This document shows positions 1 through 53,746 of a stretch of 53,746 bases of DNA, piece after piece. Position 1 is the stretch's first letter. Every line of letters begins with the position of its first letter. The stretch covers positions 1-53,746 of the forward strand of contig JAILFJ010000092.1 of the NCBI GenBank assembly GCA_024697625.1. The letters run 5' to 3'. Under the pieces are notes generated by a model, which saw nothing but the letters and a program-made list of their open reading frames with translations, was not told the origin of the DNA and searched no databases. A program made the position numbers and the translations under genes. This DNA is from Oscillospiraceae bacterium. GTDB taxonomy: Bacteria; Bacillota; Clostridia; Oscillospirales; Oscillospiraceae.

Positions 1-35
1 CGTATTACACGCTCGGTTTCCGCATTGACTACCAT
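1..35 (-). CDS. 5' end of an unidentified gene, cut by the window edge
   Basis: An ATG at 35 on the minus strand follows an AGGAGG ribosome binding site (complement at 44-49) by eight bases. The frame is open to the window edge and reads MVVNAETERVI. Only eleven codons are visible, so no family can be named. The gene is preceded by dense inverted repeats (34-134), which suggests tight transcriptional or translational control. It diverges from the GLUG-repeat gene at 211. Confidence 0.45.
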   Translation of the reverse strand, partial: MVVNAETERVI

Positions 36-66
36 CAGCAGATCCTCCTATGAATGATCTGCTGAT
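34..66 (-). promoter_or_regulatory. RBS-containing hairpin at the start of the left-edge gene
   Basis: Perfect 11-bp inverted repeat, 34-44 and 56-66, with an 11-nt loop (45-55). On the minus-strand transcript the right arm carries the last part of the AGGAGG signal and runs into the start codon at 33-35. The structure could present or hide the ribosome binding site, or act at DNA level as an operator. The repeat is seen directly; its role is inferred. Confidence 0.5.
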
Positions 67-71
67 AGTAT

Positions 72-134
72 ATCATATTGTCACAAAATAATCCACTCTT
101 TTCGTTACAATATGATTAATTAATTTTGTGACAA
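72..134. promoter_or_regulatory. two overlapping inverted repeats between divergent genes
   Basis: Repeat A pairs 72-81 with 107-116 (10 bp, perfect). Repeat B pairs 78-89 with 123-134 (12 bp, perfect, TTGTCACAAAAT and its complement). The arms overlap at 78-81, so the two pairings exclude each other in RNA; in DNA they could be two binding sites for a dimeric regulator. A TATACT box for the minus-strand gene lies just inside, at about 64-69. The location suits control of the left-edge gene and perhaps of the gene at 211. Confidence 0.45.
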
Positions 135-210
135 ATCCTAAGCGGTTTTGTTTCTGTTGGCCTGTAGGAATCAATGTTTAAAGAGACTGTGACCGGAAGG
201 AGCTTCTCAA

Positions 211-2280
211 ATGAAAAGAATAAAAAAACTGTCTGTGATCGTATTGCTTGCAGCTATCATTCTGTCTCTTGCCGGATTCGGGCAGAGCAGTCATCCGTCA
301 GCTTCTGCGGAGACGCCCGGTGACGGCGTTCAGGTGGCTGAATCGGCGGGGAATCAGAAGTATATTGCTCCGGCTGAAGGTTTTGAGGGCGGTGACGGAA
401 CGAAGGAGCACCCGTATCAGATCTCTACTGCCGCCGAGCTTGCCTATTTGGTCGAACTCATCAACGGCGAATACAGTTCCGAGCGCATGGACTATCAGCA
501 AGCCCACTATATTCTGACAGCAGATATTGTCCTCAATGAACTGTCTGCAAATCAGGATATGGCTCAAGCCGCACCGGAATATAATTGGGTTCCCATAGGC
601 GTAAAGAGTGCGTTCAAGGGAACGTTCGACGGGAATCAGCACAGCATAAGCGGTCTGTATCTCTCCGCTGATGTCAGTGATTCCAACGCACACTATGGAG
701 AGGCCTACGGCCTGTTTGGAGAGAATCAGGGGACGATTCGAAATCTCTCCCTCACCCATTCCTGCCTTATCATTTCCGGATCAATCGCCCCTCTGGGCGG
801 TATTGCAGGCGATAATGCTCTTGAAGGCGCTCTGATTGAAAACTGCACGGTGGATGCGGTGCTTATTTGCCGCAATGGGAAGAGCGGCGGTCTGGTCGGC
901 TACAATAGCGGTTTGGTCAGCAACTGCCATTTTCTGGGCAGTATCCGTGAGCTTCAGGATAACGGAAATACGTACCTCGGCGGCATCGTCGGCTACAACA
1001 GCGGGGAGATTGCCGACTGCAGGAACGAGGGAATGGTAACAGCGCCTGATGGCAGCAGTTCCATCGGCGGAATCGCCGGCGGACACTTTGGCGGCGTCAT
1101 AACAGCCTGCTCGAATGTGGGCGAAATCGACGGCGGCCGTGAGGCCGGCGGCATCGTGGGCAGCATGTTCCTTAACGCCGGAGGCGGAGCATTGGAAGAC
1201 ACTGTCTGCGAGGTCAGCCACTGTGTCAATGAGGGAAGCGTCCGGACAAAGGCTGACGCAGCGGGCGGCATTGCGGGGGATGTCACGAACCACCACAGCA
1301 AATATTCCCTTCGGATCGCGGACTGCCAAAACAGCGGAACAATCATTTCCGGTAAACAGACCGGAGGCATTGCCGGTCTGACGACTGTGTTGGGTCCGGT
1401 AGCATGTTCAGGCTGTGAGAACCATGCCGATCTCACTGGCATGACGGTGTCAGGGATCCTTGCTTCTGTCTACTATCATTACGGTTCTCTCTCCGTTACG
1501 GACTGCAGCAACAGCGGAGAGCTGACGGCGAGCCTGTATGCGGGAGGAATCATCGCGGATAACGAAGTTTCGGGGCTGTATCTGGACACACATCCCTCTC
1601 TTGACATCGCAGTTGTCAACTGCAGCAACACGGGAAATGTGTCGACAGATAATTGCGGCGCCGGCGTGATCGGAGTTTTCGTCTGTCCGCTGGATCGTGT
1701 GACGTGCGAAAAAATCAATCTGACGCTGGAGAATAACCAGCATTCTGCGGACATCTATTGTAACCATTTCAATGCGTTTGCCGGGGGAATCGCCGCAAAC
1801 CTCGGAATCCCTTATGCATCAACAGTCATACGCGGCTGCAGCGCCGACGGATGCATTCGTTTTGAGGACATCCCGGCAGACAATGACACGATAGAAATGG
1901 AAACGGGCAGAATGGAATTTACACGAATGGCCGGTGGCATCGTCGGCCGGATCGGCACGGGGCTGTTTCTGAGCACCACCGGTGACAAAAAGTCTGCCGA
2001 AGCGATCAACAATCACGACGCAAACATCCGCTTCCTTGACTGCAGCAGCTCTGTTCGCTTTGAGGCTCCGGAGGAGAGCGCTTATACGTACAACATAGAC
2101 GGAACCCCGGTTTTCCGCAACCGTTTCGGTGGTATCGTCGGCTATTTCAGCGGAGCACAGGGCTATACCTTTGCTGCGGAGAATTGCCGCTATACAAACG
2201 CGGCGCGCGCACTGGGTGACGCGGAGCTTCCTGATCTGACAGCATATTCGGATATGCCTGATGCACCCGCTATTCGCTGA
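211..2280 (+). CDS. secreted GLUG-repeat protein
   Basis: Starts at ATG 211 after GGAAGGAG. The 689-residue product begins with a signal peptide (KRIKK, then a hydrophobic stretch to about residue 22, probable cleavage near ASA-ET at 31-34). The rest, from about residue 60, is built of short repeats with the core GGIVGYNSG or GGIAG followed by Cys or Asn-Cys. At least ten copies are visible, matching the GLUG motif known from bacterial surface and adhesin-like proteins. GLUG repeats are expected to stack as a beta-solenoid. No LPXTG signal, C-terminal membrane segment or catalytic domain is visible, so it may be released or bound non-covalently. Surface adhesion or interaction is a guess from the family. 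It converges with the AbiE pair. Confidence 0.75.
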   Translation: MKRIKKLSVIVLLAAIILSLAGFGQSSHPSASAETPGDGVQVAESAGNQKYIAPAEGFEGGDGTKEHPYQISTAAELAYLVELINGEYSSERMDYQQAHYILTADIVLNELSANQDMAQAAPEYNWVPIGVKSAFKGTFDGNQHSISGLYLSADVSDSNAHYGEAYGLFGENQGTIRNLSLTHSCLIISGSIAPLGGIAGDNALEGALIENCTVDAVLICRNGKSGGLVGYNSGLVSNCHFLGSIRELQDNGNTYLGGIVGYNSGEIADCRNEGMVTAPDGSSSIGGIAGGHFGGVITACSNVGEIDGGREAGGIVGSMFLNAGGGALEDTVCEVSHCVNEGSVRTKADAAGGIAGDVTNHHSKYSLRIADCQNSGTIISGKQTGGIAGLTTVLGPVACSGCENHADLTGMTVSGILASVYYHYGSLSVTDCSNSGELTASLYAGGIIADNEVSGLYLDTHPSLDIAVVNCSNTGNVSTDNCGAGVIGVFVCPLDRVTCEKINLTLENNQHSADIYCNHFNAFAGGIAANLGIPYASTVIRGCSADGCIRFEDIPADNDTIEMETGRMEFTRMAGGIVGRIGTGLFLSTTGDKKSAEAINNHDANIRFLDCSSSVRFEAPEESAYTYNIDGTPVFRNRFGGIVGYFSGAQGYTFAAENCRYTNAARALGDAELPDLTAYSDMPDAPAIR

Positions 2281-2337
2281 AAATTGCCTGTTTTCAAGGC
2301 TTTTCCGGGCAAAATGAAACGGACCTCCTGAAAATGC

Positions 2338-3345
2338 TCAGCAACTGCTAGGCAAATTGTTAAGCAAAAACTCAATCGTTTTAATAGAAAGTAGCATGCT
2401 ATCAAACTCCGGTTTCTCCCCGAAGATCATATTCTTCATGTGCTCGTAGTCGGTGCGGAGGGCGGGGAGGCATTCCTCCGGCGGCATGAGGCGCATGGTG
2501 CCGGGCTTGGCCAGTTCATAGTGAGCGGAGGCGGCGGGATAAAAGCGATCTTTGAAGGCCACCACCTGCCGGAGCAGCTCCAGGTCTTGGAATGCGGCCT
2601 CTTTCACCGGGCTCTGTGCCATGCACCACAGGTCGTAGTAATGCCGCGAGTAGCGAGGCGGGATCTTGCCATTAGTCCGGAAAGCCTCCTTATGGAGGAT
2701 GGTGACCTTTTCCCAGAACGTGCGCTCCGGCGATACGGTGCGGAGTGTGATGCCGGGCTGCTCAAACACCTGCGGATACTGCTCGGCAGCGAAAGGTGTG
2801 ATCGTGGCTTCCTGCGTCGGTGTCCATGCAGCCAGAGCCCCGATCTCCAGCCGGATGATCGGAAGAATAGCGCCCTCGGAGAACAGACGAGGGTATGCAA
2901 AGCAAACCGTCTGCGAATCGGTCGCGTCAATGGTGATCTGAAAATCATCTGTAAGCCGCTTGTGAAAGTCTGCCTCCAGATTTGGTACGAAATCTTCCGC
3001 AAGGAAAGTCTCCGTCCGGGCGTTGACGGCCTTGTTGTATTTGTCCTGCTGGTTTCTGCTGCGCTCTGCCCAAGGTTCATCCTTTTCACAGCCGACCAGC
3101 CGCCAATCCAGGATCAGGTCGATGTCTTCCGAAAAACGGCGGATCAAATCGAAGCATTTGGACAGGCTGGTGCCGCCCTTGAAGGCGAGATGCTTTTTCC
3201 ACGGCGAATCGTGGAACAGATAGTCCAGCGTCCAGCACACCCAAAAGTCTTTTTCGATCACTGCCTCTGGCAGTCGCTTTTCCCTGGCCGTAACGAGGAA
3301 CAGTTCCTCGCGCTCTGATCTACTCAAATTGGCAACACGCTTCAT
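2338..3345 (-). CDS. abiEii: AbiEii-like nucleotidyltransferase toxin
   Basis: 335 residues from ATG 3345, chosen because GGAGG lies nine bases upstream and the start overlaps the upstream stop (ATGA). Near residues 55-80 it has GGTSLSK followed by SEDIDL, the signature of the AbiEii/AbiGii nucleotidyltransferase fold (GG-T/S-x-x-x-K and the metal-binding D-x-D). In known type IV systems such toxins transfer nucleotides to RNA targets such as tRNA and cause growth arrest or abortive phage infection. The partner antitoxin lies directly upstream. Substrate and anti-phage role here are inferred. Confidence 0.88.
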   Translation of the reverse strand: MKRVANLSRSEREELFLVTAREKRLPEAVIEKDFWVCWTLDYLFHDSPWKKHLAFKGGTSLSKCFDLIRRFSEDIDLILDWRLVGCEKDEPWAERSRNQQDKYNKAVNARTETFLAEDFVPNLEADFHKRLTDDFQITIDATDSQTVCFAYPRLFSEGAILPIIRLEIGALAAWTPTQEATITPFAAEQYPQVFEQPGITLRTVSPERTFWEKVTILHKEAFRTNGKIPPRYSRHYYDLWCMAQSPVKEAAFQDLELLRQVVAFKDRFYPAASAHYELAKPGTMRLMPPEECLPALRTDYEHMKNMIFGEKPEFDSMLLSIKTIEFLLNNLPSSC

Positions 3346-3962
3346 GATTCTACACCTCCGCAAATTGCCTTGATCGCCTCATAGATCCACGCCGTGATAT
3401 AGCGGCTCTCCTGCAAAATTTGCCTTTTTTCTGTTGCGCTTAATTTTCGGGAAAGAAAAAAAATGGTTTGAGAATCAATGCTGTCCCTGCCAAGCGCGCG
3501 AAGAGCCTGAATCAAAAGCGCCGTGGGTTCCGACACGCTGTTGAGTTCATTTTTTCGGTCGGTATGCTTGAATTGAAATCGGATCCCGTCCGTCTCATAA
3601 GTCTTATATGGGCCATCACTGACATAAAGCCAAACAGCGGGAATCTGTGTAGACAGCCCCAGCATATTCAGCGCCGTATCGCCGCAGGGGACGATGGTCC
3701 AGCCATAGTTTCTCGCGATCGCCTTTGCAACAGCGTCCTCCCTCGGGGGGACGGGCCGGTTCAACAACTGACTGAAGCGTGGCTTCATGTAAACGCCGCG
3801 CTTCACTTTTTCAAGCGTTCCTTCTTCAAGAAGGCGACTCAAACACATGGCAATTTTGCGTGCTTCTCCTAGGTCGGAGAAATCCGCAGGGATAAAAATA
3901 TCGCCCGGCGCTGCATGTTCAATTCTCGTTCTGACTTGCTTCAGAATATCAGGACGGGACAT
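3342..3962 (-). CDS. abiEi: AbiEi-like antitoxin/transcriptional repressor (DUF6088 type)
   Basis: 206 residues from ATG 3962, preceded by GGGGTGAG; an in-frame ATG 23 codons upstream lies inside the promoter and is rejected. The first half reads as a winged-helix domain of the AbiEi kind (residues about 5-60, with LLEEGTLEKVKRGVY, the usual wing), followed by the antitoxin domain (VPCGDTALNMLGLSTQ). Family members repress their own operon by binding inverted repeats and neutralise the nucleotidyltransferase. Here the promoter lies in a perfect 14-bp inverted repeat, which fits. The 4-bp overlap with the toxin gene supports translational coupling. Confidence 0.85.
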   Translation of the reverse strand: MSRPDILKQVRTRIEHAAPGDIFIPADFSDLGEARKIAMCLSRLLEEGTLEKVKRGVYMKPRFSQLLNRPVPPREDAVAKAIARNYGWTIVPCGDTALNMLGLSTQIPAVWLYVSDGPYKTYETDGIRFQFKHTDRKNELNSVSEPTALLIQALRALGRDSIDSQTIFFLSRKLSATEKRQILQESRYITAWIYEAIKAICGGVES

Positions 3963-3972
3963 GTACTCACCC

Positions 3973-4016
3973 CATTTCGTTGTAAATAATATATAGTTTT
4001 TACAACGAAATGTCAA
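3973..4016 (-). promoter_or_regulatory. abiE promoter within a perfect 14-bp inverted repeat
   Basis: Minus-strand -35 TTGACA (4011-4016), 17-bp spacer, -10 TATATT (3988-3993). The inverted repeat pairs 3973-3986 with 3999-4012 (arm CATTTCGTTGTAAA, 12-bp spacer). The -10 box sits in the spacer between the arms, and the upstream arm overlaps the end of the -35 box. Binding by the AbiEi repressor would therefore block RNA polymerase. The sequence elements are direct; the repressor's identity is inferred from the family. Confidence 0.8.
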
Positions 4017-4017
4017 G

Positions 4018-4143
4018 TTATTCTCTTTCATCCAGCGGGCAGTAATCCGTGAACTGCTTCAGACAGTCCTCGATATCGCCCTTGAGGATCAGGTCGGCAC
4101 AGTTGACAGGATCGTGATAGGCGCAGGAAATCAGTCTTTTCAT
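4018..4143 (-). CDS. 41-residue hypothetical protein upstream of the AbiE pair
   Basis: Start ATG 4143 follows GGAGG by eight bases. The product is 41 residues with four cysteines (ISCAYHDPVNCADL ... EDCLKQF ... DYCPLDERE) and no membrane segment. Its stop lies two bases before the -35 box of the abiE promoter, so it is transcribed into or just ahead of the toxin-antitoxin operon. No family recognised. The good ribosome binding site argues for real translation; the spaced cysteines could bind metal, which is speculative. Confidence 0.5.
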   Translation of the reverse strand: MKRLISCAYHDPVNCADLILKGDIEDCLKQFTDYCPLDERE

Positions 4144-4241
4144 AGTCAAATCCTCCATATCATTTTGTTTTCTTCTTTCGCGGCCCTCTTGGTTTGGACT
4201 CTGGCCGGCGGAGTGCACCGTTGGAGAATTTTTTATTCCTG

Positions 4242-4297
4242 TAAAAAACACAAAATCCGAACCCGTCTCCCATAGGGAAGATATGGTTCGGATTTTG
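4242..4297 (-). terminator. intrinsic terminator after tRNA-Leu
   Basis: Perfect 13-bp inverted repeat (4251-4263 with 4285-4297) followed on the minus strand by a T-rich tract ending in six T (complement at 4243-4248). It lies just downstream of the tRNA. Confidence 0.8.
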
Positions 4298-4303
4298 TTG
4301 GTC

Positions 4304-4390
4304 TGGTGCCGGTGGTGGGACTCGAACCCACACGGGGGATTAGCCCAACGGATTTTGAGTCCGTCACGTCTACCATTCCATCACGCCGGC
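4304..4390 (-). tRNA. tRNA-Leu (anticodon CAA)
   Basis: 87 nt including an encoded CCA (complement 4304-4306). The anticodon stem ACGGA/TCCGT encloses loop CTCAAAA, giving anticodon CAA, which reads the UUG codon. The T arm carries GGTTCGAGTCC and there is a long class II variable arm (TGGGCTAATCCCCCGTG), as expected for Leu. The acceptor stem GCCGGCG / CACCGGC has one C-A mismatch at the sixth pair; otherwise the cloverleaf is regular. A terminator follows. Confidence 0.93.
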
Positions 4391-4431
4391 AAGTGCACAC
4401 AGTATAATACAGCTTGATTTAGAATGCAAGC

Positions 4432-4475
4432 AAAAAATCACAGCAGTCCGGAGCATGCGCTCCCTTCCGCTGTGA
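4432..4475 (-). terminator. terminator of the hrcA-dnaJ operon
   Basis: Minus-strand stem TCACAGC/GCTGTGA (4469-4475 with 4438-4444) with an inner GGAGC stem, followed by six T. A second hairpin (TCCGCCG...CGGCGGA, 4485-4503) lies between it and the dnaJ stop. Confidence 0.75.
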
Positions 4476-4506
4476 CTGTTCTGCTCCGCCGGTCTCCGGC
4501 GGAATT

Positions 4507-5643
4507 TTACTTTTTCTTCTTTCCGAAGATCCCGCTGCCTTTTCCGAGATCCTGCTCCCCCATCGTCGCTGCGTATTCCCGCAGTGCTTCCTTCTGGTGC
4601 GAGTTCAGGTTCTTCGGTACCGCGATGTTCACCGAGACGAACTGATCGCCGCGCCCTGAGCCGCGCAGGTACGGGATGCCCTTCCCGCGGAGCCGGAAGA
4701 CCGCTCCGGGCTGGGTACCCTCCGGGATCGTGAGTTTCACTTTTCCGTCCAGTGTCGGGACTTCCACTTCGGCGCCCAGCACAGCCTGGGCAAAGCTGAT
4801 CTCCTGCTCCATCAGCACGGAGGTTCCGTCACGCTCAAAGATTGCATGCGGACGTACAATCACGCTGATCAGCAGGTCGCCCGCCGGTCCGCCGTTGACG
4901 CCGGCATTACCGAAGCCCTGACGGGATATGGTCTGGCCGTCGTCGATGCCGGCAGGTACTTTGACCGTCATCTTTTTTGCGCGGCGTACGCTGCCCATGC
5001 CGCGGCAGGTCTTGCAGGGCTGATGGATAATCTTGCCGGTTCCGCGGCACTTGGAGCACGGAGAACTCGTCTGCGCCATGCCGAACGGGGTCCTCTGGGT
5101 CGTTCTGACCGAACCGGTGCCTTTGCAGTCCGGGCAGATCTCCGGTGTCGTTCCGGGCGCGCATCCGGTTCCGTTGCAGTCCGTACAGGCCTCTACCCTT
5201 GGGACGCTCAGCTCCTTTTCACATCCGAAAGCCGCTTCCTCGAAGCTGATATTCAGCTGAGCCCGGATATTGTCACCGCGGCGCGGTGCATTCGGGTTGC
5301 GCGTCTGTGAACCGCCTCCGAAGCCGAAAATATCTCCGAAGCTCGAAAAGATATCGCTGAAGTCACCGAAGCCCCCTCCGAATCCGCCGCCGAATCCGCC
5401 GTAGCCGGCGTTCGGGTCAAAGGCCGCATGACCGAACTGATCATACTTTTTGCGCTTCTCCTCGTCGGACAGCACCTCATAGGCCTCATTGGCCTCCTTG
5501 AATCTCTCCTCGCAGGCTTTGTCCCCGGGGTGCAGGTCGGGATGGTTCTCTTTGGTCACCTTCCGGTATGCTTTTTTGATCTCATCGGCTGTGGCGTCCT
5601 TTTTGACGCCCAGCACCTCATAGTAGTCTCTTTTTTCCGCCAT
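4507..5643 (-). CDS. dnaJ: chaperone protein DnaJ (Hsp40)
   Basis: 378 residues, normal length. J domain at residues 1-70 with the HPD motif (ENHPDLHPG) that stimulates the DnaK ATPase; Gly/Phe-rich linker at about 75-115; zinc-binding region at about 145-225 with all four CxxCxGxG repeats (CTDCNGTG, CPDCKGTG, CSKCRGTG, CKTCRGMG); then the C-terminal substrate-binding beta domains. It delivers unfolded clients to DnaK in the cytoplasm. It is the last gene of the heat-shock operon, separated from dnaK by 96 bp that carry a hairpin. Confidence 0.98.
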   Translation of the reverse strand: MAEKRDYYEVLGVKKDATADEIKKAYRKVTKENHPDLHPGDKACEERFKEANEAYEVLSDEEKRKKYDQFGHAAFDPNAGYGGFGGGFGGGFGDFSDIFSSFGDIFGFGGGSQTRNPNAPRRGDNIRAQLNISFEEAAFGCEKELSVPRVEACTDCNGTGCAPGTTPEICPDCKGTGSVRTTQRTPFGMAQTSSPCSKCRGTGKIIHQPCKTCRGMGSVRRAKKMTVKVPAGIDDGQTISRQGFGNAGVNGGPAGDLLISVIVRPHAIFERDGTSVLMEQEISFAQAVLGAEVEVPTLDGKVKLTIPEGTQPGAVFRLRGKGIPYLRGSGRGDQFVSVNIAVPKNLNSHQKEALREYAATMGEQDLGKGSGIFGKKKK

Positions 5644-5664
5644 GCGTTTCTCCCTTTTTACACA

Positions 5665-5698
5665 CCAAGGAGGCGAGGAGTTTTCCCCGCCTCTTTGG
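5665..5698 (-). other. hairpin between dnaK and dnaJ
   Basis: Arms at 5665-5675 and 5688-5698 pair over about ten bases with one mismatch. No T tract follows directly, so it reads as an RNA processing or attenuation element rather than a full terminator. It could set the dnaK:dnaJ ratio. Confidence 0.5.
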
Positions 5699-5739
5699 TT
5701 CTATCTGCCGGAGTCTGTGTGAAAGTGGGGTCGGCAGTC

Positions 5740-7584
5740 TTACTGCTTGTCGTCGTCGACGACCGTGTAATCCGCGTCGTAGTAATCCTGTCCGTTCGGA
5801 GCCGTTCCCTGCGGGCCGCCGGCCTGAGAGGGATCAAAGCCCTGTGCTCCGCCTGCCTGCTGATAGAGCTTCTCAGACATCTTGTAGAAGACCTGAGTCA
5901 GTTCCTCTGTCGCAGACTTGATCGCCGCGCTGTCAGTGCCGGTCAGGGCCTGCTTCAGCGCCGCCAGCTTGCTCTCAGCCTCCGCCTTGTCCGCGGGATC
6001 CAGCTTGTCGCCAAGCTCGGACATCGTCTTCTCGGTCTGATAGGCCATCTGGTCGCCCTGGTTGCGGATCTCGACCTCTTCCTTGCGCTTGGCGTCCTCG
6101 GCAGCGTACATCTCCGCTTCCTTGACAGCCTTGTCGATGTCCTCCTTGGACATGTTGGACGATGCCGTGATGGTGATATGCTGCTCCTTGCCGGTGCCGA
6201 GATCCTTGGCCGAGACGTTTACGATGCCGTTTGCGTCGATGTCAAAGGTAACCTCGATCTGAGGCACACCGCGGCGCGCCGGGGCGATACCGTCAAGGTT
6301 GAAGCGTCCGAGGCTCTTGTTGTAGGCCGCCATCTCGCGCTCGCCCTGCAGGACGTTGACCTCAACGGAGGTCTGGTTGTCCGCGGCGGTGGAGAAGACC
6401 TGGCTCTTGCGGGTCGGGATGGAGGTGTTGCGCTCGATCAGTCTGGTGCAGACGCCGCCGAGGGTCTCGATGCCGAGGGACAGCGGGGTAACGTCGACCA
6501 GAACGATGCCTTCCTTATCGCCGGAGAGTACGCCGCCCTGGATGGCCGCGCCGATCGCGACGCATTCGTCGGGGTTGATGCCCTTGAAGCCTTCCTTGCC
6601 GATCAGGGACTTGACCATGTCCTGCACAGCCGGGATACGGGTGGAACCGCCGACCAGCAGAACCTTGCTGATGTCGCTGGGCTGCAGTCCGGAGTCGGAG
6701 AGCGCCTGCTTCACGGGGCCGGTGGTCTTCTCGACCAGGTGATGGGTCAGTTCGTTGAACTTGGCGCGGGTCAGAGTGACGTCAAGGTGCTTCGGGCCGG
6801 TGGCATCCGCCGTGATGTACGGCAGATTGACGTTCGAGGTCGTGACGCCGGAGAGCTCGATCTTCGCCTTCTCGGCAGCTTCGCGCAGACGCTGCATGGC
6901 AACCTTGTCTGTCGAGAGGTCGATTCCCTCGGTCTTCTTGAACTCGTCAACCAGGTACTTGGTGATGCAGGCGTCGAAGTCGTCGCCGCCGAGGCGGTTG
7001 TTGCCTGCCGTAGCCAGAACGTCGATGACGCCGTCGCCGATCTCCAGAACAGAGACATCGAAGGTGCCGCCGCCCAGGTCATAGACCATGATGCGCTGCT
7101 CCTGTTCCTTATCCACGCCGTAGGCGAGGGCTGCAGCAGTCGGCTCGTTGATGATACGCTTGACGTCCAGGCCTGCGATCTTGCCGGCGTCCTTGGTCGC
7201 CTGGCGCTGTGCATCCGTGAAGTAGGCCGGGACCGTGATGACGGCCTCGGTCACCGTCTGGCCCAGATAGGCCTCGGCATCCGCCTTCAGCTTCTGCAGC
7301 ACCATTGCCGAAATCTCCTGAGGCGTGTAGGCCTTGCTGTCGATGGTCACCTTATAATTGGAACCCATCTCGCGCTTGATGGAGGAGATGGTGCGGTCAG
7401 GATTGGTGACAGCCTGACGCTTTGCAACCTGGCCTACCATACGCTCGCCGGTCTTGGCAAAAGCCACGACGGACGGTGTGGTACGGGCGCCTTCTGCGTT
7501 TGCGATGACGACGGGCTCGCCGCCTTCAAGCACGGCAACGCAGCTGTTGGTAGTTCCAAGATCAATACCGATAATCTTACCCAT
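5740..7584 (-). CDS. dnaK: molecular chaperone DnaK (Hsp70)
   Basis: 614 residues from ATG 7584 after AGGAGG. The N-terminal ATPase domain (1-about 360) starts [17 protein letters not shown] and contains the phosphate-binding [12 protein letters not shown] and the adenosine-binding [13 protein letters not shown]. The substrate-binding domain follows ([14 protein letters not shown] at the linker), then the helical lid and an acidic tail ([10 protein letters not shown]). It works with DnaJ and GrpE encoded in the same operon to fold and disaggregate proteins. Slightly shorter than Escherichia coli DnaK, as usual for Gram-positive homologues. Confidence 0.99.
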
Positions 7585-7645
7585 TGTGATAATCCTCCTG
7601 TATGAAAAGATAAGTTTTTACAAATTGAATAGAATTGATATATAT

Positions 7646-7667
7646 AAACCGGACCGTTCTCCGGATT
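7646..7667 (-). other. hairpin in the grpE-dnaK spacer
   Basis: An 8-bp stem with one mismatch (7646-7653 with 7660-7667) lies in the 122-bp gap between grpE and dnaK, flanked by AT-rich DNA. It may be an RNA processing site in the heat-shock transcript. No second CIRCE element is visible in this gap. Confidence 0.35.
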
Positions 7668-7706
7668 ATATCTGGCTTGCTATGCCTCCCGCTCCTGCGG
7701 CAGATT

Positions 7707-8414
7707 TCAGTTGGCCACCTTGACCATGGCAAACCGGATCACCTTGTCGCCGAGCCTGAAGCCCTTCTGGAAGACCTCGACGATCTCGTTCTCGCCCTTC
7801 TCTTCGTCGTCCACATGCATCACCGCGTTGTGCATCGTCGGGTCGAATTTCTCTCCCAGGCACTCGATCGGTGTGACTCCGAGCTTTTCCAGTGTCGTGC
7901 AGAACTGATTCATGATCATCTCGACACCCTTGCGGTAGGCCTCATCCTCCGTTCCCTGTTTCAGGGCTCTTTCGAGGTTGTCGTATACCGGAAGGAACTG
8001 CGTGACGGTGTTTCCCTTGATGTCTCCGTACAGGCTGTCCTTCTCCTTCTGGCTGCGCTTGCGGAAGTTGTCGTACTCCGCGCAGATCCTCAGATACCGG
8101 TCGTTCAGCGCTGCTTTTTCCTCTTCGAGGGCCGCGATCTTTTCCTCTTCCTTCGAGAGTTTCTTTTCCTTGCGCTTTTCTTCTCTTTTGGCCTTCCAGC
8201 CTTTTGGCTCTTCGGCCTTTTTCTCTGTTTCCGCCTTTGCTTCCTTGTTTTCCGCCGTCTCCTCTGTCACGGATTCCTGCGGCTTCTCACCGCCTGCCGT
8301 GCTCTCTTCGGTTTCTCCGGCCCCGGCTGTTTCTGTCTCCGTATCGGCCGCTTTCTCCTTCGGAGTTTCCACAGGGGTCTCCTCCAGGATTTCTTCCTTC
8401 ACTTCTTCGTCCAT
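7707..8414 (-). CDS. grpE: nucleotide exchange factor GrpE
   Basis: 235 residues. The first 100 or so are low complexity, very rich in Glu, Lys, Thr and Ala. The conserved part begins with a long coiled coil (about 105-150, EKIAALEEEKAALNDRYLRICAEYDNFRKR) and ends with the beta domain (FDPTMHNAVMHVDDEEKGENEIVEVFQKGFRLGDKVIR). GrpE dimers release ADP from DnaK. The charged N-terminal extension is longer than in many relatives. The gene starts 12 bp after hrcA and lies in the same operon. Confidence 0.96.
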   Translation of the reverse strand: MDEEVKEEILEETPVETPKEKAADTETETAGAGETEESTAGGEKPQESVTEETAENKEAKAETEKKAEEPKGWKAKREEKRKEKKLSKEEEKIAALEEEKAALNDRYLRICAEYDNFRKRSQKEKDSLYGDIKGNTVTQFLPVYDNLERALKQGTEDEAYRKGVEMIMNQFCTTLEKLGVTPIECLGEKFDPTMHNAVMHVDDEEKGENEIVEVFQKGFRLGDKVIRFAMVKVAN

Positions 8415-8426
8415 TCTCTTCTATCC

Positions 8427-9500
8427 TCACTGTTCCTTGATAACCAGTTTGTTGTGCATTCCCTCGGGGGGCATTTCGCCGCCGCCAAGCCGCTTCGACA
8501 GTCCCGCTGCCAGAAAGCTCAGCTTTGCGGCCACGGCGGAATAATCCATTCTGGTCGGGCCTACGATACCGATCAGCCCTCTCGTGTTGTCGCCGGCATC
8601 GTAGCTTGCGATCACAACGCTTGAATCCTTCAGCTCTTCCGCGACATTCTCCGGACCAATCAGCACCCGGATCTCATCGCTTCCCTGCGCGTTCTCACCA
8701 GTCGGAAGGACATACCCGCCGCCGGACAGGTAGCTCATCAGTCTGTGGGCTTTGTCCGGGTCCCGGAACTCCGGCTGATTCAGCAGCCGGTTTTCACCGG
8801 AGACAAAGGCCGCCGGCGCCGCCGCCTCTGAGAGGGTCTCGATCACGAATGCCGAAATCACCGATGTAAGGCCCATGCTGTCGTCTGCCGCCCGCTCTGT
8901 CGAATGGATCAGCAGCGGAGTAATGGCATCCTCGGTCACGTTGGTGAATCCGGAGTTAAACAGACTGCTCAGCTTCTGTACCATCGTCTGGTCAACCGAT
9001 ACCGGCAGATGCACCAGCTTGGACTTTGCGGAGTTATTGGACAGCAGCAGCACGATGATAAATGTGTTGGCATCGACGTAAATGAGGTCAAAGCGTTTCA
9101 CCGTTGTCGGTACCGCCGCCGTGAGGGCCAGCGCAGGATAGTCCGTGAGCTGTGAAGCCAGCCGGCTCACACTGACGATCGTATCGTCCAGCTCCTGAAG
9201 CTTTGCGTTCAGCTTCCGGTTGAGCTCTTCCGTCTCCTCCAGCGAGTACTTCTGCTTCTGCATCAGCTCGTTGACATACATGCGGTATCCCATCGGGGTC
9301 GGAACCCGGCCGGCGGAAGTATGGGGCTGTTCCAGATAACCCAGCGCCACCAGCTCGGCAAGCTCGTTTCGGATCGTCGCGGAGGAACATCCCAGCCCGG
9401 CGTTTTCTGCCAGATGTTTGCTCCCCACCGGCTCTGCGGTCCGGATATACTCATCTACCACCGCTGCCAGTATTCTCTTTTTCCTGTCGCTGATGCTCAT
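8427..9500 (-). CDS. hrcA: heat-inducible transcription repressor HrcA
   Basis: 357 residues from ATG 9500. This start was chosen because MSISDRKKRILAAVVDEYI is the typical HrcA N terminus and AGGGTG lies upstream; the open frame extends 26 codons further, through the CIRCE operator, and that part is rejected. Residues 1-about 75 form a winged helix (TAEPVGSKHL, SSATIRNELAEL, GYLEQPHTSAGRVPT), followed by the GAF-like dimerisation and regulatory domain. HrcA binds CIRCE and represses its own operon; its activity depends on the GroE chaperonin in known cases. Confidence 0.97.
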   Translation of the reverse strand: MSISDRKKRILAAVVDEYIRTAEPVGSKHLAENAGLGCSSATIRNELAELVALGYLEQPHTSAGRVPTPMGYRMYVNELMQKQKYSLEETEELNRKLNAKLQELDDTIVSVSRLASQLTDYPALALTAAVPTTVKRFDLIYVDANTFIIVLLLSNNSAKSKLVHLPVSVDQTMVQKLSSLFNSGFTNVTEDAITPLLIHSTERAADDSMGLTSVISAFVIETLSEAAAPAAFVSGENRLLNQPEFRDPDKAHRLMSYLSGGGYVLPTGENAQGSDEIRVLIGPENVAEELKDSSVVIASYDAGDNTRGLIGIVGPTRMDYSAVAAKLSFLAAGLSKRLGGGEMPPEGMHNKLVIKEQ

Positions 9501-9524
9501 CTTAGCACTCACCCTGGTCGACTG

Positions 9525-9578
9525 TTGGCACTCTTGCTTTGCGAGTGCTAATATAGCATTCTCTCCTCGGAATGTCAA
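9525..9578 (-). promoter_or_regulatory. hrcA operon promoter with CIRCE operator
   Basis: Minus-strand -35 TTGACA (9573-9578), 17-bp spacer, -10 TATATT (9550-9555). CIRCE occupies 9525-9551: GAGTGCTAA (9543-9551, complement TTAGCACTC) and TTGGCACTC (9525-9533), nine-base arms around a nine-base spacer, with a single departure from consensus (TTGG for TTAG). The operator touches the -10 box. A third half-site, TTAGCACTC, stands alone at 9502-9510 next to the hrcA start codon. Confidence 0.95.
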
Positions 9579-9682
9579 GCGCTTCTTTCCCGGGATCCCA
9601 CAGAATTCACATTTTGGACAAGAATCAAAAAATCTTTGTCCGTTCCGGTTTACAATTTCAAAATAAAAGAGTAAAATACAAC

Positions 9683-9715
9683 TTACAGCAGTTTATTATT
9701 CTGCTTTAATATAAT
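9683..9715 (+). promoter_or_regulatory. promoter and inverted-repeat operator candidate of the marR gene
   Basis: TATAAT at 9710-9715 (or TTTAAT at 9705-9710, 16 bp after TTACAG at 9683-9688). An inverted repeat pairs 9683-9691 with 9701-9709 (8 of 9 positions, nine-base spacer), centred on the promoter. This spacing suits a MarR dimer, so autorepression is inferred. Confidence 0.5.
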
Positions 9716-9734
9716 GAAGAAGGTTATATGTGAA

Positions 9735-10187
9735 ATGATCGAAAAAAGCGCCAAAGAAGTCTTTGACAAGGTTAAGCTCCAGTTCTTCCGCAAGGTGTTT
9801 GATCTCGTGGGCGAGAATGACGGCTCACTCTCCGCGCAGGAGGCGTTCTCCCTCGAAATCATCCATCTGCTTCATGAACCGACGATCAGCCAGTTTGCAG
9901 ATTTTCTGAAAATTTCACAGTCCAACGCCACTTACAAGATCAATGCTCTGACCCGCAAGGGTTATATTGTCCGGCAGAACTCCGAAAAGGACAGGCGGGA
10001 GTATCACCTGATCCTTTCCGAGAAGTTCTATCACTACGTTTCCCAGCTTACCTCCTATGAGAGACCACTCATGCAGCGTCTTTACGAGCAGTTCTCGGAG
10101 GAGGAACTCGCCACGCTGGACCGCATGTTCCAGGTGATCTCCGAGGAACTGATGGAGGAGAGCAAGGAGTCCAGCTCCGGAGAATGA
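9735..10187 (+). CDS. MarR-family transcriptional regulator
   Basis: 150 residues from ATG 9735. The earlier in-frame ATG at 9714 overlaps the TATAAT box and is unlikely to be in the mRNA; AGAAGG precedes the chosen start. The winged-helix core lies at about residues 45-95: TISQFADFLKISQSNATYKINALTRKGYI is the recognition region and RQNSEKDRREYHLILSE the wing. Flanking helices form the dimer interface. MarR proteins usually repress a neighbouring transporter and release DNA on binding a small ligand. The MFS gene starts 11 bp downstream in the same direction, so it is the likely target. The ligand is unknown. Confidence 0.88.
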   Translation: MIEKSAKEVFDKVKLQFFRKVFDLVGENDGSLSAQEAFSLEIIHLLHEPTISQFADFLKISQSNATYKINALTRKGYIVRQNSEKDRREYHLILSEKFYHYVSQLTSYERPLMQRLYEQFSEEELATLDRMFQVISEELMEESKESSSGE

Positions 10188-10198
10188 GAGGTTAACAG

Positions 10199-11620
10199 AT
10201 GGAACTGAAGCTCAACTATAAAAGAACCGCTCTGATCGGTTTCGCCTTTTTCGGTATCCTGCTTCTCTGGCAGGTTTACGATTCCTGGTGTCCCACCTTC
10301 CTGACCGACATCTTCGCGCGTAATATTTATAACATGTCCTCCGCAGAGCTCAAGGCCAGCGATCCCGGGAAGATTCTCAACGTCCAGTGGATCGTCGGCA
10401 TCATCATGGCCTGCGACAATCTCGCCGCACTGATCCTGCTTCCGATCTTCGGGAATCTTTCCGACAGGACGCATACGAAGATCGGCAAACGCATGCCCTA
10501 CATTCTGGTCGGTACCTTCGTCTCCGCCGTGGCGTTTCCCTTTATCCCTCTGTTCTTCCATTACAACAACATCGTCGGCATGGTTATCATGATGGGTATC
10601 GTCCTGATCTTCATGATGATGTATCGCAACCCCGCGGTGGCCCTGATGCCGGATATCACACCGAAGCCTCTGCGTGCCAGGGCCAACGGCATCATCAACA
10701 TCATGGGCTATTTCGGCGGCGCCTTTGCCACGGTGCTCGGCATCTTTCTGGTGCTCAGCAAGTATATCAACGCCCCTGTCGCCGAGAGGAATCTCTGGAC
10801 CATCGAGCTGCCGTTCATCATCGCCTCCGTGCTGATGGTGATCTCCGCTCTCGTTCTCTTCTCCACCATTAAAGAGAACCGGCTGGAAGAAGAGCTGCAC
10901 GATGAACTTATGCTCGGCGAGAAGCTCGCTGCCGTAGAGACTCCGGTCGACGACGACAGGCCGATGTCCAGGGCAAACAAAACCATGCTCCTTGCTATTC
11001 TCGGTGCGGAGTTTCTCTGGTTCATGTCCGATAACGCCCTCGGCACCTACATTGGGAATTACGTCATCTATCACCTTCAGTCCGCGTCCAGCGCAACGAT
11101 GGTCCTGACGATTCTCGGCGGTCTCGCTTCGGTGATCGGCTTTGCCATCGCCGGCGGCATCGCGGATAAAATCGGACGGAAATGGACGATCTCCGCCGGG
11201 CTGGCCATCACCTTTATCGGGCTGATCATCATGTGCTTCGTCACGCCGACCGGAAAAGTCGTCGGTGAGCGCGGAGAGTTTGCTTTTCCGACCCTTCTCT
11301 ACGCCGTCTGGGTCCTGAAGGGCTTCGGCATGGCGCTGGTGCACAACTGCTCCTTCCCGATGGTGGTCGAGCTCTGCTCGTCGAAGAAGATCGGAAAGTT
11401 TACCGGCTTCTACTACACCGCAAGCATGTCCGCGCAGACGATCACACCGGTGCTGCTCGGTCTTGTGCTGAACGCCACACTCGCCTGGAGAACGCTCCCC
11501 GTCTACGCTGCCATTCTGACCGCCCTGAGTTTCTGCGTCTTCACTGCTCTTGTCAAGAACATCCGGGCAGCTAGGGTCGCCAACGTGACCGGGATCGAGG
11601 CGCTGGATTCCGGCGACTGA
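10199..11620 (+). CDS. MFS transporter, GPH/SLC45-like
   Basis: 473 residues with about twelve hydrophobic segments. The loop after the second segment, GNLSDRTHTKIGKRMPYIL, is the D-R-T-x-T-K-x-G-K-R-x-P motif shared by GPH and SLC45 sugar:cation symporters. A central hydrophilic loop (about 220-265, rich in Glu and Asp) separates the halves; the second half repeats the motif as GGIADKIGRKWT. Sugar or glycoside transport is suggested by the family but the substrate cannot be read. Its place between a MarR regulator and a glycerophosphodiesterase suggests one operon. Confidence 0.85.
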   Translation: MELKLNYKRTALIGFAFFGILLLWQVYDSWCPTFLTDIFARNIYNMSSAELKASDPGKILNVQWIVGIIMACDNLAALILLPIFGNLSDRTHTKIGKRMPYILVGTFVSAVAFPFIPLFFHYNNIVGMVIMMGIVLIFMMMYRNPAVALMPDITPKPLRARANGIINIMGYFGGAFATVLGIFLVLSKYINAPVAERNLWTIELPFIIASVLMVISALVLFSTIKENRLEEELHDELMLGEKLAAVETPVDDDRPMSRANKTMLLAILGAEFLWFMSDNALGTYIGNYVIYHLQSASSATMVLTILGGLASVIGFAIAGGIADKIGRKWTISAGLAITFIGLIIMCFVTPTGKVVGERGEFAFPTLLYAVWVLKGFGMALVHNCSFPMVVELCSSKKIGKFTGFYYTASMSAQTITPVLLGLVLNATLAWRTLPVYAAILTALSFCVFTALVKNIRAARVANVTGIEALDSGD

Positions 11621-11633
11621 TCCGGAGGTTTTC

Positions 11634-12452
11634 ATGAACAGAAAACTGCTTGCAATCCCGATGCTTGCCGCGGCGGTACTCCCGGTCTGGGCAGTCGCCC
11701 CCGGCCATATCAGCCGCCGGCAGAGAGCCATCTTCCGCGGGGTCAACTACGCGCACAGGGGGCTTCATACAAGGGACAAATCTGTTCCCGAAAACTCCCT
11801 CGCAGCCTTCCGAAGGGCAGCCCGGGAGGGATACGGGATCGAGCTGGACGTACAGCTCTCCCGGGACGGTGAAGTCGTTGTCTTCCACGATGATACGCTG
11901 GACCGGGTCTGCGGTGTACACGCGCGTGTCGGTGACCTGAGTTTCGCCGAGCTTGAAAAGCTGCGTCTCTGCGGGACGGACGAGCAGATCCCGCTGTTTT
12001 CCGAGGTTCTGGCTTCCATACGAGGCTGTGAAGCCCTGATCGTAGAGCTGAAAAACGGTCCCCGTAACCGCGAGCTCTGCGAGAAGACCTGCGCTCTTCT
12101 CGAAAACTATCACGGAAACGTCTGCATTGAAAGCTTTAACCCGATGATCGTTGCCTGGTTCCGGTTCCATGCGCCGGATCTCGTCCGCGGTCAGCTGGCG
12201 ACCTCACGGAAAGACTACCGCGAAAGCGGCGTGACCGGCGTCAAGGCCTTTCTTCTGCACAGCACCCTGCTGAATTTTCTGGCGAGACCGCAGTTTGTCG
12301 CATACCGGATCGGATACCAGCCTCCCCTGGTGCGGCTCTGTACCGCGCTGGGCGCGCTGAACATCGGATGGACCTCCCACGAGCCTCGCAACGAGAAAGG
12401 CCGCGATGCGGTGATCTTTGAGTTCTACCGGCCGAGGCAGCGATATCTGTGA
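11634..12452 (+). CDS. glycerophosphodiester phosphodiesterase
   Basis: 272 residues starting 13 bp after the transporter. A short N-terminal hydrophobic segment (residues 5-22) may be a membrane anchor or signal. The GDPD active site is complete: AHRGLH (catalytic His), PENS (Glu), IELDVQLSRDG (Glu/Asp metal ligands) and VVFHDDTLDRV (second catalytic His). Such enzymes cleave glycerophosphodiesters from lipids or lipoteichoic acid to glycerol 3-phosphate and an alcohol. Cotranscription with the MFS transporter raises the chance that the transporter handles a related compound, which is inference. Confidence 0.92.
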   Translation: MNRKLLAIPMLAAAVLPVWAVAPGHISRRQRAIFRGVNYAHRGLHTRDKSVPENSLAAFRRAAREGYGIELDVQLSRDGEVVVFHDDTLDRVCGVHARVGDLSFAELEKLRLCGTDEQIPLFSEVLASIRGCEALIVELKNGPRNRELCEKTCALLENYHGNVCIESFNPMIVAWFRFHAPDLVRGQLATSRKDYRESGVTGVKAFLLHSTLLNFLARPQFVAYRIGYQPPLVRLCTALGALNIGWTSHEPRNEKGRDAVIFEFYRPRQRYL

Positions 12453-12458
12453 AAAACA

Positions 12459-12512
12459 CCGGAGCACGCTCCGGAAATAATCTGAGGGCAGCTCTGTCGG
12501 CTGCCCTCGTTC
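12459..12512. terminator. convergent terminator region
   Basis: Two hairpins between convergent genes: CCGGAG/CTCCGG (12459-12474) and GAGGGCAGC/GCTGCCCTC (12484-12492 with 12500-12508). The second is followed on the plus strand by a loosely T-rich stretch. It probably serves both the glycerophosphodiesterase and ilvA transcripts. Confidence 0.6.
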
Positions 12513-12565
12513 CGTTTCTTATGGCTTTGACTGGACGCTTCGTTGGAGTCACAGTCTCCCGATCC

Positions 12566-13762
12566 TCAGTCATAGAGCATGTATCCCTTCTCGCGCATCT
12601 GCTTCCGGATTGTCAGGATGTGTTCCGGATCACGGGTCTCCAGCGTGAGGTTCACAATGCAGGAGTTGACCTCGGTCTTCGTATCCTCGCGCTCATGATC
12701 GATGCTGAGGATATTGGCGCCGCTCTCGGTCACCACCTGCAGGAGCTTGGCAAGGCTCCCCGACCGGTCGATGAGTTTGGTCGTGATCCGGGCGATCCGG
12801 CCAGTCTTCTGCAGGCCTTTGGTGATGATGCGGGAGAGCGTCGTGATGTCGACGTTGCCGCCGGAGACCAGCGCGACAGTCTTGAGGCTCATATCGACCC
12901 TGTCGAAGAGATAGGCCGCCACACTGGTGGCTCCGGCACCCTCGGCTACGGTCTTCGGCCCCTCCATCAGGGCGACGATCGCCGCGGCAATCTCGTCCTC
13001 GGTGACTGTGACGATGTCGTCCACATACTTCTGGCAGAGCGCGAAGGTCAGATCTCCCGGTGTAAGGACGTGAATACCGTCGGCAATGGTAGGCCCGTCC
13101 TTCACCGTTGTGATGCAGCCGTTTCGGGCAGAGACGAACATGCTCGGCACGGTAGCGGCCTGGACGCCGATGATCTTCACATTCGGGCGCATCTGCTTCA
13201 CTGCTGCCGCAACGCCGCTGATCAGCCCGCCTCCGCCGATCGGGACGATGATCTGGTCCACATCCGGCTGCTGCTCCAGGATCTCCAGACCGATGGTCCC
13301 CTGTCCGGCAATGACAAGCGGGTCGTTGAAGGGATGGGCAAAGGTATAGCCGTTCTCTTCTGCAAGGCGCACCGCCTCCAGGGCCGCATCGTCATAGCCT
13401 CCCGGTACCAGCACCACCTCTGCGCCGTAGCTGCGCGTTGCCTGTACTTTCAGCACCGGAGCGCCTTCGGGCATACATATGACCGAACGGATCCCCAGAC
13501 GGAAGGCTGAAAGCGCGACGCCCTGCGCATGGTTACCTGCCGAGCAGGCGATGACGCCTCTGGCCGCGTCCTCGGGTGAGAGACTACGGATCTTGTTATA
13601 GGCGCCCCGGATTTTGAAGGAGCCGGTCTTCTGAAGATTTTCGGACTTGATGACGAGCTTGTCCCCGAGCTGCCGCGAGGTCACCATCGGGGTCAGCTCC
13701 GCCACGTTCTTCAGCGCTTCGCGCGCATCCCGGATCATATCCAGGCTGATGATTGCACTCAT
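12566..13762 (-). CDS. ilvA: threonine ammonia-lyase (threonine dehydratase)
   Basis: 398 residues. PLP-fold type II enzyme: the Schiff-base Lys is in GSFKIRGAYNKI (about residues 46-58), the Gly-rich phosphate loop is PIGGGGLISG (about 177-186) and ACSAGNHAQG is the Ser/Asn loop. A single ACT domain occupies about 325-398 (RITTKLIDRSGSLAKLLQVV). It deaminates threonine to 2-oxobutyrate, for isoleucine synthesis or fermentation to propionate. The roughly 400-residue, one-ACT form resembles TdcB-like and many Gram-positive enzymes rather than the 510-residue IlvA of E. coli. Its start overlaps the stop of the upstream hydrolase (ATGA). Confidence 0.95.
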   Translation of the reverse strand: MSAIISLDMIRDAREALKNVAELTPMVTSRQLGDKLVIKSENLQKTGSFKIRGAYNKIRSLSPEDAARGVIACSAGNHAQGVALSAFRLGIRSVICMPEGAPVLKVQATRSYGAEVVLVPGGYDDAALEAVRLAEENGYTFAHPFNDPLVIAGQGTIGLEILEQQPDVDQIIVPIGGGGLISGVAAAVKQMRPNVKIIGVQAATVPSMFVSARNGCITTVKDGPTIADGIHVLTPGDLTFALCQKYVDDIVTVTEDEIAAAIVALMEGPKTVAEGAGATSVAAYLFDRVDMSLKTVALVSGGNVDITTLSRIITKGLQKTGRIARITTKLIDRSGSLAKLLQVVTESGANILSIDHEREDTKTEVNSCIVNLTLETRDPEHILTIRKQMREKGYMLYD

Positions 13763-14532
13763 ATCTTTTCTCCTGACTCAAACAGAAATTTCAGGCTGTC
13801 GGCGATCGCCTGATTCATGATCTGCGGATCGCTGAAGCGGTGATCGGCATTTTTCACTTCGATCAGTTCGATCACGTTCCGGTCCGCAAAGTCCCGGCTG
13901 TACGCAATAGGGATGATCTCGTCCTTTGTCCCGTGCAGAATGAGAAGATCGTCCGCGAAGGGGAGGAAGTCCGCCTCACTGACTTCGGCGGTCTCCAGTT
14001 CTCGCATGAACTCGCTGCTGATCTTCACCTTTCGGTCAAAGCCCGCCAGAACCTCTCTGTTTTTTCCGAGCTTCTCGAGGTCTGCGGAGCTTAAGATTCT
14101 CACCTGCATTGCTTCAAGCATCCGCAGAGACGGGCAGCGCAGCACGATCTTCCGGAAGGGATTTCCGTGATCCTGAAGATACTTCAGGCAGAGCCATGCG
14201 CCGAAGCTCGTCGCATAGGCATAGAGCTCTGCCTCCGGGTACTTTTCCCGCACATCGTTCAGTACAAGCGTGATGTACCGGTCACAGGCGGCAAGGCTCA
14301 GCTTTTTCTGTCCGTCCTCGCCGTGGCACGGCAGGTCAAAGCTCAGCAGCGCCGTATGCGGATACCGTGAGAGCGCGCGGTCGGCAAAACGCTCTGCCGC
14401 CCGGTTGTCCTTATGTCCGCCGAAGCCGTGGAAGGCGATAACCACGGCATCGACAGCATGCAGGTCATTGTAGCAGAGCTTGCATCGGACGGAAAACACT
14501 CCGTCGTTGATGCTGTAATACTTTATTTTCAC
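13759..14532 (-). CDS. alpha/beta hydrolase
   Basis: 257 residues. Oxyanion strand VVIAFHGFGGHKDN near residues 30-43, nucleophile elbow ATSFG (A-x-S-x-G, Ser near 107), acid in LILHGTKDEIIP (Asp near 213) and His in VKNADHRFSD near 236. No signal peptide. This is the serine hydrolase/esterase fold; the substrate is unknown. The 4-bp overlap with ilvA implies cotranslation. It is separated from the upstream carB-dapF gene by 93 bp containing a strong hairpin. Confidence 0.85.
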   Translation of the reverse strand: MKIKYYSINDGVFSVRCKLCYNDLHAVDAVVIAFHGFGGHKDNRAAERFADRALSRYPHTALLSFDLPCHGEDGQKKLSLAACDRYITLVLNDVREKYPEAELYAYATSFGAWLCLKYLQDHGNPFRKIVLRCPSLRMLEAMQVRILSSADLEKLGKNREVLAGFDRKVKISSEFMRELETAEVSEADFLPFADDLLILHGTKDEIIPIAYSRDFADRNVIELIEVKNADHRFSDPQIMNQAIADSLKFLFESGEKI

Positions 14533-14576
14533 AGATTCTCACCATTCTGTCAGAAACTTCATTCTCTCCTGAATGA

Positions 14577-14627
14577 ATCATACAGCAGCTGCACTTAAAT
14601 TGCAACTGCTGTATGATCGTTTTTTTC
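14577..14627 (+). terminator. strong hairpin with plus-strand T tract between carB-dapF and the hydrolase
   Basis: Arms 14577-14593 and 14601-14617 pair at 16 of 17 positions. On the plus strand CG and seven T follow (14620-14626), making a textbook intrinsic terminator in the direction opposite to the genes here. On the minus strand the hairpin follows the carB-dapF stop but is not followed by T residues, so it would be only a weak terminator for the arginine operon. It may stop antisense transcription into carB-dapF or work in both directions. Confidence 0.65.
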
Positions 14628-17600
14628 AGTATGCGAAGCTGCCTTCAAAGACTTTCGTTGCACCGCCTGTCATCGTTACGCGGCCGTCTGTAACGTTTAC
14701 GATCAGCTCGCCGCCCGGAAGGCTGACATGAATATCGGTGCCGCTTTCACAGCAGCCGTTTTCCACCGCAGCCACCGCTGCGGCGCAGGCCCCCGTTCCG
14801 CAGGCCAGGGTCTCCCCGATTCCGCGCTCCCAGACGCGCATGCGCAGGTTCGTCCGGTTTACGACCCGGACAAATTCCGTGTTGACACGCTCAGGGAAGA
14901 TCTCCGCATGCTCGAAGCGGGGTCCGAGGCTTTCGAGGTCAAGTCCGTCGATGCTGTCGCAGAAGACGACGCAGTGCGGGTTGCCCACGGAGAGGCAGGT
15001 CACCGTGTACTCCTCATCTCCGATACGGACCGGACTGCCGACCAGCTTTTCCCTTTCCGTGATCACCGGGACCTCGGCGGCGGTCAGGATTGCCTTCCCC
15101 ATATCGACCGTGACCGAGCTCACCTGCCCGTCTCTGCAGAAGAGGGTCAGCTTTTTGATCCCGCCGGCTGTCTCTACGGTGAGTGTCTCCCTGCGAAGAT
15201 AGCCCCGGTCATACATGTATTTTCCGGTACAGCGCAGGTTGTTTCCCGCTACCTTTCCCTCGCTGCCGTCCCGGTTGAAGCTCCGCATGCGAACGTCGGC
15301 AATGCGGGAGCTCTCCAGGAGCACGATTCCGTCCGCACCGATGCCGTAATGCGGCTGGCACAGAGAGACGCAGAGCGATTCGGGGCAGGAGATCTTCCCG
15401 TCGAAGTTCTCAATAAAGATATAGTCATTCCCGCAGTCCTGCATCTTGGTGAAGGCGATGGTCTGGCGCCACGGGCGCATGTCGTTCAGGTCCACCAGCT
15501 CCGTATTGGACTGGCTGTAGCGGGATGCGATGCTGTCCGCCAGGGCGTTGGCCGTGTCGAGAGAGGTCAGGCAGGGGATGCCGAGCTGCATGGCCCGGCG
15601 GTGCAGGGCGATGTAATCCCCCATCGTGCCGTCGCGCACCGCGCCGGTGTATACGATGAGGCCGAGGCCGGAGAGCTCCCGGTCCTGCATCAGCCGGTCC
15701 GCATCGACCGCCGTAACCGGAACGCCGAGGGATGCGATCGCCTCCGCGGTTCCCTCCGTCGCATAGAGTTTCAGGCCCAGGCTGTGGAAGCGCTGCGCAA
15801 GAGGAAGGATCTCCGGATAGTCCGGGGTCTCCACGCTCAGCAGAACGGATTTCAGATCCAGCCGGAAGCCTGCCGCGGTCAGGCCCTTGAACATGGCCTC
15901 CGCAAAGCTCCTGCCGATTCCGAGGACCTCTCCGGTGGATTTCATCTCCGGGCCGAGGATGGAGTTGGCGTCGTTCAGCTTCTCAAACGAGAACACCGGA
16001 ACCTTGACCGCCGTATAGGGCGGCGTGCGGCACAGTCCTGTCCCGCAGCCCAGGTCCCGCAGCTTCTCCCCCAGCATGACATGGGCCGCAATGTCGACCA
16101 TCGGGATGTCCGTGACCTTCGAGATATACGGCACGGTCCGGGAGGCGCGCGGGTTCACCTCGATCACATAGAGTTCGTCATGATAGATCAGATACTGGAT
16201 GTTGACAAGGCCTCTGGTCCCCAGGGCCAGAGCCAGCTTCTCCGAGACTTCACAGATCCGGCGCAGGAAGCGGTCTGAGAGGTTATAGGGGGGATAGACC
16301 GCGATGGAATCCCCGCTGTGAACGCCCGCCCTTTCGATGTGCTCCATGATTCCGGGGATCAGGACGTCCTCTCCGTCGGAGATCACGTCCACCTCGAGCT
16401 CGATGCCCGGCAGATACTGGTCGATCAGGACGGGGTTCTCGATGCCGCCGTCCAGGATGCCCCGCATATACTGCTCTGTGGTCGCCGCATCCCGGGAGAT
16501 GCACATGTTCTGCCCGCCAATGACGTAGCTCGGCCGCAGCAGCACCGGGTAACCCAGCTCCTCCGCTGCACGCAGGGCTTCCTCCATGGTCTTCACTCCG
16601 TGCCCCCTCGGGCGGCGGATGCCGAAGCGCTCGAGAAGCGCGTCAAACCGTGCTCTGTCCTCTGCAAGATCGATCCCGTCCGCTGAGGTCCCCAGGATCT
16701 GTACTCCCCTGCTGTCGAGGAACTTGGTGAGAGAGATTGCCGTCTGGCCGCCGAAGGCGACCACTACGCCGATCGGTTTTTCCACCTCGATGATCGGCCA
16801 GACGTCCTCCGGCGTCAGGGGTTCGAAGTAAAGCCTGTCAGCCGTGTCATAGTCCGTGGATACGGTTTCGGGGTTGTTGTTGACCATGACGACGTCGTAG
16901 CCCATCTCCCGCAGCGTCCAGACGCAGTGAACCGAGCTGTAGTCGAATTCGATGCCCTGTCCGATCCGGATGGGTCCCGAGCCCAGCACCATGATCACCG
17001 GCTTTCCGCTTTTCGGGAAGCTTCTGGCCTCGCACTCCTCCCCCGGAATCCCGGCATAGAAGTACGGTGTCTGCGCGTCAAACTCCGCTGCGCAGGTGTC
17101 GACCATCCGGTACGGAACGGGCTTTTCCTCCGGTACGGTTTTCGGATTCCCGTCCGCGTCCCCGCAGGCCATCTTCCGCATTTTGTTCAGGAACCACCGG
17201 TCGATCTTCGTGACGCTGTGGATCTCTTCCGGATCCGTGCCCCGGCGCAGTGCCTCCAGGATCGACCAGACGCGCCTGTCGTCCTGTACCCGCCAGTCTC
17301 CGGGTTCCGGCGCCTTTCCGACGCCCCGGAGTGCTTTTGCCAGCGCCAGTTCGAAATTCGGTGCAATAGCCATCACTTCGCCCGTCGCCTTCATCTGTGT
17401 GCCAAGGACGCGGCTTGCATCCGGGAATTTGTCAAAAGGCCATTTCGGCACCTTCACAACCACATAGTCGAGCGCAGGTTCAAAGCAGGCACAGGTCTTT
17501 CCCGTGATGTCGTTCGCAATCTCGTCGAGGGTATAGCCAAGGGCAAGTCTTGTGCTGATTTTTGCGATCGGATACCCGGTCGCCTTGGAGGCCAGCGCTG

Positions 17601-18519
17601 AGGAGCGGGAGACGCGCGGATTCACTTCGATCACCGCATATTCGAAGCTGTCCGGATTCAGCGCAAACTGGCAGTTGCAGCCTCCGACGATGCCCAGTGC
17701 AGTGATGATATCCAGCGCTGCGCTGCGAAGCATCTGGTATTCCCGGTCCGCAAGCGTCAGTGCGGGCGCCACGACGATCGAGTCGCCCGTGTGGATGCCC
17801 ACCGGATCGACGTTCTCCATCGAGCAGACCGCAATGACGTTTCCAGCCGTGTCCCGCATGGTCTCAAATTCGATTTCCTTCCAGCCGGAAACGCATTTTT
17901 CCACCAGCACCTGCGTGATCGGAGAGAGCTCCAGGCCGTTCCGTGCGATGGCACGCAGTTCCTCCGCATCCGAGGCAATTCCGCCGCCGCTGCCGCCCAG
18001 CGTATAGGCAGGCCGCACGATAACCGGATAGCCGATCCTGTCGGCGATCCGCAGTGCGTCCGGCACCGTGGTCGCTGTGGCGGAGGGAATCACCGGCTGG
18101 CCCAGCTCTTCCAGGGTCTCCCGAAACCGCTCCCTGTCCTCCGCGCGCTCGATCGCCTCCAGATCGGAGCCGAGCAGGCGCACGCCGTAGCGCTCCAGCG
18201 TTCCGCTGCGGCTCAGCTGCATGGCCAGTGTGAGCCCTGTCTGGCCGCCGAGACCGGCAAGCAGACCGTCCGGACGTTCCTTCTCGATGATGCGGCGAAG
18301 CGTCTCCGGGGTCAGGGGTTCCAGATAGATGGCGTCCGCCAGTTTTTTGTCCGTCATGATCGTCGCCGGGTTGGAATTGACCAGAACCGTCCGGATCCCC
18401 TCCTGCTGCAGAACACGGCAGGCCTGGGCGCCGGCATAGTCAAACTCCGCCGCCTGTCCGATGACGATCGGGCCCGAGCCGATCACAAGGACCTTCTGAA
18501 TGCTGTTATCTCTCGGCAT
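14626..18519 (-). CDS. carB: carbamoyl-phosphate synthase large subunit fused to a DapF-like epimerase domain
   Basis: 1297 residues in one uninterrupted frame. Residues 1-about 1015 are a complete CarB: first ATP-grasp half (VIGSGPIVIGQAAEFDYAG at 12-30, RPAYTLGGSGGG), oligomerisation region (about 400-545), second ATP-grasp half (LGSGPIRIGQGIEFDYS, RPSYVIGGQNM) and MGS-like allosteric domain (about 930-1015). From residue 1019 a diaminopimelate epimerase fold follows (FTKMQDCGNDYIFI, PHYGIGADGI, GETLACGTGACA). In that domain the first catalytic Cys of the usual CGNGxRC is Ala (VAGNNLRC, residue 1091); the second Cys is present (1240). CarB makes carbamoyl phosphate for citrulline and pyrimidines with CarA; the gene overlaps carA by 14 bp. 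Whether the tail epimerises diaminopimelate is doubtful without the Cys. Confidence 0.95.
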   Translation of the reverse strand: MPRDNSIQKVLVIGSGPIVIGQAAEFDYAGAQACRVLQQEGIRTVLVNSNPATIMTDKKLADAIYLEPLTPETLRRIIEKERPDGLLAGLGGQTGLTLAMQLSRSGTLERYGVRLLGSDLEAIERAEDRERFRETLEELGQPVIPSATATTVPDALRIADRIGYPVIVRPAYTLGGSGGGIASDAEELRAIARNGLELSPITQVLVEKCVSGWKEIEFETMRDTAGNVIAVCSMENVDPVGIHTGDSIVVAPALTLADREYQMLRSAALDIITALGIVGGCNCQFALNPDSFEYAVIEVNPRVSRSSALASKATGYPIAKISTRLALGYTLDEIANDITGKTCACFEPALDYVVVKVPKWPFDKFPDASRVLGTQMKATGEVMAIAPNFELALAKALRGVGKAPEPGDWRVQDDRRVWSILEALRRGTDPEEIHSVTKIDRWFLNKMRKMACGDADGNPKTVPEEKPVPYRMVDTCAAEFDAQTPYFYAGIPGEECEARSFPKSGKPVIMVLGSGPIRIGQGIEFDYSSVHCVWTLREMGYDVVMVNNNPETVSTDYDTADRLYFEPLTPEDVWPIIEVEKPIGVVVAFGGQTAISLTKFLDSRGVQILGTSADGIDLAEDRARFDALLERFGIRRPRGHGVKTMEEALRAAEELGYPVLLRPSYVIGGQNMCISRDAATTEQYMRGILDGGIENPVLIDQYLPGIELEVDVISDGEDVLIPGIMEHIERAGVHSGDSIAVYPPYNLSDRFLRRICEVSEKLALALGTRGLVNIQYLIYHDELYVIEVNPRASRTVPYISKVTDIPMVDIAAHVMLGEKLRDLGCGTGLCRTPPYTAVKVPVFSFEKLNDANSILGPEMKSTGEVLGIGRSFAEAMFKGLTAAGFRLDLKSVLLSVETPDYPEILPLAQRFHSLGLKLYATEGTAEAIASLGVPVTAVDADRLMQDRELSGLGLIVYTGAVRDGTMGDYIALHRRAMQLGIPCLTSLDTANALADSIASRYSQSNTELVDLNDMRPWRQTIAFTKMQDCGNDYIFIENFDGKISCPESLCVSLCQPHYGIGADGIVLLESSRIADVRMRSFNRDGSEGKVAGNNLRCTGKYMYDRGYLRRETLTVETAGGIKKLTLFCRDGQVSSVTVDMGKAILTAAEVPVITEREKLVGSPVRIGDEEYTVTCLSVGNPHCVVFCDSIDGLDLESLGPRFEHAEIFPERVNTEFVRVVNRTNLRMRVWERGIGETLACGTGACAAAVAAVENGCCESGTDIHVSLPGGELIVNVTDGRVTMTGGATKVFEGSFAY

Positions 18520-19594
18520 GTTTTTCCTCCATCATCCCCATGAAGCGGTCAAACAGATATTCCGTATCATGCGGGCCGCCGCAGGCTTCCGGATGGAACT
18601 GCACCGTAAACGCATTCCGTCCCCGATAGTTCAGTCCTTCACAGCTTCCGTCGTTTGCGTTCCAAAAGCTCATCTCCGCAGTATCCGACAGGCTCTCCGC
18701 CAGCACGGCATAGTTGTGGTTCTGGCTCGTGATCCAGGTATGGGTCCCGTCGGTCACCGGCTGGTTGGCTCCGTGATGGCCGTATTTCAGCTTCACTGTC
18801 CTTCCGCCCATCGCCAGCGCGGTAAGCTGGTGGCCGAGGCAGATGCCGAAAATCGGAACTCTGCCGATCAGCTTTTGGATCTGCGCAATCTCAGAGACGT
18901 TCTCTTCCGGATCTCCCGGTCCGTTGGACAGCATGATGCCGTCCGGGTTCAGAGCCAGTATTTCCTCTGCGGTTGTATCATGCGGAACGACCGTCACCTC
19001 GCAGCCCCGCTCCAGCAGACAGCGCAGTATATTCCGTTTGGCGCCGTAATCGACAAGGACAACGTGACGCGCACAGTTCCCGCTGTCGTTACGGCTTTCT
19101 CCGGAAGCCGGATATCTTGTGAGCTTCTTTCCTCCTGCCGCTTCCACCGCTCCGGTGATTCGGTATTTTCTGATCGCTTCAGGGCTTGCAGGGATCTCCG
19201 TACAGATTGCGGCGTTCATCGTCCCCTGCTCGCGCAGTCGTTTTGCGATCGCTCTTGTATCCACACCGCAGAGGCCGGGAACACTCTTTTCCTTCAGAAA
19301 ACTGTCCAGCGTTCCCTCGCTCCGAAAGTTCGACGGGAGGTCGCAGAGTTCTCTCACCACATAGCCTCTCGCAAGGCAGTCGCCTTCAAAGTCCTCCGGA
19401 ATCACCCCGTAGTTCCCGATCAGCGGGAAAGTCTGGAGGATGATCTGACCGGCATAGCTCGGGTCTGTCAGGGTTTCCAGATATCCGGTCATCCCTGTGG
19501 TGAAGACGAGTTCACCGATCTGTTCCCTCTCTGCGCCAATGGCGAGGCCTTCAAAGACCTCGCCGTTTTCCAGTACCAGATATGCTTTCTTCAT
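18506..19594 (-). CDS. carA: carbamoyl-phosphate synthase small subunit (glutaminase)
   Basis: 362 residues. N-terminal CarA domain (FTTGMTGYLETLTDPSY), then a class I glutamine amidotransferase domain with nucleophile Cys in FGICLGHQ (about 246) and the His/Glu pair in FHPEACGGP (about 334). It releases ammonia from glutamine and channels it to CarB. No separate promoter is visible; 81 bp separate it from argF. That gap has two copies of GCCGCAGCGGC and a 21-codon Ala-rich open frame (19605-19670) that is probably chance. Placement inside the arginine operon suggests arginine-linked rather than pyrimidine-linked regulation. Confidence 0.97.
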   Translation of the reverse strand: MKKAYLVLENGEVFEGLAIGAEREQIGELVFTTGMTGYLETLTDPSYAGQIILQTFPLIGNYGVIPEDFEGDCLARGYVVRELCDLPSNFRSEGTLDSFLKEKSVPGLCGVDTRAIAKRLREQGTMNAAICTEIPASPEAIRKYRITGAVEAAGGKKLTRYPASGESRNDSGNCARHVVLVDYGAKRNILRCLLERGCEVTVVPHDTTAEEILALNPDGIMLSNGPGDPEENVSEIAQIQKLIGRVPIFGICLGHQLTALAMGGRTVKLKYGHHGANQPVTDGTHTWITSQNHNYAVLAESLSDTAEMSFWNANDGSCEGLNYRGRNAFTVQFHPEACGGPHDTEYLFDRFMGMMEEKHAER

Positions 19595-19675
19595 GCTGCC
19601 GTCCTCATTCTGCCGCTGCGGCTGTTGTCATCCCTGCAGCTTCTGTCGCCGCTGCGGCGATCTGTCCCATCGGGT

Positions 19676-20659
19676 TCACAGTGTTGCTGCCATAACGGCT
19701 TTGATCGTGTGCATGCGGTTCTCCGCCTCATCGAAGACGATGGACTGCGGTCCCTCAAACACCTCATCCGTCACTTCCAGGCCGTTCAGACCGTACTGAT
19801 TGTAGATTTCCAGTCCGTTTTCCGTCTCCAGATCGTGATAGGCGGGCAGACAGTGCATGAAGCGGCACTGCGGGCCGGCCGTGTCCATCAGCTTCCGGTT
19901 GACCTGATACGGCAGCAGCTCCCGGATGCGCTGTTCCCACACCTCAGTGGGCTCGCCCATGGAGACCCAGATATCCGTATACAGCACGTCTGCGCCCTGT
20001 ACGGCCTTCATCGGGTCGGTCTCAAACTCCAGCACCGCTCCTGTATCCGCGGCGACGGTACGGCAGGTATCGATCAGCGCACGGTCGGGAAAATAGGCCT
20101 CAGGCGCGCAGGCGTCGAAATGAAGCCCCATCTTGGCGCAGCCAACCATCAGGGAGTTGCCCATATTGTACCGGGCGTCTCCCAGATAGACCAGTTTTTT
20201 CCCCTTCAGCTCGCCGAAATGTTCCCGGATGGTCAGGAAATCCGCCAGAATCTGCGTCGGATGAAACTCATTGGTCAGGCCGTTCCAGACCGGTACTCCC
20301 GCATACTGTGCCAGCTTTTCCACACGGGTCTGCTCAAAGCCCCTGTATTCGATCCCGTCGAACATGCGCCCCAGCACACGGGCGGTGTCTGCGATGCTCT
20401 CCTTCTTCCCGAGCTGGGAGGATTTCGGATCGAGATAGACCGGGTGCATGCCGAGATCCGCCGCCGCTACCTCAAAACTGCATCGGGTGCGGGTGCTGGT
20501 CTTCTCGAAGATCAGAGCGACGTTTTTCCCCTCATGCATCCGATGCGGAATCCCGGCCTTTTTCTTTGCCTTGAGATCTGCCGCCAGGTCCAGCAGATAC
20601 CCGATCTCCTCCGGGCTGTAGTCCAGCAGCTTGAGAAAACTGCGATTTTTCAGATTCAT
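19676..20659 (-). CDS. argF: ornithine carbamoyltransferase
   Basis: 327 residues. Carbamoyl-phosphate site STRTR (about 55-59) and HPTQ (about 132-135), and the ornithine-binding HCLP loop ([10 protein letters not shown], about 269-278) are intact; [14 protein letters not shown] is the usual C-terminal signature. It makes citrulline from ornithine and carbamoyl phosphate, the latter supplied by carAB immediately downstream. The start overlaps the argD stop by 4 bp. Confidence 0.97.
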
Positions 20660-21813
20660 ACGGACTCCTTTATGATTTCTACCGCCTTCTGCAGCAGTTC
20701 CGTGGGAATGTTCAGCGCCGGCAGCAGCCGGACCTTATCCTTCGCGGTCAGGCACAGAACGCCTTTTTCCATACAGGCTCGCACAACGTCTCCGGCCGGT
20801 TTCAAGGTTTTGATCCCGATCATCAGCCCCATGCCGCTGACAGACTCCACACCGGGGGTGCCTTCCAGCGCACTGAAAACATATTCGCTCTTCTCTTTGA
20901 CCTCTTTCAGAAGTTCGCCGTCAATCCTGCTGAGGATGCTGTATGCGCCGGCGCAGCACACCGGATTTCCGCCGAAGGTGGAGCCGTGATCTCCCGCGCC
21001 CAGTGTAAACTCCGTCTTTTCGCCGAAGAGAACCGCTCCCAGCGGAAGTCCGCCGCCGATGCCCTTTGCCGTGGACACGATGTCCGGCTGAACCCCATAG
21101 TTCATATACGCGTACAGCTCACCGGTGCGTCCGTTTCCGGTCTGAACCTCATCCACCATCAGGAGGATGTCCTCCTCTTTGCAGAAGGCCGCCAGCCCCT
21201 GTACAAAATCCTTCTCCAGTGCGATCACGCCGCCCTCGCCCTGGATGCACTCGATCATGATGCCCGCCGCTTTGTTCTCGAGCGCGGCATTCTTCACCGC
21301 CTCCAGGTCGTTCGCCGGGGCATGGACGAAGCCCGGCGTCAGCGGCTGGAACAGCTCGTGATAGTGGTCCTGTCCGGTTGCGGCAAGCGTTGTGATCGTG
21401 CGCCCGTGAAAGCTGTTTACCAGCGTGACGACGGTAAAGTATTCCGCCCCCTTATGCTCGGCGGCGTATTTCCGTGCGGTCTTGATCATGCCCTCGTTTG
21501 CTTCCGCGCCGGAGTTGCAGAAGAAGACCTTCTTCATCCCCGTCTTTTCGCAGAGCAGCTCTGCCAGTTTCACGCAGGGTTCGGTATAGTACAGGTTTGA
21601 CATATGCTGCAGCCTGCCGAGCTGGCCGGTCACTGCGGCCTGCCACCCGTCGTCGGCGATGCCGAAGGCGGTGACGCCGATGCCGCTGCCCATGTCGATG
21701 TATTCTTTTCCGTCTGTATCGTACACCAGGGAGCCTTTCCCGCAGACCAGTTCCACAGGAAAGCGCGCATAGGTGTTGGCGATGTACCGGCTGTCGGTCT
21801 CTTTCAGATTCAT
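20656..21813 (-). CDS. argD: acetylornithine aminotransferase
   Basis: 385 residues, class III PLP aminotransferase. The PLP Lys is in [15 protein letters not shown] (about 245-260); the cofactor-binding [12 protein letters not shown] precedes it and GSTFGGNPV follows. Converts N-acetylglutamate semialdehyde to N-acetylornithine; some homologues also act in lysine synthesis as succinyldiaminopimelate aminotransferase, which matters here because a DapF-like domain lies in the same operon. Sits between argB and argF with a 4-bp overlap on the argF side. Confidence 0.95.
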
Positions 21814-21838
21814 CTTCCGCTCCTTCTTTTTCCGCTCT

Positions 21839-22705
21839 TTATCCGTTATCCTTCACGACCATCGTACCGGCGCCTTCATCCGTCAGGATCTCCATCAGGA
21901 TCGAATGCGGTACGCGGCCGTCCATGATGATGACGCTCTCCACACCGCGGTGGATGGCATCGATGCAGCACTCCACCTTCGGGATCATCCCGCCCGCAAT
22001 GACATTCTCCTCAAAGAGCTTCACCGCCTCGTCGATTGAAAGCTTGGGGATCAGGGTGGACGGATCGTTTCTGTCGCGCAGGACCCCTGCGATGTCCGTC
22101 ATCATGATCAGTCTCTCCGCTCCCAGGGCGCCGGCGATGTATGCCGCGGCGGTGTCACCGTTGATGTTGTAGGTGTTGCCCTCTTCGTCACAGCCAAGGG
22201 TGGAGATCACAGGGATATATCCCTTCTCCAGCAGATCCATGACTGGCTGTATGTTGACTTCGGTGATGCTGCCGACAAAGCCGAGATCCGGATTGCGCAT
22301 TCTCGCCCGGATCAGGCCGCCGTCCATGCCCGAGATGCCCATGGCTCTGCCGCCCTTATGGTCCAGGAGCTTGACCAGTGTTTTGTTGACCTTGCCGGCA
22401 AGGACCATCTGGGCGATGTCCACGGTCTCCTGGTCCGTCACCCGCAGGCCGTCGATGAACTCCGGCTTCTTTCCCAGGCGCTTCATCAGGTCGCTGATCT
22501 CCGGGCCGCCTCCGTGCACCAGCACCACGCGAACCCCGACCAGCCACAACAGGACAATGTCCTCCATCACCTGCTGGCGCAGCTCTTCGCTGACCATGGC
22601 GTTGCCGCCGTATTTTACCACAACGATCTTACCGTTATACCGCCGGATATAGGGCAGTGCCTGTGTCAGCACCTGTGCCCGCTCTGAGTTTGTAAAACTG
22701 TCCAT
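21839..22705 (-). CDS. argB: acetylglutamate kinase
   Basis: 288 residues. Amino acid kinase fold with KIVVVKYGGNAM (about 25-36), VLVHGGGPEIS (about 61-71) and the C-terminal GGMIPKVECCIDAIHRGV (about 240). It phosphorylates N-acetylglutamate. The segment between the central and C-terminal motifs matches the longer, arginine-inhibited class, so feedback control by arginine is plausible. It starts one base after the argJ stop. Confidence 0.96.
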   Translation of the reverse strand: MDSFTNSERAQVLTQALPYIRRYNGKIVVVKYGGNAMVSEELRQQVMEDIVLLWLVGVRVVLVHGGGPEISDLMKRLGKKPEFIDGLRVTDQETVDIAQMVLAGKVNKTLVKLLDHKGGRAMGISGMDGGLIRARMRNPDLGFVGSITEVNIQPVMDLLEKGYIPVISTLGCDEEGNTYNINGDTAAAYIAGALGAERLIMMTDIAGVLRDRNDPSTLIPKLSIDEAVKLFEENVIAGGMIPKVECCIDAIHRGVESVIIMDGRVPHSILMEILTDEGAGTMVVKDNG

Positions 22706-22706
22706 C

Positions 22707-23936
22707 TCAGGTTCTGTAATCTCCGTTGATCTTCACATAGTCATAGGTCAGGTCGCAGCCCCAGGCCGTCGCATCCGCGTTTCCGTCATTCAGGTCGACC
22801 AGGATATCGATCTCCGTCTCGTGCAGGACCTTCGCCGCCAGTTCTTCCGAGAAGGGCACTCCCGCTCCGTTCTCACACACCGTGACGCTTCCGGCCGCGG
22901 ACACAAAAGCGACGTTCACTTTGTGCACGTCCACGTCCGCGCCGCTGTATCCGATGGCACAGAGCACCCGGCCCCAGTTGGCATCCTCGCCGAACATCGC
23001 CGCCTTGGTCAGGCTCGAGCTGATGACGCTCCTCGCGACAGTCTTCGCCGCATCCGGCGTCTTTCCTCCGGTGACCCTGCATTCCAGCAGCTTCGTCGCT
23101 CCCTCGCCGTCTCCCGCGATCATCCTGCAGAGCTGTACCGTCACGGTGTTCAGCGCCTTCATGAAGGCCGCAAAGTCCTCGCCCTCTTCCGTGATCTCCT
23201 CATTCCCTGCCAGACCGTTTGCCAGAATCACCACCATGTCGTTTGTGGAGGTGTCCCCGTCCACACTGATCATGTTGAAGGTGTTCTGCACGTCGCCGGA
23301 AAGCGCCCTGCGAAGCATGGCCGGACTCACGGCGGCATCCGTGGTCATGAAGACCAGCATCGTCGCCATGTTCGGGTGGATCATCCCGCTGCCTTTCGAA
23401 ATTCCGCCCAGATGGCAGGTCTTTCCTCCCAGCGTGAATTCCACCGCCACTTCCTTCTGTCTGGTGTCCGTCGTCATGATGGCCATGCAGGCATCTGCGC
23501 TCCCCTCCTCGGACAGCTGCTCTGCAAGCTGAGGGATCCCTGCCGCGATGGGCGCCAGGTTCAGAGGCTGGCCGATCACACCGGTCGATGCCACCACGAC
23601 GTCTGCAGGGCTGATTCCCAGGGCTTCCCCGGTCAGCACGCTCATCTTTTCCGCAATTTCGATGCCGTCGGCATTGCAGGTATTGGCATTGCCGCTGTTG
23701 CAGATCACCGCCTGTGCCTTTCCGTCGGCGATATGCTCTCTCGTTACGGTGAGAGGCGCTCCCTTGACCAGGTTCGTCGTATAGACCGCCGCTGCGGAGG
23801 CGGGAACCTCACTGCAGATCAGCGCCAGGTCCTTCTTGCTCCGGTTTTTGCGGATCCCGCAGTACATCCCTGCTGCTTTGAAGCCCTTTGCGGCACACAC
23901 GCCGCCGGGCACCGACTTGATCGTGACAGAATTCAT
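22707..23936 (-). CDS. argJ: bifunctional glutamate N-acetyltransferase/ornithine acetyltransferase
   Basis: 409 residues from ATG 23936, chosen for GGAGG seven bases upstream; the frame extends ten codons further without a ribosome binding site. Contains the self-cleavage region KGSGMIHPNMATMLVF (about 175-192), where the Thr of MATML becomes the nucleophile of the beta chain. It recycles the acetyl group from N-acetylornithine to glutamate, so no argE is needed; if it is bifunctional argA is not needed either. Neither gene is seen in the window. Second gene of the run argC-argJ-argB-argD. Confidence 0.96.
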   Translation of the reverse strand: MNSVTIKSVPGGVCAAKGFKAAGMYCGIRKNRSKKDLALICSEVPASAAAVYTTNLVKGAPLTVTREHIADGKAQAVICNSGNANTCNADGIEIAEKMSVLTGEALGISPADVVVASTGVIGQPLNLAPIAAGIPQLAEQLSEEGSADACMAIMTTDTRQKEVAVEFTLGGKTCHLGGISKGSGMIHPNMATMLVFMTTDAAVSPAMLRRALSGDVQNTFNMISVDGDTSTNDMVVILANGLAGNEEITEEGEDFAAFMKALNTVTVQLCRMIAGDGEGATKLLECRVTGGKTPDAAKTVARSVISSSLTKAAMFGEDANWGRVLCAIGYSGADVDVHKVNVAFVSAAGSVTVCENGAGVPFSEELAAKVLHETEIDILVDLNDGNADATAWGCDLTYDYVKINGDYRT

Positions 23937-23998
23937 TGTTTTTCCTCCAAACCGCTCCGGATCCATTTTCCGGTTCGGATATGTTTTTTGAGTACTCT

Positions 23999-24913
23999 TT
24001 ATACCACAAGTCCGGTGCTTTCGTCCAGTCCCAAAAGAATATTCATGTTCTGGATGGCCGCTCCGGAGGCGCCTTTGCCGAGATTGTCGAATACCGAGAT
24101 CAGCAGGATTCTCTCTTCGTTCCCCGCGACCGTGATCCTCATATCGTCCCGCCCGGCCAGCGCGTTGCCCGCAATCAGACCGTCCTCATACTCCTCATAG
24201 TGCACCACCGCACTGTGGTACCGCTCCCGGTAGACCGCCCTGATGTCTTCCACCGTACCTCTCAGGTCCTTCCGAAACAGAGGTACCGTCACGACCATCC
24301 CGCTGTAATAGTCCGAAACGATCGGGCAGAACACCGGTTCTGTCTTCAGCCCCGGGATCTTCGCCATTTCCGGCAGATGCTTGTGTTTTTGGCTCAGCCC
24401 GTACTGGCGCGGCGCATCCAGCTCCGGGCTGCGGCTCTCCGCCTCGTAATCTGCGATCATGCCCTTTCCTCCCCCGGAATAGCCCGTCACTGAGAAGCAG
24501 GTCAGCGCGGTATCCTGTGCGATCAGCCCTGCGTGTACCAGCGGCTCGGTCAGGGAGATGAAGCCGCTGGCGTGGCATCCGGGGTTGGCGATCCTTTTGC
24601 TGCTTCGGATCTTTTCCCTCAGCCCGTGCAGCTCCGGGAATCCGTAGGCCCAGCCTTCTGCCGTCCGGTGAGCGGTCGAGGTATCGATCACCGCCGTGTC
24701 CCCGTGTACCAGGGCCGCCGATTCCACCGCCGCCGCATCCGGCAGGCAGAAGAAGGCGATATCCGCCGCGTTGATGATCTCCTCGCGGGCCTTTCTGTCC
24801 TTGCGAAGGCTCTCCGGCAGGCTCAACAGTTCCAGCTCCGGACGCTTTTCCAGCCGCTCCCGGATACGCAGGCCGGTCGTTCCGGCGCTTCCGTCAATGA
24901 ATATCCTTGTCAT
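23999..24913 (-). CDS. argC: N-acetyl-gamma-glutamyl-phosphate reductase, short (type 2) form
   Basis: 304 residues, shorter than the usual 340 or so. NAD(P)-binding start IFIDGSAGTTGLRIRERL, active-site Cys in IANPGCHASGFI (about 115), and the catalytic His region SVTGYSGGGKGM. The compact form with GSAGTTG matches the type 2 ArgC group of proteobacteria and some Firmicutes. It reduces acetylglutamyl phosphate to the semialdehyde. Its start overlaps the argH stop by 20 bp. Confidence 0.95.
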   Translation of the reverse strand: MTRIFIDGSAGTTGLRIRERLEKRPELELLSLPESLRKDRKAREEIINAADIAFFCLPDAAAVESAALVHGDTAVIDTSTAHRTAEGWAYGFPELHGLREKIRSSKRIANPGCHASGFISLTEPLVHAGLIAQDTALTCFSVTGYSGGGKGMIADYEAESRSPELDAPRQYGLSQKHKHLPEMAKIPGLKTEPVFCPIVSDYYSGMVVTVPLFRKDLRGTVEDIRAVYRERYHSAVVHYEEYEDGLIAGNALAGRDDMRITVAGNEERILLISVFDNLGKGASGAAIQNMNILLGLDESTGLVV

Positions 24914-26285
24914 CGTTCAGTACGCTCCTGACATATGCAATCTGCTTTTCCACCGAAGCCTGCGAAGTTCCTCCCTCCGAGCTCCGTTTCTCCATACAGT
25001 TCTTCAGGTCGATGGCCTCATACAGATCCTCTGCGAAAAGCTCGCTGTACTCCCGGTATTCCTCGATCGGGACTTCTTCCAGGACCCGGTCCGTACGGAT
25101 GCACGCCGCCACCAGGCTTCCGGAGATCTTATAGGCGTTCCGGAAAGGCATCCCCTTCTTCACCAGGTAGTCCGCCAGATCCGTCGCATTGATGAACCCC
25201 TTCTGCGCCGCCTTCAGCATGTTGTCCTTCCGCACCGTCATCGTCCTGAGTATCGGGCTTAGGATCTTCAGGCACATCTTTACGGTATCGCAGGCGTCGA
25301 ATACGCCCTCCTTATCCTCCTGCATGTCCTTGTTGTATGCCAGAGGCAGTCCCTTCAGGGTCGTCAGCAGGCCCATCAGGTCTCCGTAAACCCTTCCGGT
25401 CTTTCCTCGGATCAGCTCTGCCATGTCCGCGTTTCGCTTCTGCGGCATGATGGACGAACCGGTCGTAAATGCATCAGACAGCGAGATAAAGCCGAATTCC
25501 CAGCTCGCCCAGAGGATCAGCTCCTCCGAAAGTCTCGACAGATGCATCATCACGATGGACAGGGCGCCCATCAGTTCCACGGCGAAGTCCCTGTCCGAGA
25601 CGCCGTCCAGGCTGTTCATCGCAATCCCGTCGAATTCCAGCAGTTCTGCCTCCATGCGCCGGTCCGTGTCATAGGTGGTCCCGGCCAGGGCACAGCAGCC
25701 GATGGGTGACACGTTGATCCGCTTCCGGCAGTCCGCCAGGCGGTCCAGGTCGCGCAGCAGCATCATCGCATAGGCCAGCATATAGTGGCCGAAGCTCACC
25801 GGCTGCGCCCGCTGCAGATGGGTATAGCCCGGCATGATGGTATCTCCGTGCTCCTCCGCCAGCGCAGTGAGCGTCTCCGCCAGCTTTCGGATCAGGCGGG
25901 AGATCTCATCGCACTCGCCGCGCAGATACATTCTCAGGTCAAGAGCCACCTGGTCGTTGCGGCTGCGGGCAGTGTGCAGCTTTTTCCCCGTCTCTCCGAT
26001 CCGTTCGGTCAGCACCTGCTCCACGAACATGTGGATGTCCTCGGCATTCGGGTCGATCTCCAGCCTTCCCGACTGCAGATCCTCCAGTATGCCTGCGAGC
26101 CCCTCGTTCAGGAGCTCGCAGTCTCTGTCTGTGATGATGCCTCTGGAGGCCAGCATTGCCGCATGCGCCATGCTTCCGCTGATATCCTCCCGGAACATCC
26201 GGCTGTCAAAGCGGATGGAGGAATTAAAGTCATCCGCCAGCCGGTCGGTTTCCCCGGCTGTGACGCCGGCCCACATCTTCGCCAT
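24894..26285 (-). CDS. argH: argininosuccinate lyase
   Basis: 463 residues from ATG 26285, which gives the family's usual length and begins MAKMWAGVTAGETDRLADDFNSS; the open frame runs 40 codons further upstream into argG and that part is rejected. Fumarase/aspartase superfamily signature GSSIMPQKRNAD (about 279-290) and TARSRNDQVALDLR (about 107-120) are intact. It splits argininosuccinate into arginine and fumarate, the last step of the pathway. Follows argG by seven bases. Confidence 0.97.
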   Translation of the reverse strand: MAKMWAGVTAGETDRLADDFNSSIRFDSRMFREDISGSMAHAAMLASRGIITDRDCELLNEGLAGILEDLQSGRLEIDPNAEDIHMFVEQVLTERIGETGKKLHTARSRNDQVALDLRMYLRGECDEISRLIRKLAETLTALAEEHGDTIMPGYTHLQRAQPVSFGHYMLAYAMMLLRDLDRLADCRKRINVSPIGCCALAGTTYDTDRRMEAELLEFDGIAMNSLDGVSDRDFAVELMGALSIVMMHLSRLSEELILWASWEFGFISLSDAFTTGSSIMPQKRNADMAELIRGKTGRVYGDLMGLLTTLKGLPLAYNKDMQEDKEGVFDACDTVKMCLKILSPILRTMTVRKDNMLKAAQKGFINATDLADYLVKKGMPFRNAYKISGSLVAACIRTDRVLEEVPIEEYREYSELFAEDLYEAIDLKNCMEKRSSEGGTSQASVEKQIAYVRSVLNDDKDIH

Positions 26286-26292
26286 TGCTCTC

Positions 26293-27507
<1,215 letters not shown>

Positions 27508-27550
27508 GATGGCAAATCCTCCAATGCTTAAAAATAATTTTTATGCGCTG

Positions 27551-27579
27551 ATTATACGCATAATATGCAGTTATGTCAA
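27551..27579 (-). promoter_or_regulatory. promoter of the arginine operon
   Basis: Minus-strand TTGACA (27574-27579), 17-bp spacer, TATAAT (27551-27556): a perfect sigma-A consensus. The spacer contains GCATATTATGC, an odd near-palindrome, and AT-rich stretches resembling ArgR (ARG box) sites lie on both sides (about 27520-27545 and 27580-27605). Such a strong core promoter would normally need a repressor, so ArgR control is likely, but the boxes match the consensus only loosely. Confidence 0.9.
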
Positions 27580-27659
27580 GCTTATATTTATTTTTATACA
27601 ACATCGAAGGAATCCGTCCCGGCTTCTCTCTTCTTCTTGTACAATTTGCTGGACATCAG

Positions 27660-27718
27660 AAAAAAAAAGCAGGCTGTGTCGCTTTGCCCGCTTTCTCCTG
27701 TAACAGATCATCCTGCTT
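27660..27718 (-). terminator. orphan minus-strand terminator-like hairpin
   Basis: Minus-strand AAGCAGG (27712-27718) pairs with CCTGCTT (27667-27673) across a 38-nt interior, and the T tract runs nine bases to 27660. No gene on this strand lies upstream within the intergenic region, so it may end a small RNA or transcripts from the opposite side. Inference from sequence form only. Confidence 0.4.
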
Positions 27719-27738
27719 CTGATTCGGACACAATTCAC

Positions 27739-27767
27739 TTGCAATGCATCTTTAATTATGCTAACAT
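27739..27767 (+). promoter_or_regulatory. candidate promoter of the Na/Pi cotransporter gene
   Basis: TTGCAA (27739-27744), 17-bp spacer, TAACAT (27762-27767). A moderate sigma-A match, giving a leader of about 185 nt before the start at 27961. Confidence 0.45.
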
Positions 27768-27960
27768 AACTCACAATCATCTTTTTCCGGCTGGGCAGAT
27801 ACGGACAACTATACAGCAGATGTGTCAGGAAATGGCACATGTGTTATGCGGGTCAGTGTTAAGGACGCGTCGGAGAATATTGTGACACGGGATATTGATC
27901 TGCTTTCGGAGTGATCTGCAAGTATGTCATTAAACTTAAGAAAATGAAGAAGGAGATAGT

Positions 27961-29757
27961 ATGACTGCAACAGATAAACTGATGATTGTAGCCACCATGT
28001 TGGGCGGACTGGCGCTGTTCCTTTCCGGTATGAGCATCATGAGTGATTCTCTTGGCTCGATGGCGGGAGGGGGACTGAATACCCTGATCAACAAGGCGAC
28101 AAAGAACCGTATGCTTGCATTCCTGTTTGGCCTTGGTGTGACCTGCGTGGCTCAGTCTGCCTCTGCCATCACGGTTCTTGTGGTGGGACTTGTGAATTCC
28201 GGATTGATCCGGTTAACCGGAGCGATCGGAATGATTATCGGCGCAAATCTGGGAACGACGATTACAGCATGGCTCCTTGCCTTGAATGCAATTGATGGCC
28301 AGTCCTTATTCATGACGATCCTCAAGCCCAGCACCTTTTCGCCGTTTCTGGCGATTATTGGCGTGGGCATGTCGATGTTCTGCAAATCACAGAAAAAGAA
28401 AACGATCGCCTCAGCACTGTACGGCTTTGCCTTCATGATGATCGGGATGAACCTCATGAGTCAGGCGGTTGCCCCGCTGAAAGAGATTCCGGCCATCCAG
28501 GATTTTCTGAACAGCTTCACGAATCCGATCCTCGGATTCCTGTTTGCCTGTGTTTTTACCTTGCTCATACAAAGCGCGGATGCTTTTATCGGCATCGTAC
28601 AGGCCTTTGCGCTCTCTGTCGGCATTACCTTTGGAATGGCGATTCCGCTGATCTGCGGAGCACAGGTGGGAACCTGCATCACCGCCCTTATGTCCTCTAT
28701 GGGAACTTCCAGAAATGCAAGGCGGACAGCGCTGATGGCACTCTATTATAACCTGTTGAAAACGATTTCTTTTATGGCTGTTTTCTACCTGCTGGATCGT
28801 TTTGTTGATTTTGCTTTTCTGGAACGTTACGTTGGAGGAATCGGAGTTCCGTTCTTCCACTCCTTTATTAACATATGTGGAATCGCTGTATGGCTGCCTT
28901 TGTCTAATGTCATCGTTCGGATGGCGCAGCGGACAATTCCGATGAGCGAGGAAGAGAAACAGGAAAAAGCGAACAGGCTCTCCATGCTCGACGAGAATCT
29001 TCTGGCAACACCGGAAATTGCCATCGAGCAGACCGACAGGGCAGTCACGCTCTTGTCCGAAACGGTTGGAGAAGCATTTATTACGGCAATTGCTGTACGC
29101 GAAGACCCGAAAATGGTCGATCAGGCTCATCTTTTATGTGAGCGCTCGCGGCAGTATCGGGAACAGATTGACGCCTATCTGCTCCGGATTTCAGGTGTGG
29201 AACTCGGACAGAAGGAAAGGGCAGAGGCCGCTCTTCTCTCTGCGGGAAGCACGGCATTCGGACAGATGGGAAAGACGGCTGAGAAACTCTTAGGGATGAT
29301 CCGTGACATCGACAATTCTCAGGACAAGTTAACGGAAAGGGATCGCCGGGATATCCGCATCCTTGGCCAGGCGATCTATGAAATCATTCAGCTCACGATT
29401 AAAGGATATAACGCGAAAAAGTTAAGTCTTTCCCGTTCGATCCAGTACTATACGGAAGAGATCATGGCACTCGGAAGTCTTATAAAGAGCCGTTATATGC
29501 AGAGAGTCCATGAAGAGGGAAGCCAGAGAGATGCCGGCGCGTTGTTTACAAGTCTTTGCTACACGGAAGAACAGTTGATCGATTACTGCGATATGATCGC
29601 GGATGCGCTGATCAGCTATGGCAGAAACTGTGGGGAAGAATCCCGCCCCGAAGTCATAGATAACGAACTGATGAGGAAACAGATCCATGAGATCTTCAGA
29701 GACAAGTTTGAGGCGAGAGACAGCTATTGTCCTAACCAGGAAGTTGCGGGAGAATGA
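27961..29757 (+). CDS. Na+/phosphate cotransporter with C-terminal PhoU-like domain
   Basis: 598 residues from ATG 27961 after AAGGAG. Residues 1-about 320 carry two related membrane halves of the Na/Pi cotransporter family: the first has SGMSIMSDSL, VAQSASAITVLVVGLVNSG and GANLGTTITAW; the second has LIQSADAFIGIVQA and GAQVGTCITAL (the QS-A/S motif repeats). From about 350 to 580 the protein is helical and charged, like the PhoU domain often attached to bacterial NptA-type proteins. It probably imports phosphate with sodium. The base composition is less GC-rich than neighbours, a weak hint of separate ancestry. Confidence 0.92.
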   Translation: MTATDKLMIVATMLGGLALFLSGMSIMSDSLGSMAGGGLNTLINKATKNRMLAFLFGLGVTCVAQSASAITVLVVGLVNSGLIRLTGAIGMIIGANLGTTITAWLLALNAIDGQSLFMTILKPSTFSPFLAIIGVGMSMFCKSQKKKTIASALYGFAFMMIGMNLMSQAVAPLKEIPAIQDFLNSFTNPILGFLFACVFTLLIQSADAFIGIVQAFALSVGITFGMAIPLICGAQVGTCITALMSSMGTSRNARRTALMALYYNLLKTISFMAVFYLLDRFVDFAFLERYVGGIGVPFFHSFINICGIAVWLPLSNVIVRMAQRTIPMSEEEKQEKANRLSMLDENLLATPEIAIEQTDRAVTLLSETVGEAFITAIAVREDPKMVDQAHLLCERSRQYREQIDAYLLRISGVELGQKERAEAALLSAGSTAFGQMGKTAEKLLGMIRDIDNSQDKLTERDRRDIRILGQAIYEIIQLTIKGYNAKKLSLSRSIQYYTEEIMALGSLIKSRYMQRVHEEGSQRDAGALFTSLCYTEEQLIDYCDMIADALISYGRNCGEESRPEVIDNELMRKQIHEIFRDKFEARDSYCPNQEVAGE

Positions 29758-29802
29758 TTTGAACAGGTGTCACGGGACATTTCGTTTCATGCCCCCGGCC
29801 GC

Positions 29803-29834
29803 AAAAAAATAGCACCACCTTGCTCTCGGTGGCT
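29803..29834 (-). terminator. terminator of the egsA-mgtC operon
   Basis: Minus-strand stem AGCCACC/GGTGGTGCT with one bulge and an eight-base loop, followed by A and seven T. Confidence 0.75.
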
Positions 29835-29860
29835 AAGAGAGTATTCATACAGAACAGCAA

Positions 29861-29904
29861 TACCCGGACAGATGAGAAATATCTTCCTCTCTTCTGTCCG
29901 GGTA
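29861..29904. repeat. perfect 12-bp inverted repeat between convergent genes
   Basis: TACCCGGACAGA (29861-29872) and its complement (29893-29904) with a 20-nt loop. No T tract on either side, so it is probably an mRNA 3'-end stabiliser or a Rho-independent helper next to the terminator at 29803. Confidence 0.6.
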
Positions 29905-29948
29905 CATGCATATGCGGGAGAGTCAGTACCCTCTTTGTTCGTCTGCTC

Positions 29949-30683
29949 TCACTTTTTGGCTGAGCTGTTGGTGCATGAGATGATCTCATCGTGGGCAGCG
30001 ATGAACTCCTTCATCTCGGCGTAGCTGATTTCTTTTCTTCTGCGCACCGTCAGGTCATAATCCGTGGTGCCGTCCTCCTGGTTGCGCGAGAAGGAACTCT
30101 CCATGACCGTGCCGTTCCATTTTTCCAGCTGCTCGTTCAGCGAGTGGTTGAATTCATGTCCGTTCTTGACCGTAAAATGGAGCTGGTTGGTGGCATAGGC
30201 ATCGGGTCCGAAGATAAACTTGTGCATCAGGATCTGCAGAATGCAGACCACCAGCGTCGTGAACATGCCGATCAGAATCATGCCGGCGCCCACGGCCAGT
30301 CCGATTGCTGCAGTGATCCAGATCCCCGCAGCAGTTGTGAGACCGCGGACGAGACCTTCTCGCTTGAAGATGACGCCGGCTCCCAGAAAGCTGATGCCGC
30401 TGACGACCTGGGCCGCCAGACGCGCCGGGTCGGTGCCGCGCATACCTCTGAACAGATTGTCGTTCTGAAAATTGAGATCCACGAAGCCGTATTTTGACAC
30501 GACCATGATCAGTGCCGCCCCCAGGCAGACGATCACATGAGTCCGGACGCCGGCCTCCTTGAAGTGACGGCTTCGTTCAATCCCGATCGCAGCGCCGCAC
30601 ACACATGAGACCAGCAGTCTCAGGCAGTAGTCGAGGTTCGCTGAGAGCGGAAGCTCTCCCAGTAAAAGCGCGCTCCAGTTCAT
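29949..30683 (-). CDS. MgtC/SapB-family membrane protein
   Basis: 244 residues. The first 145 or so carry four or five hydrophobic segments with the family signature CVCGAAIGIERSRHFKEAGVRTH (about 31-52) and GISFLGAGVIFK (about 95-106, just after the conserved ARLAAQVVSG). The C-terminal 90 residues form a soluble ACT-like domain (LHFTVKNGHEFNHSLNEQLEKWNG). MgtC proteins are linked to growth under low magnesium and, in pathogens, to inhibition of the F-type ATPase; the role here is unknown. The gene begins one base after the egsA stop, so the two are cotranscribed. Confidence 0.9.
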   Translation of the reverse strand: MNWSALLLGELPLSANLDYCLRLLVSCVCGAAIGIERSRHFKEAGVRTHVIVCLGAALIMVVSKYGFVDLNFQNDNLFRGMRGTDPARLAAQVVSGISFLGAGVIFKREGLVRGLTTAAGIWITAAIGLAVGAGMILIGMFTTLVVCILQILMHKFIFGPDAYATNQLHFTVKNGHEFNHSLNEQLEKWNGTVMESSFSRNQEDGTTDYDLTVRRRKEISYAEMKEFIAAHDEIISCTNSSAKK

Positions 30684-30684
30684 C

Positions 30685-31923
30685 TCACTCGAAGTCCAGA
30701 ACCCTCTCCATTCTGACCAGAGTCAGTCTGTTTCTGATTGCGGCGGAGATGGTCAGCATTTCTTCTCCCAGTGCCGGATCGATCCCGATGTGCTCCGGCA
30801 GATATTTACAGCCACAGTCCTTGTAGAGCTTCTCCATCCGCTCGACAGAGGGGATCGTGGCAATCAGCTCGCGGATCTCATCCCAGTGATCGACGATGTT
30901 CTGCGGGTCAAAGGTGCCGAGAACGTCGTTCTCGTTCTCCTTCATGATGCCGTCGCAGAGGCGCTCGCCGAACTTCTCCGTTACCCACTCGCGGGTCAGC
31001 GGCTCAAAGGGCTTTGCCTTCGGGGTCATACCAGCCAGCTTGTGATAGCGCTTCGTGCAGGCAAAGGTGCCGACGCCGACGCACTCGCCGTGGATCCCCT
31101 CGGCCTTCTCAAAGCGCGGCGGCTTCATCTCGACCAGATGAGCCATCAGGTGCTCGGCGCCGGAGGCGGCACGGGAATGATTCAGAAGCTGCATGGTGAG
31201 GCCGCTCTCCATCTGTGCCATGGTCATGGCCTCGTGATCCGCAACGCCGGTCTCGGCGTATTTGTCCGCGGCATCCTGCATGAGCTGCAGTGCGTGCTCG
31301 GCCAGCTCCGCAACCATCGGGCAGTAGTATTCGCCGTCTACAATCTTCGCAATTCTCCAGTCAACCAGCGAGATGTACTTTGCGAGAATATCATTGATAC
31401 CGCTGGCAACCAGTCTTGCGGGGGCTCCCTTGATGATGTCAAGGTCAGCTACAACCAGGTCAGGCGCCTTCATGGGAATGGATTTCTTCTGCCCGTCGAT
31501 GACGATGGAGCAGATATTCGCCGTAAAGCCGTCCGAGCTGGCCAGAGTCGGGATCGCAACAAAGGGGATGCCGAGCTGGTAAGCGGGATAGCGGCCGAAG
31601 TCCATGATCGTTCCCGCACCGAAAGCGACGATGACGTCCGGATGGTCGAGCTGCTTCATCATGTTCTCAATCAGGCCTTTCTCTGAGAAGAGACCCTTGG
31701 ACTCGAGAACGATCTCCTGGTCGGCCTTCACATGCTTTCCTTCGGTGAGAGCATAGATCACGGTATCGTAGACGACAGCCCGTCTGCCGGTCAGGCCGAG
31801 CTCTTCCATATACTCTTCGAAGTGATCGAGGGCACCGTAATCCACAACGACCTTACGGGTCTCAAGGGTGTGGGTCCGTCCGCATCTGCAGGGGCCGGTG
31901 TACTGTGCGCAGTTCATAATCAT
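30685..31923 (-). CDS. egsA: sn-glycerol-1-phosphate dehydrogenase (AraM/EgsA family)
   Basis: 412 residues from ATG 31923, preceded by AAGGAG; the open frame runs 112 codons further upstream without a signal and that part is rejected. The protein has the iron-containing/dehydroquinate-synthase-like fold: NAD loop DVIVAFGAGTIMDFGRYPA (about 101-119), PTLASSDGFTAN, and metal ligands Asp in SGINDILAKY plus His in GAEHLMAHLVE and GIHGECVGVG. AraM of Bacillus subtilis reduces dihydroxyacetone phosphate to glycerol 1-phosphate, a precursor for archaeal-type ether glycerolipids. An N-terminal CRCGRTH element could bind metal. It forms an operon with the MgtC-like gene. Confidence 0.88.
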   Translation of the reverse strand: MIMNCAQYTGPCRCGRTHTLETRKVVVDYGALDHFEEYMEELGLTGRRAVVYDTVIYALTEGKHVKADQEIVLESKGLFSEKGLIENMMKQLDHPDVIVAFGAGTIMDFGRYPAYQLGIPFVAIPTLASSDGFTANICSIVIDGQKKSIPMKAPDLVVADLDIIKGAPARLVASGINDILAKYISLVDWRIAKIVDGEYYCPMVAELAEHALQLMQDAADKYAETGVADHEAMTMAQMESGLTMQLLNHSRAASGAEHLMAHLVEMKPPRFEKAEGIHGECVGVGTFACTKRYHKLAGMTPKAKPFEPLTREWVTEKFGERLCDGIMKENENDVLGTFDPQNIVDHWDEIRELIATIPSVERMEKLYKDCGCKYLPEHIGIDPALGEEMLTISAAIRNRLTLVRMERVLDFE

Positions 31924-32046
31924 GGCGGTTTTCTCCTTCAAATATTTATTAATTATGATATTGGTGTTTGTTCCGTCTGTGAGATCTGCCGGTGAGTTCA
32001 TGGGATCTTTGGCGCTCCTGTCGAACGCCTTGTTTTCAGGTATTTT

Positions 32047-32076
32047 ATGATACTCTTTTCGTGTCGCTTTTGTCAA
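32047..32076 (-). promoter_or_regulatory. promoter of egsA-mgtC
   Basis: Minus-strand TTGACA (32071-32076), 18-bp spacer, TATCAT (32047-32052). It gives a leader of about 115 nt. The divergent ylxM promoter begins 94 bp away. Confidence 0.75.
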
Positions 32077-32169
32077 CTGTCCGGCCCCTCCCGGCCGAAA
32101 AATTGGTTCATATAGCCAAAAAAACTTCTCCGGTTTTGTAGAAAATGATATGCTGACAAGAAAAAGTGC

Positions 32170-32198
32170 TTGACACCCGATCTCCGGGCGTGTATAAT
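32170..32198 (+). promoter_or_regulatory. promoter of the ylxM-ffh block
   Basis: TTGACA (32170-32175), 17-bp spacer, TATAAT (32193-32198): perfect consensus. GAGGAGG (about 32217-32223) then precedes the ylxM start. Confidence 0.93.
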
Positions 32199-32230
32199 CA
32201 GCGCGTCTCTGGCACAGAGGAGGCGATTCG

Positions 32231-32590
32231 ATGCCCGAAGGCAGACTGTACAGGAGCATGCTGCTGGATTTCTACGGAGAGCTCCTGACAGAGCGGCAGA
32301 AAGAGTGTTACGATCTCCATTATAACGACGACCTCTCCCTCTCCGAGATCGCGGAGCAGTGTGGGATCAGCCGTCAGGGAGTCTGGGATAATATCCGCCG
32401 CGCTTCTTCCGCGATGGAAGAGATCGAAGAGAAGACCGGGCTGATCAGGCGCTTCACGGAGGTCGACGCAGGCCTTCACCGGGTGCTGGAGCTTCTCGAG
32501 ACACTCGATGGCAGTGCTGCCGAACAGCAGCAGGAAGGCATCGGGATCATCACACAGGAGGTCAGAGGCCTCCTGCGGCTCAGAGAATGA
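32231..32590 (+). CDS. ylxM: YlxM-family DNA-binding protein (UPF0122)
   Basis: 119 residues. Residues 10-60 hold a sigma-factor region 4-like helix-turn-helix: LTERQKECYDLHYNDDLSLSEIAEQCGISRQGVWDNIRRA. YlxM genes lie upstream of ffh across Firmicutes and are thought to act with the signal recognition particle, although the exact role is unclear. Nine bases separate it from ffh, so it is cotranscribed from the consensus promoter at 32170. Confidence 0.93.
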   Translation: MPEGRLYRSMLLDFYGELLTERQKECYDLHYNDDLSLSEIAEQCGISRQGVWDNIRRASSAMEEIEEKTGLIRRFTEVDAGLHRVLELLETLDGSAAEQQQEGIGIITQEVRGLLRLRE

Positions 32591-32599
32591 GGGATTGAT

Positions 32600-33982
32600 A
32601 TGGCTTTTGAGAGCTTATCCGACAAACTGACTGCGGCTTTTAAGAAGCTGCGCGGAAAAGGGCGCCTGACTCCCGGTGACATCAAGGAGGCCATGCGGGA
32701 GGTCCGTTTGGCACTGCTGGACGCGGACGTCAGCTACAAGGTCGTCAAGGAGTTTACGAAGACCGTCACGGAGCGTGCCAGCGGGACCGAGGTTCTGGAA
32801 TCTCTCTCCCCCGCCCAGATGGTCATCAAGATCGTCAACGAAGAGCTCTGCCGCCTCATGGGCGGAGAAAACCAGAAGCTAAGCTACGGCTCTAAGACGC
32901 CCTCCGTCGTAATGCTGGTAGGCCTTCAGGGCGCCGGTAAGACGACAAACGGCGCCAAGCTCGCAGCCTACACGCGTAAGCAGGGCAAGCGTCCCCTCCT
33001 CGCCGCCTGCGACATCTACCGTCCCGCGGCGATCAAGCAGCTCGAGACCGTCGGAGCGCAGCTTGATATCCCGGTTTTTCAGATGGGCCAGACCAATCCC
33101 GTGGACATCGCGAAGGCCGCTGTCGAGCATGCCAGGAAGCACGGAAACGACGTGGTCTTTCTGGATACCGCCGGACGTCTGCATATTGACGAAGAGCTCA
33201 TGGAAGAGCTGCGAAACATCCGGGAGGCCGTGGAGCCCTCCGAGATTCTCCTGGTTGTGGACGCCATGACCGGCCAGGATGCCGTGAATGCCGCAACGGC
33301 CTTTGACGACGCGCTTGGCATCACCGGCGTCATGCTGACGAAGCTCGACGGTGACGCCCGCGGCGGTGCCGCCCTCTCCATCCGCTCTGCCACCGGCAAG
33401 CCCATCAAGTTCATCGGCACCGGCGAGAAGCTCGACATGATCGAGCCTTTCCATCCCGACCGCATGGCTTCGAGGATTCTCGGGATGGGCGATGTCCTGA
33501 CGCTGATTGAAAAGGCCGAGCAGAGCTTTGACGAGAAGAAGGCCCTGGAGGCTGCCGAAAAGCTTCGCGCCAACCGCTTTACGCTCAGTGACTATCTCGA
33601 GCAGATGAATCAGCTGAAGAGCATGGGCGATCTGGGTGATCTGGCAGGGCTGATCCCCGGGATGGATGCCAAGGCTCTCAAGGGCGCAAAGATGGACGAA
33701 AAGGCCATGGCACGCCAGGAGGCGATTATTCTGTCCATGACACAGGCGGAGCGGGATAATCCCGGCATGCTGAACTCCAGCCGCAAGAAGCGCATTGCTG
33801 CAGGCTCCGGCACGTCCGTCGTGGACGTCAACCGCCTTCTGAAGCAGTACGACGCCATGCAGCAGATGGTAAAGCAGCTGTCCGGCAAGGGCATGCGGAA
33901 GCTTCAGAAAAAGATGAGCCGTATGGGCGGCGGAGGCTTTGGCGGCTTCGGAGGCGGCTTCGGAGGCGGCTTCGGCTTCTGA
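32600..33982 (+). CDS. ffh: signal recognition particle protein Ffh (SRP54)
   Basis: 460 residues. N domain (1-about 90), GTPase G domain with P-loop GLQGAGKTTNGAKLA (about 107-121), DTAGRLHID (about 189-197) and TKLDGDARGGAA (about 247-258), then the M domain (about 325-435) with the RNA- and signal-binding segments (NPGMLNSSRKKRIAAGSGTSVVDVNRLLKQ). It binds signal sequences on nascent chains and, with 4.5S RNA and FtsY, targets them to SecYEG. The tail GGGGFGGFGGGFGGGFGF is an unusual Gly-Phe extension of roughly 18 residues. Confidence 0.98.
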   Translation: MAFESLSDKLTAAFKKLRGKGRLTPGDIKEAMREVRLALLDADVSYKVVKEFTKTVTERASGTEVLESLSPAQMVIKIVNEELCRLMGGENQKLSYGSKTPSVVMLVGLQGAGKTTNGAKLAAYTRKQGKRPLLAACDIYRPAAIKQLETVGAQLDIPVFQMGQTNPVDIAKAAVEHARKHGNDVVFLDTAGRLHIDEELMEELRNIREAVEPSEILLVVDAMTGQDAVNAATAFDDALGITGVMLTKLDGDARGGAALSIRSATGKPIKFIGTGEKLDMIEPFHPDRMASRILGMGDVLTLIEKAEQSFDEKKALEAAEKLRANRFTLSDYLEQMNQLKSMGDLGDLAGLIPGMDAKALKGAKMDEKAMARQEAIILSMTQAERDNPGMLNSSRKKRIAAGSGTSVVDVNRLLKQYDAMQQMVKQLSGKGMRKLQKKMSRMGGGGFGGFGGGFGGGFGF

Positions 33983-34116
33983 CGCGGCAGGCTCCCGGAG
34001 GCCGATGCCCTGGCTGCGGGCCGATGCTTCGGCTCTGACACAGGTTACACAGCGCCAGTTCCGACGCGCTTTGTAATATATTTTTTCAGTCAATACAAAA
34101 TGGAGGTGAAGATAGG

Positions 34117-34353
34117 ATGGTTAAAATCAGACTTCGCAGAATGGGTGCAAAGAAGGCTCCTTTCTATCGTATTGTTGTGGCAGACTCCCGCGCTCCGCGT
34201 GACGGACGCTTCATCGAGGAAGTCGGCATGTACAACCCGTCCGCCGACGGCGACAAGCTGAAGGTCGACATGGAACGTGTCCAGTACTGGATCGCCAACG
34301 GCGCACAGCCCACCGATACCGTACGCGGCCTGATCAAAAAGCTTGAGGCATAA
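34117..34353 (+). CDS. rpsP: 30S ribosomal protein S16
   Basis: 78 residues from ATG 34117 after [30 protein letters not shown] and [12 protein letters not shown] are the standard S16 signatures. Position between ffh and khpA is the usual Firmicutes order. The 134 bp separating it from ffh has repeated GGCCGATGC elements but no clear promoter. Confidence 0.98.
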
Positions 34354-34371
34354 TTAAGGAGTTTCATCAGC

Positions 34372-34602
34372 ATGAAAGAGCTTTTGACCTACATTGTGCA
34401 GAGCCTTGTCGATCATCCGGATGAGGTCTCTGTGACCGAGCGCACAGCCGATGGCGAGACGATCTTTGAGGTCAGTGTAGCAGAAGGCGACATGGGCAAG
34501 GTCATAGGCCGGCAGGGCAGGATCGTGAAACAGATTCGTGTACTGATGCGGGCCGTTGCCCAGCGAAAGGGCAAAAAAATCTCAGTGGAAATACTGGACT
34601 GA
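34372..34602 (+). CDS. khpA: KH-domain RNA-binding protein KhpA (YlqC)
   Basis: 76 residues. Single KH domain with the RNA-binding loop GKVIGRQGRIVKQIRVL (about 46-62). KhpA pairs with KhpB in Gram-positive bacteria and affects RNA metabolism and cell division. It sits 18 bp after rpsP, the conserved order. Confidence 0.95.
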   Translation: MKELLTYIVQSLVDHPDEVSVTERTADGETIFEVSVAEGDMGKVIGRQGRIVKQIRVLMRAVAQRKGKKISVEILD

Positions 34603-34702
34603 GAACCGGAGTGTGGAGCGTGGAAAGCGGAGCCGTCCGCAATCTGCCCTTCACATTTCCTGTTTTTACCGACATCTTATGATTTCAAGAGGTACCGTAT
34701 TG

Positions 34703-35590
34703 ATGAGACGCATCAGGAGGCTTCTTTTTTTCGGTCTCTCTCTCGCTCTCCTTCTCGGTCTGTGCGGCTGCGGCGCGTTTCAGACGCAGATGGCCAAGAC
34801 CACCAGCCGGATGGGAAAGCTGCAGAGCTTCCACGGAGACGCAGATATCCGTCTGGATACCCTGACTACCGTCGGCGGTCAGGATCTGCATCTGTCTGCA
34901 ACCGTGACGGGCGGTTTTGATTTTGAAAGCGATCCGCTCATTGTGAAGACCGACATGCTGTTGGAAGCGCTCGGGAGAGAGACCGAACTGAAGTATTATA
35001 TAGTGAAAGACTTTGATACCGTAAGTATCCTCCCCTGGGATGACGACCGTGCTTTCCGCGATCTGAGCCTCACCATGAACGCCGCCAGACGCATCAAGAC
35101 GCTTCAGGCGCTCAAGCTGCTCATCAAGTGCTCCGACAGCTTCTCGGAGCCGGTTCCCGACACGGTTTCGGGCGCGCCGGCGCTGCGCTATGACGGCATC
35201 TTCCCTGACGAATATGTGAATGAGGCGCTTGTTCTGCTCGACCTGAAGGAGGCGGAGGAAGCCCCTCCGGGTCCGGTTTCCTCCGAGGCCATGTCCGGGT
35301 CCGGTGACAGCGGCGGCCGCGCTGTCGGGAGCACGGCCGATGTGCCTCTCCCCGTCTCGGGGATCCCCGGCAGCATTTGGGTCGGGGAGGACGACATGAT
35401 TACCCAGGTTGAGATTGACATTGCCTCCTTCTGCCAGGATATCGTTGACGAGTGGCTGGAGGAGCTTCTGGACGAGTATGATCTGGACGGGCTGGAGCTG
35501 AAGACCCAGCTTCAAAGCATGATCTGCAGAATCACCTTCTCCGACTTCAACAGTGTGGAAAAGCTGGTTCTCCCGGATCGGGACTGGTAG
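34703..35590 (+). CDS. lipoprotein of unknown function (LppX/LolA-like form)
   Basis: 295 residues from ATG 34703, chosen for AGAGG nine bases upstream; the frame is open further upstream into khpA in another phase. Signal peptide RRIRRLLFFGLSLALLLGLCGC with a lipobox at LGLC or LCGC (Cys near 22-24). The mature part starts with a segment on DADIRLDTL ... LHLSATVTGGFDFESDPL ... VKTDMLL, a pattern of beta strands like LppX/LolA-fold or DUF6612 lipoproteins of Clostridia. A Pro/Ser/Gly-rich loop lies at about 190-225. It interrupts the usual khpA-rimM neighbourhood. Function unknown. Confidence 0.7.
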   Translation: MRRIRRLLFFGLSLALLLGLCGCGAFQTQMAKTTSRMGKLQSFHGDADIRLDTLTTVGGQDLHLSATVTGGFDFESDPLIVKTDMLLEALGRETELKYYIVKDFDTVSILPWDDDRAFRDLSLTMNAARRIKTLQALKLLIKCSDSFSEPVPDTVSGAPALRYDGIFPDEYVNEALVLLDLKEAEEAPPGPVSSEAMSGSGDSGGRAVGSTADVPLPVSGIPGSIWVGEDDMITQVEIDIASFCQDIVDEWLEELLDEYDLDGLELKTQLQSMICRITFSDFNSVEKLVLPDRDW

Positions 35591-35621
35591 CCGGACTGGC
35601 GGAAAGAGAGTGTGACAGACG

Positions 35622-36116
35622 GTGAGCAAACAGAACGAGATAGAAGCCGGCAGGATCGTCAACACCCACGGGGTTCGCGGTGAGGTCAAGATTGAGGTCT
35701 GGCTGGACAGCCCGGAGTATCTGAATACCTTTCCCCGCATTTTTGTCCGCGGGCGGGAATTCCGGCTGCTCTCCGGCCGGGTCTGGAAGCGCTTTCTGAT
35801 CGCCGCCCTGGAGGGCGTGGACGACATCAACGCCGCCATGCCTCTGAAGGGACAGACGGTCTTTGTAGCGAGAGAGGATGCCGGCCTCGGCGAGGGAGAA
35901 TACTTTCTGCAGGACATCATCGGCGCGGAAGTCTTCACCGAGGACGGGAGGCGGATCGGTACGCTGACGGAGATCCTCGAGCGGCCCGCATCCGCGGTCT
36001 ATATTGTCCGCGGTGACGACGGGAGCGAACATCTGATCCCGGCTGTCGATGAGTTTATTCTGGAAACGGACGCGGAAGCCGGTCGGATCACCGTACATCT
36101 GATCGAAGGGATGTGA
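35622..36116 (+). CDS. rimM: ribosome maturation factor RimM
   Basis: 164 residues with a GTG start at 35622. N-terminal RimM domain EAGRIVNTHGVRGEVKIEVWLDSPEY and C-terminal PRC-barrel (YFLQDIIGAEVFTEDGRRIGTLTEIL, IPAVDEFIL). It assists 30S head maturation near S19. Stop overlaps or abuts the trmD start, as is common. Confidence 0.96.
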   Translation: MSKQNEIEAGRIVNTHGVRGEVKIEVWLDSPEYLNTFPRIFVRGREFRLLSGRVWKRFLIAALEGVDDINAAMPLKGQTVFVAREDAGLGEGEYFLQDIIGAEVFTEDGRRIGTLTEILERPASAVYIVRGDDGSEHLIPAVDEFILETDAEAGRITVHLIEGM

Positions 36117-36124
36117 GCATCGGG

Positions 36125-37423
36125 ATGCGGATCGATATCCTGACTCTCTTTCCGGACACGGTGCACGCCGTTCTGCATGAGAGCATCCTTGGCCGGGCTG
36201 CCGAGAAGGGCATTCTGGAGATCAACACCGTTCAGATCCGTGACTACACCGAAAACCGTCAGTGTCAGGTGGATGATTATCCCTACGGAGGCGGCTATGG
36301 CTGTGTGATGATGGCTCAGCCTCTGAAATCATGTCTCGACGCTGTCATTGCGGAAAGCGGGGACCGGCGGCGCCGGGTGATCTATCTCTCCCCGCAGGGC
36401 AGGACCTTCACGCAGGAGACCGCAAAGCGGCTTCAAAGGGACTACGATCAGCTTGTCCTGGTCTGCGGACACTATGAAGGGGTGGACGAGCGTTTTATCA
36501 CCTCCTGTGTGGATGAGGAGCTCTCGCTCGGCGATTTTGTTCTGACCGGCGGCGAGATCGCCGCCATGGCCGTCACGGATGCAGTCTGCCGGCTGGTTCC
36601 GGGGGTTCTGTCCGATCCCCAGTGTTACATCGGTGAGAGCCACTGGGACGGGCTTCTGGAGTATCCGCAGTATACCCGCCCGGAGGTCTGGGAGGGTCAG
36701 CCGGTTCCGGAGGTCCTTCTCTGCGGCGACCACGAGAAGATCGCACGCTGGCGGCGCTGTCAGCAGTTCCGCCGCACCCGGGAGAAACGCCCGGAGCTTT
36801 ACGAGGCCTTTCAGCCCGTGGACGACAGGGATCGCGAGCTCCTGAAGGAGCTGAGCAGAGCGGACCGGTGTATCAGGCTGACGGAGCCCGTAAGCTGCAG
36901 GCCGGCAGTCGAATCCGATCTTCCCGCAATTCTCCGGATCCGTGACGATGCCCGGGAGAATCTGAGACGGCAGGGCGCAGAACCGGGACCGGAAATCGGT
37001 ACGGAGGAAGCAGTCTTCCGCCAGGACATTGAGCGCGGAGAATGCCGTGTGCTTCTCCACGGAGACGAGATTGCCGCGGTGTTCACTCTCTCCTGCCGTC
37101 CCGAGCCGTCTTACGACTCCATCACAGACGGAAAGTGGACTCCCGACCTGGAGGCCTGCATCCTGCTTCGCATTGCCGTGTCCGACCGGTATCGGGGAAG
37201 CGGCATCTCCGACCGGCTTATGCGCTTTGCCGAACAGGAGACCGTCGCCTGCGGACGTCGCTGTATCCGGACGGACACCCACCGGAAGGACCGTCCCATG
37301 CAGCAGCTTCTCCGCGACAGCGGCTTCCGCTACCGGGGCAACCTTCTCTGTGATGAGCACGGACCCAGGCGGCAGGCCTTTGAAAAAATCATCAAGCTGA
37401 AAAAGCAGAAGGGGACAACATGA
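36125..37423 (+). CDS. trmD: tRNA (guanine-N1)-methyltransferase fused to a GNAT acetyltransferase domain
   Basis: 432 residues from ATG 36125 (MRIDILTLFP, the conserved start; a GTG at 36113 would add four). Residues 1-about 245 are a full TrmD with the trefoil-knot AdoMet site LVCGHYEGVDERF and LSLGDFVLTGGEIA, and GESHWDGLLEYPQYTRP. It makes m1G37 in tRNAs reading CNN, CCN and CGG codons. From about 255 to 425 a GNAT fold follows (CRPAVESDLPAILRIRDDAR, then acetyl-CoA loop RYRGSGISDRLM, ending RDSGFRYRGNL). The fusion is in one frame with no internal stop. The acetylated target is unknown. The stop overlaps the next start (ATGA). Confidence 0.95.
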   Translation: MRIDILTLFPDTVHAVLHESILGRAAEKGILEINTVQIRDYTENRQCQVDDYPYGGGYGCVMMAQPLKSCLDAVIAESGDRRRRVIYLSPQGRTFTQETAKRLQRDYDQLVLVCGHYEGVDERFITSCVDEELSLGDFVLTGGEIAAMAVTDAVCRLVPGVLSDPQCYIGESHWDGLLEYPQYTRPEVWEGQPVPEVLLCGDHEKIARWRRCQQFRRTREKRPELYEAFQPVDDRDRELLKELSRADRCIRLTEPVSCRPAVESDLPAILRIRDDARENLRRQGAEPGPEIGTEEAVFRQDIERGECRVLLHGDEIAAVFTLSCRPEPSYDSITDGKWTPDLEACILLRIAVSDRYRGSGISDRLMRFAEQETVACGRRCIRTDTHRKDRPMQQLLRDSGFRYRGNLLCDEHGPRRQAFEKIIKLKKQKGTT

Positions 37424-37596
37424 AACGCACCAAAGTCTTTACCCTGGTCATGGCCATTTTCTGGACGGTTGTGGCAGTGCTCGCCGTCATTCTGGTCTCA
37501 CGCATGGAGCTGAGTGCCTCCTGGGTCATCATCTTCGCCTTTCTCGCCTTCGTCACCGTGGTCGGGAACTGGCTGCGTTACTTCCGCAGCAAATGA
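37420..37596 (+). CDS. 58-residue membrane protein between trmD and rsmA
   Basis: ATG 37420 overlaps the trmD stop, and its stop TGA (37594-37596) overlaps the rsmA start, so it is translationally coupled on both sides; GAAGGGG precedes it. The product has two hydrophobic segments (about residues 7-26 and 34-50) with a short SRMELSAS turn and a basic tail WLRYFRSK. No family recognised. Coupling and codon use like the neighbours support a real gene. Confidence 0.75.
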   Translation: MKRTKVFTLVMAIFWTVVAVLAVILVSRMELSASWVIIFAFLAFVTVVGNWLRYFRSK

Positions 37597-38453
37597 CGCG
37601 GCTTACAGATCCGGAGCAGATCAGGGAACTGCTCGGAAGGCACGGTTTTCATTTCTCCAAAGCCCTTGGTCAGAATTTTCTGATTGACGCCACGGTGCCG
37701 GAGCGCATCGCAGGGAGTGTCAGAGCCGACGCAGGCTGCGGCGTGCTGGAAATCGGCCCGGGGATCGGCTGTCTGACGGCTGAGCTCTCAAAGCACGCCG
37801 GGAAGGTTCTCGCCGTTGAGCTGGACCGGCGCCTCGAGCCCCTGATCCGGGAGACGCTCGCCCACTGCAGCAACACCGAGGTGCTGTTCTCGGACATCAT
37901 GAAGCTGGACATTCCTCGCCTTGCCGAAGAGAAGCTGCCGTATGAGACCCGTCTCGTCTGCGCCAATCTCCCCTATAATATCACCTCTCCCCTCCTCACC
38001 GAGCTGGTTCGGGCCGGATGCTTTGAGCGGATCTGCGTGATGATCCAGAAGGAGGTCGCAGACCGCATCTGCGCAGGGTCGGGTTCCAAGGATTACGGTG
38101 CTTTTGGGCTTTTTGTCCAGTGGTATTACGCACCGGAACTGCTCTTTACGGTCCCGCCGCACTGCTTTCTGCCCCAGCCGAAGGTCACCTCTGCCGTTAT
38201 CCGCCTCACGAGACGCAGCCTGCCCCCGGCGGAAGTGCAGGAGGAAGCAAGGATGTTTCGGATCATCCGCGCCGCCTTCAATCAGCGGCGGAAAACCCTG
38301 GTCAACGCGCTGGCCTCCGCGTTTCCGGAGCTGGGCAAGCCTGCTCTGGAGGAACTGCTGTCCGGCTGCGGACTGGATCCCGCCGTGCGCGGCGAGAAGC
38401 TGACACTTCAGGAATTTGCCAGCCTCTCGAACGCCTTCCCGGGCGGATCGTAA
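37593..38453 (+). CDS. rsmA: 16S rRNA (adenine1518/1519-N6)-dimethyltransferase RsmA (KsgA)
   Basis: 286 residues. KALGQNFLID, the AdoMet loop VLEIGPGIGCLTAEL and the catalytic NLPYNITSPLL (N-L-P-Y) are all present. It dimethylates two adenines near the 3' end of 16S rRNA in late 30S assembly. In this position rplS, which often follows trmD, is absent. A terminator follows 36 bp after the stop. Confidence 0.97.
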   Translation: MTRLTDPEQIRELLGRHGFHFSKALGQNFLIDATVPERIAGSVRADAGCGVLEIGPGIGCLTAELSKHAGKVLAVELDRRLEPLIRETLAHCSNTEVLFSDIMKLDIPRLAEEKLPYETRLVCANLPYNITSPLLTELVRAGCFERICVMIQKEVADRICAGSGSKDYGAFGLFVQWYYAPELLFTVPPHCFLPQPKVTSAVIRLTRRSLPPAEVQEEARMFRIIRAAFNQRRKTLVNALASAFPELGKPALEELLSGCGLDPAVRGEKLTLQEFASLSNAFPGGS

Positions 38454-38488
38454 CCCCGCGCAATCCTGTTCATTCCCATAAAACAAAC

Positions 38489-38525
38489 AGAAGCCAGGAA
38501 TCTCTCCTGACTTCTTCTTTTTATT
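38489..38525 (+). terminator. terminator after rsmA
   Basis: AGAAGCCAGGA pairs with TCCTGACTTCT (one mismatch), five-base loop, then CTTTTTATT. Confidence 0.85.
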
Positions 38526-38586
38526 GTCCGGGAAGGTGAGATGCTTCCCCTCTCTTTCCCGGTCCGTCTCTGTATCTGTCTCTTTT

Positions 38587-39930
38587 CTATTCTTCCGGCC
38601 GGATCACCACGTCGCAGGTTTCGATCCCGTAGTACTGGAACAGGCGTATGGCGGCGCTGTCTATCCTTTCGCCGCAGATGCAGATCGGTACGGCCGGCGG
38701 GCAGCTCACCGAAGGTGAGGCAAGGATTCTGCCGAGGCTCTCCTGCACGGGCACCCGCTGAAACGGAGACAGCATTGCTTCCCGCATCTCCATTACCGGC
38801 TCCTGTGCGCTTCGCACCGGCGGCTGCTCCTCGATTGCAGGTCTGTTCGGCAGGTTCATCAGAAAGCTCTGCAGCAGCCCCAGTCGGTGGTGTCCAAGCT
38901 CCGTTCCCGGCATCATCACGGTGTAATCCGCATCGGCAAACTCGCAGATCATACCCTGCTCAGCAAGCAGCTTCTCGAGTTCGGTCCCGCGGTAGCCCAT
39001 TCCTTTCGGGCGGAGTGTCAGCTTCATCGGCTCCGTCCCCTCCGGGTTCCAGCCGCGCCTTGTCAGAGCCTCCCGCATATAGCGCAGTGTACCGGCGGTC
39101 TCAAGGAGAGCCCGGCGGTAGTACCGGTCCTCCAGTATGGTGTTCGCCCTGTCCAGAGACTGCAGGATCAGCCAGGACGGGCTTGTGCTGGCGAAGAGGG
39201 CCATCGCCCGCTCCATCATCGGCAGCAGTGTTTCCGGGCAGCAGGTCGACGCATGCAGATACGCGCCTCCCGTCAGGACAGGGAGTGTCTTATGGGCCGA
39301 GTCGCAGCAGAGGTCCGCCCCGGAGTCCATCGGATGCAGTGCCCCGGGGAGAAACCTCAGATAAGCTCCGTGGGCGTTGTCCGTCAGCAGCAGCGCGTCA
39401 TGCCTGTGACAGATCTCGGCAAGCGGGGCGAGCGGAGTCAGGTTTCCAAGATAGTCCGGGCTGGTGATATAGACCGCTGTCGGGCTCCGGTCCGGATCGG
39501 CAAACAGCTCTTCGAGCGTCTCCGCTTCGATCCTGCAGTTGAGAAGATTCTCCTCACAGCCGATCCACCGCACCGGCAGATCCAGCAGCGCAGCTGCCTC
39601 CGAGAAAACACGGTGCGCATTCCGCCCCGCGGCGATAAGCGGTTTTCTGCCCATCCGCTTTGCATGCATCAGCGCCAGATAGAGCATGGCCCGGATGCAG
39701 AGGGATGAGCCCTCCGTGGAATAGACCGTCCGGGCGCTGCCGAAGAGGGCTTCGCAGTTTCGCTCGCTCTCGCGGATGATCCCCTTCGAGTCATACAGCA
39801 CGTCCGAGCCGGAGATCTCTGTGATATCCAGCTGCTCCGGAATCCCGTTTCCCTTGTGGCCGGGCATATGCAGCCGTATGGGCTTTTTCTCCGCGTAGTC
39901 GGTCACAAAATCGCAGATCGGTGTGGTCAT
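38587..39930 (-). CDS. PLP-dependent Orn/Lys/Arg decarboxylase family protein
   Basis: 447 residues. Starts with the family's RLHMPGHKGNG (about 19-29); PLP Lys is in CDSAHKTLPVLTGGAYLH (about 217-226), with LLTDNAHGAYLRF upstream and STEGSSLCIRA as the phosphate site. A shortened C-terminal domain (about 330-447) ends ICICGERIDSAAIRLFQYYGIETCD. It belongs to the type III-fold decarboxylase group (SpeA/YaaO-like) found in Clostridia; substrate (Arg, Lys or Orn) cannot be read. Its start overlaps the stop of the SCIFF maturase (ATGA), an unusual coupling of a decarboxylase to a peptide-maturation operon. Confidence 0.88.
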   Translation of the reverse strand: MTTPICDFVTDYAEKKPIRLHMPGHKGNGIPEQLDITEISGSDVLYDSKGIIRESERNCEALFGSARTVYSTEGSSLCIRAMLYLALMHAKRMGRKPLIAAGRNAHRVFSEAAALLDLPVRWIGCEENLLNCRIEAETLEELFADPDRSPTAVYITSPDYLGNLTPLAPLAEICHRHDALLLTDNAHGAYLRFLPGALHPMDSGADLCCDSAHKTLPVLTGGAYLHASTCCPETLLPMMERAMALFASTSPSWLILQSLDRANTILEDRYYRRALLETAGTLRYMREALTRRGWNPEGTEPMKLTLRPKGMGYRGTELEKLLAEQGMICEFADADYTVMMPGTELGHHRLGLLQSFLMNLPNRPAIEEQPPVRSAQEPVMEMREAMLSPFQRVPVQESLGRILASPSVSCPPAVPICICGERIDSAAIRLFQYYGIETCDVVIRPEE

Positions 39931-41354
39931 TTTTCAGCTGCGGCAGTCTCTTTCAGGGCTGCCTTCGGCCCGGCTGTTTCTCTGGCGGCTCTCGCCACTG
40001 CCATCATGATCGCGCATTCCATCCGTTTCCGGAACAGCTCACAGCCGGCTTCATATACACCGGTGATCGCTCCGGTCGCGTGCCATGCGTTCGCCGCGCA
40101 GCCGCCGGCGCAGTAGAGCCTCGCCCAGCAGTCCCGGCACTCCGCCCTGGCATAGACGTTGCAGGAGGCAAATTCCTGCTGTACCTCCGGGTTGTTCAGT
40201 CCGTTCCAGATGTCTCCGAGGCGGAAGTGCTCTTCCCCGACGAACTGATGGCACGGATAGAGGTCTCCCCAGGGCGTCACCGCCATGTACTCGGTCCCTG
40301 AACCGCAGCCTGAGATGCGCTTATAAATGCAGGGGCCGTCCGCCAGATCCAGCATGTAGTGGTAGAAGGTGAAGGGTCTCCCCTCCTCTTCCCGCTGCAG
40401 CATCAGCTCTGCAAGCTCTTCATACTGTGCCTTCACCGTTCTGATATCTTCCTCCGTCAGCGCGGAGGGATCGCCCGGCGCGCAGACCACAGGCTCCATG
40501 CTGAGTTCCGTGAAGCCAAGCTCCAGCATCTTTCGGATATCCTGTACGAAATCCGGGTTGCTGTGGGTGAAGGTACCGCGCATGTAATAATTTTTCCCGC
40601 CTCTGGCCTTAACCAGCTTCTGGAACTTTGGGACGATCCGTTCCCAGCTTCCGTTTCCGGCATAGTCCACCCGGAAGCGGTCGTGGATCTCTTTCCGTCC
40701 GTCCAGACTCAGCACGACGTTGCTCATCTCACGGTTTGCAAAATCGATGACGTCGTCGTCGATCAGCATGCCGTTCGTCGTGAGGGTGAAGCGGAAGTTC
40801 TTCCCTGCTTCCTTCTCACGGCTTCTGGCGTAGGCAACAAGCTGCTTTACGGTCTCGAAATTCATCAGTGGCTCTCCGCCGAAGAAGTCGACCTCCAGGT
40901 TCCGCCGCGTGCCGGAGTGTTCGATCAGAAAGTCCAGCGCCCGCATCCCGACCTCAGGGCTCATCACGGCTCTCTCCCCGTGATACTTGCCCTGGCTGGC
41001 AAAGCAGTAGGAACAGTTGAGGTTGCAGGTATGCGCCACATGCAGGCACAGCGCCTTGATGATGCCTGCGCTTCTTTCCTTCAGCTCTCCCGCCATAGGG
41101 GCAAAGCGGTCCGGGCTGAAGAGCTGACCTGCGTCCTTCAGCTCCGTGATCTCCGCATAGCAGCGTGCAATCTCCTCTTCCGTCACGTCCGCATGATTCC
41201 GATACTTCTCAAGCATGGCGGAGCGGATCTCCTCATACGTTCCGGCCTCATACAGGGCAATCATATCGTATGCGAGCTCATCCACCGCATGTACCGAACC
41301 GGAGCAGACGTCCAGAACGATGTTGTATCCGTTAAGCTGATACTGATGAATCAT
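39927..41354 (-). CDS. scfB: SCIFF peptide radical SAM maturase (SPASM domain)
   Basis: 475 residues from ATG 41354 (MIHQYQLNGYNIVLDVCSGSVHAVD), with GGAGG eight bases upstream. An N-terminal precursor-binding domain precedes the radical SAM core with its CxxxCxxC cluster motif HTCNLNCSYCFASQGKYH (about 99-116). The C-terminal SPASM region is Cys-rich (CGSGTEYMAVTPWGDLYPC, then CRDCWARLYCAGGCAAN) and would hold two more iron-sulfur clusters. Known members form Cys-to-Thr/Asn thioether links in the Six-Cys-in-45 precursor. The precursor gene lies 60 bp upstream. Confidence 0.96.
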   Translation of the reverse strand: MIHQYQLNGYNIVLDVCSGSVHAVDELAYDMIALYEAGTYEEIRSAMLEKYRNHADVTEEEIARCYAEITELKDAGQLFSPDRFAPMAGELKERSAGIIKALCLHVAHTCNLNCSYCFASQGKYHGERAVMSPEVGMRALDFLIEHSGTRRNLEVDFFGGEPLMNFETVKQLVAYARSREKEAGKNFRFTLTTNGMLIDDDVIDFANREMSNVVLSLDGRKEIHDRFRVDYAGNGSWERIVPKFQKLVKARGGKNYYMRGTFTHSNPDFVQDIRKMLELGFTELSMEPVVCAPGDPSALTEEDIRTVKAQYEELAELMLQREEEGRPFTFYHYMLDLADGPCIYKRISGCGSGTEYMAVTPWGDLYPCHQFVGEEHFRLGDIWNGLNNPEVQQEFASCNVYARAECRDCWARLYCAGGCAANAWHATGAITGVYEAGCELFRKRMECAIMMAVARAARETAGPKAALKETAAAEK

Positions 41355-41414
41355 CGACGATTTCCTCCAAAAAAAATGTCGCCCCATTCGACGACATTTC
41401 CTTCTCTCAAAACC

Positions 41415-41573
41415 TTATTCTGCCTTCTTGCTGTTCTCACACTGCTGGTTGACAATCCCGCAGCTGGTCTTGCACGCGGACTGGCATGAGGTCTGGCACT
41501 CGCCGCAGCCGCCGTTCTTGGCGCTCTCGCAGAGATTCCGGGTTTTCAGAGTCACAATATGTTTCCGTTCCAT
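41415..41573 (-). CDS. scfA: SCIFF (six-cysteines-in-forty-five) ranthipeptide precursor
   Basis: 52 residues from ATG 41573, with GGAGG eight bases upstream. The leader HIVTLKTRNLCESAK leads into GGCGECQTSCQSACKTSC and a last Cys in VNQQCEN, the near-invariant SCIFF core. There are seven Cys: six in the core (23, 26, 30, 34, 38, 45) and an extra one at 15 in the leader. SCIFF peptides are almost universal in Clostridia; they are modified by the adjacent radical SAM enzyme and reported to act in quorum sensing or population behaviour. The gene has its own promoter at 41602-41630. Confidence 0.97.
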   Translation of the reverse strand: MERKHIVTLKTRNLCESAKNGGCGECQTSCQSACKTSCGIVNQQCENSKKAE

Positions 41574-41601
41574 GATTCGGTCCTCCAAAAAAATATGCTT
41601 A

Positions 41602-41630
41602 TTTATACCATAGTTTTTGCATCAAGTCAA
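41602..41630 (-). promoter_or_regulatory. promoter of the SCIFF operon
   Basis: Minus-strand TTGACT (41625-41630), 17-bp spacer, TATAAA (41602-41607), followed by a short leader to the scfA ribosome binding site. Confidence 0.8.
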
Positions 41631-41759
41631 GGTCTGACTGGCACTTGTGCGTCAGTTCTCCCCGCGCAGTCCCGAATTCTTCCGTGCAGCCGTGCGGCCC
41701 TCTCTTCGGGCACCTTTCACCGCAGCGCACGGAAGCTGAGGCAGCACGGGAGAAAACAC

Positions 41760-41785
41760 TACCCCGGACCCAGCGGTCCGGGGTA
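41760..41785 (-). terminator. terminator after the dehydratase operon
   Basis: Stem TACCCCGGACC/GGTCCGGGGTA with a four-base loop; on the minus strand GTGTTTTC follows. Confidence 0.75.
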
Positions 41786-41805
41786 ATGCAGAGATCGGTC
41801 TTCGT

Positions 41806-41976
41806 TCAGATATACTGCTTTCTCTCAAGTCCGTCATACCACTTCTCAAAGAAGGGTTCCAGAAGAGCCGTCGCTTTCATATCCAGGTTGAAGAAGTAAA
41901 CCGTAAAGGTCACCACAAAGAACGCCAGCACGGCAATCACAAGCTTGACCAGAACACTCAGCACTTTCGATTTCAT
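41806..41976 (-). CDS. 56-residue single-pass membrane protein
   Basis: ATG 41976 follows GGAGGAG and lies 12 bp after the stop of the larger dehydratase subunit. Sequence: basic start KSKVLSVLVKL, a hydrophobic segment (about 9-29), then a soluble tail LDMKATALLEPFFEKWYDGLERKQYI. No family recognised. Position at the 3' end of the dehydratase operon suggests a linked function, perhaps a membrane tether; this is a guess. Confidence 0.7.
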   Translation of the reverse strand: MKSKVLSVLVKLVIAVLAFFVVTFTVYFFNLDMKATALLEPFFEKWYDGLERKQYI

Positions 41977-41988
41977 ACTCTCTCCTCC

Positions 41989-43587
41989 TCAGTACGCCTC
42001 GTTGTCCGGGATGATTTCCAGGGACGGATCCAGCGGTTCCTCCCGCATGACGGTGCGCATATAGTTGTTCACCTGGTCACGGATTGCCTGGCGGGTAAAG
42101 ACACGCGGGTCGCAGAGATCGTGGGAGACCCACATGATATGGATGCCCCGTTCTCTGGCCTGCTCCTCAAACTGGCCGTGCATACCGGTCAGCGCTTTGC
42201 AGCTCATGTGTTCCCACATCATGACGATATCGGCGTTCATCTTCTCGCAGAGTTCCCAGAGGTCGTCCACCAGTACCTTGAAGCCGCCGTGGGTGTGGTT
42301 GCGCATGATCATCTCCATGTTCAGCATGGCCATGTCGCGGTAGGCCTGCTCGCGGTTTTCCGGAGTATCCTCTTCGGCGATCATATCGGTGTTGATGACG
42401 GAGAGCATGTCGGTCAGAGGCACAACGCCCCAGCACTGCAGCAGCCAGTAAAGCTGGTCGATCACGTACTGCGGCTGGACGCCCCAGATGATGCAGCGGT
42501 GGCGGTATTCCTTCGCATACATGCGTTTCTCTTTATAGCCCTTTTCCGCGAGCTCCAGAAGCTTTCTGTCTATATCGACAAATTCCGGCATGCGTCCGGA
42601 GTTGCCCATGTAGTTGGTGTCGTTGTAGAGGCTGAAGGCGGCGCCGAAGAACTGAGGATAGGGTGTCGAGTTGATCTCCATCTGGGCGATGCGGCACTTT
42701 GTGGCATAGTTCACGCGTTTCGCCGCGGCAAAGTAAACATCCCAGTCCCACTTCTCGCCTGTGTGCTCCTCCACGAAGCGAATAGCCTTTTTGATTTCCT
42801 CGGCGGCATATTCCAGCACGTCCGGTTCCTTATGGCGGAGAGGTGTCGCCAGTTGATAGGTCGGGATGCCGTACTCGCGCTCCAGACGTTTGGCAATGAT
42901 GCCGTTCCCCATCAGCGAGCCGTCACAGGTGGTGTTGTTCTGTACGGCACAGGAGCCCAGGACACAGAAGTCGTCGTCGATCGAGATTCCGGCCTCTGCC
43001 TCGGGCATCGGGCAGACGTCTCCGGGAATCCCGTACTGCTGTGCGATGTCCAGATAATGCTCGACGTTGAACTGGTGGAAGATGTTCGAGGCAAACATGG
43101 TGGGAACTTCACGCAGGATCGTGTGAACCTTGTCGGTATCGAAGCCCATCATGAACGTGACCATGGAGTTCTCATCGGTGATGACGCACTTGTCGGAATA
43201 GGCTTTGTCGTTCCCGACCCGGCGGTCGCCGCGGAAGCAGTTGCCGATGGCTTTGGTCACGTCGGCAATGACAAAGTTGAAGGAGGTGTGCGCAATGCGC
43301 AGCGCTTCGTCACGCAGCCCTATGGTAAACTTGTCCATGCCGTGGGGGACAAAGAGATAGCTCATCATCCAGCGGTAGCGGAAGAAACCCTTGACGTTGC
43401 GCGGAACAATAATGAAGCGTCCGAGAACACTCAGCAGGTACAGCCATCTGGTATAGTCGTAGAAGGTGTCTTTCACTCCGCGCCACTCGCGGCGTCTGCG
43501 GACCTTCAGCTTGTCGCTGTAAATCTTTCCGGGAGACTGCTCACCTGCACGTCTGACAGGATTTACGATTTTTTCGACTGTCTTCAT
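41989..43587 (-). CDS. 2-hydroxyacyl-CoA dehydratase family protein, large subunit
   Basis: 532 residues. Belongs to the HgdAB/BcrBC/FldBC superfamily by its Cys-bearing segments DDFCVLGSCAVQNNTTCDG (about 201-219) and VMMWEHMSCKALTGMHG (about 457-473) and the substrate region AKRVNYATKCRIAQMEINSTPYPQFFGAA. The N-terminal 100 or so residues are an unusual basic extension (RRAGEQSPGKIYSDKLKVRRRREWRG). Known relatives dehydrate 2-hydroxyacyl-CoA or reduce aromatic CoA esters with a 4Fe-4S cluster activated by an ATP-dependent protein; no such activator gene, CoA-transferase or dehydrogenase lies in this window, so the substrate is unknown. Translationally coupled to the partner upstream. Confidence 0.82.
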   Translation of the reverse strand: MKTVEKIVNPVRRAGEQSPGKIYSDKLKVRRRREWRGVKDTFYDYTRWLYLLSVLGRFIIVPRNVKGFFRYRWMMSYLFVPHGMDKFTIGLRDEALRIAHTSFNFVIADVTKAIGNCFRGDRRVGNDKAYSDKCVITDENSMVTFMMGFDTDKVHTILREVPTMFASNIFHQFNVEHYLDIAQQYGIPGDVCPMPEAEAGISIDDDFCVLGSCAVQNNTTCDGSLMGNGIIAKRLEREYGIPTYQLATPLRHKEPDVLEYAAEEIKKAIRFVEEHTGEKWDWDVYFAAAKRVNYATKCRIAQMEINSTPYPQFFGAAFSLYNDTNYMGNSGRMPEFVDIDRKLLELAEKGYKEKRMYAKEYRHRCIIWGVQPQYVIDQLYWLLQCWGVVPLTDMLSVINTDMIAEEDTPENREQAYRDMAMLNMEMIMRNHTHGGFKVLVDDLWELCEKMNADIVMMWEHMSCKALTGMHGQFEEQARERGIHIMWVSHDLCDPRVFTRQAIRDQVNNYMRTVMREEPLDPSLEIIPDNEAY

Positions 43588-44783
43588 GCTCTCCCACCTT
43601 TCTGAAGCTTTTTGATTTCGACGCTCTCCACAAAGGCCTGCACACGCGTGCGCATCTGGCCGGCGGACGAGGCGATGTTGTACGGACGGTCGACAGCGAG
43701 AACCGGATAGCCGTAATCCTGCTGCAGCATGTAGGAACCGAGGGTCTTCTCATAAGCCCACGGGTCGCAGAACTTCACCTGCTCGTAGATGACGCCGTCG
43801 GCGTTGTACTCCTTCGCAAGCTCCGCAACATATGCCTTGCGGCCGTAGACTTTGTCCATGCTCATCATGCGCGGGCAGTGGCAGTTACGGATATAATGGC
43901 GGCACACCTGGGTCAGTGCATCCTCGTCGTCGTTCAGTACGATCTCCATACGGCCCGGATGCGATCCGAAGCAGAAGCGATCACAGCAGACAAAGGCCCC
44001 CTGCTCTTCGATCAGCTTGACAAGACCGCTGTCGTCTACCTCGGAGCCGACCAGCACCACGCGGGCACGCCATGGTCTTTCATCCGGCTCTCTGGTCTTC
44101 AGCTCTTCCAGCGTCTCTTCCAGCCTGTCCATCACCAGATAAGCAGGACAGACATAGGTTGCGAGACACAGCACGTGGAACTCGTAACCGGTAATGCGCG
44201 GCTTCTCATCTTTACGGTAGTCGCCGATCGCCTGAATCAGGCGGCAGAGCCTGTTGTGGTCCTCCACAGCCCTGCGGATCGCCGCATCGGAGATATCGAT
44301 CCCGTATTTATCGTGCAGCGGGGTGAGGACGTGGTTTGTGCACTGCTGTACAGAGAGATTTACGTCATTATCGGTGTTTTTAAAGGCGATCTCCATATAT
44401 TCATGGAAGAAATTCGGGTTGTCCTTGCCCATCGTCTTCAGCAGCTCCATGTTCTCGACGCAGCGGTTCAGCATGGTGCAGCCGTCCGGAGTGATGACAC
44501 AGTCGGCAAAGTTGAAGCCGCCCTCAATCGCTCGCTCCAGCAGGGCGCGGCTCGGCTCACAGAGCAGATTTGTCATGTAGTAGGTTGCGATGTCCATTGA
44601 CCCGGTGTTCGGGGCATGCAGACGGATCGAAAAGGTCCCTGGAAGGTTCAGGAGCGGTTCCGGGACATTCTCGCAGGTATAGGCGACACAGACCTTGCCT
44701 TCTGCTTTGGCCTGCGTGATCAGTTCGTTATTCGCCACCTGGAGAAGATCCTCAAAGTATTGCAGATGCTTCAGATCTCTCAT
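43584..44783 (-). CDS. 2-hydroxyacyl-CoA dehydratase family protein, small subunit
   Basis: 399 residues. Candidate cluster ligands lie in YTCENVPEPLL (about 36), DCVITPDGCTMLNRC (about 93-107) and VKFCDPWAYEKTLGSY (about 345), the usual three-Cys layout. It pairs with the 532-residue subunit, whose start overlaps its stop by 4 bp. A promoter lies about 115 bp upstream. The two subunits differ in size and Cys layout, as in heterodimeric dehydratases. Function remains unassigned: it could be an amino acid fermentation enzyme or a reductase of the double-cubane type. Confidence 0.82.
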   Translation of the reverse strand: MRDLKHLQYFEDLLQVANNELITQAKAEGKVCVAYTCENVPEPLLNLPGTFSIRLHAPNTGSMDIATYYMTNLLCEPSRALLERAIEGGFNFADCVITPDGCTMLNRCVENMELLKTMGKDNPNFFHEYMEIAFKNTDNDVNLSVQQCTNHVLTPLHDKYGIDISDAAIRRAVEDHNRLCRLIQAIGDYRKDEKPRITGYEFHVLCLATYVCPAYLVMDRLEETLEELKTREPDERPWRARVVLVGSEVDDSGLVKLIEEQGAFVCCDRFCFGSHPGRMEIVLNDDEDALTQVCRHYIRNCHCPRMMSMDKVYGRKAYVAELAKEYNADGVIYEQVKFCDPWAYEKTLGSYMLQQDYGYPVLAVDRPYNIASSAGQMRTRVQAFVESVEIKKLQKGGRA

Positions 44784-44898
44784 TGTTTGTATGATTCCCC
44801 CATTCTTTTTTATGCTTACTTCAAATCAAAGTCTCTCTCATGCTCCGGCTCCCTCGGTTTCTCGATGCCGGGTGACAGTCTCCCCCTTATAGATGATT

Positions 44899-44927
44899 AT
44901 TTTAATGATTTTTGTGAACAAAATCAA
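44899..44927 (-). promoter_or_regulatory. promoter of the dehydratase operon with imperfect palindrome
   Basis: Minus-strand TTGATT (44922-44927), 17-bp spacer, TAAAAT (44899-44904). The spacer and -35 lie in an imperfect 21-bp palindrome (44906-44926, 8 of 10 pairs) that also contains TGTGA-N6-TCA, loosely like a Crp/Fnr site. Regulation by such a factor is speculation. Confidence 0.6.
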
Positions 44928-45135
44928 TATGTCACTGTTTTTTTATGCGTTATGTAAAAAGCAAAAGCTGTATTTTTGTGTATATCGCCAAAGTGTTTTT
45001 GACACTTCCGCAGTTTCTGTCAGAAGCCGATAGTCCCCACTTCCCGCGTATGTTCTTTCAGACCTCTCTGCTCCCCCGTTTCCTGCTTCCGCAGACAGGA
45101 ACACGGGGCATTCCCCGAACCCGATGTGATTCTCC
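44928..45135. other. AT-rich then hairpin-rich non-coding region
   Basis: No gene seen. It contains AAGTGT-N5-ACACTT near 44991-45007 and a GC-rich hairpin (about 45074-45108, CCCCGTTTCCTG with one bulge), neither followed by a T tract. It separates two divergent promoters. Confidence 0.5.
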
Positions 45136-45164
45136 TTGCGCTTTTTATTCTGTCATGCTATGAT
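45136..45164 (+). promoter_or_regulatory. promoter of the FAD oxidoreductase pair
   Basis: TTGCGC (45136-45141), 17-bp spacer, TATGAT (45159-45164). The ribosome binding site AAAGGAG follows before the start at 45224. Confidence 0.65.
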
Positions 45165-45223
45165 GATTTCGCACATTCACTGCAATGCAGATCCAGATGG
45201 GGTTGAACCGGAAAGGAGCATTC

Positions 45224-46453
45224 ATGCCAGGCACGAACAGGAATCGTCAGACCGTGGCTGTCGTCGGAGGGGGCGCCTCCGGTATGATGGCAGCACTGAC
45301 GGCCGCTCAGACCGGCAAGTACAGAGTCCTGCTGCTTGAGCGCCAGCAGCGAATCGGCCGCAAACTGCTGGCCACGGGAAACGGCCGCTGCAATCTCAGC
45401 AATATTCATGCCTCTGCTTCCAGCTACTTTGGGACCGATCGCGGTTTTGCCTCCGCAGCAATAGAGCATTTCCCCCCGCAGGCGGTACTCCGTTTTTTTC
45501 AGGATCTCGGTCTTCTGACCGTCACGGAAGCGGATGGGCGGGTCTATCCCCTCTCTGACTCTGCAAACAGCGTTCTGGATGTTCTGCGCTTCGCGCTGGA
45601 CCGCGCCGGGACAGAGATCTTGTGCCCCTTTCCGGTCGATCATGTTGTCCGGCAGGACAGAGGTTTCCGGCTGCTGAGCGGAGACGCGGAGCTCAGTGCC
45701 GATGCAGTGATTCTCGCTTGCGGCGGAGCCGCGGGTTCAAAGCTCGGCGGAGTGTCAGACGGTTATCGGCTGGGGAAGGCCCTTGGTCATCAGCGTTCTG
45801 CACTTTACCCCTCCCTCACCCGGATCCTGACCGCATCGGACTATCCCCGGGCATTGAAGGGGATCCGCGTCGAGGCTGAGCTCCGCCTGTCCGGAAACGG
45901 CCGTCTTCTGGCGGAGAGCAGAGGCGAAATCCAGTTTACGGAGAATGGCGTCTCCGGGCCTGCCGGTTTCGATCTCTCCCGGGCAGTCTCATTCGGAGGA
46001 GAGGGGCAGCTTCTGCATCTGCGTCTGCTCCCTTATGAAGAAGAAAGGATTCGCTCCCTTCTGAAGCATCGCAGAGAACAGTATCCTGCGCTGGAGGCTT
46101 CTGAGCTCTTCACAGGGATGCTTCACAACCGTCTGGGCAGAACCGTAGTCCGGGCAGCGGGCATCCCCGCAGCGGTCCCGCTCTCAGATCTGAATGATGC
46201 GGAGCTTCGTTCCGCCGCACGCAGATGTGCGGATTTTTCACTCCCGGTGCGCGGAGTGGAGGGTTTTGAGACCGCTCAGGTCACCGCCGGCGGCCTTCTG
46301 ACCGGCAGCTTCAATCCCGACACTTTGGAGAGCAGGCTTGTTCCCGGGCTGTACGCCTGCGGAGAGCTGCTGGATGTGGACGGTCCCTGCGGCGGATACA
46401 ACCTCCAGTGGGCCTGGGCCAGCGGTCATCTTGCGGGGAGGCTTGGGACATGA
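45224..46453 (+). CDS. NAD(P)/FAD-dependent oxidoreductase, HI0933/BaiN family
   Basis: 409 residues from ATG 45224, chosen for AAAGGAG; the frame extends 13 codons further. FAD-binding start VAVVGGGASGMMAALTAAQ, then RIGRKLLATGNGRCNLSN (a family hallmark), ILACGGAAGSKLGG in the middle, and the C-terminal FAD loop GLYACGELLDVDGPCGGYNLQWAWASG. Relatives are called flavoproteins of unknown activity; one, BaiN, was proposed in bile acid dehydroxylation. The stop overlaps the next start (ATGA). Confidence 0.9.
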   Translation: MPGTNRNRQTVAVVGGGASGMMAALTAAQTGKYRVLLLERQQRIGRKLLATGNGRCNLSNIHASASSYFGTDRGFASAAIEHFPPQAVLRFFQDLGLLTVTEADGRVYPLSDSANSVLDVLRFALDRAGTEILCPFPVDHVVRQDRGFRLLSGDAELSADAVILACGGAAGSKLGGVSDGYRLGKALGHQRSALYPSLTRILTASDYPRALKGIRVEAELRLSGNGRLLAESRGEIQFTENGVSGPAGFDLSRAVSFGGEGQLLHLRLLPYEEERIRSLLKHRREQYPALEASELFTGMLHNRLGRTVVRAAGIPAAVPLSDLNDAELRSAARRCADFSLPVRGVEGFETAQVTAGGLLTGSFNPDTLESRLVPGLYACGELLDVDGPCGGYNLQWAWASGHLAGRLGT

Positions 46454-48033
46454 TTCTCGTGCGCAATCTTACACTGCTGCCGGAAGAGGATTTCTCTCTT
46501 CTTCCGCGCCTTGCCGCCGAAAAGCTTCGGATCCCGGCAGAGGAGATCCAGACCTGCGAGCTACGGAAGCGCTCGCTGGACGCACGCAGGAAGGGGCGGA
46601 TCCGCTGGATCTGTACCGTTGCCGTGTCGCTCCGGGGCAATGAAGCATCTGTGCTTCGCCGTGTGCGCAGCGCGGATATCTCTCCGTATGTGCCGACGGT
46701 CTACAGCATCCCCCACTGCACCTCCGACTTGCGGCCTGTCGTGGTCGGCTTCGGACCGGCCGGCATGTTTGCCGCTCTTCTCATGTGCAGGGCAGGACTG
46801 CGGCCGATTGTGATTGAGCGGGGACAGGACGCCCTGACCCGAAGGGCTGCCGTAGACCGCTTCCAGGCCGGCGGAACGCTCGATCCCGAGAACAACGTAC
46901 AGTTTGGCGAGGGCGGTGCCGGCACCTTCTCCGACGGGAAGCTGAACACCGGTACCCACGACCCGAGAATCAGCTGGGTTCTGGAGCAGTTTCACCTTCA
47001 CGGAGCTCCGGCGTCGGTCTGCTATGACGCCAAACCGCACATCGGTACCGATATCCTGATCAGCGTCGTTCAGAATATCCGAAACGAGATCCTCCGCTGT
47101 GGCGGAGACGTGCTGTTCGGGACCCGGATGGAGTCTCTGATCCTGGAAGGCAGTCATGTAACCGGGCTTCTCGTCAGGGATCAGAACGGACAGCGGGAGC
47201 TCCCCTGCACCAGGGTGATCCTTGCCATCGGCCATTCCGCCCGGGATACTCTCATTGCCCTGCACGGACAGGGGGTCCCGATGGAGCGGAAGCCGTTTGC
47301 CATGGGTGTGCGGATCGAGCATCGCCAGGCCGACATTGATTTTGCCCAGTACGGGCAGGCCCGCGGCAGCCTGCCTGCCGCCGATTACGGTCTCCATGTC
47401 CATCTTCCGGACGGGATCGGCGTGTTCACCTTCTGCATGTGCCCCGGCGGACAGGTTTTCGCCGCCGCCTCCGAAGAGGGCGGCGTTGTGACCAACGGGA
47501 TGAGTGAATCCCGCCGGGACGGTGTAAACGCCAATGCAGCACTTCTCGTCGGGCTGAAGCCCGAGATGTTCCCCGGAGAAGGCGTTCTGTCCGGCATGTA
47601 CTGGCAGCGCGAGCTGGAGTCGGCCGCGTATCGCTGCGGCGGTGGGAATTACAGCGCCCCGGCTCAGACAGTCGGTGACTTTCTCGCCCATCAGCCAAGT
47701 ACCGGTCCGGGCGTCGTACTGCCCAGTTACCGGCCGGGCGTCGTCTGGACAGATCTCCGCGAGCTGCTGCCCGGCTGCATCACAGATGCGCTGGAGGCTG
47801 CTCTTCCCGTGCTTGACCGCCAGCTGCATGGCTTTGCAATGCCTGACGCCGTTCTCACCGGACCCGAGACCCGCTCCTCTTCCCCGGTACGGATCCTGCG
47901 CAGCAGTTCTCTGGTCTCTCCGATCCAGGGCCTGTATCCCTGCGGCGAGGGGGCGGGCTACGCCGGCGGGATCACCTCCGCCGCTGTGGACGGACTCCGC
48001 TGTGCCGAGGCGGTCATCGCTTCCCTTCTGTGA
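46450..48033 (+). CDS. FAD-dependent dehydrogenase, COG2509-like
   Basis: 527 residues from ATG 46450, overlapping the upstream stop. The first 95 residues form a small alpha/beta domain (MILVRNLTLLPEEDFSLL ... RWICTVAVSLRGNEASVLRRV). FAD region VVVGFGPAGMFAALLM (about 97-112), then ENNVQFGEGGAGTFSDGKLNTG, a motif typical of this uncharacterised group, and C-terminal GLYPCGEGAGYAGGITSAAVDGLR. Coupled to the HI0933-type gene, an arrangement common in Clostridia. Physiological substrate unknown. Confidence 0.88.
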   Translation: MILVRNLTLLPEEDFSLLPRLAAEKLRIPAEEIQTCELRKRSLDARRKGRIRWICTVAVSLRGNEASVLRRVRSADISPYVPTVYSIPHCTSDLRPVVVGFGPAGMFAALLMCRAGLRPIVIERGQDALTRRAAVDRFQAGGTLDPENNVQFGEGGAGTFSDGKLNTGTHDPRISWVLEQFHLHGAPASVCYDAKPHIGTDILISVVQNIRNEILRCGGDVLFGTRMESLILEGSHVTGLLVRDQNGQRELPCTRVILAIGHSARDTLIALHGQGVPMERKPFAMGVRIEHRQADIDFAQYGQARGSLPAADYGLHVHLPDGIGVFTFCMCPGGQVFAAASEEGGVVTNGMSESRRDGVNANAALLVGLKPEMFPGEGVLSGMYWQRELESAAYRCGGGNYSAPAQTVGDFLAHQPSTGPGVVLPSYRPGVVWTDLRELLPGCITDALEAALPVLDRQLHGFAMPDAVLTGPETRSSSPVRILRSSSLVSPIQGLYPCGEGAGYAGGITSAAVDGLRCAEAVIASLL

Positions 48034-48097
48034 ACGGAGCGCGGCGGCAGCGCTTCGCCGCGCAGATCTGCCTTTTCCGGCCGGCGCTTTTTGATTG

Positions 48098-48126
48098 TTG
48101 ACGCTTCCTGAATAATGTGATAGAAT
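48098..48126 (+). promoter_or_regulatory. promoter of the 69-residue gene
   Basis: TTGACG (48098-48103), 17-bp spacer, TAGAAT (48121-48126). The leader is about 80 nt. Confidence 0.75.
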
Positions 48127-48211
48127 TGCAGCAATACATCGGTAGAGATCCAGGTCTGCAATTCCGCAGCAATGGCTCTGCCGGTTCGCAGAAATAGAAA
48201 GGAGAAAACCG

Positions 48212-48421
48212 ATGAACTTCAGAACCATGACGGTCAAAGAGTGCTTTGACAATCCGAAATGCGCCGCCATCATCAAGGAGAAGGCCCCCAATCTCATGAA
48301 GTATCCGATCAAGCTCTTCAACAAGAAGACCTGCGGTGAGATTTTTGATCTTGTCGTCTCCAAGAAGATCGTTCCCGAGGATGTCGCGAAGGAGATCGAG
48401 GCCGCGATTAACGCACTCTGA
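48212..48421 (+). CDS. 69-residue protein of unknown function
   Basis: ATG 48212 follows GAAAGGAG. The product is helical and charged: TVKECFDNPKCAAIIKEKAPNLMKYPIKLFNKKTCGEIFDLVVSKKIVPEDVAKEIEAAINAL. It has three Cys and a TVKEC...IVPEDVAKEIEAAI frame that resembles a small helical binding or oligomerisation module. No family named with confidence. It stands as a single gene between its own promoter and a strong terminator, so it is probably well expressed. Confidence 0.75.
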   Translation: MNFRTMTVKECFDNPKCAAIIKEKAPNLMKYPIKLFNKKTCGEIFDLVVSKKIVPEDVAKEIEAAINAL

Positions 48422-48474
48422 GACTGATCCGGCTCCGCTGTCTCTTTCTGACAGCGGTGGAATATAATTCAGGA

Positions 48475-48525
48475 AAAGAACCTGGCACACTGCGCAGCCT
48501 GCATCTGTGTCAGGTTCTTTTCTTT
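48475..48525 (+). terminator. terminator after the 69-residue gene
   Basis: Stem 48475-48488 with 48507-48520 (13 of 14 pairs) followed by TCTTTCT. A shorter hairpin CCGCTGTC/GACAGCGG lies just upstream (about 48435-48457). Confidence 0.8.
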
Positions 48526-48674
48526 CTCTGATTTATCTGATTGCTTCGCTGCTTCCTCAGCATCGTGAACCCGCTTTCCCTGACGTATGGATACACATAC
48601 GTCTGCCGGAAGAATCGGGAACGCGTCTGCGGTTTCTGGGTAACACCTTCGCCGGAAAGGAGAAAACGCACAAC

Positions 48675-49535
48675 ATGAAAAGAACAGCGACTCTCTTTCT
48701 CGTAACCGTTCTCATGCTGGCATCGCTCATGGGCTCCTGCGCAGCAGAAGAGAACAGCGCAGAGGAAATCTGGATCGACGGCAGCCTGGGAAAGCTGTAC
48801 GGGATTCTGGAGCTGCCGGATACGGATGCTCCGTTCCCCCTGATCATACTGTCTCACGGCTTCGACGGGACCCACGCCGACAAGCAGGATTATGCAGACT
48901 GGTTTGTGGAGCAGGGCTTCGCCGTCTGCAGCCTGGACTTCTGCGGCGGTGGTACAGGATCCAGAAGTGCCGGGACCATGCTGGAGATGAGCGTGCTGAC
49001 AGAGGCGGAAGATCTGAACGCCGTGATAGACCACTTCCTGGGAGATCCGCGGCTCAGCTGCATCATGCTGTGGGGATCGAGCCAGGGTGGGCTTGTCAGC
49101 GGATACGTATCCGCCCAGCGGCCGGAGGATATCCGCGCAGTCGTGCTGGAATTCCCGGCCATTGTCATTCCGGATCTGGTAAAGGAGATGGCGAACCCGG
49201 ACGGCAGCTTTCCGGAAAGCGCGCAGCTCAAGGGCGTCACGGTCGGCCGCAGGTATATGGAGGATGCAGCCTCTGTTGACTACTATGCGCACATCGCCTC
49301 CTATACCGGTCCGGTCTTGATTCTGCACGGAGATGAGGACCCCCTTGTCCCCCTGCGCTATTCCCTGCAGGCTCAGGAGACCTACAGCTATGCCGAGCTG
49401 ATCGTCTATCCCCGACAGGGTCATGGCTTTACCGGGCAGGCCCGGGATAACGCGAAGGCGGCAGAGGCAGCCTACTTCCGATATTGGTCAGAAGCCTCCG
49501 AAGAGGAATACGGATTGCTCTCTTCTGCAGCCTGA
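48675..49535 (+). CDS. exported alpha/beta hydrolase
   Basis: 286 residues from ATG 48675 after AAAGGAG; 56 further open codons upstream run through the terminator and are rejected. N-terminal signal MKRTATLFLVTVLMLASLMGSC; the Cys after GS could be a lipid attachment site, although the box is atypical. Oxyanion strand PLIILSHGFDGTHADK, nucleophile WGSSQGGLVSGY (Ser near 137), acid in LILHGDEDPLVP and His in RQGHGFTG. This is a serine hydrolase of the dienelactone hydrolase/BAAT-like type acting outside the membrane; substrate unknown. A perfect bidirectional terminator follows. Confidence 0.85.
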   Translation: MKRTATLFLVTVLMLASLMGSCAAEENSAEEIWIDGSLGKLYGILELPDTDAPFPLIILSHGFDGTHADKQDYADWFVEQGFAVCSLDFCGGGTGSRSAGTMLEMSVLTEAEDLNAVIDHFLGDPRLSCIMLWGSSQGGLVSGYVSAQRPEDIRAVVLEFPAIVIPDLVKEMANPDGSFPESAQLKGVTVGRRYMEDAASVDYYAHIASYTGPVLILHGDEDPLVPLRYSLQAQETYSYAELIVYPRQGHGFTGQARDNAKAAEAAYFRYWSEASEEEYGLLSSAA

Positions 49536-49572
49536 GCGGAACAGGATTATGCTTTGCCGGCCGCACGCCCCC

Positions 49573-49618
49573 ATAAACAAAGTACACCGTCGTTCACAGA
49601 CCGGTGTACTTTGTTTAT
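49573..49618. terminator. bidirectional terminator, perfect 17-bp stem
   Basis: ATAAACAAAGTACACCG (49573-49589) and its exact complement (49602-49618) around a 12-nt loop. AT-rich arms give T-rich tails on both strands, suiting the two convergent operons. Confidence 0.9.
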
Positions 49619-49670
49619 CATGCTCGGTTCAGCGATACCGTCTCTCCGGACGTCAGCGAAGCACTGCGCC

Positions 49671-51098
49671 TCATCCGATATACTGCTTTGCCGTTTCAAG
49701 GAGGGCTCCGTAGAGGAGCTTGCCGGCTTCATTGGTCGGAAAATCGTCGATCCGGACGACCTGGAATACGGGCCGGACGACACTGATCTTCTGCCTGACG
49801 TAATCCTGAACCGCTGCTCTGTCCTCGTCGTTCAGGACAAAGATGACCAGGTGGTCGTCCGTGCCCGAGCTTACGGATCGAATATGGATATCGTTCATGA
49901 TCCTCTCGTCAATCTCATCGAGACTGACCCGGTGGCCTGACACCTTGATAAACCGCTTGAGCCGGCCGGTAATATACAGGAAACCGTCCTCGTCCCGTTC
50001 GGCGAGGTCGCCGGTATGCAGCTCACCCTGCCAGTCGTCCCCCCGGCTGAGATCCTGCCCGCAGGCAGCGTATCCGAGGGCCACGTTCCCTCCGCGGTAG
50101 ACCAGTTCACCCGGGACGCGAACTTCTTCAACGGGATTGCCGTCCGTATTGATCAGTGTGATCTTTCCTTCCGGGACGGCGATGCCCACCGAGCCCGGTT
50201 TCTCCAGCGCCTTCTCGGCAGGCAGATAGCTGACCGCCGCCGTGGCTTCGCACTGACCGTACATGACGACAAAACGCTTGCCATACTCCGCAGCGTACTG
50301 TGCAAAGGTTCTGTGAAGCTCCCTGCTGAGCCTGCTGCCGGCCTGCGTCATGAGTCTGAGGTCCGGGAAATCCTCACAGAACAAGTCCATCCGGTAAAGC
50401 ATGTCATAGGTGTTGGATACGCCGTGGAAGACGGTCACATGTTCGTTTTCGAACAGATCCCAGAATTCCTCGTCCAGGATGCCCCTGTCCGTTACGATCA
50501 TCGCGCCTCCGACCGTCAGGCTCGCGCCGATGACGGAGAGAGCATAAGTATAGTTCAGCGGCAGCGCGGTGATCGTGCGCTCCGCGTCGGTCATGCCAAG
50601 ATACTCCGCTATGACCCGGGAGTTGATGCGTATATTGTCCCAGGACTGCCGGACAAATTTGACCGAGCCGGTGGAACCGGAGGTGGTCAGCAGCTGGCCG
50701 AGTGCCGGGTGGATCGGGTACAGCTCGGGGTAGCTTGTCCGGAGCAGTACGTAATCATCGATCGTTCGCAGCTCCTGCAGGTGCGGATAATCGTCACGCA
50801 GCGACCGGGGCGCAAAGACCAGCCCGGGCCGGTAGGTGTTCATGATCTGCCTGCGCATCTCTTCGGGCAGCGCCGCCGAAACCATCAGCATCGGGAATCC
50901 GCCGTTTAAGAGCGCGGCGTAGCCCGACAGTGCACCGATGCTGTTTTCGCAGAGCATCATGGTCAGCCGGCCGGAGTCGAGTGTCTTGGACAGCTCGTTC
51001 TGCAGCATCTCCAGCTCATCATAACGCACAGTGACGCCGGTATCGTCGATCAGCGCAGCTTTCCTTCCAAACGTGCCAAAGTCCCATATCCTGTTCAT
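49671..51098 (-). CDS. stand-alone AMP-forming acyl/aminoacyl adenylating enzyme
   Basis: 475 residues. ANL superfamily with all core motifs: P-loop LLTTSGSTGSVKFV (about 134-147), VMYGQCEATAAVSYLP (A5-like), LHTGDLAERDEDGFLYITGRLKRFIKVSGHRVSLDEIDE (A7-A8) and the catalytic Lys in PTNEAGKLLYGALLE (A10). It is a little short for an acyl-CoA synthetase and has no carrier domain of its own. Family logic: activate a carboxylic or amino acid as the adenylate and load it onto a phosphopantetheine thiol. The upstream gene supplies a carrier domain and overlaps it by 4 bp, so it is the likely partner. The substrate cannot be read safely. Confidence 0.9.
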   Translation of the reverse strand: MNRIWDFGTFGRKAALIDDTGVTVRYDELEMLQNELSKTLDSGRLTMMLCENSIGALSGYAALLNGGFPMLMVSAALPEEMRRQIMNTYRPGLVFAPRSLRDDYPHLQELRTIDDYVLLRTSYPELYPIHPALGQLLTTSGSTGSVKFVRQSWDNIRINSRVIAEYLGMTDAERTITALPLNYTYALSVIGASLTVGGAMIVTDRGILDEEFWDLFENEHVTVFHGVSNTYDMLYRMDLFCEDFPDLRLMTQAGSRLSRELHRTFAQYAAEYGKRFVVMYGQCEATAAVSYLPAEKALEKPGSVGIAVPEGKITLINTDGNPVEEVRVPGELVYRGGNVALGYAACGQDLSRGDDWQGELHTGDLAERDEDGFLYITGRLKRFIKVSGHRVSLDEIDERIMNDIHIRSVSSGTDDHLVIFVLNDEDRAAVQDYVRQKISVVRPVFQVVRIDDFPTNEAGKLLYGALLETAKQYIG

Positions 51099-52036
51099 TG
51101 TCCGTTTCCTCCGTCCGTCTGCTCCAGTTTGCTTCTGACCATTCTGAGCCCGTCGGCGTAGGATTTCAGACGCATCGCCTCACGGCCCCTGAAGGAGACA
51201 TGAAACGCCTCTTCGAGCCTGCTGATCAGCGTCATATGCGTCAGCGAATCCCAGCCGCTGTCGTGATAGTGGAAGCTGACAGGATTGAAATCCACCCCTT
51301 CAAAGCAGCCGGAGAACACCTCCCAATAACGCTCCGGAATACTCTTTGCCGCAGCCTCCGCGTCCTTCTGCGCCGATTCCAGCACCTTGCTTGGCGCATA
51401 GACGGCCGACTGTGCGCCGTCTCCAGAGATCCGGGCCGGGTTTCCGATCACCGTGACGCAGTCGGGTACGTCCTCAAACACAGCGGCGCCCAGAGCAACG
51501 ACGCTGGATGCGCCGATCCGGATGCGGTCCCTGAGCAGTGCGCCCGCGCCGATAAAAGCGTTTGTGCCGATCACGGTGTGACCCCCGACAAAGGCATTGA
51601 CCCCCAGGCGGGTATGGTCTCCCACAGCGGCGTCATGCCCGACGGAGGCGTTTCTGGAGAGATAGCAGTTTTTGCCGACCTTCGCCAGCGAGCCCACAAA
51701 GACGCCCTGGCAGACGACACTTCCCTCCCCGACCTCGGCATCCGGGCTGATCTCGGCGGAGCTGTGTACGAGCACCGCTCCCTGATATCCCGCGCGGGTC
51801 ATCCGCTCGAAAGCCTCGCGCCGGAACTTCGGCTCTCCGATAGATACGACAAAGCGCGCCTGGTCCGGGGCATAACGTGCGCGAAACTGCTGGAAGCGGC
51901 AGACCGGGCAGCCGGAAAGCTCTTCGGTGTCCGCATGGTCGTCGATAAAGACAGCCTGGGACCACGCGCCGCTCTCGTCTGCGATCTGTTTGAATTCGCG
52001 GCCCATCGCCCCCGCGCCGTATAACGCAAGAATCAT
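51095..52036 (-). CDS. PglD/NeuD-like acyltransferase fused to an acyl carrier domain
   Basis: 313 residues. Residues 1-about 75: Rossmann-like N domain (LALYGAGAMGREFKQIAD). Residues about 90-200: left-handed beta-helix of hexapeptide repeats (AEISPDAEVGEGSVVCQGVFVG ... IGTNAFIGAGALLRDRIRIG), with the catalytic His-Asp in SVGHDAAVG (His134) and the end motif IGNPARI. Residues about 233-305: an acyl carrier fold with the phosphopantetheine Ser in GWDSLTHMTL (Ser264). PglD-type enzymes acylate amino sugars using acyl-CoA; a fused carrier could let this enzyme take its acyl group from a loaded carrier instead. Coupled by 4-bp overlaps to the HD gene before it and the adenylating enzyme after it. 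Confidence 0.9.
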   Translation of the reverse strand: MILALYGAGAMGREFKQIADESGAWSQAVFIDDHADTEELSGCPVCRFQQFRARYAPDQARFVVSIGEPKFRREAFERMTRAGYQGAVLVHSSAEISPDAEVGEGSVVCQGVFVGSLAKVGKNCYLSRNASVGHDAAVGDHTRLGVNAFVGGHTVIGTNAFIGAGALLRDRIRIGASSVVALGAAVFEDVPDCVTVIGNPARISGDGAQSAVYAPSKVLESAQKDAEAAAKSIPERYWEVFSGCFEGVDFNPVSFHYHDSGWDSLTHMTLISRLEEAFHVSFRGREAMRLKSYADGLRMVRSKLEQTDGGNGQ

Positions 52037-52833
52037 GTATTTCCCTCCAGCTCCAAGAATTTTTCTATTTCCTCACGCACAATGCGGAGCTGTTTTCTCT
52101 CCCTCTCACTCCACAGCGCGTTTCCGTCCTCATCATATTCACTCAGCAGGCGGCTAAGACAGCCCTGCTCCCGTACGATGCGCAGGCTCTCCGGGTATAC
52201 CAGCTCAAAGGCCATGCAGCAGTGAGAGACGTGTCCTTCGAAGCGTGTTTTCCGAATCTCTCTGGGTACACAGCAATGCTCACGCACACAGTCCATCACC
52301 GCGTCGCTCGCCTCCCCTTCCCGGATCAGACCTTTACTTGTTCCGATGCGCTGCTCAAAGGGCAGCTCCGAAACCACGCGGAAGATGTCAGCCTTGTCTG
52401 CGTCCCGTATGATATTGCAGAAGCAACGGGTCGGTCCGTCCAGATCAGTGGGCAGGGTAAGCTTATTGTGAAGCCGGATCGCCTTCTCCAGGACGCGCAG
52501 CCACTCTTCCGTAAGCGCCTCAGCGGGAAAATCCCCGATCAGTCCCTCCTGAAACAGCAGATCCGCGCCGAATTCGGCATGATCTACCGAGACAGAATCA
52601 ATAAAAGTCCCGTATCTGCGCACCTGCTCAAAGCGTCCGATGTCGTGGAGCAGTCCCAGGAACCACGCGAAGCGCACGGACTCATCCCCAAGATCAAGAC
52701 TCTCCGCAATCCGCTCACAGTTTTCGGCAACCCGCATGGTATGCTCTACCTTGTGGCGGATCATGACGTTGTCCGCATCATAACGGGAGGTATAGGTATA
52801 GAACGCCTCTTCGGCACGCTTTTTTTCAATCAT
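52033..52833 (-). CDS. HD-domain phosphohydrolase
   Basis: 266 residues from ATG 52833 after AAGGAG; a longer frame upstream is rejected. HD motif: His31 (VEHTMRVAENCERIAE), His63-Asp64 (LLHDIGRFEQ) and a later Asp in RDADKADIFR. DHAEFGADLL and IRLHNKLTLPT are typical of the stand-alone HD group of Clostridia. HD proteins hydrolyse phosphate esters, often nucleotides or second messengers. First gene of the three-gene operon; its link to the acyl carrier genes is not explained by known biology. Confidence 0.85.
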   Translation of the reverse strand: MIEKKRAEEAFYTYTSRYDADNVMIRHKVEHTMRVAENCERIAESLDLGDESVRFAWFLGLLHDIGRFEQVRRYGTFIDSVSVDHAEFGADLLFQEGLIGDFPAEALTEEWLRVLEKAIRLHNKLTLPTDLDGPTRCFCNIIRDADKADIFRVVSELPFEQRIGTSKGLIREGEASDAVMDCVREHCCVPREIRKTRFEGHVSHCCMAFELVYPESLRIVREQGCLSRLLSEYDEDGNALWSERERKQLRIVREEIEKFLELEGNT

Positions 52834-53184
52834 GTCCCGTTCTCTCCTTCCGTATTCTGCAGGATATGATCTTGAATCTCCCAGCGGCAAAGCTCGCGGT
52901 GTCCGAGCCTGACACTGTGAACGAGCCTGTAAAACTGAAAGCAGCGATCTGTAATGTCAGTATTGTATCTCTTTTTCCTCAGAAGTACAATGGTCGTGTT
53001 TTATCGGAAAGCGATTTCGCAGCAGAGCCAGCTTAAGGCCGCTGTCATGGTGAATATGAGGTGCATCGCTTATACTGGTCATTAGACTGCGATATGAAGA
53101 TACAGAACAACGGCATGGCCCATGGTGGTAATTTAGGCGGCAAATGCGGAAAGTGCTAAAACCTAAACTAAACACAAAAGTATA
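52834..53184. other. intergenic region next to the partial insertion sequence
   Basis: No convincing gene. A short minus-strand frame (52957-53175) has no clear ribosome binding site or recognisable domain. The end of the insertion sequence should lie here, 3' of the transposase stop at 53185, but no clean terminal repeat can be picked out with only one end visible. The DNA is AT-richer than the operon at 49.7-52.8 kb. Confidence 0.5.
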
Positions 53185-53746
53185 CTATACAGACAGAGTC
53201 GAAGCGAAGGAATCTGCAGGAAGATTAAGCGCAAGAAGGATATCCTTTTGAAGACGGGTGGGCGGATTGAGAAGCCTGGATCCAGAAAGTGAGTCGGCAG
53301 AAACGATGAGCTTAGCTTTATCAAGTTCGGAAAAGATCTTTCGAAGTGTGAACCCCTCTTTGGACATCAATTCTGAGAGTGCTTTCAGCATCTGCGATCT
53401 GAGGATAAGTGCAATAAAGGCAATAAAGGTTTTCCCCTCGGCGGCAGCGTCTGAATGAATATGCAGGCGTTTCATATCCAACTCGTTTTTTAGATTATCA
53501 AAGCTCTTTTCAACTACATCACGGCGGCGGTAGATATTGAGAATCTCTTCCGTCTTTTTTTTGAAGTCCGTCTCAGCTATAGCAAAGAAGCCACATTGGC
53601 GCAAGGCTTTATCAATAGCTGCCGTATTGCGGCGAAAAGACATTGTTCCATCCTTTGAGGATACATTGATGAAGAAGAATTTGTCGTAATGAAGCCTGCG
53701 ATCCGGCGCTTGTTCCATCTCAGAAAGTTCCTTTTCCATCTTTTCC
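53185..53746 (-). CDS. IS4/IS1634-family transposase, C-terminal part (cut by the window edge)
   Basis: The frame is open to the right edge, so the start lies beyond it; about 186 residues are visible. It contains the YREK signature YRRRDVVEKSFDNLK (Y-x2-R-x3-E-x6-K), which includes the last acidic residue of the DDE catalytic triad in IS4-type transposases. The tail (RLHIHSDAAAEGKTFIAFIALILRSQM ... ADSFASTLSV) matches the IS1634-like C-terminal form. The first two Asp residues are off the window, so intactness cannot be judged. Confidence 0.88.
   Translation of the reverse strand, partial: EKMEKELSEMEQAPDRRLHYDKFFFINVSSKDGTMSFRRNTAAIDKALRQCGFFAIAETDFKKKTEEILNIYRRRDVVEKSFDNLKNELDMKRLHIHSDAAAEGKTFIAFIALILRSQMLKALSELMSKEGFTLRKIFSELDKAKLIVSADSLSGSRLLNPPTRLQKDILLALNLPADSFASTLSV

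What the first reader, a model, noticed from the sequence alone, without database searches (positions are those of the whole stretch)
49671..52833. Three-gene HD / acyltransferase-ACP / adenylating enzyme operon
Seen: three minus-strand genes joined by 4-bp overlaps. One encodes a PglD/NeuD-type left-handed beta-helix acyltransferase whose C terminus is an acyl carrier domain (Ser264 in GWDSL); the next encodes a complete stand-alone adenylating enzyme; the first encodes an HD phosphohydrolase. Family knowledge: PglD enzymes use acyl-CoA, and adenylating enzymes load carriers. Inference: the adenylating enzyme charges the fused carrier, which hands the acyl or aminoacyl group to the acyltransferase active site on the same chain, modifying a sugar or nucleotide, with the HD protein acting on a phosphorylated substrate or signal. 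No glycosyltransferase or sugar-nucleotide gene is nearby, which makes the target unclear.
Basis: partly seen in the sequence, partly recalled or inferred. Interest (0 to 1): 0.75.

Follow-up and report, generated by a model that had tools for sequence, protein, structure and literature searches.

The report
Acyltransferase with its own built-in carrier
Three neighbouring genes, kept together in about twenty genome assemblies of mostly rumen and gut Clostridia, encode an HD-domain protein, a sugar-acyltransferase-type enzyme fused to a carrier-type domain, and an acid-activating type of ligase; the ligase is predicted to load an acid onto the fused carrier, which would hand it to the transferase, likely to acylate a nucleotide-linked sugar.

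Summary
In detail: three minus-strand genes with two 4-bp overlaps encode a PglD/NeuD-type transferase with a C-terminal carrier domain (Ser264), a complete adenylating enzyme and an HD protein. It is no strain oddity: the ligase adjoins the fusion in 21 of 22 other genome loci and HD lies directly upstream in 19 of 22. Ser264 and the catalytic-type His134 are invariant in 70 of 70 aligned fusions; the carrier models as an ACP fold.

New evidence for the mechanism: relatives of this ligase (36-46% identical) without the fusion have a free carrier gene beside or near them. A profile of the fused carrier finds one in 14 of 14 loci, 11 clearly and 3 weakly, nine directly adjacent. Several of those loci look like surface-glycan or dlt-like clusters. 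So the operon looks like a ligase/carrier pair whose carrier was fused to a PglD-type transferase. The ligase lacks the Asp of amino-acid-activating domains. A dedicated carrier feeding a PglD homologue has been proposed in Flavobacterium (PMC6519341); no listing of my paper searches described the fusion. Acid, acceptor and HD role are unknown.

The parts
52033..52833 (-). HD-domain protein, 266 aa; six metal-ligand-type positions H31, H63, D64, H85, H122, D146
   Evidence: PF01966 39.2 bits; positions invariant in 18 of 18; AF2 model mean pLDDT 88.6
51095..52036 (-). PglD/NeuD-type left-handed beta-helix acyltransferase (about residues 1-203) joined by a linker to an acyl carrier domain (about 228-307; Ser264)
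51116..51355 (-). carrier domain portion (residues 228-307 of the fusion)
   Evidence: helices 233-243, 264-278, 284-289, 293-307; PF00550 18.9 and 21.5 bits
49671..51098 (-). stand-alone adenylating ligase, 475 aa, with TSGSTG loop, YGQxEAT, TGD, GR and C-terminal Lys460
   Evidence: PF00501 129.6 bits; 15 of 17 motif and pocket positions checked have one residue in all 19 ligases, among them Lys460; T138 and K147 in 18 of 19
49573..49618 (.). perfect 17-bp inverted repeat, 12-nt loop, between the convergent operon and hydrolase gene; terminator-like
   Evidence: RNA fold z -5.30; not listed by the consensus terminator scan, which allows loops of 3-8 only
48507..49535 (+). alpha/beta hydrolase (S9/S33-like), likely exported; the start is likely an internal ATG giving 286 aa with a signal-peptide-like stretch; convergent with the operon
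   Evidence: Pfam; homologue beside the operon in 8 of 22 loci, in other orientations; signal peptide judged by eye

Best explanation
The operon encodes an adenylating-type ligase that is predicted to activate a carboxylic acid and load it onto the carrier domain fused to a PglD/NeuD-type transferase, which would then likely transfer the acyl group to an amino group of a nucleotide-linked sugar. Shown by sequence: the fusion, the complete ligase, the invariant carrier serine and catalytic-type histidine, conserved gene order, and the presence of free homologous carriers near related ligases. Inferred: phosphopantetheinylation of Ser264, charging by this ligase, acyl transfer from carrier to transferase within one chain or trimer, and the sugar acceptor (UDP is hinted at by the invariant Asp32-Asp33). 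The HD protein is a conserved partner with a dinuclear-type ligand set; that it trims a nucleotide or phosphate from a pathway intermediate is a guess. In some relatives an ABC exporter and a hydrolase with a signal-peptide-like start suggest that the product leaves the cell.
For: Gene order: ligase next to the fusion in 21 of 22 loci, HD directly upstream in 19 of 22. Free carriers near ligase relatives: 14 of 14 loci, 11 at E below 1e-3; of 7 own-genome carrier-like places given as controls one is hit, at 0.0073. Ser264 70/70, His134 70/70. Model: ACP-type helices with S264 at the start of helix II. Own genome has two PPTase-type genes. A dedicated carrier feeding a PglD homologue is proposed for F. 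psychrophilum WfpG/WfpD (PMC6519341, one passage); carriers, CoA ligases, LuxE, LuxC and NeuD are each listed among flagellin-island genes (PMC4875605, passages).
Against: No glycosyltransferase or sugar-nucleotide family turned up among the recurring neighbours scanned (29 neighbour proteins; one GT8 gene, in L034 only), nor in the 20 window frames. PF00550 score sits at the cut-off. Three of the 14 free carriers (E 0.039, 0.047, 0.18) score below the own housekeeping-type ACP (0.0073). The carrier tree is weak. The GGHG histidine of PglB and VioB is Met11 here (66 of 70). Use of CoA is not excluded. HD is missing beside the fusion in L030 and L033, although in the L030 genome it lies on another contig. 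All 22 records are, by their titles, uncultured or metagenome-assembled, some of them near-copies.
Confidence: 0.57

Rival explanations
1. The ligase loads the carrier as described, but the acceptor is not a nucleotide sugar: the transferase makes a small exported acyl-amide or acyl-ester metabolite, with the ABC protein as exporter.
For: ABC exporter directly upstream with a 4-bp overlap to HD in L029, L031, L034 and just before the fusion in L030; no sugar gene among the recurring neighbours scanned.
Against: The exporter is near the operon in only 7 of 22 loci; the transferase scores above the NeuD cut-off and keeps Asp32-Asp33 (70 of 70).
Confidence: 0.22
2. The transferase is an ordinary acetyl-CoA-dependent NeuD enzyme; the carrier domain serves another enzyme and is fused only for co-expression or scaffolding.
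For: Several solved relatives are titled as CoA or acetyl-CoA complexes; the linker 198-229 is below pLDDT 50 in the model.
Against: Besides the ligase no carrier-using enzyme was seen to recur in the operon; the carrier serine is kept in 70 of 70 aligned fusions.
Confidence: 0.12
3. The HD protein is the chemistry-defining step, a dinuclear-metal oxygenase or hydrolase that makes or releases the acid or the acceptor, and the other two genes conjugate its product.
For: Six-ligand H-HD-H-H-D set 18 of 18, which PMC8177086 (passages) reports for YqeK and for the oxygenases MIOX, PhnZ, TmpB.
Against: Gut anaerobes make an oxygenase unlikely (general knowledge); four solo HD homologues inspected, 44-50% identical, lie apart from any fusion or ligase (L117-L120; L117 is in a genome that also has the operon).
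Confidence: 0.08

Closest known systems
Flavobacterium psychrophilum WfpG (PglD homologue) with carrier WfpD (PMC6519341, one passage seen)
   Same: PglD-type transferase predicted to take an unusual acyl group from a dedicated carrier
   Different: there the carrier is a separate gene, with a fatty-acid-type pathway proposed, inside an O-polysaccharide cluster; here it is fused, paired with a ligase, and no glycan cluster was seen around it
PglD / PglB acetyltransferase domain / WeeI / VioB
   Same: N-terminal Rossmann-like domain plus left-handed beta-helix, catalytic-type His134
   Different: the solved chains (about 190-230 residues) end where the carrier begins here, and several are CoA complexes; Met11 replaces the GGHG histidine of PglB and VioB
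LpxA/LpxD
   Same: left-handed beta-helix acyltransferases named as acyl-ACP enzymes (molecule names; LpxD-ACP entry titles)
   Different: they use a separate carrier (recalled) and align here over the beta-helix mainly
DltA-DltC and dlt-like ligase/carrier/MBOAT loci such as L151
   Same: stand-alone ligase with a dedicated small carrier (DltA-DltC recalled); a 42%-identical relative of this ligase has a carrier and an MBOAT beside it
   Different: no MBOAT was found beside the window operon; no A4 Asp; carrier fused to a soluble-type transferase; far below the DltA cut-off
Flagellin glycosylation islands with Acp, CaiC, LuxE, LuxC, FabG and NeuD genes (PMC4875605, passages seen)
   Same: carriers and ligases in surface-glycan islands; relative L142 has LuxE, LuxC and a thioesterase near ligase and carrier
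   Different: large islands with glycosyltransferases; the passages seen do not put all these genes in one island and mention no fusion

Membership tests
NeuD/PglD sugar acyltransferases (TIGR03570) | score over the curated cut-off and PglD_N plus hexapeptide architecture | tested here: met
   185.1 vs 160.8 bits; PF17836 45 vs 23.4, PF00132 49 vs 27
NeuD/PglD sugar acyltransferases (TIGR03570) | fold and catalytic-type histidine | tested here: met
NeuD/PglD sugar acyltransferases (TIGR03570) | acts on a nucleotide-linked sugar | not testable with these tools
   -
Phosphopantetheine carrier domains (PF00550) | score over the curated cut-off | tested here: inconclusive
   18.9 and 21.5 vs 20.8 bits
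Phosphopantetheine carrier domains (PF00550) | attachment serine at the start of helix II in an ACP-type fold | tested here: met
Phosphopantetheine carrier domains (PF00550) | carries phosphopantetheine | not testable with these tools
   two PPTase-type genes in the genome
ANL adenylating enzymes (PF00501) | score over cut-off and core motif residues | tested here: met
   129.6 vs 29.9 bits; core residues 18-19 of 19
Amino-acid-activating A domains | A4 aspartate that binds the alpha-amino group | tested here: not met
   the Asp of LgrA falls on Thr184 (first domain) or on residue 186 (second domain); residues 178-190 hold no acidic residue in 19 of 19
DltA (TIGR01734) | score over the equivalog cut-off | tested here: not met
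   73.3 vs 559.85 bits
Exosortase-associated ligase (TIGR03098) | score over the cut-off | tested here: not met
   142.1 vs 592.35 bits
HD superfamily (PF01966) | score and HD ligand set | tested here: met
   39.2 vs 22 bits; six ligand positions 18/18
HD phosphohydrolase | hydrolysis of a phosphate ester or anhydride | not testable with these tools
   the six-ligand motif is shared with HD oxygenases (PMC8177086)

The most novel reading that the evidence does not exclude
A self-loading sugar acyltransferase: a two-protein acid-to-sugar machine in which the PglD-type enzyme carries its own swinging arm, evolved by fusing the free carrier of a dlt/glycan-type ligase pair onto the transferase, and now working outside any glycan cluster to make an exported acylated amino-sugar product of rumen Clostridia, with a dinuclear HD enzyme as the third step.
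Probability: 0.26. Interest if true: 0.72.

Novelty: new variant of a known kind. Interest (0 to 1): 0.56.

Why it matters
If true, it shows how a thioester-carrier logic known from dlt and surface-glycan acylation was compressed into one polypeptide, gives a simple handle (ligase plus one fused enzyme) for putting chosen acids on nucleotide sugars, and points to an undescribed acylated product made by several groups of rumen and gut Clostridia.

Full report
OBSERVATION. The three frames, their strand, coordinates and two 4-bp ATGA overlaps are as described. Domain scans: P0003 HD; P0002 PglD_N, Hexapep and a borderline PP-binding match, TIGR03570 over its cut-off; P0001 AMP-binding. The window is a whole contig of a 181-contig assembly, 89% complete. 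An IS1634-type fragment marks the upstream contig end (96.5 bits against a cut-off of 100).

THE OPERON IS CONSERVED. A scan of one genome per GTDB species gave 25 loci; 22 (L029-L050) hold a full or nearly full fusion, L051 holds 48 residues at a contig end, and L052 and L053 (27 and 32% over parts) were dropped. Among the 22, the ligase follows directly in 21 (52-74% identical to the window's) and HD precedes directly in 19; L030 and L033 lack HD there; L050 is a decayed copy. Of 20 loci whose fusion-ligase junction I listed, 10 have the 4-bp overlap, eight a gap of 2-24 bp, two of 86 and 189 bp (L030 and L050 were not in that list). Several rows are near-copies (L035/L038, L036/L037, L047/L048), so the independent number is smaller. 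In the genus (102 genomes) the fusion occurs in 8, own genome included, plus one cut by a contig end; the G475 match is flagged with one TGA. The ligase occurs in the same 9 (in G053 as a part on another contig) plus G465, HD in the same 9 plus 8 lower-scoring genomes. In the order sample 1 of 394 genomes, the own one, passes E 1e-60. So the operon is patchy and mostly kept as a unit; Butyrivibrio-labelled loci (L047, L048) also have it.

NEIGHBOURS. An alpha/beta hydrolase (GxSQG) with a signal-peptide-like start lies upstream in seven loci, downstream in L040 and convergent in the window: 8 of 22 plus the window. An ABC exporter with an N-terminal extension of about 150 residues without Pfam match lies directly upstream in L029, L030, L031, L034 and nearby in L043, L046, L050: 7 of 22. 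A CitMHS/DASS-type anion transporter occurs in 10 of 22, in three arrangements. None of the three is universal. Of 29 neighbour proteins scanned with Pfam (not every neighbour), one is a glycosyltransferase (GT8, L034).

WHAT THE LIGASE DOES. Core motif residues are kept in 18-19 of 19 ligases. In the profile alignment with LgrA the A4 aspartate that holds the alpha-amino group falls on Thr184 in one domain and on residue 186 in the other; residues 178-190 hold no acidic residue in 19 of 19, so the conclusion does not hang on the register. By curated cut-offs it is neither DltA nor the exosortase-associated ligase. Ligase relatives outside the fusion: one in the genus (G465, 36%) and 13 in the order sample of 394 (39-46%). 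In all 14 loci a profile built from the fused carriers finds a small carrier-like frame: 11 at E below 1e-3 (eight below 1e-6), three weaker (0.039, 0.047, 0.18); nine lie directly next to the ligase, the others about 0.6 to 5.5 kb away. Of seven own-genome carrier-like places given as controls one was hit, the housekeeping-type ACP, at 0.0073, which is better than the three weak ones. The eight best free carriers share WDS and a later S/T-Y/F..G pattern with the fused ones (by eye). G465's locus has KASIII, a bacterial sugar transferase and a DegT aminotransferase (Pfam) and, by eye, FabD, SDRs, a carboxyltransferase and a flippase. L142 has LuxE, LuxC and a thioesterase; L151 has an MBOAT, and similar frames recur by eye beside L146, L147 and L150. 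This is the main support for the ligase-carrier link.

ACCEPTOR. The NeuD-family score, the fold and Asp32-Asp33 argue for a nucleotide sugar. In the alignments the pair is DD in PglB-ATD, WeeI and Pcryo_0637 and DN in VioB. Pcryo_0637 was solved with UDP and VioB with a TDP-sugar (titles); that PglB and WeeI use UDP-sugars is recalled. Four structures give only a hint. Met11 replaces the His of GGHG in PglB-ATD and VioB; WeeI and Pcryo_0637 also lack it. The parts of the window scanned hold arginine biosynthesis, SRP, tRNA and rRNA methylation and 2-hydroxyacyl-CoA dehydratase genes, no sugar gene (20 frames, not all).

HD. H31, H63, D64, H85, H122 and D146 are invariant in 18. PMC8177086 (passages) calls the six-residue motif diagnostic of a dinuclear site and reports it for the phosphatase YqeK and for HD oxygenases. 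Four solo homologues inspected, 44-50% identical, lie apart from any fusion or ligase, one of them in a genome that also has the operon. I therefore do not call it a phosphohydrolase as a fact.

COMPARISON AND NOVELTY. A PglD homologue predicted to use a dedicated carrier is published for F. psychrophilum (PMC6519341, one passage); carriers, ligases, LuxE/LuxC and NeuD are each listed for flagellin islands (PMC4875605, passages). I saw no description of the fusion, the ligase-fed route, the HD partner or the stand-alone operon in the listings. Verdict: new variant of a known kind.

Noticed in passing
window:14626-18519 (-): One 1297-aa frame matches carbamoyl-phosphate synthase large chain and, at its C-terminal end (two stretches, best 1175-1290), diaminopimelate epimerase: an apparent CarB-DapF fusion beside arginine genes.
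   Followed up: no
L029:7000-9204, L030, L031, L034, L043, L046, L050; own genome C118:42700-44691: ABC exporter family with an N-terminal extension of about 150 residues that has no Pfam match at E up to 1 (L029 member); by eye it resembles a GHKL/anti-sigma ATPase domain, untested.
   Followed up: partly
L047:1671-3043 and L048:7034-8409: The CitMHS-type transporter upstream of HD is split into two frames in both Butyrivibrio-labelled contigs, which are near-copies; recoding, split gene or shared frameshift not tested.
   Followed up: no
L050:9305-10906: HD joined in frame to a fusion protein without its first 21 residues, with a 66-residue ligase remnant, in a genome that also holds an intact operon (L041).
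   Followed up: partly
L044:680-2209 and L033:12487-13992: A protein family of about 500 aa, 70% identical between the two, sits beside the operon in two loci on different sides; secreted-looking by eye; the L044 member has no significant Pfam match.
   Followed up: no
window:5428-7605 (+) against 5740-7584 (-): A 725-aa frame scores 505 bits to Pfam NAD-GH but overlaps a 614-aa frame on the other strand; which strand is coding was not tested.
   Followed up: no
window:41989-44783 (-): Two overlapping genes of 2-hydroxyglutaryl-CoA dehydratase D-component type.
   Followed up: no
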